From contig PWZA01000057.1 of NCBI GenBank assembly GCA_003567655.1, forward strand, positions 1 through 40,470: DNA of 40,470 nt, read 5' to 3'. This document shows, in pieces, positions 1-40,470 of this stretch; the stretch's first letter is position 1, and each line of letters begins with the position of its first letter. The stretch comes from Dehalococcoidia bacterium (GTDB lineage: Bacteria; Chloroflexota; Dehalococcoidia; GIF9; AB-539-J10). A program made the position numbers and the translations under genes. A model generated the notes under the pieces. The model was given only the letters and a program-made list of their open reading frames with translations, was not told the origin of the DNA and searched no databases.

Positions 1-124
1 GCGAGCAGCAAGCGATAAGAGCAGACAGATGACGGCTGATTATCGGTAAACTCCTGTGATCTGTTCAGTGACTCGGTCAACTACTCAAACCCCGGTTTAT
101 CGCCGGAAGCCGGAAGCATTCTTC

Positions 125-598
125 TCACCATCCTCTGGTTGCCCGACCTCCTTTTAAGGGCCCTTCTATATCCGAGGTTATCCAGCCACCATAGAAATCA
201 CCCTCTTGAGTTTGGACGAACTGACCGTCAACATAGCAAGCATCTACCCGGCCCGGGTAGAAGGCAATATGATCCTTGATTGACTCATATCCGCTAGCAG
301 GATTGTGGTAGCTCCAGGCAGCATCCACGGCAGTCCTGTCGCCCAATCTTAGCTTATAGTACACTGCCCGACCCTTGAACTCACAGTAAATCGTACGACC
401 TGACTGTGACAAGAACTGCGTTTGCACTTCTCCAGGCGGAATGTAGTAGACGGGGGGATGACTAGTCTCAAGGACCCGTACTGACCTGTTGGTTTCTGCT
501 ATGACGGTGTCGTTGAAGACCACACGTATCTGCCTGTAGGACCGCTCTACACGTGGCGGTCTCGGATAGTCCCACACCGATTGTCTACTCTGTCCCAT
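125..598 (-). CDS. DUF427 domain protein
   Basis: VWDYPRPPRVE...VRVLETSHPPVYYIP...YCEFKGRAVYY...AWSYHNP...IAFYPGRVD pattern is typical of DUF427. Start placed at the internal Met (MGQSRQ) because the longer ORF overlaps the upstream gene. Confidence 0.8.
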   Translation of the reverse strand: MGQSRQSVWDYPRPPRVERSYRQIRVVFNDTVIAETNRSVRVLETSHPPVYYIPPGEVQTQFLSQSGRTIYCEFKGRAVYYKLRLGDRTAVDAAWSYHNPASGYESIKDHIAFYPGRVDACYVDGQFVQTQEGDFYGGWITSDIEGPLKGGRATRGW

Positions 599-671
599 GG
601 ATAGAGTGTTCCATATGACTCCATCAACAACTGGACACGGCCGGCAGTTTCTTGATGCTAATGAGCCTTCC

Positions 672-1049
672 TTATGTTCCATCTCCTGCCAAGGGCAGTA
701 CCTTCTCAACGTTGAAGAAGACTGCGTAGCGCCCATAGCGTCCGTAGTGTGAGTAGCCACATTTGCCGGCGATGTCTCTTATAAGCTCCTCGTTCTCTTC
801 CTCTTTGATCTTCTTAAGGTAAAGTCTTTTCCCTGTATAGCCTTCACCTTCCTCCATGAAGAGGTATACCGCCCAGGGATTGGATTGCAGGTTCTCATGG
901 GTTAATCGCTCGGCCATTATGAACACCGCTGTCTTATGATCCATGAAGAGCGGCCGGCCATATAGGGCTGCTGTCACCTTTCCCGTAGAGTCGGCCGTCG
1001 CCAGGACGCCGCGGCCCTTATTCTGTTCGAAATAGTTATTGAGATTCAT
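672..1049 (-). CDS. pyridoxamine 5'-phosphate oxidase-like (FMN-binding split barrel) protein
   Basis: MNLNNYFEQNKGRGVLATADSTGKVTAALYGRPLFMDHKTAVFIMAERLTHENLQSNPWAVYLF resembles the PPOX-like split barrel. Confidence 0.7.
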   Translation of the reverse strand: MNLNNYFEQNKGRGVLATADSTGKVTAALYGRPLFMDHKTAVFIMAERLTHENLQSNPWAVYLFMEEGEGYTGKRLYLKKIKEEENEELIRDIAGKCGYSHYGRYGRYAVFFNVEKVLPLAGDGT

Positions 1050-1545
1050 CTTTGACTCCTTTCAGAACCTGCTTGCTGTCGATGCTCTAACTGTGCTGAA
1101 CACATGCACTCAGGTAGTTTTGCCAGTCAAATATCCTTTGGCATGATGCTCACAGAGACCATATCTGAGGCCTTACTGTAGTATCCTGATCCTGCTTCAG
1201 CATCCAGCCTGTACGCCATGTTATATGCGTCACCTTGAGCTGTCAACATTGTCAAGGCTTATCTGGCCTTCCACGGGAACTAGCGAACAGGCATCGGCGA
1301 TAATGGCTTAACCGGAGATCTACCTACACCAGACCAATCTGAAACGTGATATGTGATCACAAGTAACTCGGGGTATTTTCAACACTAGGCATTGGCCGCC
1401 AGGATTCATCCTGTGACCTGGTATTCCGATACGCTGAGCACCGAATAGCTGCATCTGTCCCAGGTCCTTCGTAGCGAGTTCAGCTGTTTCAGTATCCGTT
1501 ACAGAACGATGCTGACTTCGTTGACGTCGCACACGGCAGTCTGGG

Positions 1546-2400
1546 TCAGCGTCTTGGCCGCCGTCTGAACAACGACAAAACCCACAAGAACCCAATTACA
1601 CCGAGAAAGGAATAGGGTCGGTAGGCGACTCCCCGGCCGGCTACGCTAACGGCCGTCACCGGGTCGGGAGGAGGTGTTAACGGAGCTGTTGCTTCTATGG
1701 GTATTTGGTAAGCCGGCACCTCGGTAGAGATCTCGTAGGCAGCTATCCTGGCATTGATGTACTGTTTGGGTGCCCAGCCCAGTGGGTTGTTTCTACCGGT
1801 AGCCTCAGCCCAGATCCAGCCTGGCTCACCGTCCAGCTCAAAAAAAGCCGTTGCCTTTCTGTAGTCGGGTAGATGAACGAGCAGCGCAGTATGACCCGGA
1901 ACAAGCACAACAGCACAACGAAATCCGGCAGCCCTGTACATAACCGCCAACAACACCGTCACGTCTTCACAATCACCATAGCTGATCTCATCACCGACAA
2001 TAGCTGTGGCCAGTTCGTCGGCATTCTGGGCAAATTCCTCTCTTCCAGTTCGAGCTATATCAGATCTGTATCTCACCCCGTCACGGACAAAGTGAAATAT
2101 GGCCTCTGCTCTCAGCAGTGGATCCGAGTATTCGGTGGCAATCTGCTCACCCAAACTATAGGCCAGATCAGTATTCTCGTCCAAGCTCTGGAACACTATG
2201 GCCGGACGAAATCCTGTCTCAGTTATCTGATAGAAGCCGTCCTCGCCGAAGGCTCTGGTTCTACATATCGCCCAGTCGTCAAAAACATGGCTGTCCCTTT
2301 CGTAGAAACCCTCAGACGGGAATGCCGAGGCGTAACTGGCGGTCGCCACCGCTACTAACAGTACGACTATTAGGATCAGTACGACCCTGATACTGCTCAT
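1546..2400 (-). CDS. Transglutaminase-like cysteine protease domain protein, membrane/secreted
   Basis: N-terminal hydrophobic segment; YGDCEDVTVLLAVMYRAAGFRCAVVLVPGHTALLV carries the transglutaminase-like Cys/His context; C-terminal TM segment. Confidence 0.7.
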   Translation of the reverse strand: MSSIRVVLILIVVLLVAVATASYASAFPSEGFYERDSHVFDDWAICRTRAFGEDGFYQITETGFRPAIVFQSLDENTDLAYSLGEQIATEYSDPLLRAEAIFHFVRDGVRYRSDIARTGREEFAQNADELATAIVGDEISYGDCEDVTVLLAVMYRAAGFRCAVVLVPGHTALLVHLPDYRKATAFFELDGEPGWIWAEATGRNNPLGWAPKQYINARIAAYEISTEVPAYQIPIEATAPLTPPPDPVTAVSVAGRGVAYRPYSFLGVIGFLWVLSLFRRRPRR

Positions 2401-2882
2401 AACGGTCCGGTGAGTGCGGCATTGAGTATCAAACCAAAGAAGAGGAGATAGCCGAAGACATGTATTCCTGCCGCCACAGGGTCTTCCTTGATGCTACCAA
2501 ACGGTATCTTGGGCGTCAGCCTATCTACTATATAGAATAGGGCTGCCCCGAGAAGCAAGCTTATTAAAAAGGCCACAGCTAGTAATGCCCATGACCTGAA
2601 ATCGAATATGTACCACACTATCGGAGCTGTGACCGCAGTCAGCGCTGTAATAGCGCCGTGAATAACAAGGCCAATCAGGATGAAAAAGCCCGCCAAGAAG
2701 AACCCGACAGCCACCGGGTTCTCGCCTATGCGCTCGCGATGAGCTATGTGAGGAGTGAGAGCATCCAGGGCTCTGACTCCAAGCCATGCCAGAAGAACAG
2801 ATACTAATACGAGCAACACAGCTTTGGCCAGCCATATCAGAGTGATTACCCAGAAAGGGAGTGCTAAACCCACTTCTTGCAT
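2397..2882 (-). CDS. DUF350 family membrane protein
   Basis: Several hydrophobic helices with the repeated ENPVAVGFFLAGFFILIGLVIHG / EDPVAAGIHVFGYLLFFGLILN pattern of DUF350. Stop overlaps the next start (ATGA). Confidence 0.7.
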   Translation of the reverse strand: MQEVGLALPFWVITLIWLAKAVLLVLVSVLLAWLGVRALDALTPHIAHRERIGENPVAVGFFLAGFFILIGLVIHGAITALTAVTAPIVWYIFDFRSWALLAVAFLISLLLGAALFYIVDRLTPKIPFGSIKEDPVAAGIHVFGYLLFFGLILNAALTGPL

Positions 2883-2960
2883 GTCGATGCCTCCTTTGTA
2901 GAAAGTGTAACACTTTCTTGTCTCTGGTGTCCTGCCTCATGCTGCGGCCTGGCAGAAGAA

Positions 2961-3065
2961 TAGGGACACGTCCATTTTCTTACCGCATGTCGCCGGTCAC
3001 TCTGGGTGAGAGGTGATCGGCCTTCAATAAGTATGCGCTGTTATAGAAAAATGGACGTGTCCCTA
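2961..3065. repeat. Imperfect 20-21 bp inverted repeat flanking about 64 bp (MITE/REPIN-like)
   Basis: Left arm tagggacacgtccattttct (2961-2980); right arm agaaaaatggacgtgtcccta (3045-3065) is its reverse complement with one extra A. Confidence 0.75.
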
Positions 3066-3182
3066 CTTACCCTGAGGGTTCCGTCCGAGCTGAACTCTCT
3101 GCACCGTATGACCGCAGGTGATTGAATGGCTAACGTGAACCCGAGCCTGAAGGCTCTGTACTCTGTCGCTTCTAGCTACCGG

Positions 3183-3773
3183 TCAGAGATCCGCAAAGAC
3201 CTGTGGGGCTATCTCCTTGACTATCTGCCGTATCTCGTCGGCGACAGCCCGGAACTCAGGAAGTGCTCGCTTCGATGTACGTAGCTTGATGATGTGGCGG
3301 ATCTCGCGGAAATTCCAGGTGCAGATTATCTGGGTCTCACAGGCGTTGGGAAGGACATAGCGGGCGATCTCCGCCTTGACTCCTCCATCCAGCAGGTCGT
3401 CGTAGGCCTGCCAGCACGAAAGCATCGCCTCTTGGAATCGCTGATGAGCGGCGGCATCATCCCTGATCTCGGGTGGCTCGACGTAACGTGGCTCACTTTC
3501 CTTGACATAACGCTGGCTTCTCTGGCTGTAACTGGCCAATCTGTGCCTGACAAGTTCATGGGTGAGGACGCGGCTGGCTCGTATGTAGAAAGTAGCGCAG
3601 GCGTGCTCGACCATCGACTCGTGTCCGATCTTCAGCCACTTCTCGATACGGTCGGGCGTACTGCCTGTCTTGTCCTGTGTATCCCAGCACAGCCTGCCGG
3701 CCGTCTCTATCAGCCTCTCGGAATCGGGGGTAACGGCAAGTAGCTTAACCTCTATATCGTAGCTATCGGGCAT
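3183..3773 (-). CDS. thyX: Flavin-dependent thymidylate synthase
   Basis: ThyX signature RHRLASYSQRSQRYV (RHRxxSxxxxSxRY), plus HACATFYIRASRVLTHELVRHR. Confidence 0.95.
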   Translation of the reverse strand: MPDSYDIEVKLLAVTPDSERLIETAGRLCWDTQDKTGSTPDRIEKWLKIGHESMVEHACATFYIRASRVLTHELVRHRLASYSQRSQRYVKESEPRYVEPPEIRDDAAAHQRFQEAMLSCWQAYDDLLDGGVKAEIARYVLPNACETQIICTWNFREIRHIIKLRTSKRALPEFRAVADEIRQIVKEIAPQVFADL

Positions 3774-3800
3774 CGCCTTCCCGCAAAGTGCAATTCTTAG

Positions 3801-3876
3801 TGGCGTCCCTGGAGGGATTCGAACCCCCGACCCGCTGCTTAGAAGGCAGCCGCTCTATCCACTGAGCTACAGGGAC
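3801..3876 (-). tRNA. tRNA-Arg (anticodon UCU), CCA encoded
   Basis: Reverse complement GTCCCTGTAGCTCAGTGGATAGAGCGGCTGCCTTCTAAGCAGCGGGTCGGGGGTTCGAATCCCTCCAGGGACGCCA folds as a cloverleaf; anticodon loop CTTCTAA gives TCT. Confidence 0.95.
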
Positions 3877-3929
3877 GATCACGTTAAGTATAACATGACG
3901 GGAGTTGTATGATAAGAACAGTATGGGAA

Positions 3930-4049
3930 TCAGTCTTTGTGTGCCTGTTCTACGTGCTTCTGCCAGCACTCTTCATGCACATAGACGGCACATCTGGCGC
4001 AGTAGTAGATTCGGGCTCTGGCGTCTTTGTCACAGACGGGACATTTCAT
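3930..4049 (-). CDS. 39-aa zinc-ribbon-like miniprotein (not in the supplied ORF track)
   Basis: MKCPVCDKDARARIYYCARCAVYVHEECWQKHVEQAHKD*. ATG overlaps the FmdB stop codon (TGATG); two CxxC pairs plus CW..HV..AH. Confidence 0.65.
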   Translation of the reverse strand: MKCPVCDKDARARIYYCARCAVYVHEECWQKHVEQAHKD

Positions 4050-4294
4050 CAGTCACTACCTCCGCTGTCTGTTGCTCGTTTTGCCGATGCTGTGGCTTCG
4101 GATCTTCCTTCGCTTCCGCCTCTCGAGTCGGTGACATAGAACCCCGGTCCTTTGAACACTATGGGAACCGGGCAGAACACACGACGGGCAACTCCTTTGC
4201 ACTCGGGGCAATCGGCTACCGGTTGGTCATTGAAGCTCTGCCTCAGGTCAAACTGCCGTTCGCAGCTCAGGCATCGATACTGATAAGTAGGCAT
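4049..4294 (-). CDS. FmdB-family zinc ribbon regulatory-like protein
   Basis: MPTYQYRCLSCERQFDLRQSFNDQPVADCPECKG...FKGPGFYVTDSR is a classic FmdB/CxxC_CxxC_SSSS pattern. Confidence 0.9.
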   Translation of the reverse strand: MPTYQYRCLSCERQFDLRQSFNDQPVADCPECKGVARRVFCPVPIVFKGPGFYVTDSRGGSEGRSEATASAKRATDSGGSD

Positions 4295-4306
4295 GTATGC
4301 TCTCCT

Positions 4307-4606
4307 TTATTCCAGCAGAGGCGCTGTTTGCTCCTCTGAACTCTCTTCATCTGCAGTCTGGGTCTCAGAGACCTGTTCCTCCGCCTCCTGTGCCTCAGGT
4401 GTCTCTGTCTCCGAGGCCTGCACCTCTACCTTGCTCTCTCTTGGTATGAACTCGCCATCGAGGTTGACAGTACCCATCTCAAAGGGCGGCGGATGCGCCT
4501 GCACTACATGCTGGTCCCAGCAGTAGGCGTGCACAAAGGCACCACACGAGCAATGGAAAGCGACCCTGTCAAAGAGCAACGGGTTTCCGCATACGGTGCA
4601 GTTCAT
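4307..4606 (-). CDS. Small zinc-binding protein with acidic C-terminal tail
   Basis: MNCTVCGNPLLFDRVAFHCSCGAFVHAYCWDQHVVQAH, then a Glu/Ser/Thr-rich tail. RBS aggaggta upstream and a CIRCE-like element just 5'. Confidence 0.7.
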   Translation of the reverse strand: MNCTVCGNPLLFDRVAFHCSCGAFVHAYCWDQHVVQAHPPPFEMGTVNLDGEFIPRESKVEVQASETETPEAQEAEEQVSETQTADEESSEEQTAPLLE

Positions 4607-4622
4607 TTAAGTACCTCCTCGA

Positions 4623-4649
4623 TTAGCACTCTTGATATCGAAGTGCTAA
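4623..4649 (-). promoter_or_regulatory. CIRCE-like element (candidate HrcA operator)
   Basis: TTAGCACTC-TTGATATCG-AAGTGCTAA: matches TTAGCACTC-N9-GAGTGCTAA with one mismatch, 17 nt upstream of the ATG at 4606. Confidence 0.85.
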
Positions 4650-4738
4650 TTATAGCGCTCTGTGATGGTTTCAGCAAGCTTGCGATCTCACTTATTACTA
4701 TTATGGCCGATGCTAAACCGTTGTTGATACTGGCGCAT

Positions 4739-6073
4739 CTAGCTCAGGTTCCGTAAGCGTGGAATGAAGGCTAAGGTCAGAATCGATAATAGGGCCAAAA
4801 CCATGGCAAACCCGCCGATGACCATTTGCACGCCTATGACCTCGGTTAGTAGCGCTGCGCCGAAGCCGCAAAAACCCATCAGCCCGATCTCCATCATGAA
4901 AATGCTCATCACCCGTCCCCGATACTCGTTCAGAGAGTAGTCCTGTAGCACAGCCGTGGCGAGAGCTATCAGCCCCGTCTGTGCCAGCCCCACGAATACC
5001 AGCAGGGCCAACGATAGATACCACGACTCAGAGAAGGCAAAGGCTATCAGGGCAAGCGCGAAACAGACGGCGCTGATTATGAGCAGGAGTCCTCGCCTGC
5101 GGTCAGGCAGCGAAGCAAGAAGGAGGGAGCCTGCGATAGAGCCGATGCCGATCAACATCATCATGAGTCCCAGTCCTGCTTCGCCGACATCCAGAATGTC
5201 TGTAGCCACGATGGGCATCAGAGTCATGTAGGGGGTGGCGAGCAGGATGGCAATAAGGGCGAAGACCAGGATGACCCGGACAACGGGCTCGCGCCGAACA
5301 TAGTTTAGGCCCTGTTTGATGTTCGCCAGAGCCCCCTGACCGGCCAGGGCCGTCGGGGCGGTGCGGGGCAGGAAGGGGATGATCATGGATGAGGCAAAGT
5401 AGAGGCCTGCTATTACATAGTAGGCATTGGCATAGCCAAAGTCTTCAACAATGAAGCCCGCCAGGGCAGGACCGATTGCACGCATACCGGCCATTGCCAG
5501 AGTATTCAGGGAGACGGCGTTTAAGATGCTCTCTCCGCCAACGATCTCGTAGAGCATCACCTGCCGTGAAGGCATCATAAGGGACATGACCGTTCCCTGG
5601 AACGCCGCGGCCATAATAAGTATCCACCAGGAGCCCCCGTCATCGGAGCTCAGATAGCCAGTGGTAAGGGACAGGGCGATACCCAGCGAGATCATGGTTG
5701 AGACAAGCTGTCCGGCGAGTATGACGTGATTCTTCTGCACGCGGTCTGCGATCACGCCGCCGAAGAGCGAGAAGAAGAGCATAGGGCCAGCGAGAGCCAG
5801 AGACTTCAGCCCTAATATGGTAGGGGACTGTGTCAAGCGCCAGATCAGCATATTGCGCGCCATCACCTCCATATTCATGCCCGCGGTGTAACCTGTCATG
5901 CTGCCCAGGTAGAGTCTGTAGGCGGGGTTCTTCAATGAGGTGAAGGTTTGCAGGTTGCGCAGAGAAAACCCTTCCTTCCCGACTTTTTGCCCTGTACCCC
6001 CCTCGGTAGCCGGGTCTCTGCCGCTTCCCATCCCTGGGCTCGTTGAATTGTCTGCGTCGTTCTTCTCGGGCAT
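4739..6073 (-). CDS. MFS transporter
   Basis: 444 aa with about 12 hydrophobic segments; FSLFGGVIADRVQKNHVILAGQ and SLPDRRRG resemble MFS cytoplasmic loop motifs. Confidence 0.85.
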   Translation of the reverse strand: MPEKNDADNSTSPGMGSGRDPATEGGTGQKVGKEGFSLRNLQTFTSLKNPAYRLYLGSMTGYTAGMNMEVMARNMLIWRLTQSPTILGLKSLALAGPMLFFSLFGGVIADRVQKNHVILAGQLVSTMISLGIALSLTTGYLSSDDGGSWWILIMAAAFQGTVMSLMMPSRQVMLYEIVGGESILNAVSLNTLAMAGMRAIGPALAGFIVEDFGYANAYYVIAGLYFASSMIIPFLPRTAPTALAGQGALANIKQGLNYVRREPVVRVILVFALIAILLATPYMTLMPIVATDILDVGEAGLGLMMMLIGIGSIAGSLLLASLPDRRRGLLLIISAVCFALALIAFAFSESWYLSLALLVFVGLAQTGLIALATAVLQDYSLNEYRGRVMSIFMMEIGLMGFCGFGAALLTEVIGVQMVIGGFAMVLALLSILTLAFIPRLRNLS

Positions 6074-6348
6074 TCTTGCTCAGTCTTCCGGGGAGAGAGG
6101 GATAGGCGGTTCTGCTATGGGGTGGGGCTCCCAACAAGATTTGGGTGCCCGCAGTGCGTTTCGTCCTGGAGCAGGGTAAGCCTGTGATAGTTATCCGGTT
6201 TATCCAGATTGTCGATGCATAGTATAGCACCACCGGCAGTGTTACGCACCTTTCCCCTTACTGGCTGATCGGTGATATAGGACAAGACACGAACGAGTAC
6301 ATCTGGTTGACAATCGCGTTCAGCAGCCGCTAATATGGACTGCGTCCA

Positions 6349-7383
6349 ATGAGCATCGAGCACATCCTGCCTGATTCTTGCACATCTCATCATGAGGCAT
6401 TGCGATTAGAGCTGGAGAAGATCATCGGCAGCAGCGCTTCGGCACTGACCGGTATGCTGCGATATCATATGGGCTGGCAGGATGAGCAGGGTTCTCCCTG
6501 CAGGGGAGAGTCGGGTAAGCTCATCCGTCCCGCGCTCTGTCTTCTTAGCTGCCAGGCGGTAGGTGGCGACATATCACGTGTGATACCGGCCGCCGCAGCC
6601 CTGGAACTGATCCATAATTTCTCGTTGATCCATGATGATATACAGGATGCCAGCAATGAGCGTCACCACCGACCGACTGTGTGGAAACTGTGGGGGACAC
6701 CCCAAGCGATAAATGCCGGCGATGCCATGTTCGCGCTTGCATATCGGGCTATGCTTGGACTAAGAGAGACGGGAACGGCTGATGAGAAGATCGCGTTTTC
6801 GGCGAAGATGCTCAGCATGGCCTGTTTGGAGCTTTGCGAGGGACAGTGCCTGGACCTTCAATACGAGAACCTTCTTGATGTTACCGTCGAGGGCTACCTT
6901 GACATGGTGAAGAAGAAGACAGCAGCGCTGCTTGCCGTGTCGGCTTCTCTGGGAGCATATACGGGCGGTGCGCGCGATGAGTTGGTTGACAAGTTCCACC
7001 TATTTGGCAAAGAACTGGGCATCGCATTTCAGATCCAGGATGACATAATGGGCATCTGGGGAATGGAGGAAGGCAGCGGCAAATCGCCCGGTGACATACG
7101 GCAGCGGAAGAAGACTCTTCCCGTGGTTTACGCATTGCAGCATGGCGTGGGTGGAGGAAGAGAGAGACTTGAGATGCTTTACGGGCAGGAGTCCATCGCA
7201 ACCGAAGATGTGCCGGAGGTTAAGCGACTGCTGGGTGAGTTCGGCGCCAGAGACTATGCCGAGGACCTAGCCGAGCGGCATTACTGCAAAGCCCTGGCGC
7301 TACTGGAAGCCACCGGGCTCGACCCCTCCAAGACAGCTCCACTTAGAGAGATGGCCTCTTTTCTGCTGCAGCGCGATTTCTAG
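6349..7383 (+). CDS. Polyprenyl (geranylgeranyl/farnesyl) diphosphate synthase
   Basis: GKLIRPALCLLS, LIHNFSLIHDDIQDASNERHHRPTVWKLWG (first Asp-rich motif) and GIAFQIQDDIMGIWG (second). Confidence 0.93.
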   Translation: MSIEHILPDSCTSHHEALRLELEKIIGSSASALTGMLRYHMGWQDEQGSPCRGESGKLIRPALCLLSCQAVGGDISRVIPAAAALELIHNFSLIHDDIQDASNERHHRPTVWKLWGTPQAINAGDAMFALAYRAMLGLRETGTADEKIAFSAKMLSMACLELCEGQCLDLQYENLLDVTVEGYLDMVKKKTAALLAVSASLGAYTGGARDELVDKFHLFGKELGIAFQIQDDIMGIWGMEEGSGKSPGDIRQRKKTLPVVYALQHGVGGGRERLEMLYGQESIATEDVPEVKRLLGEFGARDYAEDLAERHYCKALALLEATGLDPSKTAPLREMASFLLQRDF

Positions 7384-7391
7384 GAGGAAGA

Positions 7392-8582
7392 ATGTCGAAA
7401 AGGACTGTTGAAGACATAGAGGTTGCAGGCAAGAGGGTTCTGCTCAGAGTTGACTTTAACGTTCCGCTGAATACGGATACCGGTGCCATTGGCGACGATA
7501 GCAGAATTCGTGCTTCTATTCCGACCATCGAGTGTCTCGTCGACCGCAGAGCCAGGCTTGTCGTTTGTTCTCACCTGGGACGTCCCAAGGGCAAGGTCGT
7601 TGAGAACCTGCGTATGAGGCCGGTGGCAGAGAGGTTGTCGAAACTAATCGGTAGGCCGGTTGAGACAGCTTCCGATTGTGTAGGTCAGGACGTGGAAGGC
7701 AAGGCTAGCGTGCTTAGAGAGGGTGATATTTTGATGCTGGAGAATCTGCGCTTTCATCCCGAGGAAGAGTCGAACGATCCCCAGTTCGCCGGTAAGCTGG
7801 CCGGACTGGCCGAGATCTATGTCAATGACGCCTTCGGCACCGCTCATCGGGCGCATGCTTCCACGGTTGGAGTGGCGGAACTCCTGCCTGCAGTGGCCGG
7901 CTTTCTGATGGCAAGAGAGCTTGAGGTTATGGGGCGGCTGCTGCATGACCCGGAGAGGCCGTTTGCCTGCCTCATAGGCGGGGCGAAGGTCAGCGACAAG
8001 ATGAAGCTCCTGCAGAACATGTTGAGCAAGGTTGATATGATGTTCGTTGGTGGTGGCATGGCGGCCACTTTCTTGAAGACAAAAGGACATGAAGTCGGGC
8101 TCTCTTTGATGGAGGAGGGTATGCTCGGCCTGGCCGGCCGGTTGCTGCAGGAGGCGCGGAAGCTGGATGTGCAACTTCTGCTACCGATCGATGCAGTTGT
8201 GGCGAAGGAAATCAGGGCCGGAGCTTCAACCGAAGTGGTGCCGTCATCAGGTATTCCGGGGGATACCCATATCGGTGATATAGGCCCGGATTCGATCGAT
8301 CTCTTCTGCAGCAAACTGACAGGTTGCCGCACCATCATATGGAATGGACCTATGGGAATCTATGAGATGACTGAGTTTGCTCAGGGGACAAAGGCTCTGG
8401 CTGGCTTTCTGGCCACTCTCAGCGCCACCACGGTGATCGGCGGTGGTTCTACCGCTGAGGCGGTCCACGAGCTGGGGCTGGTCGACAGGATGAGTCACGT
8501 TTCCACGGGTGGTGGCGCCAGCCTGAAGTTTCTGGAGGGCGCGGTATTGCCTGGAGTAGAGGTCTTGTTGGATAAGGAATAG
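7392..8582 (+). CDS. pgk: Phosphoglycerate kinase
   Basis: KRVLLRVDFNVPL, VVCSHLGRPKG, LENLRFHPEEE, VNDAFGTAHRAHAST, IWNGPMGIYE, VIGGGSTAEAV. Confidence 0.98.
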   Translation: MSKRTVEDIEVAGKRVLLRVDFNVPLNTDTGAIGDDSRIRASIPTIECLVDRRARLVVCSHLGRPKGKVVENLRMRPVAERLSKLIGRPVETASDCVGQDVEGKASVLREGDILMLENLRFHPEEESNDPQFAGKLAGLAEIYVNDAFGTAHRAHASTVGVAELLPAVAGFLMARELEVMGRLLHDPERPFACLIGGAKVSDKMKLLQNMLSKVDMMFVGGGMAATFLKTKGHEVGLSLMEEGMLGLAGRLLQEARKLDVQLLLPIDAVVAKEIRAGASTEVVPSSGIPGDTHIGDIGPDSIDLFCSKLTGCRTIIWNGPMGIYEMTEFAQGTKALAGFLATLSATTVIGGGSTAEAVHELGLVDRMSHVSTGGGASLKFLEGAVLPGVEVLLDKE

Positions 8583-8596
8583 CAGGAGGTCGTGAA

Positions 8597-9403
8597 ATGA
8601 GAACACCGTTGATTGCAGGCAACTGGAAGATGAATACAACCGTCAGTGAGGCGACGAAGCTTGTCCTGGACATGCAGGGCGAACTCGATGGTGTAGAGGG
8701 GGTGGAGAAGGTTCTGTGCCCTCCGTTCGTATCTCTGTCCGCCGTAGAAGCTATCGTCCGGGGCTCGTCTGTCAAGCTTGGTGCTCAGAACATGCATTTC
8801 GAGGAGAAGGGAGCCTACACCGGTGAGATATCGCCATCCATGCTAAGACAGATGTGTCAGTTCGTCATATTGGGGCACTCCGAGAGGAGGATGTACTTCG
8901 GCGAGACTGATGAGATAGTCAACAGGAAGGTGAAGGCTGCTCTGGCAGGCGGGCTGAGGCCCATCCTGTGCATTGGGGAGCGATTGGAGGATAACGAAGC
9001 GGGCAGGACTGAAGAGGTGCTCAGGAGGCAGGTAACAGGAGATTTTCAAGGCATCGATCGCGCCGATGTGAGCCATGGTTCCGAGAGATGCGACGACGCA
9101 GGGAGAGATCTGGTGATTGCCTACGAGCCTGTCTGGGCCATCGGTACAGGCAAGGCGGCAAGCGGCAAGGAGGCCGTTGCCACTGTTCGGTTTGTTCGCA
9201 ATGTGCTTGCAGAACTGTGGGGGGTCGATACGACTCGAGGTGTGCGAATCCTTTACGGAGGCAGCGTCACCACTGCCAACATTGCCGAGTTCATCTCCGA
9301 TCCAGAGATCGATGGTGCCCTCGTCGGGGGGGCCAGTCTAAAAGCGGATGATTTCGTCGGCATTGTGCGGCAAACCGCTGAGATAAAAGGAAGTGCTAGG
9401 TAA
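8597..9403 (+). CDS. tpiA: Triosephosphate isomerase
   Basis: IAGNWKMNTT, LGAQNMHFEEKGAYTGEIS, VILGHSERR, AYEPVWAIGTGKAAS, ILYGGSV. Confidence 0.98.
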   Translation: MRTPLIAGNWKMNTTVSEATKLVLDMQGELDGVEGVEKVLCPPFVSLSAVEAIVRGSSVKLGAQNMHFEEKGAYTGEISPSMLRQMCQFVILGHSERRMYFGETDEIVNRKVKAALAGGLRPILCIGERLEDNEAGRTEEVLRRQVTGDFQGIDRADVSHGSERCDDAGRDLVIAYEPVWAIGTGKAASGKEAVATVRFVRNVLAELWGVDTTRGVRILYGGSVTTANIAEFISDPEIDGALVGGASLKADDFVGIVRQTAEIKGSAR

Positions 9404-9513
9404 TCGGTTACAGGCAGGTTTGTTTCGCAGGGCAGACTAATGGAGCCGCTGATACGGCAGGCGCATAATCCGAGCACGCGCAATCATATCAGCCACCACA
9501 TTGCTACTGAATT

Positions 9514-10473
9514 ATGACGGGTGACCATTCAGGATTGATCGCTGTCGTCGGCCCCACTGCTGTCGGGAAAAGCGGGCTTGCGCTGCAACTGGCAGCCACT
9601 TTTCCGGCAGAGATAATAGGTGCCGATAGTCGCCAGGTTTATCGTTACATGGATATCGGCACTAGCAAGCCCGGTGCGGCAGAGATGGCATCGGTGACTC
9701 ACCATGTCATTGATGTGGTCGATCCCGACGAGGATTTCAGCCTCGCTATGTATCATAAACTGGCCACGAGAGCGATGAGAGCTATTCATGACAGGGGGAG
9801 GGTGCCGTTGCTTGTGGGTGGCAGCGGGCTTTATGTTTGGTCGCTGGTGGAGGGATGGAAGATACCCGAGGTAGGGCCCAACCAGGAACTGAGACGCAGG
9901 CTGGAAGCCAGGGCAGAGCAGGAAGATAGCCAGAGGCTTCATCAGGAACTGAAGGCCATAGATCCTGTGGCGGCAGCAAGAATCGATCCCGGTAACGCAA
10001 GGCGCGTCATAAGGGCCCTGGAAATCTACTATGTGACGGGCAGCCTCCCTTCCCATCTGCAGCGCAAGGAGACCCCCCGTTTCCCTGTCCTGATCATCGG
10101 CTTGACTCAGGACAGAGAAGAGCTATACAGACTGATTGATTGCCGTGTTGACAGGATGATAGAAGGAGGACTGGTCGAAGAGGTGGACCAGTTGATCAAG
10201 AGGGGATACAGCCCTTCGTTGCCCTCTATGTCTGGAATAGGTTACAGAGAGATGTGCCGGTTTCTCAGGGGCGAGATGACTTTACCGGAGGCTGTTGATC
10301 GGGTAAAGTATGAGACGCATAGACTGGTTCGCCGTCAGTATGCCTGGTTCCGGCTGAGTGATGAGAGGATCAACTGGCTTGAGATCGGTCATGCAGGATA
10401 CGGAACAGGCTCTGAGTCTTTCGCTGCTGTCCTGGACGAAGCGAAGCGCCTGGCGAATGACTTCATATCATGA
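9514..10473 (+). CDS. miaA: tRNA dimethylallyltransferase
   Basis: IAVVGPTAVGKSGLALQLA, IIGADSRQVYRYMDIGTSKP, LLVGGSGLYVWSL, GIGYREM. Confidence 0.97.
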   Translation: MTGDHSGLIAVVGPTAVGKSGLALQLAATFPAEIIGADSRQVYRYMDIGTSKPGAAEMASVTHHVIDVVDPDEDFSLAMYHKLATRAMRAIHDRGRVPLLVGGSGLYVWSLVEGWKIPEVGPNQELRRRLEARAEQEDSQRLHQELKAIDPVAAARIDPGNARRVIRALEIYYVTGSLPSHLQRKETPRFPVLIIGLTQDREELYRLIDCRVDRMIEGGLVEEVDQLIKRGYSPSLPSMSGIGYREMCRFLRGEMTLPEAVDRVKYETHRLVRRQYAWFRLSDERINWLEIGHAGYGTGSESFAAVLDEAKRLANDFIS

Positions 10474-10593
10474 GACCGGCAAATTGCGGACGAGTTCGAC
10501 TTAATTGGCATAATATGAGCAGGGGCTTGTTTTCGAGATCAGGAGGATGAGATAGGACAGAAGCTGTTTACTACTGAAGCCAAGACAGAACAG

Positions 10594-11712
10594 GTGCTCC
10601 TGGTAGGAGTAGGAAGTAAGGGTGGCGATCGTAATTGGTCTGTTGATGATTCTCTGCGGGAGCTATCCTATCTGGCCAGGACAGCGGGTGCCAAGGTCGT
10701 CGGCACCGTAAGTCAGAAGCTGGTTGCTCCCTCGTCTACCTACTATATGGGTAAGGGCAAGATCGAGGAGTTGATCGGCTTGAGGGAGCAGACCCCGTAT
10801 GACACTGTTATCTGTGATGATGAGCTCGCGCCCAGGCAGCAAAGAAACCTGGAAGAGGCACTGGGTGTCAGAGTAATCGACCGCAGCGCTCTGATACTAC
10901 ATATATTCGCTCAAAGAGCCCGAACTAGCGAAGGTAAGCTGCAGGTTGAACTGGCACAGCATCAGTACCTGCTGCCTCGGCTTGTCGGGCAGTGGCGTCA
11001 CCTGGAAAGGCTTGGCGGCGGAATCGGAACCAGAGGGCCGGGAGAGGCGCAGTTGGAGACCGACCGTCGCCTTATCTACAAGCGTATCAATCTCCTCAAG
11101 CACAAGATTGAGAGTGTGAGCAAGCAACGGTCACTTTACAGGAAGCGGCGTAAAGAACACAACGTACCGGTCGTGGCACTCGTGGGCTATACTAACGCTG
11201 GCAAGAGCACTCTGTTCAACTCTCTGAGCAAGGCCGGGGTTGATGCACAGGATAAGCTGTTCTCCACCCTGGATCCCGTTACACGTAGAGTCACTCTGCC
11301 CGATGGTCGGCAGTGCCTTATCACGGATACAGTTGGTTTTATTCACAAACTGCCACCTTCGATTATCGCTGCCTTCCGGGCTACTCTGGAGGAATTGGAA
11401 GAGGCCGACTTGCTATTGCATATAGTTGACATAACACACCCGAATGCTTCCAATCAGTGCCTGACCGTGGAGAAGATACTGAAGGAACTGAATCTGGACG
11501 AGAAACCGAGGCTTACTGTATACAACAAGCTAGACCTGTCGGTGGCAGGTGAGGCGGAACTGCAAAGACTGGCTGATGCTCCTCACCTGTATGAAGAGAT
11601 TCTGTTGTCCGGCGAGGCTGCAGCATTCATCTCTGCTGCCAAAGGCTGGCGGGTGGACGATCTTCTCAACAAGATTGCCGCCCATCTCATGGCGGCAGAG
11701 CAGTTACCCTGA
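10594..11712 (+). CDS. hflX: GTPase HflX (start uncertain)
   Basis: GGGIGTRGPGEAQLETDRRLI and VALVGYTNAGKSTLFNSL; no canonical start with a good RBS is seen. Confidence 0.95.
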   Translation: MLLVGVGSKGGDRNWSVDDSLRELSYLARTAGAKVVGTVSQKLVAPSSTYYMGKGKIEELIGLREQTPYDTVICDDELAPRQQRNLEEALGVRVIDRSALILHIFAQRARTSEGKLQVELAQHQYLLPRLVGQWRHLERLGGGIGTRGPGEAQLETDRRLIYKRINLLKHKIESVSKQRSLYRKRRKEHNVPVVALVGYTNAGKSTLFNSLSKAGVDAQDKLFSTLDPVTRRVTLPDGRQCLITDTVGFIHKLPPSIIAAFRATLEELEEADLLLHIVDITHPNASNQCLTVEKILKELNLDEKPRLTVYNKLDLSVAGEAELQRLADAPHLYEEILLSGEAAAFISAAKGWRVDDLLNKIAAHLMAAEQLP

Positions 11713-11716
11713 GCAG

Positions 11717-12538
11717 TCATTGATGACCCCGCTCACCGAATATCATGGTGCCTATTCTGATTATATTGGCGCCCTCCTCGATAGCTACCCTGTATGAGTT
11801 GGTCATGCCCATGGAGAGGTGTTTCATCTCCACATTGGGCAGTGCTAGCTCTCGTATCTCCTCGAATATCCTTCTTGTCCGTATGAAATAGGGCCTGGAG
11901 TCTTGCGGGTCTCCGGTATAGGGCCCCATTGTCATCAGGCCCATCACCTTAATGCTTCTCAGGCCCGACACATCTGTGATCAACTGCTCGGCATCTTCCG
12001 GAAGCACGCCGGCCTTCTGAGGCTCGCTTCCGCTATTTACCTCAATCAACACCGGCATTATCTTTTCCGCTTGAGCGCATCTTCTGTCGATCTCCCTGGC
12101 TATCTCCAGAGAATCCACAGTCTCTATCATGTCGAACAGTTCAACTGCCTTTCTCCTGATATTGTGTTTCTGAAAGGTGCCTATGAAGTGCCATCTCGCC
12201 TTTGTGCCCACCAGTGCGTGTGCCTCTTTCGCTTCCCGGACGTAGTTCTCTCCGATGATCTGTATTCCGGCCTCAACAGCGGTCAGCACCGCCTCGGGTG
12301 TTCTCGTTTTGGCCGCTGCTACCAGCTCAACTCCGCGGGGGATTTCGGCCAGAAGCCTGGCCACGTTCTGTTTAATGGCCTCTTTGTCCACGAGATGATT
12401 GTAGTCTATGTAGCCTGCCGCTTCAAGGCCAGGGTAGCGAAGCCGACGGCAGGTCAGGCCGGTGCAAAATCGAGAATCGGGGAACCCGGTTCCGGTGGTA
12501 AAGGGCGGCTCGGTCTTTATGTAGTTCTGAAGGACCAC
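11717..12538 (-). CDS. YggS/PROSC family PLP-binding protein (true start probably internal, near 12391)
   Basis: VELVAAAKTRTPEAVLTAVEAGIQIIGENYVREAKEA, RWHFIGTFQKHN, LSMGMTNSYRVAIEEGANIIRIGTMIFGER. Confidence 0.9.
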   Translation of the reverse strand: MVLQNYIKTEPPFTTGTGFPDSRFCTGLTCRRLRYPGLEAAGYIDYNHLVDKEAIKQNVARLLAEIPRGVELVAAAKTRTPEAVLTAVEAGIQIIGENYVREAKEAHALVGTKARWHFIGTFQKHNIRRKAVELFDMIETVDSLEIAREIDRRCAQAEKIMPVLIEVNSGSEPQKAGVLPEDAEQLITDVSGLRSIKVMGLMTMGPYTGDPQDSRPYFIRTRRIFEEIRELALPNVEMKHLSMGMTNSYRVAIEEGANIIRIGTMIFGERGHQ

Positions 12539-12650
12539 GCAGGGCTTTTAGCGCTGCACACCCGTGGTTCCAGAGCAGAGTTGCAGTTGTACACTGTACA
12601 CCTAGGACTCGAGAATGCAGCAGAGCGTGACAAAGGTTGACAGAAGGCAG

Positions 12651-12680
12651 TTGACGCTATATTATAAGAGTGAGTATAAT
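12651..12680 (+). promoter_or_regulatory. Candidate sigma70-type promoter upstream of the Xer recombinase
   Basis: TTGACG (12651-12656), 18 bp spacer, TATAAT (12675-12680). Confidence 0.65.
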
Positions 12681-12721
12681 ATCCCTTACACTCAGTCGTG
12701 ACCTGCAAGGAGGTGTAACAG

Positions 12722-13660
12722 ATGCTCCCGCATGTCGATGATTTCTTGCTCAATCTACAGGCTAACAAGTACTCCGCTGAAACCATTTACAACTATGAAC
12801 GGGATCTCAATGTCTTCAGTAGTTTCCTGGACGAAAGCGATATTGACTTCGGCAAGCTCGATAAGCGCTCTATCACCTATTATAAGGCGTATCTGGTATC
12901 GCGGGATCGGAAGACAGCCAGCCTGAGAAGGCAAGGCGAGAGACAGCTGGACTCCAGATCCGTAAACCGGATGCTGTCCGCGTTGAGAGGCTACCTGCGC
13001 TATTTGATTGATATGGACTATCCCTGCCCCCTACCGCCCGAGGCAGTAAAGCTAACCAAGGCAGGCAGGAAGCACCCACAGGTGGCGGAGTTAGAGGATT
13101 TGATAAGGTTGGTTGAGGCGCCCAGTACCTTAGAGTCAGGTCTCAAGACAGCTTTGAGGAACCGCGCTATGCTTGAGGTTCTGTTTGCCACCGGTATGCG
13201 AATATCCGAGTTGTGTAACCTGGATCGGAATCAAATCGACGACACCGGGCGGATCTTTATCACCGGCAAAGGCAGAAAGCAGCGCTTTGTGTATCTTACT
13301 CCGCGGGCCAAGCAACACCTGGACTCCTATATAAACACCCGTCAGGATGATTGCCCAGCCCTGTTCGTCCCTTATGCTGGGAAAAACGTAACTAAGCCGC
13401 GCAGAAGGATCTCCACCAATTACCTTCAGGACAGGATCAAGAGATATCGAGAGAAGCTCAAGATAAACGTCCCCACCTCAGCGCATTCACTGAGGCACGG
13501 TTTTGCCACTTATCTGGCTGAGAAAGGCGCGAATCCCGCAGCACTCCAGATACTCCTGGGTCATGAATCCCTGGATACTACCACCCGTTACGTACATGCC
13601 TCCGACAGATACGCGGAGGAGACGCACCACAAATACCATCCCCTGGCCGAATCCGATTAG
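12722..13660 (+). CDS. Tyrosine recombinase, XerC/XerD-like
   Basis: FATGMRISELCNL (catalytic Arg), HSLRHGFATYLAEKGANPAALQILLGHESLDTTTRYVH; RBS aaggaggtg. Confidence 0.92.
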   Translation: MLPHVDDFLLNLQANKYSAETIYNYERDLNVFSSFLDESDIDFGKLDKRSITYYKAYLVSRDRKTASLRRQGERQLDSRSVNRMLSALRGYLRYLIDMDYPCPLPPEAVKLTKAGRKHPQVAELEDLIRLVEAPSTLESGLKTALRNRAMLEVLFATGMRISELCNLDRNQIDDTGRIFITGKGRKQRFVYLTPRAKQHLDSYINTRQDDCPALFVPYAGKNVTKPRRRISTNYLQDRIKRYREKLKINVPTSAHSLRHGFATYLAEKGANPAALQILLGHESLDTTTRYVHASDRYAEETHHKYHPLAESD

Positions 13661-13676
13661 AGCCGGCCAGGGGATG
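13637..13676. terminator. Perfect 13-bp stem hairpin between convergent genes (candidate bidirectional terminator)
   Basis: CATCCCCTGGCCG (13637-13649) / CGGCCAGGGGATG (13664-13676), 14-nt loop. Overlaps the xer stop region; no strong U-tract. Confidence 0.55.
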
Positions 13677-13697
13677 TGTTATGTAAAGCACCGGATT

Positions 13698-14954
13698 CTA
13701 GGGGAATATGCCTCTGGTACACATGGCAGTTGCGAGCTGTTTCAGCGCAGTCATATAGGCGGCCTTTCGCATGTCGACGCCCTCGCACTCGCTAATGCTT
13801 AATACTTGGTTAAAGGCATTGGTCATCAGTCTCCCCAGGTAGCTGTTGATCTGCGTTTCATCCCAGTAGAAGGACTGCAGGCCCTGTACCCACTCCAGAT
13901 ATGAGACTATGACGCCACCGGCATTTGCCAGTATGTCAGGAGCCACGAATATGCCCCTGTCAACCAGGATCTTGTGGGCTTCAGGCGTAGTCGGCCCATT
14001 GGCACCTTCTACTATTATGCGCGCCTTTACCGCGGATGCGTTACCCTTGTGAATCGCATGTTCCAGGGCTGCTACCACCAAGATGTCACATTTGAGCTCC
14101 AGTAATTCAGCATTGGTGATTGTTTCGGTATTCTGGCATCCTATGACGGAGCCCGTAGCCTTCTTATGGTTAACCACACTTTCCAGGTTTAAGCCCCCGG
14201 AACTGTAAACGCCACCACTGGAGTCGCTTATTCCCGTTACGCAGTAGCCTTCCTTGGCCAGAAGGTCTGCTGCCGTCGCCCCGACATTGCCGCATCCTTG
14301 AACTACAACGGTTGCCTCCTCTGGATCTATGCACAGATGTTTTGCCGATAACAAGGCGCTAACCATGGATCCGCGGCCGGTGGCCTCAAATCTACCTCGA
14401 CTGCCACCTATTTCTATGGGCTTCCCGGTAACGACTGCCGGTACTGAATAGCCTCGCCCCATGCTGTAAGTGTCCATAATCCAGGCCATTACCTGGGGGT
14501 TGGTGCCCACGTCAGGAGCCGGAATGTCGCTGTCGGGTCCCATTATCAGCGCGATGTCGGACGCGTATCGGCGAGTCAGTCGCTCGAGCTCACACTGAGA
14601 TAGCTTCTTCGGGTCGCAGATCACCCCTCCCTTGGCACCACCATAGGGAATCCCGGCAACCGCCGTCTTCAGGGTCATCAACGCTGCCAGGGCCCTCACC
14701 TCGTCAATGTTTACATCCGGGTGGTATCGTATTCCTCCCTTGCTCGGGCCCCGGCTATCGTTGTGTACGATCCTGAATCCCGTGAACACCTTCACCCCTC
14801 CATCGTCCATCTTCACCGGGAAGTTTACTGTCAACTCCCGCTCACAGTCCATCAGTCTCAAACGGCACTCGTCAGGTATGTTGAGCTGTCGGCAGACATC
14901 GTTTATCAGGGTCTTGACATTCTGGAATGCCTGCTCTTTCACGTCTTCACTCAT
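13698..14954 (-). CDS. gdhA: Glu/Leu/Phe/Val dehydrogenase, probable glutamate dehydrogenase
   Basis: GFRIVHNDSRGPSKGGIRYHPDVN, GIPYGGAKGGVICDPKKLS, PDVGTNPQVMAWIMDTYS, VVQGCGNVGATAADLLAKEG. Confidence 0.93.
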   Translation of the reverse strand: MSEDVKEQAFQNVKTLINDVCRQLNIPDECRLRLMDCERELTVNFPVKMDDGGVKVFTGFRIVHNDSRGPSKGGIRYHPDVNIDEVRALAALMTLKTAVAGIPYGGAKGGVICDPKKLSQCELERLTRRYASDIALIMGPDSDIPAPDVGTNPQVMAWIMDTYSMGRGYSVPAVVTGKPIEIGGSRGRFEATGRGSMVSALLSAKHLCIDPEEATVVVQGCGNVGATAADLLAKEGYCVTGISDSSGGVYSSGGLNLESVVNHKKATGSVIGCQNTETITNAELLELKCDILVVAALEHAIHKGNASAVKARIIVEGANGPTTPEAHKILVDRGIFVAPDILANAGGVIVSYLEWVQGLQSFYWDETQINSYLGRLMTNAFNQVLSISECEGVDMRKAAYMTALKQLATAMCTRGIFP

Positions 14955-15224
14955 ATGTTCACCTCCTTATACTATTGGCTGCATTCTATTCTCATCTCCG
15001 TCAATATCGCTGAAAGCTGGAGTGCAGCTACCTCCATTTGTACCTCGTTGACTGATCACGAGACACGACCTCGGATTAGGCGGGCGAGCATATCTTGCGA
15101 ACAGTCTGCTTGCCTGTTTCACATGTCGAAGGTCGTCTGTACGGGTGCTCTTGCCCAAGACCGACCCGGCTCTCCTCTCCTCTGAGGGAGGAGCCCCATG
15201 GGTAATGATGATCATCTATGCTTT

Positions 15225-16220
15225 TCACAAGTCCCTGAATCTGGTCAACTCTCCATAGTCTATGACGGTACTCATAGAGTAGTTCTCCGCTTCTATGCCG
15301 GACTCTACAGCAGCAGCCACAGGATTAAGCCCGCCAACCAGTATCATCCCCACCTTGTTCAGCTCGACCGGTACCCCACATACCGGCCTGCTCACCTCGC
15401 CCATCATAAGCAATCCGCCCAGACCCGCCTCCCTCAACCCGTCAACAACCCTATCTGCCACCGGTTGGCAGATAGCAGGCATCTCCCGAAAATTTGCCAA
15501 TACTTTACCTTCCCCTTTCCTGGCTGCTTGACCAACGCTGGTCATGTTACTGGCGATGTACAACTCCGCGGGATCTAAGGATGAGGCCGAATACTGTATG
15601 AGCTCGACAAAGCGCAAGGGATTGCGGTTCTTGATCTGAAGGATGCCACTGAATCTGTAATCTATGGGGATACCTGCTTTGAGCAGAGCGCCATGAATGA
15701 CTACGCTGCAAACGGTAGCCAGGCCTATCCTGCCGCGGGGTGTCGTTATTCCTCCCATGCATTCGCCCGACCGGGTTACAGCCACAAGCTCGCTGACGCA
15801 TATCCCGGCCTGAAACGCTCTCTTCATAGCTTCAAGAGCTCTCCGGAACTGCTTCTCATGGAAGAATGAGATGTTGACCGGGACAGAACCCTGGTGCAGA
15901 GCGATGTCGAAGTCCATGCGGCAGGCTAGAAGCTCGATCCTGGAGGCGACAAAGCCGACCTTGTCGCTAACCAGAGCACTCTCCAGTTCTTCGCGACCCG
16001 ACTTCGTGATCAACCTGCCCTCTCTTCCCATTCTCTCGGTGAAGCCGCGTTCATCCATCAGCTTGAGGTGATAGCGGACGGCGCGCTCGGTCAGGTTGAT
16101 GCCTTGTCCCTTAAGGCGGTGTGAGATAACTCGGGCGCCGAGAGGTTTATCGGACTGGCTCAGAATCCTGAGAATGGCGATTGCCTTCCTCTCTGCCTCT
16201 TGGGCGTGGTGAGTGAGCAA
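15225..16220 (-). CDS. NrpR-like transcriptional regulator (winged HTH + one NrpR/DUF128 regulatory domain)
   Basis: N-terminal wHTH (AILRILSQSDKPLGARVISHRLKGQGINLTERAVRYHLKLMDERG), then a DUF128-like domain (SGECMGGITTPRGRIGLATVCSVVIHGALLKAGIPIDYRFSGILQI; GGLNPVAAAVESGIEAE). Confidence 0.85.
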   Translation of the reverse strand: MLTHHAQEAERKAIAILRILSQSDKPLGARVISHRLKGQGINLTERAVRYHLKLMDERGFTERMGREGRLITKSGREELESALVSDKVGFVASRIELLACRMDFDIALHQGSVPVNISFFHEKQFRRALEAMKRAFQAGICVSELVAVTRSGECMGGITTPRGRIGLATVCSVVIHGALLKAGIPIDYRFSGILQIKNRNPLRFVELIQYSASSLDPAELYIASNMTSVGQAARKGEGKVLANFREMPAICQPVADRVVDGLREAGLGGLLMMGEVSRPVCGVPVELNKVGMILVGGLNPVAAAVESGIEAENYSMSTVIDYGELTRFRDL

Positions 16221-16246
16221 CTCTTGGTATCCCCTCTTATCTACCT

Positions 16247-16264
16247 ACGGTAACCTTTTACCGT
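16247..16264. promoter_or_regulatory. Palindromic operator candidate between nrpR-like and nadE
   Basis: ACGGTAA-CCTT-TTACCGT, i.e. GGTA-N6-TACC; an additional CCGGTACGG lies at 16279-16287. Confidence 0.55.
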
Positions 16265-16351
16265 ATGATAGCGAATATCCGGTACGGTTGTCAATTCTGG
16301 CAACGTGCTCATGGCACGGGAAGCATGGATTAATGTCTGGTATACTATCCG

Positions 16352-18109
16352 GTGAAACAAGGAGGCGGATTGCAAAGCATCAGGGTAGGCGTAGCTCAGA
16401 TCAACCCCACTGTAGGCGATCTGGCGGGGAATACTTCCAAGATAATACAGTCGATCGACCGGGCTAGCTCCCTTGGGGTGAACCTGTTAACCCTTCCCGA
16501 GTTGGCCATCACGGGATATCCTCCCGAAGACTTGCTGCTCAAGCCGCAGTTCATCAGGCACAACAGGGAGAGCCTTGAGCGGATTATTGAACACAGCTCC
16601 GATATAGCTGTAGTCGTGGGTTTTGTCGACAGCAATACCGACGTCTACAATGCTGCGGCGGTAATCCATGATAGGAAACTGGTTGGCGTTTACCACAAGT
16701 TCTACTTGCCCAACTATGGGGTGTTTGATGAAAACAGGTATTTCAAGGCGGGCAGCCGCTTTCCTGTCTTCATCATCTGTGGCGTCGGCGTAGGTGTGAC
16801 TATCTGCGAAGACATGTGGTATGAGGCCGGGCCGGCTGCTATACAGGCGCATGCCGGAGCCAGTCTGCTGATCAACATCGGCGCTTCTCCCTATCATGAG
16901 GGAAAGGGGTTGCTCAGAGAGCGAATGTTTGCCACCAGAGCATCGGACAACATGGCTATTGTAGTCCACAACAACTTGGTCGGTGGCCAGGATGAGCTCG
17001 TCTTCGATGGGAATAGCCTGATCATGAATGAGAAGGGAGAACTCATCGCTAGGGGGAAGCAGTTTGAGGAGGATTTCCTGGTAGCTGATCTCGATGCAGA
17101 AGCAGTGCTACGTACCCGGTTGCACGATTCCCGGCGCAGGAAGGACACTCCGTGGATTAGAGAGCGATCATCTGCTGCCTTCGAGATACCGGTGTCAAGC
17201 CATTGTCCATCAGGCGCCAGGCCTCCTTTGCCACCGCACTCAATGGAAAGGATGGATGAACTAGCTGAGGTCTATCAGGCTCTCGTTCTGGGCACGAGAG
17301 ACTATGTGCGCAAAAACGGCTTTGAGAAGGTGGTTGTCGGCTTGTCGGGGGGCTTGGACTCAGGATTGGTGGCCGCTATAGCTGCGGATGCCCTTGGTGC
17401 CGACAATGTAATATGCGTCTCCAGTCCCTCGCGTTACTCGTCGCCGGGCAGTAAGGCGGATGCTGAGGCCTTGGCCCGAAATCTGGGGGTGGGATTCATG
17501 GTGATACCCATTGAGCAGATATTCTGCTCTTACTTAGAAACACTGGCCGAGCCATTCCGGAATACTGAACCGGATGTCACCGAGGAGAACATCCAGGCGA
17601 GGATACGTGGCAACATACTATTCGCCCTGTCGAACAAGTTCGGCTGGCTCGTACTCGCCTGCAGCAACAAGAGCGAGACGGCCACAGGGTACACTACCCT
17701 TTATGGAGACATGGCCGGAGGCTTTATCCCTTTGAAAGATGTCTCTAAGTCGATGGTCTTCGATTTGGCCAGATACAGGAATCACCGGGCAGGGCAAGAG
17801 TTGATACCTTCTGCAATCCTGACCAAGGCACCGTCGGCTGAGCTAAGGCCCGATCAAAAGGATACTGATAGTCTTCCTCCGTATGAGGTGTTAGATCCGG
17901 TTTTGAGAGCCTATGTGGAGGATGATGTCACGGCTGACCGGATAGTATCCATGGGCTTTGAGCCTGAGACTGTCAAGAGGATCGCTCGCCTGGTAGCTAG
18001 AAGCGAGTATAAACGTCGCCAGGCTGCTCCGGGCATAAGGATAACTCATAGAGATTTCGGCCGTGACAGAAGGTTGCCTATTACGAACCGGTTCAGCGAG
18101 GACATATAG
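16352..18109 (+). CDS. nadE: Glutamine-dependent NAD+ synthetase (nitrilase + NAD synthase domains)
   Basis: N-terminal nitrilase (VAQINPTVGDLAGN, LPELAITGYPPEDLLL, VGVTICEDMWY), C-terminal SGGLDSGLVAAIA and LACSNKSETATGYTTLYGDMAGGFIPLKDV. A TTG start at 16370 behind aaggagg is plausible. Confidence 0.95.
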   Translation: MKQGGGLQSIRVGVAQINPTVGDLAGNTSKIIQSIDRASSLGVNLLTLPELAITGYPPEDLLLKPQFIRHNRESLERIIEHSSDIAVVVGFVDSNTDVYNAAAVIHDRKLVGVYHKFYLPNYGVFDENRYFKAGSRFPVFIICGVGVGVTICEDMWYEAGPAAIQAHAGASLLINIGASPYHEGKGLLRERMFATRASDNMAIVVHNNLVGGQDELVFDGNSLIMNEKGELIARGKQFEEDFLVADLDAEAVLRTRLHDSRRRKDTPWIRERSSAAFEIPVSSHCPSGARPPLPPHSMERMDELAEVYQALVLGTRDYVRKNGFEKVVVGLSGGLDSGLVAAIAADALGADNVICVSSPSRYSSPGSKADAEALARNLGVGFMVIPIEQIFCSYLETLAEPFRNTEPDVTEENIQARIRGNILFALSNKFGWLVLACSNKSETATGYTTLYGDMAGGFIPLKDVSKSMVFDLARYRNHRAGQELIPSAILTKAPSAELRPDQKDTDSLPPYEVLDPVLRAYVEDDVTADRIVSMGFEPETVKRIARLVARSEYKRRQAAPGIRITHRDFGRDRRLPITNRFSEDI

Positions 18110-18162
18110 CCCCTATCGAATGCCCATCTAACATGTATGGCATGGAAGCACTACCGCCTCTC

Positions 18163-19383
18163 TCATCTGATAAGCTTTCCGTTCTTGATCACTCTCTCGA
18201 CCAGGTTCATACCGAACCAGTAGGGCAATTGGCGATGATCGCTGATGTCGAGGATGATTATGTCCGCCTGTTTGCCGACCTCCAGACTGCCGATTCTGTC
18301 GCCCCTGTCCACAGCGTACGACGCATTGACGGTTGATGCGTTGATAGCTTCCGCAGCGGTCAATTTCATGTATCTGCAGGCCAGTGCGATGATCATCTGC
18401 ATGGAGAGTGTGGGGCAGCTACCCGGGTTATAATCGGTGGCTAATGCGATCGGGACTCCGGCTTCAATCATCCTTCTGGCCGGTGCGTAGTGCCCGGTCA
18501 TAAGATGAAAAGGAACTCCGGGCAGCAGAACACCCATGATGCCTTTCTCCGCCATAAGTGCCATTCCTCTCTCGGAGATGTAGTCCAGATGGTCCACTGA
18601 CATCGCCCCCAGTTCGGCCCCCAGTTCTACCCCCCCGATATCGGCAAACTCCCCGGCATGGAGCTTCAGTTTCCATCCGTATTCGAGGGCCTTGCTCAGG
18701 ATCGCTCGGGCTTCTTCGACAGAGAACGCTCCTTCTTCCACAAAAACGTCGCAGAACTCTGCAAGTGACTGCTTTCTGAACTCCTCCACCATCCTCAGGA
18801 CTTCCTGAACATAGGCCTGCCTGTCAGCCCTGAACTCCTCAGGCACTGTGTGGGCACCAAGAAAGGTGGACACCAACTCAACCCTCCTATTCGTGTGTAA
18901 GCTCCTGACCACGGTCAGTATCTTCATCTCATTGAAGAAGTCCAGACCGTATCCGCTCTTCACCTCAATTGTTGTGGTGCCGTAATCGGATGCCATGTCG
19001 ATTCTGGAGAGGGCTGACGCTAAGAGATCCGGGAGAGTAGCTTCTCTGGTACTACCGACTGTGCTCAATATGCCTCCGCCTCTTTCCAGTATTTCCAGGT
19101 AACCGACTCCTTCGATCTTAGAGAGAAATTCACCTTCGCGCGAACCAGCGAAGACGAGATGAGTGTGGCAATCAACGAATCCAGGAAGCACTATCTTTCC
19201 CGTCGCATCAACTACCTTCTTGGCCTCTTCTTCTAGATGACCGATGGCAACGATCTTGCCATCCTTGATAGCCAGGTCTCCGTCCCTGACTATGTCCAGG
19301 ACGTCCAAGTCCGGACCGGATTTGGGACCTGCGCCCTTACAGGTGATCAACTCTGAGGCTCCTTTAACAAGAATGTCTAGCAC
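18163..19383 (-). CDS. hutI: Imidazolonepropionase
   Basis: [85 protein letters not shown]. Confidence 0.97.
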
Positions 19384-21008
19384 GGGATCTGCACTCCCTT
19401 CTGCCCGGCTGTCCTGATGGCGAGTTCGTAACCGGCATCGGCATGCCTGGCAACACCAATGCCCGGATCAACTGTAAGAACCCTGCGCAGCCTCGCTTCT
19501 CTCTCTCTTGTGCCATCAGCAACACACACCTGACCCGCGTGTAGAGCGTAGCCTATTCCTACGCCACCTCCGTGATGAAAAGAGACCCAGGAAGCGCCGT
19601 TGACGGCGTTCAACGCGAAGTTCAGAAGAGGCCAGTCGGCAATGGCATCGGACCCGTCCTGCATTCCCTCAGTCTCGCGGTTGGGAGAAGCTACCGAGCC
19701 CGTATCCAGGTGGTCTCTGCCGATAACGATAGGAGCCTCTAGAGTACCGCGGCCGACGAGATCGTTTATCACCTGGCCGAAATTGGCTCTATCACCATAG
19801 CCCAGCCAGCAAATTCTTGCCGGCAGGCCGATGAAGGGAACTCTATCTTGGGCTTTATCTATCCAACGATGAAGCGCCACGTCTTCCGGAAAGGTTTCGA
19901 GCAGGGCTCTGTCGAGTGTTAAGATGTCCTGCGGCTCCCCCGAAAGGGCAGCCCATCTGAAGGGCCCCTTGCCTTCGCAGAACAGGGGCCTGATATAGGC
20001 CGGCACGAAACCCGGATACAGAAACTGGCCGCTCTTATCTCTTGTTCTCAAGCCCCCTATCTCTGCCTGCTGGCGCAGGTTATTACCATAGTCAAAACAA
20101 ATGGCTCCCTGTCTCTGCATCTCTAGCATGGCCTCTGTGTGCTTCACTATCGATTCGTAAGCTCGCTTTCTATACTCCTCTGGGCTTGATGGCAGTTCAC
20201 CGGAAGGAACATAGCTCCAGATATCATGAGCCGGCGTCTGGTCAGTGACGATGTCAGGAATCACCCCTTTCCTGACCAGTTCGGGATGAACGTCGGCGGC
20301 GTTGCCTATCAATCCAACCGAGAGCGCCAGTCCTTTTCGCTTGGCCTCCAGTGTCCATTCCAGCGCTTCGTCGAGTTGTGTGGTCATTCTATCGCAGTAA
20401 CCTTCTCTGACCTTTCTCTCGATCCTCTCCGGCCTGACTTCAACGTCGAGAATCACTGCCTCGTTCATAGTAGCGGCTAGAGGCTGAGCGCCTGACATCC
20501 CGCCCATTCCCGCCGTAAGGATGAACTTGCCCTTGAGAGAGTCGATGCCGAACTCTTTCCTGGCCAGAGCGGCAAATGTTTCATATGTACCCTGCAGGAT
20601 CCCCTGGGTACCAATGTAGATCCAGGAACCGGCCGTCATCTGGCCATACATAGTGAGGCCCATCTCGTCGTATCTATCGAAGTTCTCCTGGGTTGCCCAA
20701 TGGGGCACGATATTGGAATTGGCGATGATAACTCTGGGAGCTTCCCGATGCGTAGGTGCAATGTAAACGGCCTTGCCGGACTGAACGCAGAGCGTCTCCT
20801 CATCTCCAATGCTCTTGAGCGCCTCCACGATCTTGTGGTATTCCTGCCAGTTTCGGGCAGCCTTGCCCCGGCCACCGTAGACGATGAGGTTTTCCCAATC
20901 AATGGCCACCTCTGGATTCAGGTTATTCCTCAACATACGCAGGGCGGCTTCCGCATCCCAGTTCCTGCACTCCAACCTGTTGCCTTTCTTATTGCATATA
21001 GGACGCAT
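19377..21008 (-). CDS. hutU: Urocanate hydratase
   Basis: [73 protein letters not shown]. Confidence 0.98.
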
Positions 21009-21074
21009 TTTGTACCTCCATGAACACCCGTCTTTGACGATGCAGCCTGTTCCCTGAATCTAACCGAAGGCTTC

Positions 21075-21596
21075 TTAATGCAGGCGACTCTGAACCTGGG
21101 TCAATATTGCCTTAGACTCAGCTCCTGTCGAGCGAACCTTTCGGGCAGCCCTGAGTATCTCTGCCTTGTATTCTTCGTCTTCAATCGACAACAGATTGAC
21201 CATTACATTGAGCAGAGCACCTTCAACAGCGGCTTCGGCCATCTTCGCTGCAACGCCTATGTCTGTGATCAGTCTAGGATTGCAGTCTTCAAGCAGAACT
21301 CCGGCCATGCTCAGAACTTCGTGAGCGTATCTCGCCGTTTGTAACGGAATCTCTGTCGCCTCTTTCAGATCGCCTCTGGCAAATGCCTCTGCGTCCTTAT
21401 CAACGAGGCTCAGCAGGACGTCTGCCAGTCTCGCCGACTTGTCGGCTGCCTTCGTATCCTGGGAAAATGCTGCTGCCATGGAGACGAGGCCCGCGGCAAG
21501 AGCGCCTGAAAGGGCAGCCACGGACCCACCCCCGGGAACCGCTTTACGGGAAGCCAGTTTTTCCAGGAAGTCCCTGATAGTAGTCTCCTGCAGCAT
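21075..21596 (-). CDS. Cyclodeaminase/cyclohydrolase family protein (formimino-THF cyclodeaminase-like)
   Basis: IRDFLEKLASRKAVPGGGSVAALSGALAAGLVSMAA is the FTCD_C/FchA signature; adjacent to ftcD. Confidence 0.92.
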   Translation of the reverse strand: MLQETTIRDFLEKLASRKAVPGGGSVAALSGALAAGLVSMAAAFSQDTKAADKSARLADVLLSLVDKDAEAFARGDLKEATEIPLQTARYAHEVLSMAGVLLEDCNPRLITDIGVAAKMAEAAVEGALLNVMVNLLSIEDEEYKAEILRAARKVRSTGAESKAILTQVQSRLH

Positions 21597-21598
21597 TG

Positions 21599-22606
21599 CT
21601 AGTCCTCCTTGATCAGATACTCGATGATTTTCTTGTCCGGTTTGAACTCCTTCAGGGAGTTCAAACCCAGGTTGTCTATGGCGGAGGCAACCAATCTCTC
21701 TTCCGATTTCTCCGAAGGAGAATAGAACCTGCCGGCCGCTAGAATAGCGTCCCTGGGTATCAGTCCCACTACCTCTGAGCCGAGCACCTCTCCGAACTCG
21801 GGAGATAATCTCTTAACCATCTCAAAGACTTCGTGGGGTGGAGTTATCTTGTAGTTCGTTAGATTAGTGGAAATCTGGTAGATGCCGTGCTCTTCAAGGG
21901 ACACACCCAGCGCCTTGACCTCTCGGAAGGCCCCGGGAACGCGCACCTTCTTGCCGTCTTCGGATATAGAGGTCCAGCCAGATTCTCTAATACGGCCTGC
22001 GATGGTGTCAACTGCCGTCTTACTCTTCGCTCTAATGTTTATGTTGTAGGCAATCAGAGGTTCTCTGGCGCCAATCATCGTTGCTCCCGCTTTCTTGTTG
22101 AACACTGCGGGGCCGAAGTCGGGTTTCCAGTCAGGGTCTCTCAGTTTGTCCGGCAAGCCTTCATACTCGCCGGCTCTGACGTGGGCCAGGTTTCCTCTCT
22201 CCGGAGATCTAGCGGCCTCTCCGTATAGATATACAGGCAGGGCTAGCTTCTCTGCCACTTCACTACCGAGCTCATTGGCCAACGCTATGCAGTCTGCCAT
22301 TGTGGCGCCCTGTATGGGCACGAAGGGACAAACATCGCAAGCACCGAGCCGCGGGTGCTCTCCCTGGTGTAAGGACATGTCTATCAACTGGACCGCTATC
22401 GCAATGGCGGAGAAGGCCCCCTCTCTGACTTCCTCCGCCGACCCGACGAAGGTAATGACAGAGCGATTATAGGATGTGCTGGTATCAACGTCCAGGACCT
22501 TTACTCCATCTACCTTTTCTGCTTCAGCGGCGATCAGGTCTACCTTTGACATGTCACGGCCCTCGCTAAAATTGGGGACGCACTCAACTATCTGTCTCAT
22601 TGTCAA
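21599..22606 (-). CDS. ftcD: Glutamate formimidoyltransferase
   Basis: QIVECVPNFSEGRDMSKVD, SYNRSVITFVG, HQGEHPRLGACDVCPFVPI, VYLYGEAARSPERGNLAHVRAGEYEGL. Confidence 0.96.
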   Translation of the reverse strand: MTMRQIVECVPNFSEGRDMSKVDLIAAEAEKVDGVKVLDVDTSTSYNRSVITFVGSAEEVREGAFSAIAIAVQLIDMSLHQGEHPRLGACDVCPFVPIQGATMADCIALANELGSEVAEKLALPVYLYGEAARSPERGNLAHVRAGEYEGLPDKLRDPDWKPDFGPAVFNKKAGATMIGAREPLIAYNINIRAKSKTAVDTIAGRIRESGWTSISEDGKKVRVPGAFREVKALGVSLEEHGIYQISTNLTNYKITPPHEVFEMVKRLSPEFGEVLGSEVVGLIPRDAILAAGRFYSPSEKSEERLVASAIDNLGLNSLKEFKPDKKIIEYLIKED

Positions 22607-24020
22607 GGAATCCTCCCTTGCGTATGCGTTGATAGGTCCTCTCTATTTCCTCGGAAAGCATCCTGTCTTCCTTAGGTTCAGAGGCCTGAGAGGCACAGAG
22701 ATGTTCAATCGCTATGACATATTCGGTGTTCTTAAGTATTTCCCAGGCTTTTCTGACTGCCCAGGCTCCCATACTGACGAAATCCTCCTGCCCCGCGGAA
22801 ACCGGAATCGAATCTACGGAAGCGGGGTGCGAGAGAGTCTTGTTTTCTGAAACCAGAGCTGCTGCTGCGTATTGAGCGATCATCAACCCGGTGTTCAGTC
22901 CTCCTTCTTTGGCCAGAAAGGGAGGTAACCCTGAGAGCTTATCGTTGAGTAAGCGCTCTATCCTTCTCTCTGAAATGCCGGCCAGGCTGCAGAGGGCGAT
23001 GGACAAACTGTCGGCAGTGTGGGCCAGAATCTGCCCGTGGAAATTGCCGCTTCCCTGAAGCAGCCTTGGACGCCCGTCTTTGAACAGGATCAGTGGGTTG
23101 CCGCCAAAGGAGTTGATCTCGACATTGACAGTATCTCTTGCCTTGAACAAAGCTTCTCTGAAGGTGCCGTGCACCTGGGGAATACACCTCAGTGAATAAG
23201 CGCCTTGCAGGGCCCCCGATTCTCTGTCACCATTCTTGGCCTTGAGGATGTTTCTCAGTCTCAGGGCTGTGATGCTCTGTCCCGGGTGCGGTCTCAAGCT
23301 CTGGATTTCGTCCTCATAAGACTGGATGTCGCAGCCCAGGATGGTCGTGGTCGCCGCTGCTGCCACATCCGCAGCTTCGATCAGGTTATCACCGTGGAAG
23401 ACCAGAAATGCCAGAAAACTGGTCATCAGGCTTGTGCCGTTCAGCAGAGCAATAGCTTCGCCGGCTTCAAGTCTTACCGGCTGTAATCCGCAGTCCCGGA
23501 AGGCGGATTTCGAGTCCATGACAGTATTGTTGTTGGCGCAGGTTACCTTTCCCTTTCCTATCAACGCTAGAGCAATATGTGCCTGTGGTATAAGATCGCC
23601 ACTCGCTCCCAGAGAACCCTTTTCCGGAACCTGTGGCGTGATCTGACGGTTGAACATCTCAATCAGAATCTCAACGGTGGAAAGGCTGATCACAGAGTAG
23701 CCTTTCTTGAGATTCAGGATCATGTGGAGCATCATCCCTCGTACTATCTCCCTGTCCAGGGATGGACCGATCCCGCAAGCATGGCTTGCGATCAGATTCT
23801 CCTGGAACTCCCCCATACTGTGCGCAGGAATCCGCTTGTTCAGAAGAGCACCAACGCCCGTGTTCACTCCGTAATAGGGCTTCTCGGGATCGGCTTTCAA
23901 AACTCCTTCAAAAGCTCGTCTGGAGCGTGTGATAACGTCCTTTTCTTCTTCGGTCAACTCCAGCTTCTCTCTGCCTTGGCAAAGAGTGACGAACTCGGTG
24001 TAGCTCATCTCGTCTTGCAT
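22584..24020 (-). CDS. hutH: Histidine ammonia-lyase
   Basis: YYGVNTGVGALL, ENLIASHACGIG (SH selectivity pair typical of HAL), VPEKGSLGASGDLIPQAH (Ala-Ser-Gly MIO motif). Start placed at the Met after the aaggag RBS. Confidence 0.94.
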   Translation of the reverse strand: MQDEMSYTEFVTLCQGREKLELTEEEKDVITRSRRAFEGVLKADPEKPYYGVNTGVGALLNKRIPAHSMGEFQENLIASHACGIGPSLDREIVRGMMLHMILNLKKGYSVISLSTVEILIEMFNRQITPQVPEKGSLGASGDLIPQAHIALALIGKGKVTCANNNTVMDSKSAFRDCGLQPVRLEAGEAIALLNGTSLMTSFLAFLVFHGDNLIEAADVAAAATTTILGCDIQSYEDEIQSLRPHPGQSITALRLRNILKAKNGDRESGALQGAYSLRCIPQVHGTFREALFKARDTVNVEINSFGGNPLILFKDGRPRLLQGSGNFHGQILAHTADSLSIALCSLAGISERRIERLLNDKLSGLPPFLAKEGGLNTGLMIAQYAAAALVSENKTLSHPASVDSIPVSAGQEDFVSMGAWAVRKAWEILKNTEYVIAIEHLCASQASEPKEDRMLSEEIERTYQRIRKGGFLDNETDS

Positions 24021-24147
24021 GCCGCATCTCCTTTCAAAAAAGCTCCGTTCAGTATATAATATCTTTTTATTCAAAATGGCAAGTCTTCCTCACAAAGATC
24101 ACCTCACTCTCACCTGGTCGAGGTGTATGCAGTGACTCAGACTATGA

Positions 24148-25581
24148 ATGCTTGGAGAACTATGTATGTTGCATAGGATCTCCATAGACCATGATTCGTG
24201 TAAGGGCTGCAATCTGTGCCTCCAAATATGTCCCAAGAAAGTCTTCCAGGATACCGCGGAAATCGGTTCATCAGGGTTCAGACTGAAAGAGGCTGCTTAT
24301 CCGGAGAAGTGTACTGGCTGTGGTCTTTGTGAATTGTGCTGTCCCGGGGCCATTAGCGTTGACCCAGTGCCTGGCGAGGTGCTTGCGGAGACTCTGTCGG
24401 AGCAAGCAGCCAGAAGGATTCAGAGTCATGCCCGGGGTGGCTGGAAGGAGGCAAAGAGTATCCTGTCCCCGGGAAGATACTTCATGACGGGAAACGATGC
24501 AGTCGTTGAAGCTGCCCTGGCAGCTGGCTGCCGGTTCTTCGCCGGCTACCCAATCACCCCGGCAAATGAGATCCTGGAGGGAATGTCCAGGAGGGTTAAA
24601 GAGGTAGGAGGCGAGTTCATCCAGGCCGAGGATGAGATCGCCTCAATGTTTATGGTGCTTGGCGCCGCATGGGCTGGATTAAAGGCGTTGACTGCGACTG
24701 CCGGACCTGGCTTTGCCCTGATGCAGGAAGGGCTGAGTCTGGCCGACATGGCTGAGGTGCCCTGCGTAGTTGTCAATGTCCAGAGGGCAGGTCCTTCAAC
24801 CGGCCAGGCTACCAGACCCGGGGCAATGGATATGATAGAGGCGAGGTATGGTTCTCACGGCGGAGTTCAGAGGATCGTGCTCTATCCCGAGTCGGTTCAA
24901 GAAACGTTCGACCTCACTGTTGAGGCCTTCAATCTGGCCGAGAGATTCAGGACACCTGTCATCCTTCTCTCCGATGGCTATCTCAGCCATCTCTCCGAAA
25001 AGGTTGAAGTCAATGAGAAGCTACGCGTGTACGATAGAGTCTACGTGCCTGGAGAACCGGCGTTCGGTCCTACTCCTGATTTCGCTGCTCCTTCTATGCC
25101 CAGGTTTGGTGATGGTGAAAACATCTCGGTGACCGGTTCCACTCACGATAAGTTGGGCAAGAGGTCTACTGCTGACCCATCGGTTCAGCAGAATCTGGTC
25201 CTCTATCTTGACCGCAAGATAGTGGAACATGCAGACGAACTGACCGACTGTGAGGAGTTGTTTCTGGATGATGCTGAAACGGTGGTCGTCTCCTTTGGAA
25301 CGGTTGGGCGGTCGGCGAAGTGGGCGGTCAAGCAGGCGCGAAAGATGGGAAATCCGGTGGGCTTTCTGAGGCCGAGGACTGTCTATCCGTTTCCGTGGCG
25401 TCGGATCGGAGAGCTGGCTGGATCGGTTAGAAGACTCATTGTTCCTGAGATGAATCAGGGCCAGATGTTTCATGTCATCAGCGAAAGGATATCCAATGAG
25501 GTCGTCTCTTTGCCGCAACCCAATGGCCAGATCATCGATCCTCGAAGGATTCTGCGCTACCTGATGGAGGGGTTTTGGTGA
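24148..25581 (+). CDS. 2-oxoacid:ferredoxin oxidoreductase, fused 2x[4Fe-4S] ferredoxin (delta) + alpha subunit
   Basis: CKGCNLCLQICPKK and CTGCGLCELCCPG at the N-terminus; FFAGYPITPANEILEGMSRR, GPGFALMQEGLSLADMAEVPCVVVNVQRAGPSTGQATRPGAMD. Confidence 0.92.
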   Translation: MLGELCMLHRISIDHDSCKGCNLCLQICPKKVFQDTAEIGSSGFRLKEAAYPEKCTGCGLCELCCPGAISVDPVPGEVLAETLSEQAARRIQSHARGGWKEAKSILSPGRYFMTGNDAVVEAALAAGCRFFAGYPITPANEILEGMSRRVKEVGGEFIQAEDEIASMFMVLGAAWAGLKALTATAGPGFALMQEGLSLADMAEVPCVVVNVQRAGPSTGQATRPGAMDMIEARYGSHGGVQRIVLYPESVQETFDLTVEAFNLAERFRTPVILLSDGYLSHLSEKVEVNEKLRVYDRVYVPGEPAFGPTPDFAAPSMPRFGDGENISVTGSTHDKLGKRSTADPSVQQNLVLYLDRKIVEHADELTDCEELFLDDAETVVVSFGTVGRSAKWAVKQARKMGNPVGFLRPRTVYPFPWRRIGELAGSVRRLIVPEMNQGQMFHVISERISNEVVSLPQPNGQIIDPRRILRYLMEGFW

Positions 25582-25582
25582 G

Positions 25583-26380
25583 GTGAATACCAGTCAGTTA
25601 CGAAAGCTCTATCTGAGAGAAGAGAGGACGACCTTCTGTCCTGGCTGCGGCTACGAGATCTTCATCAACAGCTTCTTGAAGGCTATAGATGAGTTGGGCA
25701 AAAGACTGGATGACTACACGTTCACTGCCGGCATTGGCTGTTCTGCATGGGTAGTCAACAACTACTTCAGGGCCGACAATTTTCACACAGCACATGGCAG
25801 GGCAGTCCCGGCTGCTGTTGGTTTGAAGCTGGCCAACCACGATCTAGATGTGGTGACGATAGGTGGTGATGGTGATCTTACTTCGATCGGTGGCAATCAC
25901 CTGATCCATGCTATTAGAAGGAGTACACCGATTGCCGTCTTCTGTCTCAACAACTACCTCTACGGGATGACCGGCGGACAGGTAGGACCTACGACACCCC
26001 AGGATTCGCGAACATCGACCACTATCGAAGGTAATCCTGAGCGACCATTCGATCTCGTGAATCTGGTTCTCAGCGTGGGCGGGAAATATGCCAGTCGGTA
26101 TCCTACTGTTTATCCTCACCTTTTGACTAAGGGCATAAAGGGCATGCTTCTCTGCGAGGGGTTTCGCTTTATGGAAGTAATCAGTCAGTGTCCCCGACAA
26201 TACGGCGTGAGAAATGAAGTCCCGACAGCTTCAAGCATGCTTGCCTGGCAGAAGGAGCACTACCTATCAAAGGAGAAGGCGCGGAATCTTAGGTCCGCTG
26301 AATTGGAGGACAAAACTGTATTTGGTGATTTCCGGAGTATAAAAGAATACTCGTGCTTCTTGTCGGAGGAAGGGGCATGA
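25583..26380 (+). CDS. 2-oxoacid:ferredoxin oxidoreductase beta subunit (TPP-binding)
   Basis: FCPGCGYEIFINSFLKA, GIGCSAWVVNNYF, HTAHGRAVPAAVGLKLAN, VVTIGGDGDLTSIGGNHLIHAIRR, CLNNYLYGMTGGQ. Confidence 0.95.
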   Translation: MNTSQLRKLYLREERTTFCPGCGYEIFINSFLKAIDELGKRLDDYTFTAGIGCSAWVVNNYFRADNFHTAHGRAVPAAVGLKLANHDLDVVTIGGDGDLTSIGGNHLIHAIRRSTPIAVFCLNNYLYGMTGGQVGPTTPQDSRTSTTIEGNPERPFDLVNLVLSVGGKYASRYPTVYPHLLTKGIKGMLLCEGFRFMEVISQCPRQYGVRNEVPTASSMLAWQKEHYLSKEKARNLRSAELEDKTVFGDFRSIKEYSCFLSEEGA

Positions 26381-26967
26381 TGCAGAAGGAGTTTCTCTTC
26401 TCTGGTAAAGGAGGTCAAGGTCTGGGGGTGATGGGCAGGATCCTGTCACTCGCTGCTGTGCTTGAGGAAAGGGAAGTCGCGAGTTCAGCCTCTTATGGGG
26501 GGGAGGTGACCGGCGGGCTTTCTCAGTCGGAGGTCATAATATCCGATGAGAAGATCGACTTCCCGGGCGTTATGAACCCTGACGTGATGATTCTTCTCAG
26601 CCAGGAGAGTTATGATAAGCTTGCCCCGGGATCTGAGGACAAGGCACTGCTCTTCTGCGATCCCAGTTTAGTCTGTCCTGGGGACAATCCGGTTGCATGT
26701 AGGACATTTTGGGTATCTTCTGCCGAAAGGGCAATAGAGAGTCTGGGTAGAAACCAGTTTGCCAATATGATTATGCTCGGTGCCGTCATCGCCGTTACCG
26801 GTATCGTTAGTCCCGAATCTATTAGCCGGATCATTGGCCAAGAATTCCAGGGCAAGAACCCCGAGCTGAATGCCAAAGCTTTTGGGATCGGGCATCAGAT
26901 CGGCAGTGGTATCTGTGAGCATCCTCTGCCTGAATGGACAGAATGCCTGAAGCAAACTGACGATTAG
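26380..26967 (+). CDS. 2-oxoacid:ferredoxin oxidoreductase gamma subunit
   Basis: EFLFSGKGGQGLGVMGRILSLAAVLEEREVASSASYGGEVTGGLSQSEVIISDEKIDFPGV. Confidence 0.93.
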   Translation: MQKEFLFSGKGGQGLGVMGRILSLAAVLEEREVASSASYGGEVTGGLSQSEVIISDEKIDFPGVMNPDVMILLSQESYDKLAPGSEDKALLFCDPSLVCPGDNPVACRTFWVSSAERAIESLGRNQFANMIMLGAVIAVTGIVSPESISRIIGQEFQGKNPELNAKAFGIGHQIGSGICEHPLPEWTECLKQTDD

Positions 26968-27011
26968 GTAAGAAGCCTGTGAGGCAAGCAATAATCAGCG
27001 ATAGGAGGAAC

Positions 27012-28313
27012 ATGACAGAGAGACAGTGGAGCGTCGGAACATCCAAAGAAGCGATTGAAATGCATGAGAGGTACATAGTCCAGACCTACAGGCCACATGA
27101 ATTCGTCTACGCCAGGGCAAAAGGAGTGTGGGTCTGGAATCCCGAAGGGGAGAAGAAGCTGGAAATGCTGAGCTGTTATTCCGCTCTGGGTGGGGGGCAC
27201 TGCCACAGGGATATCCTGCAGGCCTTCATCAGACAGGCAAGGAGATACTGGCCGGGATCAAACGCCTTCTACAACGACGTAGCTCCTCTCTTTGCCAAGG
27301 AACTTGTGGAATTCTGTGGGATGTTCAAGGTCTTGCCCATCAACACCGGGGCAGAGGCAGTAGAACGCGCTATCAAGATCGCCAGAAAGTGGGGCTACAC
27401 GTGCAAAGAGAATGCCGGTGACTCTATGGGGTTTGAGACCGTCGTTGATGCGGTGGAGACTGCTAAGACCTGGGGCAAGAAGACCAAGGGTATACCTCTG
27501 GATACGGCTCAGATCATAATGTGTGACAATAACTTCCACGGGCGCACGATTACGGTGATCTCAGGTTCCAGCCATGACAAGTACAAGCAGTATTTCGGGC
27601 CGCTCACTCCTGGTTTCACCCTCATACCTTACGGTGACCTCCAGGCGCTCGAGAAGGCGATCACTCCTCACACCGTTGCGTTTTTGGCAGAACCGATTCA
27701 GGGTGAGGGCGGAGTGATGGTTCCTCCCGAGGGCTATCTAGAAGGCGCAAGGAGGATCTGTGACAAGCACAACATCCTGCTTATCTGGGATGAGATTCAG
27801 ACGGGATTGGGGCGCTGTGGAAAACGCTTTGCCCATCAATATGAAGACGCCAAGCCGGATGTTCTAATCCTGGGCAAGTTCCTGGGTGGAGGGCCAGGTC
27901 AGGTGTCAGCGGCTGTCTGCAATGAGAAGGTAGCGGGTGTTTTGGATTATCCCGAGGATGGGAGCCCCTTCCAGTGCCATCCCATCGATTGTTCGGCTGC
28001 GATGGCAGCCCTGAGGCTGATTCAGGATGAGAAGTTGGCGGAGAAGGCATTTGAGATGGGCAACTATTTCCAGGCTGAGTTGGAGAAAATGAATAGTCCC
28101 AATGTCAAGGAGATCAGAGGAAAGGGGCTGCTGAAGGGTGTCGAACTAAAGCATGAACTGGGCGGGGCCAAGCCCTTCGTTGTCAGGTTGATTGACGAAG
28201 GGATACTCTGCAATCAGACTCATGAGCATACTATTCGTTTTGCTCCCCCACTCGTTATCAACAAGCGCGAGATCGACTGGGCATTGAAGAGAATAAAGAA
28301 GGTCCTGTTATAG
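27012..28313 (+). CDS. Class III PLP aminotransferase, ornithine aminotransferase-like
   Basis: MLSCYSALGGGHCHRDI, LPINTGAEAVERAIKIARKWGY, FLAEPIQGEGGVMVPPEGYL, LIWDEIQTGLGRCGKRFAHQYEDAKPDVLILGKFLGGG; RBS taggagg before ATG at 27012. Confidence 0.88.
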   Translation: MTERQWSVGTSKEAIEMHERYIVQTYRPHEFVYARAKGVWVWNPEGEKKLEMLSCYSALGGGHCHRDILQAFIRQARRYWPGSNAFYNDVAPLFAKELVEFCGMFKVLPINTGAEAVERAIKIARKWGYTCKENAGDSMGFETVVDAVETAKTWGKKTKGIPLDTAQIIMCDNNFHGRTITVISGSSHDKYKQYFGPLTPGFTLIPYGDLQALEKAITPHTVAFLAEPIQGEGGVMVPPEGYLEGARRICDKHNILLIWDEIQTGLGRCGKRFAHQYEDAKPDVLILGKFLGGGPGQVSAAVCNEKVAGVLDYPEDGSPFQCHPIDCSAAMAALRLIQDEKLAEKAFEMGNYFQAELEKMNSPNVKEIRGKGLLKGVELKHELGGAKPFVVRLIDEGILCNQTHEHTIRFAPPLVINKREIDWALKRIKKVLL

Positions 28314-28379
28314 TTATGGGTCTCCAGTTGCTGTCAGCTTAGTCTGTCTTTCAGGAGAGCTTATGTCAGGAGGTTAGTT

Positions 28380-29822
28380 ATGGTTGGCATAAAGTCTTAC
28401 GGAGCTTATATCCCGCGGTATCGGATGAACCACAACACTATCTTTGCGGCGGTTGGATTCCTGGGAACCTTTCCCCCGCCAGGCGAAAATGCAGTTGCCA
28501 ATCATGACGAGGATGCGCTTAGCACGGCGGTGGCGGCAGGAGTCGATTGTCTACACAATGAAAGTAGGGAGGCGGTCAGCGGCCTGTATCTCGCTACTAC
28601 CAGCGCACCATATGCGGTGAGGCAGAATTCAACTCTGGCAGCTACTGCCCTTGATCTGCAGCCAGGCATAAGAACCGCTGATTTCACAGGTTCTGCGAAG
28701 TCAGGGACCGGTGCTCTTCTCTCTGCATTTGATTCTGTGAAAGGAGATATGTCAAGCAATACCCTCGTCTGTGCTTCTGACTGTCGCTTGAGTAAGCCAG
28801 GCAGTCCTCAGGAGTATCTGTACGGTGACGGGGCTGCGGCACTTCTTGTGGGTAGTGATGACGTGATTGCTACCTTTGAAGGGTCTTATTCTGTTTCCTA
28901 TGACTTTCCCGACCGATGGAGGGCAAGCGGTGAGCGATTTGAGCATGCATGGGAAGACAGGTTCATCCGCGACTCTGGCTACGGTCAGCAAATTGCGGAA
29001 GCGATCACAGGGTTGTTAGCCAAGTACAAGCTAAACATCAACGACTTTGCCAGGATAGTCTATCCCGGACTGTATGCACGTGAGCATGGAGCTATAGCCA
29101 GGCGACTTGGGATTGATCCCGAACAGCTTCAGGATACATTGCTGAGTACAGTTGGTGATACAGGCTCCGCTTCGCCTTTGCTTATGCTTGTAGGAGCACT
29201 CGAAGATGCAAAGCCGGGCGACAGAATACTGATTGCCAGCTTTGGAAATGGCAGCGACGCACTGTTTTTCCGTGTTACCGAGAGAATAGAGAGCATTACC
29301 GGCAGGCGAGGAGTGAAGAAGAACATGAGTTCCAAGAAGGAGCTTGCCAGCTACGAGAAATACCTTGCCTTCAGGAACCTGGCACCTATGGATCTGGGTA
29401 TGCGTGGAGAGATAAGCATCCGCACGCCGATGTCGGCTTTGTACAGGGAACGGAAGGAGGTCCTGGCTCTGTGTGGCTCTAAGTGCACAGAGTGCGGTAC
29501 ACCTCAATATCCATATCAGAGAGTTTGTGTCAACCCTGATTGTGGAGCCATGGACCGTATGGAAGACTACCGCTTTTCTGATAGGAGGGGCGTTGTGTTT
29601 ACTTATACTGGTGACAATCTGGCCGCCAGCGTTGATCCACCTTCAATATATGGACTGGTTGACTTTGAGGGTGGAGGCAGGTACTGGTTTGATTTTGCCG
29701 ATTGTGATCTGGATTCTGTGAAAGTAGGTATGCCTGTTGAGATGACCTTCCGCAGGCGATATGTTGATGAGTCGAGTGGAGTGCACGGCTATTCGTGGAA
29801 GGCGATGCCGATGCGTGATTGA
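28380..29822 (+). CDS. HMG-CoA synthase-like thiolase-fold protein fused to a C-terminal zinc-ribbon/OB-fold (DUF35-like) domain
   Basis: N-terminal HMGCS-like organisation (LYGDGAAALLVGSDDVIATFEGSYS, LSTVGDTGSASPLLMLVGALEDAKPGDRILIASFGNGSDA); C-terminal CGSKCTECGTPQYPYQRVCVNPDCG and VVFTYTGDNLAASVDPPSIYGLVDFEGGGRYWFDFADCD. Confidence 0.85.
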   Translation: MVGIKSYGAYIPRYRMNHNTIFAAVGFLGTFPPPGENAVANHDEDALSTAVAAGVDCLHNESREAVSGLYLATTSAPYAVRQNSTLAATALDLQPGIRTADFTGSAKSGTGALLSAFDSVKGDMSSNTLVCASDCRLSKPGSPQEYLYGDGAAALLVGSDDVIATFEGSYSVSYDFPDRWRASGERFEHAWEDRFIRDSGYGQQIAEAITGLLAKYKLNINDFARIVYPGLYAREHGAIARRLGIDPEQLQDTLLSTVGDTGSASPLLMLVGALEDAKPGDRILIASFGNGSDALFFRVTERIESITGRRGVKKNMSSKKELASYEKYLAFRNLAPMDLGMRGEISIRTPMSALYRERKEVLALCGSKCTECGTPQYPYQRVCVNPDCGAMDRMEDYRFSDRRGVVFTYTGDNLAASVDPPSIYGLVDFEGGGRYWFDFADCDLDSVKVGMPVEMTFRRRYVDESSGVHGYSWKAMPMRD

Positions 29823-29862
29823 CTACGGCGGGGAGCAATACGATTTACGGAGGCAAGAAGAT

Positions 29863-31065
29863 ATGGCAGAAGGTATCAAGGACAAAGTCGCTATCATAGG
29901 GATGGGTTGCACGAAGTTTGGAGAACTATGGGACAAGAGTGCAGATGATCTCATGGTTGACGCTTTCCAGGAGTGTGTGGCGGACGCCGGTATAGAGAAG
30001 AAGGATATCAACGCAGCCTGGTTTGGAGTTCACTTTGAGGAACAGAGCGTAGGTAAAGGTGCTACCTCCATGGCCTTGGCACTGAAGCTGCCCTTCATTC
30101 CCGTCACGAGAACCGAGAACTTCTGTGCTACTGCCACAGAAGCCTTCAGGGGGGCCTGTTACGGCGTCGCCTCCGGAGCCTACGACATAGCTATGGCACT
30201 TGGTGTAGAGAAACTGAAAGACACAGGCTACGGCGGGCTTCCCGGGGGGCCTGGCTTATTGGGAACAAAGAGTTCCCTTATCATGCCTAAACTGACGGCC
30301 CCCGGTGCTTTTGCTATGATGGCGACCAGATACTTTGCCGTAAACGGTCTAAGCCCGGAGGAAGGCAAGAGTATGCTCGCTAAGGTGTCAGCCAAGAGCC
30401 ATTACAATGGAGCCCGAAACCCGAAAGCTCATCTGCGCCGCGAAGTTACTGAGGAACAGATACTGAATGCGCCTATTATTGCCTGGCCACTCGGGCTTTT
30501 TGATTGCTGCGGCGTCAGTGACGGTGCAGCGGCGGCGATAATAACCAGGGCTGATCTTGCAAAGCAGTTCAGGCCGGATCCAATTTATGTAAAGTCGCTC
30601 CAGATCGCCTTGAGTTCCGGCGAGGAGTTAATGTACACCAATTGGGATGGAGCTCATGTGGAGACCGGTTATCGCGCTGGCGTTCTGGCTTATGAGGAGG
30701 CAGGAATAGAGAACCCGCGTGAAGAGATAAGCATGGCGGAGGTACACGATTGCTTCTCCATAACCGAGGCGGTAACAATGGAGGATCTGCAGTTCAGTCC
30801 CAGGGGAAGAGTCAAGGAGGACATAGAGGCTGGTCGTTTCAATCTGGATGGCCCGCAGCCCGTCCAACCCGACGGTGGGCTTAAGTGCTTCGGACATCCT
30901 ATCGGTGCTTCCGGTCTCAGGATGCTGTATGAGATGTATAAGCAACTGCAGGGCAGGGCTCAGCTTCCGGAACGACAGATCAAGAATCCCAGGCTAGGAT
31001 TGACCCACAACATGGGGGGTTTTCCGGCCATGAACATCGTGAGCGTTGCAATTATAGGATTATAG
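29863..31065 (+). CDS. Thiolase family protein (SCP2/acetyl-CoA acetyltransferase-like)
   Basis: VAIIGMGCTKFGELWDKSADDLMVDAFQECVADAG, TENFCATATEAFRGACYGVASGAYDIAMALGVEKL, GGLKCFGHPIGASGLRMLYE. ATG at 29863 after a ggagg-like RBS. Confidence 0.9.
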   Translation: MAEGIKDKVAIIGMGCTKFGELWDKSADDLMVDAFQECVADAGIEKKDINAAWFGVHFEEQSVGKGATSMALALKLPFIPVTRTENFCATATEAFRGACYGVASGAYDIAMALGVEKLKDTGYGGLPGGPGLLGTKSSLIMPKLTAPGAFAMMATRYFAVNGLSPEEGKSMLAKVSAKSHYNGARNPKAHLRREVTEEQILNAPIIAWPLGLFDCCGVSDGAAAAIITRADLAKQFRPDPIYVKSLQIALSSGEELMYTNWDGAHVETGYRAGVLAYEEAGIENPREEISMAEVHDCFSITEAVTMEDLQFSPRGRVKEDIEAGRFNLDGPQPVQPDGGLKCFGHPIGASGLRMLYEMYKQLQGRAQLPERQIKNPRLGLTHNMGGFPAMNIVSVAIIGL

Positions 31066-31089
31066 AAGACAAGGTCAAGGAGGCCAGCT

Positions 31090-31563
31090 ATGGTTGAACG
31101 CAGTCTGATCACCAATGAGCTACGAAAACTGATAGGCGTGCCCTTTGAGCCAATCGTCTTCAAGGTGGAAGAAGGAGCCATACAGAGGTATGCGCAGGCC
31201 GTAGGCGACCCCAACCCGCTGTACAACGACCCGGAGTTTGCCAGTAGAACAGAGCGTCTCCGCTTGCTGGCTCCCCCTGGTTTCACCGGTTGGCCGGTCA
31301 AGGTGGGACGCCCCACCGAAAGATTGTTCCAGTCTCTGGCAGAGGCCGGAGCCCCTCCCAGAGTTCTGGATGGCGGCGTGGAGTTTGAGTTCATGGAACC
31401 TGTCGGCGCCGGTGATGTACTGACCGCCACACCCATGATCGCTGCAATCAGCGAACGTGAAACGAGATTGGGCAGGACCATGTTTACCGTAGCAGAGATC
31501 ACTTATGTAAACCAGAAGGGCGATACAGTACTCAAAAGTTGGGCGACACTGATCCAGTTCTAG
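31090..31563 (+). CDS. MaoC/FAS1-type dehydratase-like hotdog protein (probable non-catalytic partner)
   Basis: EGAIQRYAQAVGDPNPLYNDPEFA (hydratase motif with Tyr instead of His), hotdog fold pattern. Confidence 0.8.
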   Translation: MVERSLITNELRKLIGVPFEPIVFKVEEGAIQRYAQAVGDPNPLYNDPEFASRTERLRLLAPPGFTGWPVKVGRPTERLFQSLAEAGAPPRVLDGGVEFEFMEPVGAGDVLTATPMIAAISERETRLGRTMFTVAEITYVNQKGDTVLKSWATLIQF

Positions 31564-31596
31564 CCCTGTCTAGAAGGATCTATCTTCGGAGGTAAG

Positions 31597-32067
31597 ATGG
31601 CTAAGCAGGTTTTCTACGAGGATGTTCAAGAAGGCACCGAGATAGCTCCCCTGTCCAAGATCGCCACCACACGTATGTTGGTGCAGTGGGCAGGGGCATC
31701 AGGGGATTTCAACCCCCTGCATTATGAAGATGATTTTGCCGAGGCTATGGGTGTAGGGTCTCCCATCGTTCATGGCGCCCTTAAACGTGCATGGTTAGGG
31801 CAGTTGATGACCGATTGGATTGGAGAAGAGGGAAAACTCAGGAGACTATCCTGCCAATACCGTGGCATGGATTATCCCCGGAAGATGAGGACAACAGATA
31901 CGCCTCATGACGGTGATACCTGGTGGTGCAGGGGCAGAGTGACCAGAAAGTACGAGGATGGCGGTGAACACCTGGTTGAGTGCGAGATATGGGTGGAGAA
32001 CGGAAAGGGAGAAAAGACTACTCCCGGCTCAGCTCTGGTGGCTTTACCCAGACGAAGGGTGGACTGA
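31597..32067 (+). CDS. MaoC-family (R)-specific enoyl-CoA hydratase-like protein
   Basis: VQWAGASGDFNPLHYEDDFAEAMGVGSPIVHGALKRAWLGQLMTDW carries D-x-NPLH plus IVHG. Confidence 0.9.
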   Translation: MAKQVFYEDVQEGTEIAPLSKIATTRMLVQWAGASGDFNPLHYEDDFAEAMGVGSPIVHGALKRAWLGQLMTDWIGEEGKLRRLSCQYRGMDYPRKMRTTDTPHDGDTWWCRGRVTRKYEDGGEHLVECEIWVENGKGEKTTPGSALVALPRRRVD

Positions 32068-32164
32068 TCTGGAGCGCTGTCTTCGGATAGTCACTTAGGG
32101 CGATTTGCGCGGACAATAGATCTGAGCAGATGCCCTCGAATCAACACGTGTTAAGGAGGCGATA

Positions 32165-32944
32165 ATGGGCAAACTGGACGGGAAAGTAGCGGTTGTGACC
32201 GGGGCGGCAAGAGGAATAGGCAGAGCCGACGCGCTGTTATTTGCCGAAGAGGGTGCTGCTGTCTTTGTAACCGATATTGACGAGGCGCCTTTGCTTGAGG
32301 TGATTAATGGAATCAGGGCGATGGGAGGCATAGCGGATGGCTGTGCAGGTGATGTGACAAACATCGATGATTGTCAGACTGTTATGGACAGGGCAGCCAA
32401 GGAATTCGGGGCTCTGGATGTTCTGGTCAACAATGCCGGGCTTACCCGAGATGCGCTTATCCATAAGATGACGGATGCTCAATGGGACTTATGTGTTGAT
32501 ATTAGTCTCAAAGGGACATTCAACTGTATCAGGGCAGCTTCGAAGTACATGTTGAAGGAAGGACACAATGGGAGGATAATCAACGTCGCCTCTGTGGCCG
32601 GTTTGATGGGCAACATTGGTCAGGTCAACTACTCTGCTGCTAAGTCAGGTCTTATCGGGCTAACGAAGACGGTGGCCAGGGAATGGGGACGCTTCGGTAT
32701 TACCTGCAATGTTATCGCCTACGGCTTCGTAGATACACGGTTGACTAGAGAGAAAGAGGATCAGCAGGAAGAGGTGTATGGAGAAGCTGTGGGCATACCT
32801 AAGAAGGTGAGGGATCTAGTCCTCCTGCAGGTGAAGCCCATGACACCTGAAGATGCTGCTAAGCCTGTGCTGTTCCTTGCTTCTGATGATGCGGCCTTTA
32901 TCACCGGACAGGTGCTGAATGTTTCTGCCGGGATCTATATGTGA
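32165..32944 (+). CDS. Short-chain dehydrogenase/reductase (FabG-like)
   Basis: VAVVTGAARGIGRADALLFAEEGA, LVNNAGLTRDALIHKM, YSAAKSGLIGLTKTVAREWGRFGITCN. Confidence 0.93.
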   Translation: MGKLDGKVAVVTGAARGIGRADALLFAEEGAAVFVTDIDEAPLLEVINGIRAMGGIADGCAGDVTNIDDCQTVMDRAAKEFGALDVLVNNAGLTRDALIHKMTDAQWDLCVDISLKGTFNCIRAASKYMLKEGHNGRIINVASVAGLMGNIGQVNYSAAKSGLIGLTKTVAREWGRFGITCNVIAYGFVDTRLTREKEDQQEEVYGEAVGIPKKVRDLVLLQVKPMTPEDAAKPVLFLASDDAAFITGQVLNVSAGIYM

Positions 32945-33039
32945 GATCGTTGATATGAGGCCACTGCTACTGCTGGTTGGGTGGGTGTGGCCTGTCTGTA
33001 CCGTGCAGACCCGGCAAGATCACGAGAGGGAGATGAACA

Positions 33040-33936
33040 ATGACCAGGAGGCTTAACGGCAGAGTGGCAATAGTAACCGGTGCCGGACGGGGCATCGGCA
33101 GGGGAGAAGCTTTGGCACTGGTATCGGAAGGTGCCAAAGTGGTTGTGAATGATCCGGGAGGTGAGGTTGATGGCTCAGGGGCATCGAAATCGCCGGCGGA
33201 CAATGTAGTGGCGGAGATCAGAGAATGCGGTGGACAGGCTGTTGCCAACTACGATTCGGTTGCTACTATGCCGGGTGCCGAGAGTGTTGTGAGGACTGCA
33301 ATGGACGCTTTCGGCAGACTTGATATTCTGGTTAACAATGCCGGGATCTTGCGTGATAGGATGGTTTTCAACATGAGTGAGGAGGAGTGGGATTCCGTGC
33401 TCAAAGTGCATCTCTATGGCCACTTCTACACAATAAGAGCAGCCAGTCCCTTATTCCGCGAGCAGAGATACGGGCGAATAGTAAACACATCATCTGTGGC
33501 GGGGCTCTACGCAACCACGTATGGACAGACTAATTATGGTACAGCCAAAGAGGGGATAGTCGGTTTGACGAGGAAGGTGGCTCGGGATATGGGCAGGTAC
33601 GGTGTGACCTGCAACTGCATTAGGCCCAGTGCCGGAACTCGGCTCACCCTGAGCGATGAGATGAGGAAGGCTCGCTCAGATGTCGTGGCAAAGTTTGAGA
33701 ATATGAAGCCTGAGGATATTGCACCTCTGGTGCTGTGGCTTGCTTCTGATGATGCTGCAAATGTCAACGGGCGGACATTCTACGTGGAGGCCGGTCAAAT
33801 TGGCCTTTACTCGGAGCCGTCATTGGAGAAGCAGTTGGTTAAGGCCGGGGGCTGGACTGTCGATGAACTCTTCATGTTCATGCCGTTGACAATGACGGGA
33901 GAACTGGTTAATCCCGACGCTCCCCAGCCGGAGTAG
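33040..33936 (+). CDS. Short-chain dehydrogenase/reductase (HSD17B4/MFE-2-like)
   Basis: VAIVTGAGRGIGRGEALALVSEGAKVVVNDPGGEVDGSG, LVNNAGILRDRMVFNMSEEEWDSVLKVHLYGHF, YGTAKEGIVGLTRKVA. Confidence 0.93.
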   Translation: MTRRLNGRVAIVTGAGRGIGRGEALALVSEGAKVVVNDPGGEVDGSGASKSPADNVVAEIRECGGQAVANYDSVATMPGAESVVRTAMDAFGRLDILVNNAGILRDRMVFNMSEEEWDSVLKVHLYGHFYTIRAASPLFREQRYGRIVNTSSVAGLYATTYGQTNYGTAKEGIVGLTRKVARDMGRYGVTCNCIRPSAGTRLTLSDEMRKARSDVVAKFENMKPEDIAPLVLWLASDDAANVNGRTFYVEAGQIGLYSEPSLEKQLVKAGGWTVDELFMFMPLTMTGELVNPDAPQPE

Positions 33937-34028
33937 GGGATTACCGTAGGCTGCTATCGGTCTGAGCCTGTGACTGGGTGTTTGGAAGAGGGTTTCCCGA
34001 TTGCGAGTGGACTCCCGCAAAGGAGAGA

Positions 34029-35231
34029 ATGGACTTCACACTGAGCGAGAGAGCACTAACGCTCAAGGAAGACATCCGCAAGTTCGCCGAGGCTGAGTTG
34101 CCTCCGGGCTGGAAGCGGAGCACCCTGATCGATGGAGAGTGCAGGGATTTTGAGTTCGAGATAGCTATCTCCCGGAAGCTGGCCCAAAGAGGTTGGCTTG
34201 TCATGAGCTGGCCAGAGGAATATGGCGGACGAGGTGCCTCTATCTGGGAGCAGACCGTATATGAGATGGAGGTGGGATACTGGGGTATACCTGGGGCATG
34301 GATGGGTATAAGCGGCACACAATGGGTGGGGCCATGCCTGATGATGTTCGGCACTGAAGAGCAGAAGGCAACCTATCTACCCTTGATTGCCTCGGGCGGG
34401 CGAGACGGTGTTTGGTGTACCTGTTACAGTGAACCAAATGCCGGTTCTGACTTTGCCAATCTTCAGACACGGGCGGAGAGGGAGGGAGACGGTTACGTCA
34501 TTGACGGCCAGAAGGTGTGGACGAGTGCTGCTCACCGTGCCAGATGGTGTTGGCTGGCCGCCAGGACCGATCACGATACAGCCAAGAAACACCACGGAAT
34601 CAGCATTTTCATAGTGGACATGAAGAGCCCGGGCGTTACTGTAAATCCTATACTCAACTACTACGGACGGCACCACTTCAATGAGGTGTTCTTCGACAGC
34701 GTGAGGGTGCCGGCCTCAAGTCTGGTCGGAGAGGAGGACAGAGGCTGGTATCTTCTGATGCAGGCGCTGGCGTTTGAGCGGCGCAGCACGGCGCCTACAA
34801 CCTACGGGCATTTCAGGAGGGTGCTGGAGGAGTTGGCCGAGTATGCCGCTAAGACCGAGTGTGGGGGCCAGCAGTTAGCTCAGAATCCCCTTATACGGTT
34901 CAAGTTATCGAGTCTTGCTGTCGACCTTGAAGTGCTGAAGATGTTTGCCTTCCAGCTTGCCTGGCGCATAGACCAGGGGCAGATCCCCGCCTATGAGTCT
35001 TCCAGGAACAAGGTCATGAGCGACGAAGTGATGAGACGAGTTGCTATTACAGGGATGGAACTCCTCGGGATGTACTCTCAGGTGGATCCCGATTCTGACT
35101 GGGCGAGACTTGGTGGCTCTATACAGGGTGCTTATCTCGGGTTCCCGGGTCAGGCAATAGCAGCTGGCACTGCTGAAATAGAGAGGAGCATAATCGCGAG
35201 ATTCGGACTCGGTCTACCGAAGTCATACTGA
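34029..35231 (+). CDS. Acyl-CoA dehydrogenase (FadE26-like size)
   Basis: MSWPEEYGGRGAS, CYSEPNAGSDFANLQTRAEREGDGYVIDGQKVWTSAAHRARWCWLAARTD, AGTAEIERSIIARFGLGLP. ATG at 34029. Confidence 0.92.
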   Translation: MDFTLSERALTLKEDIRKFAEAELPPGWKRSTLIDGECRDFEFEIAISRKLAQRGWLVMSWPEEYGGRGASIWEQTVYEMEVGYWGIPGAWMGISGTQWVGPCLMMFGTEEQKATYLPLIASGGRDGVWCTCYSEPNAGSDFANLQTRAEREGDGYVIDGQKVWTSAAHRARWCWLAARTDHDTAKKHHGISIFIVDMKSPGVTVNPILNYYGRHHFNEVFFDSVRVPASSLVGEEDRGWYLLMQALAFERRSTAPTTYGHFRRVLEELAEYAAKTECGGQQLAQNPLIRFKLSSLAVDLEVLKMFAFQLAWRIDQGQIPAYESSRNKVMSDEVMRRVAITGMELLGMYSQVDPDSDWARLGGSIQGAYLGFPGQAIAAGTAEIERSIIARFGLGLPKSY

Positions 35232-35339
35232 CGCATAGTAGAGATAGCTTCACGGGTCACCGCAGCCTTAGGCAGCGTGGCGATCCGGACTCTATGAAAT
35301 TGCGGGTCAGGCACAGGTAGATTTCTCTGCGAGGTTAGC

Positions 35340-36473
35340 ATGGACTTCAGCTTCACAGAAGGTCAGGAGATGCTGCGGACTCTGGCCAATGATTTTCTGG
35401 CAAAGGAGTGCTCCAAGGCCAGAGTGAGAGATCTGGACAAGGACGAGAGAGGCTATGATCCGCGATTGTGGCGCAGCATGGCAGAGTTAGGCTGGATGGG
35501 GCTTGTGTTTCCGGAAGAATACGGGGGCATGAACGCCGGCTTCATAGACCTGGTTGTCCTGATGGAGGAGATGGGAAGGTGTATCGTGCCCGGCCCGTTC
35601 TTCTCCACCATAGCTCTATGTGCCCTGCCTCTGCTTGAGTACGGCAGCGATGCGCAGAGAGAGGAGTTCCTACCGCGGATTGCCAGAGGTGAGTCTATAT
35701 GGGCCTTTGCTGTTGCCGAGCCTGCCGGGGGGTACAACGCTTCCCAGGTGCAGCTCAGAGCTGCTCGTGAGGGTGCAGACTATGTTATCCAGGGGTGTAA
35801 GATGTTCGTCGCAGACGCCGACGAAGCGGATCACATCCTGCTGGTAGGGAGGACGACAGATGGGAAGACGCCCGAGGACGGGATCACGTTGTTCATCGTT
35901 GAGCGCGGTGAGCCGAATGTGCAGGTCGAGCCGATTCCCATTATCGGTGGTGACAGGCAGTTCAGAGTCAGCTTCAATGGCTTAGCAGTGCCCGAGTGTA
36001 GTGTGCTGGGGTCGCCGGGCAAGGGCTGGCAGATTGTGGATTTCATACTCCAGCGGGCAGCCGTGCTGAAGTGTGCCGAGATATCCGGAGCCTGTCGAGC
36101 CGTTCTTGATATGACCAGCAACTATGCTAAGGAGCGCATTCAGTTTGAGCGCCCGATCGGCTCTTTTCAGGCGATACAGCATAAGCTGGCGGACATGCTC
36201 ATAGATACGGATGCTGTGCGGTATCTGCTCTACCAGGCGGCCTGGGGTATAAGCACCGGTTCTCCGTCAGCCTGTAATATTGCTGCTGCCAAGGCAAAAG
36301 CTAATGAGGCTTATCAGCGAATCTGTATTGAAGCTATCACTGCTCACGGAGCTATTGGATTCACCTTGGACCATGATCTCGGGCTCTACTATCGCCGTGT
36401 CAAAGCGGCGCAGTTTGCCGGTGGCGATACTGACCTTCATATGGATGCGATAGCAGCTTACCTCGGGCTCTAG
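35340..36473 (+). CDS. Acyl-CoA dehydrogenase (FadE27-like size)
   Basis: MDFSFTEGQEMLRTLANDFLAKECS, GLVFPEEYGGMNAGFIDLVVLMEEMGRCIVPGPFFSTI, RIQFERPIGSFQAIQHKLADMLID, HGAIGFTLDHDLGLYYRRVKAAQFAGGD. Confidence 0.92.
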   Translation: MDFSFTEGQEMLRTLANDFLAKECSKARVRDLDKDERGYDPRLWRSMAELGWMGLVFPEEYGGMNAGFIDLVVLMEEMGRCIVPGPFFSTIALCALPLLEYGSDAQREEFLPRIARGESIWAFAVAEPAGGYNASQVQLRAAREGADYVIQGCKMFVADADEADHILLVGRTTDGKTPEDGITLFIVERGEPNVQVEPIPIIGGDRQFRVSFNGLAVPECSVLGSPGKGWQIVDFILQRAAVLKCAEISGACRAVLDMTSNYAKERIQFERPIGSFQAIQHKLADMLIDTDAVRYLLYQAAWGISTGSPSACNIAAAKAKANEAYQRICIEAITAHGAIGFTLDHDLGLYYRRVKAAQFAGGDTDLHMDAIAAYLGL

Positions 36474-37083
36474 TCTTGTTGTATGACAGGGGCAGTTCAT
36501 CACGAGCATTCCAGACCATTACGTCTGCCAACGACTAGGTGTCCCATAAGCTCACCTTGGCTCTAAGTCTTCAGTCTTCCTCAGGGTCTCAGTTATCTGG
36601 AGTCGGCTCTTTGAGAAGGCTACGGGGTGGCATCACAAGAAGGAACTGGACTCGTGGCGAAGATACGATCGACCCTGAGCGGTACTCTGGATGCTCAGGG
36701 CTCTAAGGTACTGAACAAGTACACAAAGGTGGACAGATAGGTTCATCCTGTGATATCATGTAGTAGCTTATGATCAGGGAAGGAGGGATGAAGTCTCACA
36801 AGGAGGGTAACACAGTCTATGCCGCAGGCAGGCTCAGTACTATGAGTAATCATGAGTCTGCTGTGATGCAATTGAGAGACATAAGCTTGCTATTCTGTTC
36901 ATAATGCGCTGTTCATTTTCTCTTATGTTGATCCCCGAGGCCATTCAGAAGGCCGATACCAAACTGCGCCTCCATTACTGACACTGCGCTCTGCACCCGT
37001 ATTAGGTTACAAGTGGATTCTGTTCTGTTCAGCGTAAGAGCATCTGGCGGTAGCGTGTCAGATGAAAGGAGGATTGTACCAGC

Positions 37084-37767
37084 ATGATCGTCACCGATGA
37101 GAGAGGTGGGGTGGATGTTGAGATCGACAAGAGTCAGGTATGTCACTTTATTGGTTATGACGATAACCACAAACTGTCGGCGCGCATTTCATCCCTAGTG
37201 GATGACTATGCCAAGAATGCTCAGCAACTGATCAACCCGCTGTACTCTTATGTAATCAAGGATGTGGAGTGGGCTCGGGGATCTATCGCCTTCATTGAAG
37301 ATTCGATAATATTTAAGAGCAAGATTGTTGTTCAGCTATTAGAGCAATGCAAGCAGGTCGCCATATTTGTTGTTACGATAGGCAAGTACCTTGAGGATAC
37401 GGCATGGCAGCTGTCCCGAGACGGACTGATTCTCCAGGCCACTGTTCTGGATGCGGTAGGTTCAGATGCTGTTGAGAAGGCGGCGGATCGCGTGCAGGAC
37501 AAGATAAGAGAGGCAGCAAGATCTGACGGACTGGTCATAAGTCGACGCTTCAGTCCGGGCTACTGTGACTGGAATATAGGCCAGCAGCGGATGATCTTCC
37601 ATGCCTTGACCGGGCATGCGTTAGGGGTTCGTTTGACTGGAGAGTGTTTGATGATTCCCCAGAAGTCAATTTCCGGCATTGTCGGTATCGGATCGCCAAG
37701 CAGCAATGTGGAGAATTACAACCCCTGCCAGTTCTGTAATAAAGAAGATTGTCCCGGAAGGAGGTAA
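37084..37767 (+). CDS. Stand-alone MetH activation-domain-like (vitamin B12-dependent methionine synthase activation) protein
   Basis: FVVTIGKYLEDTAWQL, LDAVGSDAVEKAADRVQDKI, SRRFSPGYCDWNIGQQRMIF (RxxPGY-like SAM-binding motif of the MetH activation domain); C-terminal CQFCNKEDCPGRR. Confidence 0.85.
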   Translation: MIVTDERGGVDVEIDKSQVCHFIGYDDNHKLSARISSLVDDYAKNAQQLINPLYSYVIKDVEWARGSIAFIEDSIIFKSKIVVQLLEQCKQVAIFVVTIGKYLEDTAWQLSRDGLILQATVLDAVGSDAVEKAADRVQDKIREAARSDGLVISRRFSPGYCDWNIGQQRMIFHALTGHALGVRLTGECLMIPQKSISGIVGIGSPSSNVENYNPCQFCNKEDCPGRR

Positions 37768-37778
37768 GGTCGTAGAGA

Positions 37779-39218
37779 ATGGCCCGCAAAGGATTGGATG
37801 GAGGCAGTTTCAAGGTTCTGGATGAAGAATCTATATTTAAGGTGCATCAGACTGCGATGCAGGTGATTGAGGAGGTGGGATTTGAGGTGCAGTCGGACAC
37901 AGCCCTGGGGCTTTTCGAGGGGGCAGGAGCCACAGTAGACCGCGGGAAGTACCTGGTGAGGATGAAGGAAAGCAAGGTCAAGGAGCTTATCGATGCGGCT
38001 CCATCCGAGATCAGGCTTTGCGGACAGGACTCGGCACACGATCTTACGCTGGGTGGCCGACGTGTTTACGCGGGAACAGGCGGCACAGCTCTCCATGTTT
38101 ATGACCCTCGAGCTAACCAGACGAGACTGGCCAGCATGGACGATCTGAGATGCATCGCCCGGCTGGTTAATCGACTGGATAACATTCACTTGTTTATGTT
38201 ACCTACTTATCCCAATGAGTTGCCTGTGGAGAAGGTGGATGTGAACCGCTTCTTTGCCGGACTGGACAATACTACCAAGCATGTTATGGGAGGCGTCTAT
38301 ACTCTGGATGGAGTGAAGAGTGTGATACGGATGGCGGAGATGGTCGCGGGTTCGGACGAGGCACTCCGGGAGCGGCCTCTCATCTCGATGATATCCTGCA
38401 GTATCAGTCCGTTCAGGATGGATAGTACATATGGTGACCTGTTGGTGACGATTGCCAGAAAAGGCATACCCGTCGCCTGCCCCGCAGAGCCTCTGTGTGG
38501 TGCCACTTCGCCTGTTACACTGGCCGCGAACCTGGTGGTGCAAACGGTGGACTCACTGATGGGGGTAATGCTCACCCAGATTGCGAACCCGGGCACCCCC
38601 GTTATCTTTGGCTCGGTGGCCACCAGCACAGATCTCAGGAACCTCAGATATCTCGCTGGTTCGGTAGAAATGGGTCTGATCAATGCTGCCGGTGCCCAGA
38701 TGGCTCAGTTCTATCGGCTTCCCTTCTATGCGACTGGAGGCATGACGGATTCGAAGACTCTCGATGCTCAGTGTGGCTACGAAACGGCTCTCACCGCTCA
38801 GCTATGTGCCCTTGCTGGAGCGAACTTCATACACGACGCTGCCGGGTTAATGGAATTCGCCATGACCGTGTGTTACGAGAAATACGTCATAGACAACGAA
38901 ATACTGGGTATGGTGATGAGGAGTGTGGAAGGGATCAGAGTGGATGATGAGACCCTTGCCTTCGACCTGATAAAGCAGGCAGGACCAGGGGGCAATTTCG
39001 TAGCTGCCAGGCATACAAGACGATTCATGCGCTCAGAGCATTACCAGCCTACCGTCAGTGATCGGCTAAGCAGGGAGGACTGGGAAACTAATGGAGGCTT
39101 GAATACCTGGGAGAGGGCGGCGAAGGTGGTGGAGGATCTGCTGGCAGGTGAGGGGCACAGCCTTCCTGATGCAGTGAGACAACAGGTGCTTGCAGAAATG
39201 AAGGACATAGTGGATTGA
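37779..39218 (+). CDS. Trimethylamine methyltransferase (MttB) superfamily protein, non-pyrrolysine type
   Basis: VHQTAMQVIEEVGFEVQSDTALGLFEGAGATVDRGKYLVRM, HVMGGVYTLDGVKSVIRMAEMVAG, CGATSPVTLAANLVVQTVDSLMGVMLTQIANPGTPVIFGS, FYATGGMTDSKTLDAQCGYETAL. No in-frame amber codon. Confidence 0.92.
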   Translation: MARKGLDGGSFKVLDEESIFKVHQTAMQVIEEVGFEVQSDTALGLFEGAGATVDRGKYLVRMKESKVKELIDAAPSEIRLCGQDSAHDLTLGGRRVYAGTGGTALHVYDPRANQTRLASMDDLRCIARLVNRLDNIHLFMLPTYPNELPVEKVDVNRFFAGLDNTTKHVMGGVYTLDGVKSVIRMAEMVAGSDEALRERPLISMISCSISPFRMDSTYGDLLVTIARKGIPVACPAEPLCGATSPVTLAANLVVQTVDSLMGVMLTQIANPGTPVIFGSVATSTDLRNLRYLAGSVEMGLINAAGAQMAQFYRLPFYATGGMTDSKTLDAQCGYETALTAQLCALAGANFIHDAAGLMEFAMTVCYEKYVIDNEILGMVMRSVEGIRVDDETLAFDLIKQAGPGGNFVAARHTRRFMRSEHYQPTVSDRLSREDWETNGGLNTWERAAKVVEDLLAGEGHSLPDAVRQQVLAEMKDIVD

Positions 39219-39221
39219 GAT

Positions 39222-40031
39222 ATGCTTGTAATAGGAGAGAATATAAACGCATCAAACAAGTCAGTTGCCGAGGCTATCGATAAGCGGGATGAGGCCTTCC
39301 TGGTAGATCTGGCCAAGGCTCAGGCATCGGCAGGAGCTGATTTCATCGATGTAAACGCGGGTAGTGGTCACGGTTCGGCCAAGAAGGCAATCGAAGATGT
39401 TCGTTGGCTCATGAGAATCGTCCAGTATGCTATTGAGAAGCCCTTGGCGGTTGACAGCGATTCTGCAGAGGTCATCGAGGCTGCCATAAGCGAATACAGC
39501 GGTGAGAGCCTGATAGTTAACTCCGTCACCGCAGAGCCAGCGAGGTTGGAAGCTATAGGGCCATTGGTGGCTGAGCGGCAGGCCCGAGTGATAGCGCTAG
39601 CCATGGGGACAGACGGGATACCGGCCAGCAAAGAAGAGCGTCTGGCAGCCTGTGAACGGATCATGACATACCTCACTGGTCTTGGCATCGAGCCTAAACA
39701 GGTGATGTTCGACCCTCTCGTGTTGCCTATCGCCGTGGATACGCGTCAGGGCTTGGTTACACTGAAAACCGTCGAAGAAATAAAGTCGCGCTATCCTGAT
39801 GCCGGGGTGGTAATGGGTTTGAGCAATATCTCCTATGGCCTCCCCAAGAGGAAGCTGGTTAACCGGGCCTTTCTTGTAATGGCTGCTTATGCAGGTCTGG
39901 ATGCAGTAATCACTGATCCGCTGGACAGCAAAGCAATGAGCCTTGTCAAGGTGGCTGAGATGTTGATGGGTAGTGATCCCTCATGCAGGGGATATCTGAG
40001 GGCTCACAGGAGAGGCGACATAGTAGACTGA
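39222..40031 (+). CDS. Methyltetrahydrofolate:corrinoid methyltransferase (MtgA/AcsE/MtrH-like pterin-binding)
   Basis: MLVIGENINASNKSV, GADFIDVNAG, LIVNSVTAEPARLEAI, VMGLSNISYGLPKRKLVNRAFLVMA, DAVITDPLD. Confidence 0.92.
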   Translation: MLVIGENINASNKSVAEAIDKRDEAFLVDLAKAQASAGADFIDVNAGSGHGSAKKAIEDVRWLMRIVQYAIEKPLAVDSDSAEVIEAAISEYSGESLIVNSVTAEPARLEAIGPLVAERQARVIALAMGTDGIPASKEERLAACERIMTYLTGLGIEPKQVMFDPLVLPIAVDTRQGLVTLKTVEEIKSRYPDAGVVMGLSNISYGLPKRKLVNRAFLVMAAYAGLDAVITDPLDSKAMSLVKVAEMLMGSDPSCRGYLRAHRRGDIVD

Positions 40032-40160
40032 ACCCGGCTCAGTTTTTCTAGGGTCTGCTTGAGACGTGCGGAATTCTGTAACGGAGTCGGTCTAGCTTGC
40101 ATGATGCTCGATGTACAGGGCAATGCAGTGTATTAATATGATTGAAACTGGAGGACAAGA

Positions 40161-40470
40161 ATGCCAGACGATATTATCGGCCTTATTCGTGATAATGTGA
40201 TTCAGGGCAGGGTAACCAGGGATGACGAAGGCATGGACGAAGGAATGGCAGGACAGCCCGGTGTTACGGAGCTTATCGAACAGGCTCTTGCTTCCGACCT
40301 GGATATCAAGGATGTAGTTGCCAGGGGGCTCTCCGGCGGCATGGATGTCGTGGGGCAGAAATTTGAGGCCGGTGAATACTATATCCCTGATATGTTGGCC
40401 TCAGCGGAGGCAGTGGGGGCGGCCATGGATATACTGCAGCCTCGGCTTGCAAAGGGTGGCGTTAAGACCA
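40161..40470 (+). CDS. Corrinoid methyltransferase protein, N-terminal cap domain (truncated at window edge)
   Basis: MPDDIIGLIRDNVIQGR...VTELIEQALASDLDIKDVVARGLSGGMDVVGQKFEAGEYYIPDMLASAEAVGAAMDILQPRL is the B12-binding cap domain; RBS ggagg before ATG. Confidence 0.9.
   Translation, partial: MPDDIIGLIRDNVIQGRVTRDDEGMDEGMAGQPGVTELIEQALASDLDIKDVVARGLSGGMDVVGQKFEAGEYYIPDMLASAEAVGAAMDILQPRLAKGGVKT

Follow-up and report, generated by a model that had tools for sequence, protein, structure and literature searches.

A predicted HrcA-controlled operon of a Ruc-type protein and two small RING-like zinc proteins in Dehalococcoidia

A minus-strand operon of a Dehalococcoidia bacterium is likely the third HrcA transcription unit of its genome and encodes a putative chaperone of the Ruc type together with two co-produced zinc proteins, P1 and P3. 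The operon is located in the window, a stretch of 40,470 nucleotides that represents contig C9 (PWZA01000057.1) of a 2.07-Mb draft genome (GCA_003567655.1). Judged from its operator and from the published properties of Ruc, it is probably an HrcA-regulated, redox-responsive holdase unit. The two RING-like proteins, probable partners of the Ruc-type protein, are new, as is a class-wide link between HrcA and ruc.

Results

Operon layout and promoter

Three genes are arranged head to tail on the minus strand and code for P1 (99 aa), an FmdB-family, Ruc-type protein (81 aa) and P3 (39 aa). P1 and the ruc-type gene are separated by 12 nt; the stop codon of the latter overlaps the start codon of P3 by 1 nt (TGATG). 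This tight packing bears out the operon of three small Cys-rich proteins described in an initial annotation of the sequence. The features are, from the promoter downstream:

4672..4677, minus strand: −35 hexamer TTGCTG (TTGnnn in relatives), 17 nt upstream of the −10 hexamer
4649..4654, minus strand: −10 hexamer TATAAT, sharing the first base of CIRCE; from the sequence and aligned relatives
4623..4649, minus strand: CIRCE, the predicted HrcA operator, with one mismatch; one of three sites in the genome, conserved in relatives
4614..4619, minus strand: ribosome-binding site AGGAGG of P1; from the sequence, kept in relatives
4307..4606, minus strand: P1, 99 aa, N-terminal RING/PHD-like zinc domain and acidic disordered tail; from a 27-sequence alignment and AF2
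4049..4294, minus strand: FmdB-family gene of the ruc type (81 aa) with zinc ribbon and hydrophilic tail; from TIGR02605, PF09723 and Cys positions equal to those of Mycobacterium tuberculosis Ruc
3930..4049, minus strand: P3, 39 aa, RING/PHD-like zinc protein, a tailless P1 paralogue; from a 13-sequence alignment, codon-position differences and AF2

The operator reads TTAGCACTC-N9-AAGTGCTAA (4623–4649). The single mismatch noted before was confirmed, and the element is the sole match in the window at ≤3 mismatches, with a chance expectation of 0.01 per window. Its distance to the operon had been given as 17 nt; it is 16 nt from the CIRCE edge to the P1 ATG at 4606. Read on the minus strand, the last base of TATAAT is also the first of CIRCE, and TTGCTG precedes the −10 hexamer by 17 nt, so that transcription is expected to start inside CIRCE. 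By these hexamers the promoter is of the sigma-70 type. HrcA bound to the overlap would block transcription initiation.

Downstream of the operon, the same strand carries a tRNA-Arg(TCT) gene (3801–3876, minus strand) and thyX (3183–3773, minus strand), coding for a flavin-dependent thymidylate synthase (PF02511). ThyX is located downstream in several relatives of the genus too. Both genes are not claimed as operon members; a promoter-like site precedes the tRNA gene. A terminator was not found.

HrcA regulon and conservation of the operator

The genome encodes HrcA on contig C62 (PF01628, E 9.1e-44). The whole genome contains exactly three CIRCE sites at ≤3 mismatches, and a reversed-pattern control gave 0 matches. 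Beside the window site, CIRCE is located upstream of groES-groEL and at hrcA-grpE-dnaK, where it abuts the hrcA start codon. With only three sites in the genome, the window operon is one of three predicted HrcA targets and not a loose match.

The relatives named here are Dehalococcoidia metagenome-assembled genomes. P1 homologues were present in 37 of 60 relatives. CIRCE (≤4 mismatches) is located just upstream of P1 in all 30 fetched loci, the window's own included. Among these aligned loci, the −10 hexamer abutting CIRCE has the sequence TATAAT at 26 loci and TATACT at three others, and TTGnnn is placed exactly 17 nt from it in 28 of the 30. Named public Dehalococcoidia loci, which partly overlap with the genomes of the fetched loci, have CIRCE (≤4 mismatches) upstream of the first gene in 31 of 34 cases; L095, L097 and L099 were without it. 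A few copies have 3–4 mismatches. Genome G048 has P1 on one contig and ruc-P3 on another, and a CIRCE accompanies each; this speaks for P1 as an independent member of the HrcA regulon. HrcA regulon membership, proposed earlier for the window operon, is thus supported by the presence of hrcA and by CIRCE conserved at the orthologous operons.

At L156 (G046:C47:25000-27200), P1 has a CIRCE of its own and the next gene encodes an FmdB paralogue without the Ruc motif, a different arrangement from the other P1 operons seen.

In the order's other families, P1 is usually absent and CIRCE is located 31–89 bp directly upstream of ruc (15 genomes); P3 follows ruc in five of these. A class-wide sample comprised 58 loci with a Ruc-type gene, 21 of them with CIRCE at ≤3 mismatches within 500 bp. 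Outside the order, the same limits were reached by 16 of 51 Ruc-type genes, spread over many families. CIRCE scores at these genes were nearly all 0–3 or 7–9 mismatches. From these comparisons, CIRCE-ruc emerges as the core that recurs; in the order, P3 often follows it, and P1 is an addition typical of the window's family. A strict CIRCE-plus-ruc pattern over 400 genomes of the phylum matched in G036 only, a weak negative for other classes because the pattern required an ATG start and a gap of 15–45 nt.

Order-level relatives have a second FmdB-family gene that lies within about 400 bp of a further CIRCE and has its 3′ end towards the element (G036:C13, G039:C2, G042:C15, G050:C202 and G056:C1). 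These sites may be the ruc/groESL neighbourhood given for Chloroflexi (PMC7448276). Two genomes have a tandem pair of CIRCE-like elements with 2 and 3 mismatches, 45 bp apart (G042:C15:28452-28523, G050:C202:26514-26585), which suggests a double operator.

The Ruc-type protein

The 81-aa protein scored 58.4 bits with TIGR02605 (cut-off 31.3) and 51.5 bits with PF09723 (cut-off 34.4). The former assignment to the FmdB family stands by both models, but is too broad: the window's genome has three further members, and Cys positions and motif make Ruc-type the more exact name. The zinc ribbon is C8-x2-C11-x17-C29-x2-C32, that is CxxC-N17-CxxC, and the protein has the motif VFKGPGFYVTDSR (FKGPGFYVTD; general form FKGxGFYxTD). 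Cys 8, 11, 29 and 32 and FKG occupy positions identical to those in M. tuberculosis Ruc (Rv0991c). Identity is 19 of 43 residues (44%) in the same register, the comparison being limited to the 43 residues readable from primers printed in PMC7448276. Residues 58–81 are hydrophilic; from relative to relative, the tail differs in both length and sequence, and its disorder is judged from sequence. A PDB sequence search with the window's Ruc protein gave no meaningful match.

Only the window copy among the genome's four FmdB-family genes combines the Ruc motif with CIRCE. The view that any FmdB paralogue would do was rejected, since the other three are without CIRCE and without the Ruc motif. By sequence, the middle gene is the genome's only Ruc-type member.

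M. tuberculosis Ruc is repressed by HrcA and strongly heat-induced, and its gene is also activated by SigH. It binds a single zinc, becomes active against aggregation when oxidised, requires its disordered tail and promotes DnaK-dependent refolding; Cys-to-Ser mutants kept or gained function (PMC7448276). Ruc was present in 22 of 22 Chloroflexi surveyed, in some adjoining groESL, and Hsp33 was rare where Ruc is common (PMC7448276). The initial annotation had guessed at redox or unfolded-protein sensing or a chaperone accessory function. Homology of the middle gene to Ruc, for which redox regulation and HrcA repression were shown by experiment, lends this guess strong external support (PMC7448276). 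In the literature searched, no report of HrcA control of ruc in Chloroflexota was found, and nothing that combined CIRCE/HrcA with FmdB or a zinc ribbon.

The flanking proteins P1 and P3

Invariant ligands are C3, C6, C19, C21, H26, C29, H33 and H38 in the 27-sequence alignment of P1 and C3, C6, C17, C20, H25, C28, H32 and H37 in the 13-sequence alignment of P3. Both proteins share the cross-brace pattern C-x2-C ... C-x1-2-C-x4-H-x2-C-x3-H-x4-H. A homology search with P1 also picked up P3 copies, and by sequence the two are paralogous. Pairwise differences of P3 at codon positions 1, 2 and 3 amount to 250, 368 and 961, a skew that identifies the 39-aa ORF as coding. The AF2 model of P1 has a pLDDT of about 77–93 in residue blocks up to 60 and of 38–53 in the tail beyond; P3 reached 93. 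A conserved non-ligand motif covers P1 residues 40–53. The P1 tail is acidic and variable. In the genus, it often ends in a conserved (T)PLLE (window about 4307–4325), a possible C-terminal docking or degron motif.

For both proteins, no Pfam or NCBIfam family scored above its cut-off, and neither has a homologue that is characterised. The best Pfam match was C1_2 for P1 (14.6 vs 26 bits), and C1_2 (21.6 vs 26 bits) and Prok-RING_1 (18.4 vs 29.1 bits) for P3. The nearest structures in Foldseek were RING and PHD fingers, weak matches with best E values of 0.12 and 0.15. P1 and P3 are probably very short RING/PHD-like cross-brace zinc domains. The name zinc-ribbon proteins, applied earlier to the whole operon, holds for the Ruc-type middle protein; by their invariant Cys and His residues, the flanking proteins are probably of the cross-brace type. 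Their ligand pattern resembles that of Prok-RING, RING, PHD and C1 zinc fingers, from which they differ by scores below the model cut-offs, by the shortness of the domains and in that no ubiquitin pathway was seen. Their conservation with Ruc suggests that P1 and P3 are probably its partners. The layout of P1, a zinc domain with a hydrophilic disordered tail, is like that of Ruc, and from this resemblance a similar role is proposed.

Discussion

Proposed mechanism

Control of HrcA by GroEL and its relief by heat are features of well-studied HrcA systems. In unstressed cells, HrcA on the CIRCE over the promoter start would repress the operon. Heat or a load of unfolded proteins would titrate GroEL from HrcA, HrcA would lose activity, and groESL, hrcA-grpE-dnaK and the window operon would be induced together. 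The reduced Ruc-type product would be zinc-bound and idle. Oxidised at its four Cys, it would release zinc, bind unfolded proteins and pass them to DnaK. HrcA/GroEL control and Ruc biochemistry are transferred here from published work and general background, and the titration of HrcA by GroEL is a mechanism of other bacteria applied to this one. Since the lineage is probably an anaerobic one, the oxidant signal is uncertain. From co-regulation, co-occurrence and architecture, we hypothesise that P1 and P3 most likely serve in the same response as additional subunits, controlled by zinc or thiols, that bind clients or act as adaptors.

The Ruc-type protein may fill the place of Hsp33. Hsp33 (PF01430) was found in 0 of 20 genomes, the window's own included, and eight control genomes were positive. 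Its expected role is the same by analogy, with a zinc-bound Cys switch and an ATP-independent holdase delivering to DnaK; Hsp33 has no sequence relation to Ruc.

Comparison with known systems

The operator sequence, its placement over the promoter start, the presence of hrcA and the sister sites at groESL and hrcA-grpE-dnaK agree with an HrcA/CIRCE regulon, but the predicted target lies outside the classical chaperone operons. M. tuberculosis Ruc has the same zinc-ribbon Cys positions, FKG position and hydrophilic tail, an HrcA operator at the promoter and likewise a genomic setting in which Hsp33 was not found. It differs in its activation by SigH, compared to a sigma-70-type promoter here, and in its demonstrated chaperone activity, which is predicted for the window protein. 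RING-like partner genes are not described in PMC7448276, whereas two extra zinc proteins are encoded in the window operon.

McsA, a zinc-finger protein of the Firmicutes ctsR-mcsA-mcsB-clpC operon, is similar by description: it is small and rich in Cys, and its heat-shock operon is controlled by a repressor. Neither mcsB nor clpC adjoins the window operon.

Alternative explanations

A chance or relic palindrome without a role could account for the spread of 0–4 mismatches across relatives and for the three loci without the element. This reading has a negligible probability and was rejected: 0.01 matches are expected in the window, the genome has three sites, and control windows taken from the named public loci came no closer to the consensus than 5–8 mismatches. 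The position relative to the −10 hexamer is fixed, and distant families in which the operon is laid out differently have CIRCE upstream of ruc as well. This conservation makes a chance origin very unlikely.

The function of an HrcA-controlled operon could also be a different one. RING fingers serve as adaptors or E3-like factors in eukaryotes, and the same has been proposed for Prok-RING proteins. P1 and P3 might accordingly hand damaged proteins to proteases or to ubiquitin-like tagging, and they align weakly with RING, PHD, C1 and Prok-RING_1 models and with the RING structures of Pirh2, NOT4 and RNF165. Every fold match is weak, however, and the neighbours of the operon include no gene for a protease or a ubiquitin-like protein. 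The E2-like PF00179 was not found in ten genomes, a search in which no positive control rang and which is not decisive. Overall, this role is unlikely. Somewhat less probable is a zinc buffer, in which the three proteins capture zinc freed from heat- or oxidation-denatured proteins. All three are small and Cys/His-rich with invariant metal ligands, and their co-induction with chaperones is predicted, but the Ruc homologue is a shown chaperone with single-zinc stoichiometry (PMC7448276), and the conserved non-ligand motifs (FKGxGFYxTD and P1 residues 40–53) would be superfluous for a buffer. The family owes its annotation to FmdB, itself a putative regulatory protein, and small zinc fingers can bind DNA; even so, there is only a slim chance that the middle protein is a transcriptional regulator and that P1 and P3 regulate stress genes together with it. 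Ruc-type members come with no DNA-binding evidence, the direct biochemistry is chaperone activity (PMC7448276), and the Ruc-type motif sets the gene apart from the genome's other FmdB paralogues.

Significance

On the preferred reading, an HrcA-controlled Ruc-type chaperone unit, the control of ruc by HrcA published for M. tuberculosis would also operate in a deep class of Chloroflexota whose members are mostly uncultured, which suggests an old or repeatedly favoured link. Through regulation and synteny, P1 and P3, both small and uncharacterised zinc proteins, are linked with protein quality control. They may, as a tentative and rather doubtful extension, be founders of a minimal RING-like family of zinc-controlled chaperones or adaptors and form one redox/heat client-handling complex with Ruc; if so, HrcA would control a complete ATP-independent holdase module in Dehalococcoidia. 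In genomes in which Hsp33 was not found, the operon offers a concrete, testable approach to the question of how clients pass from small disordered zinc proteins to DnaK.
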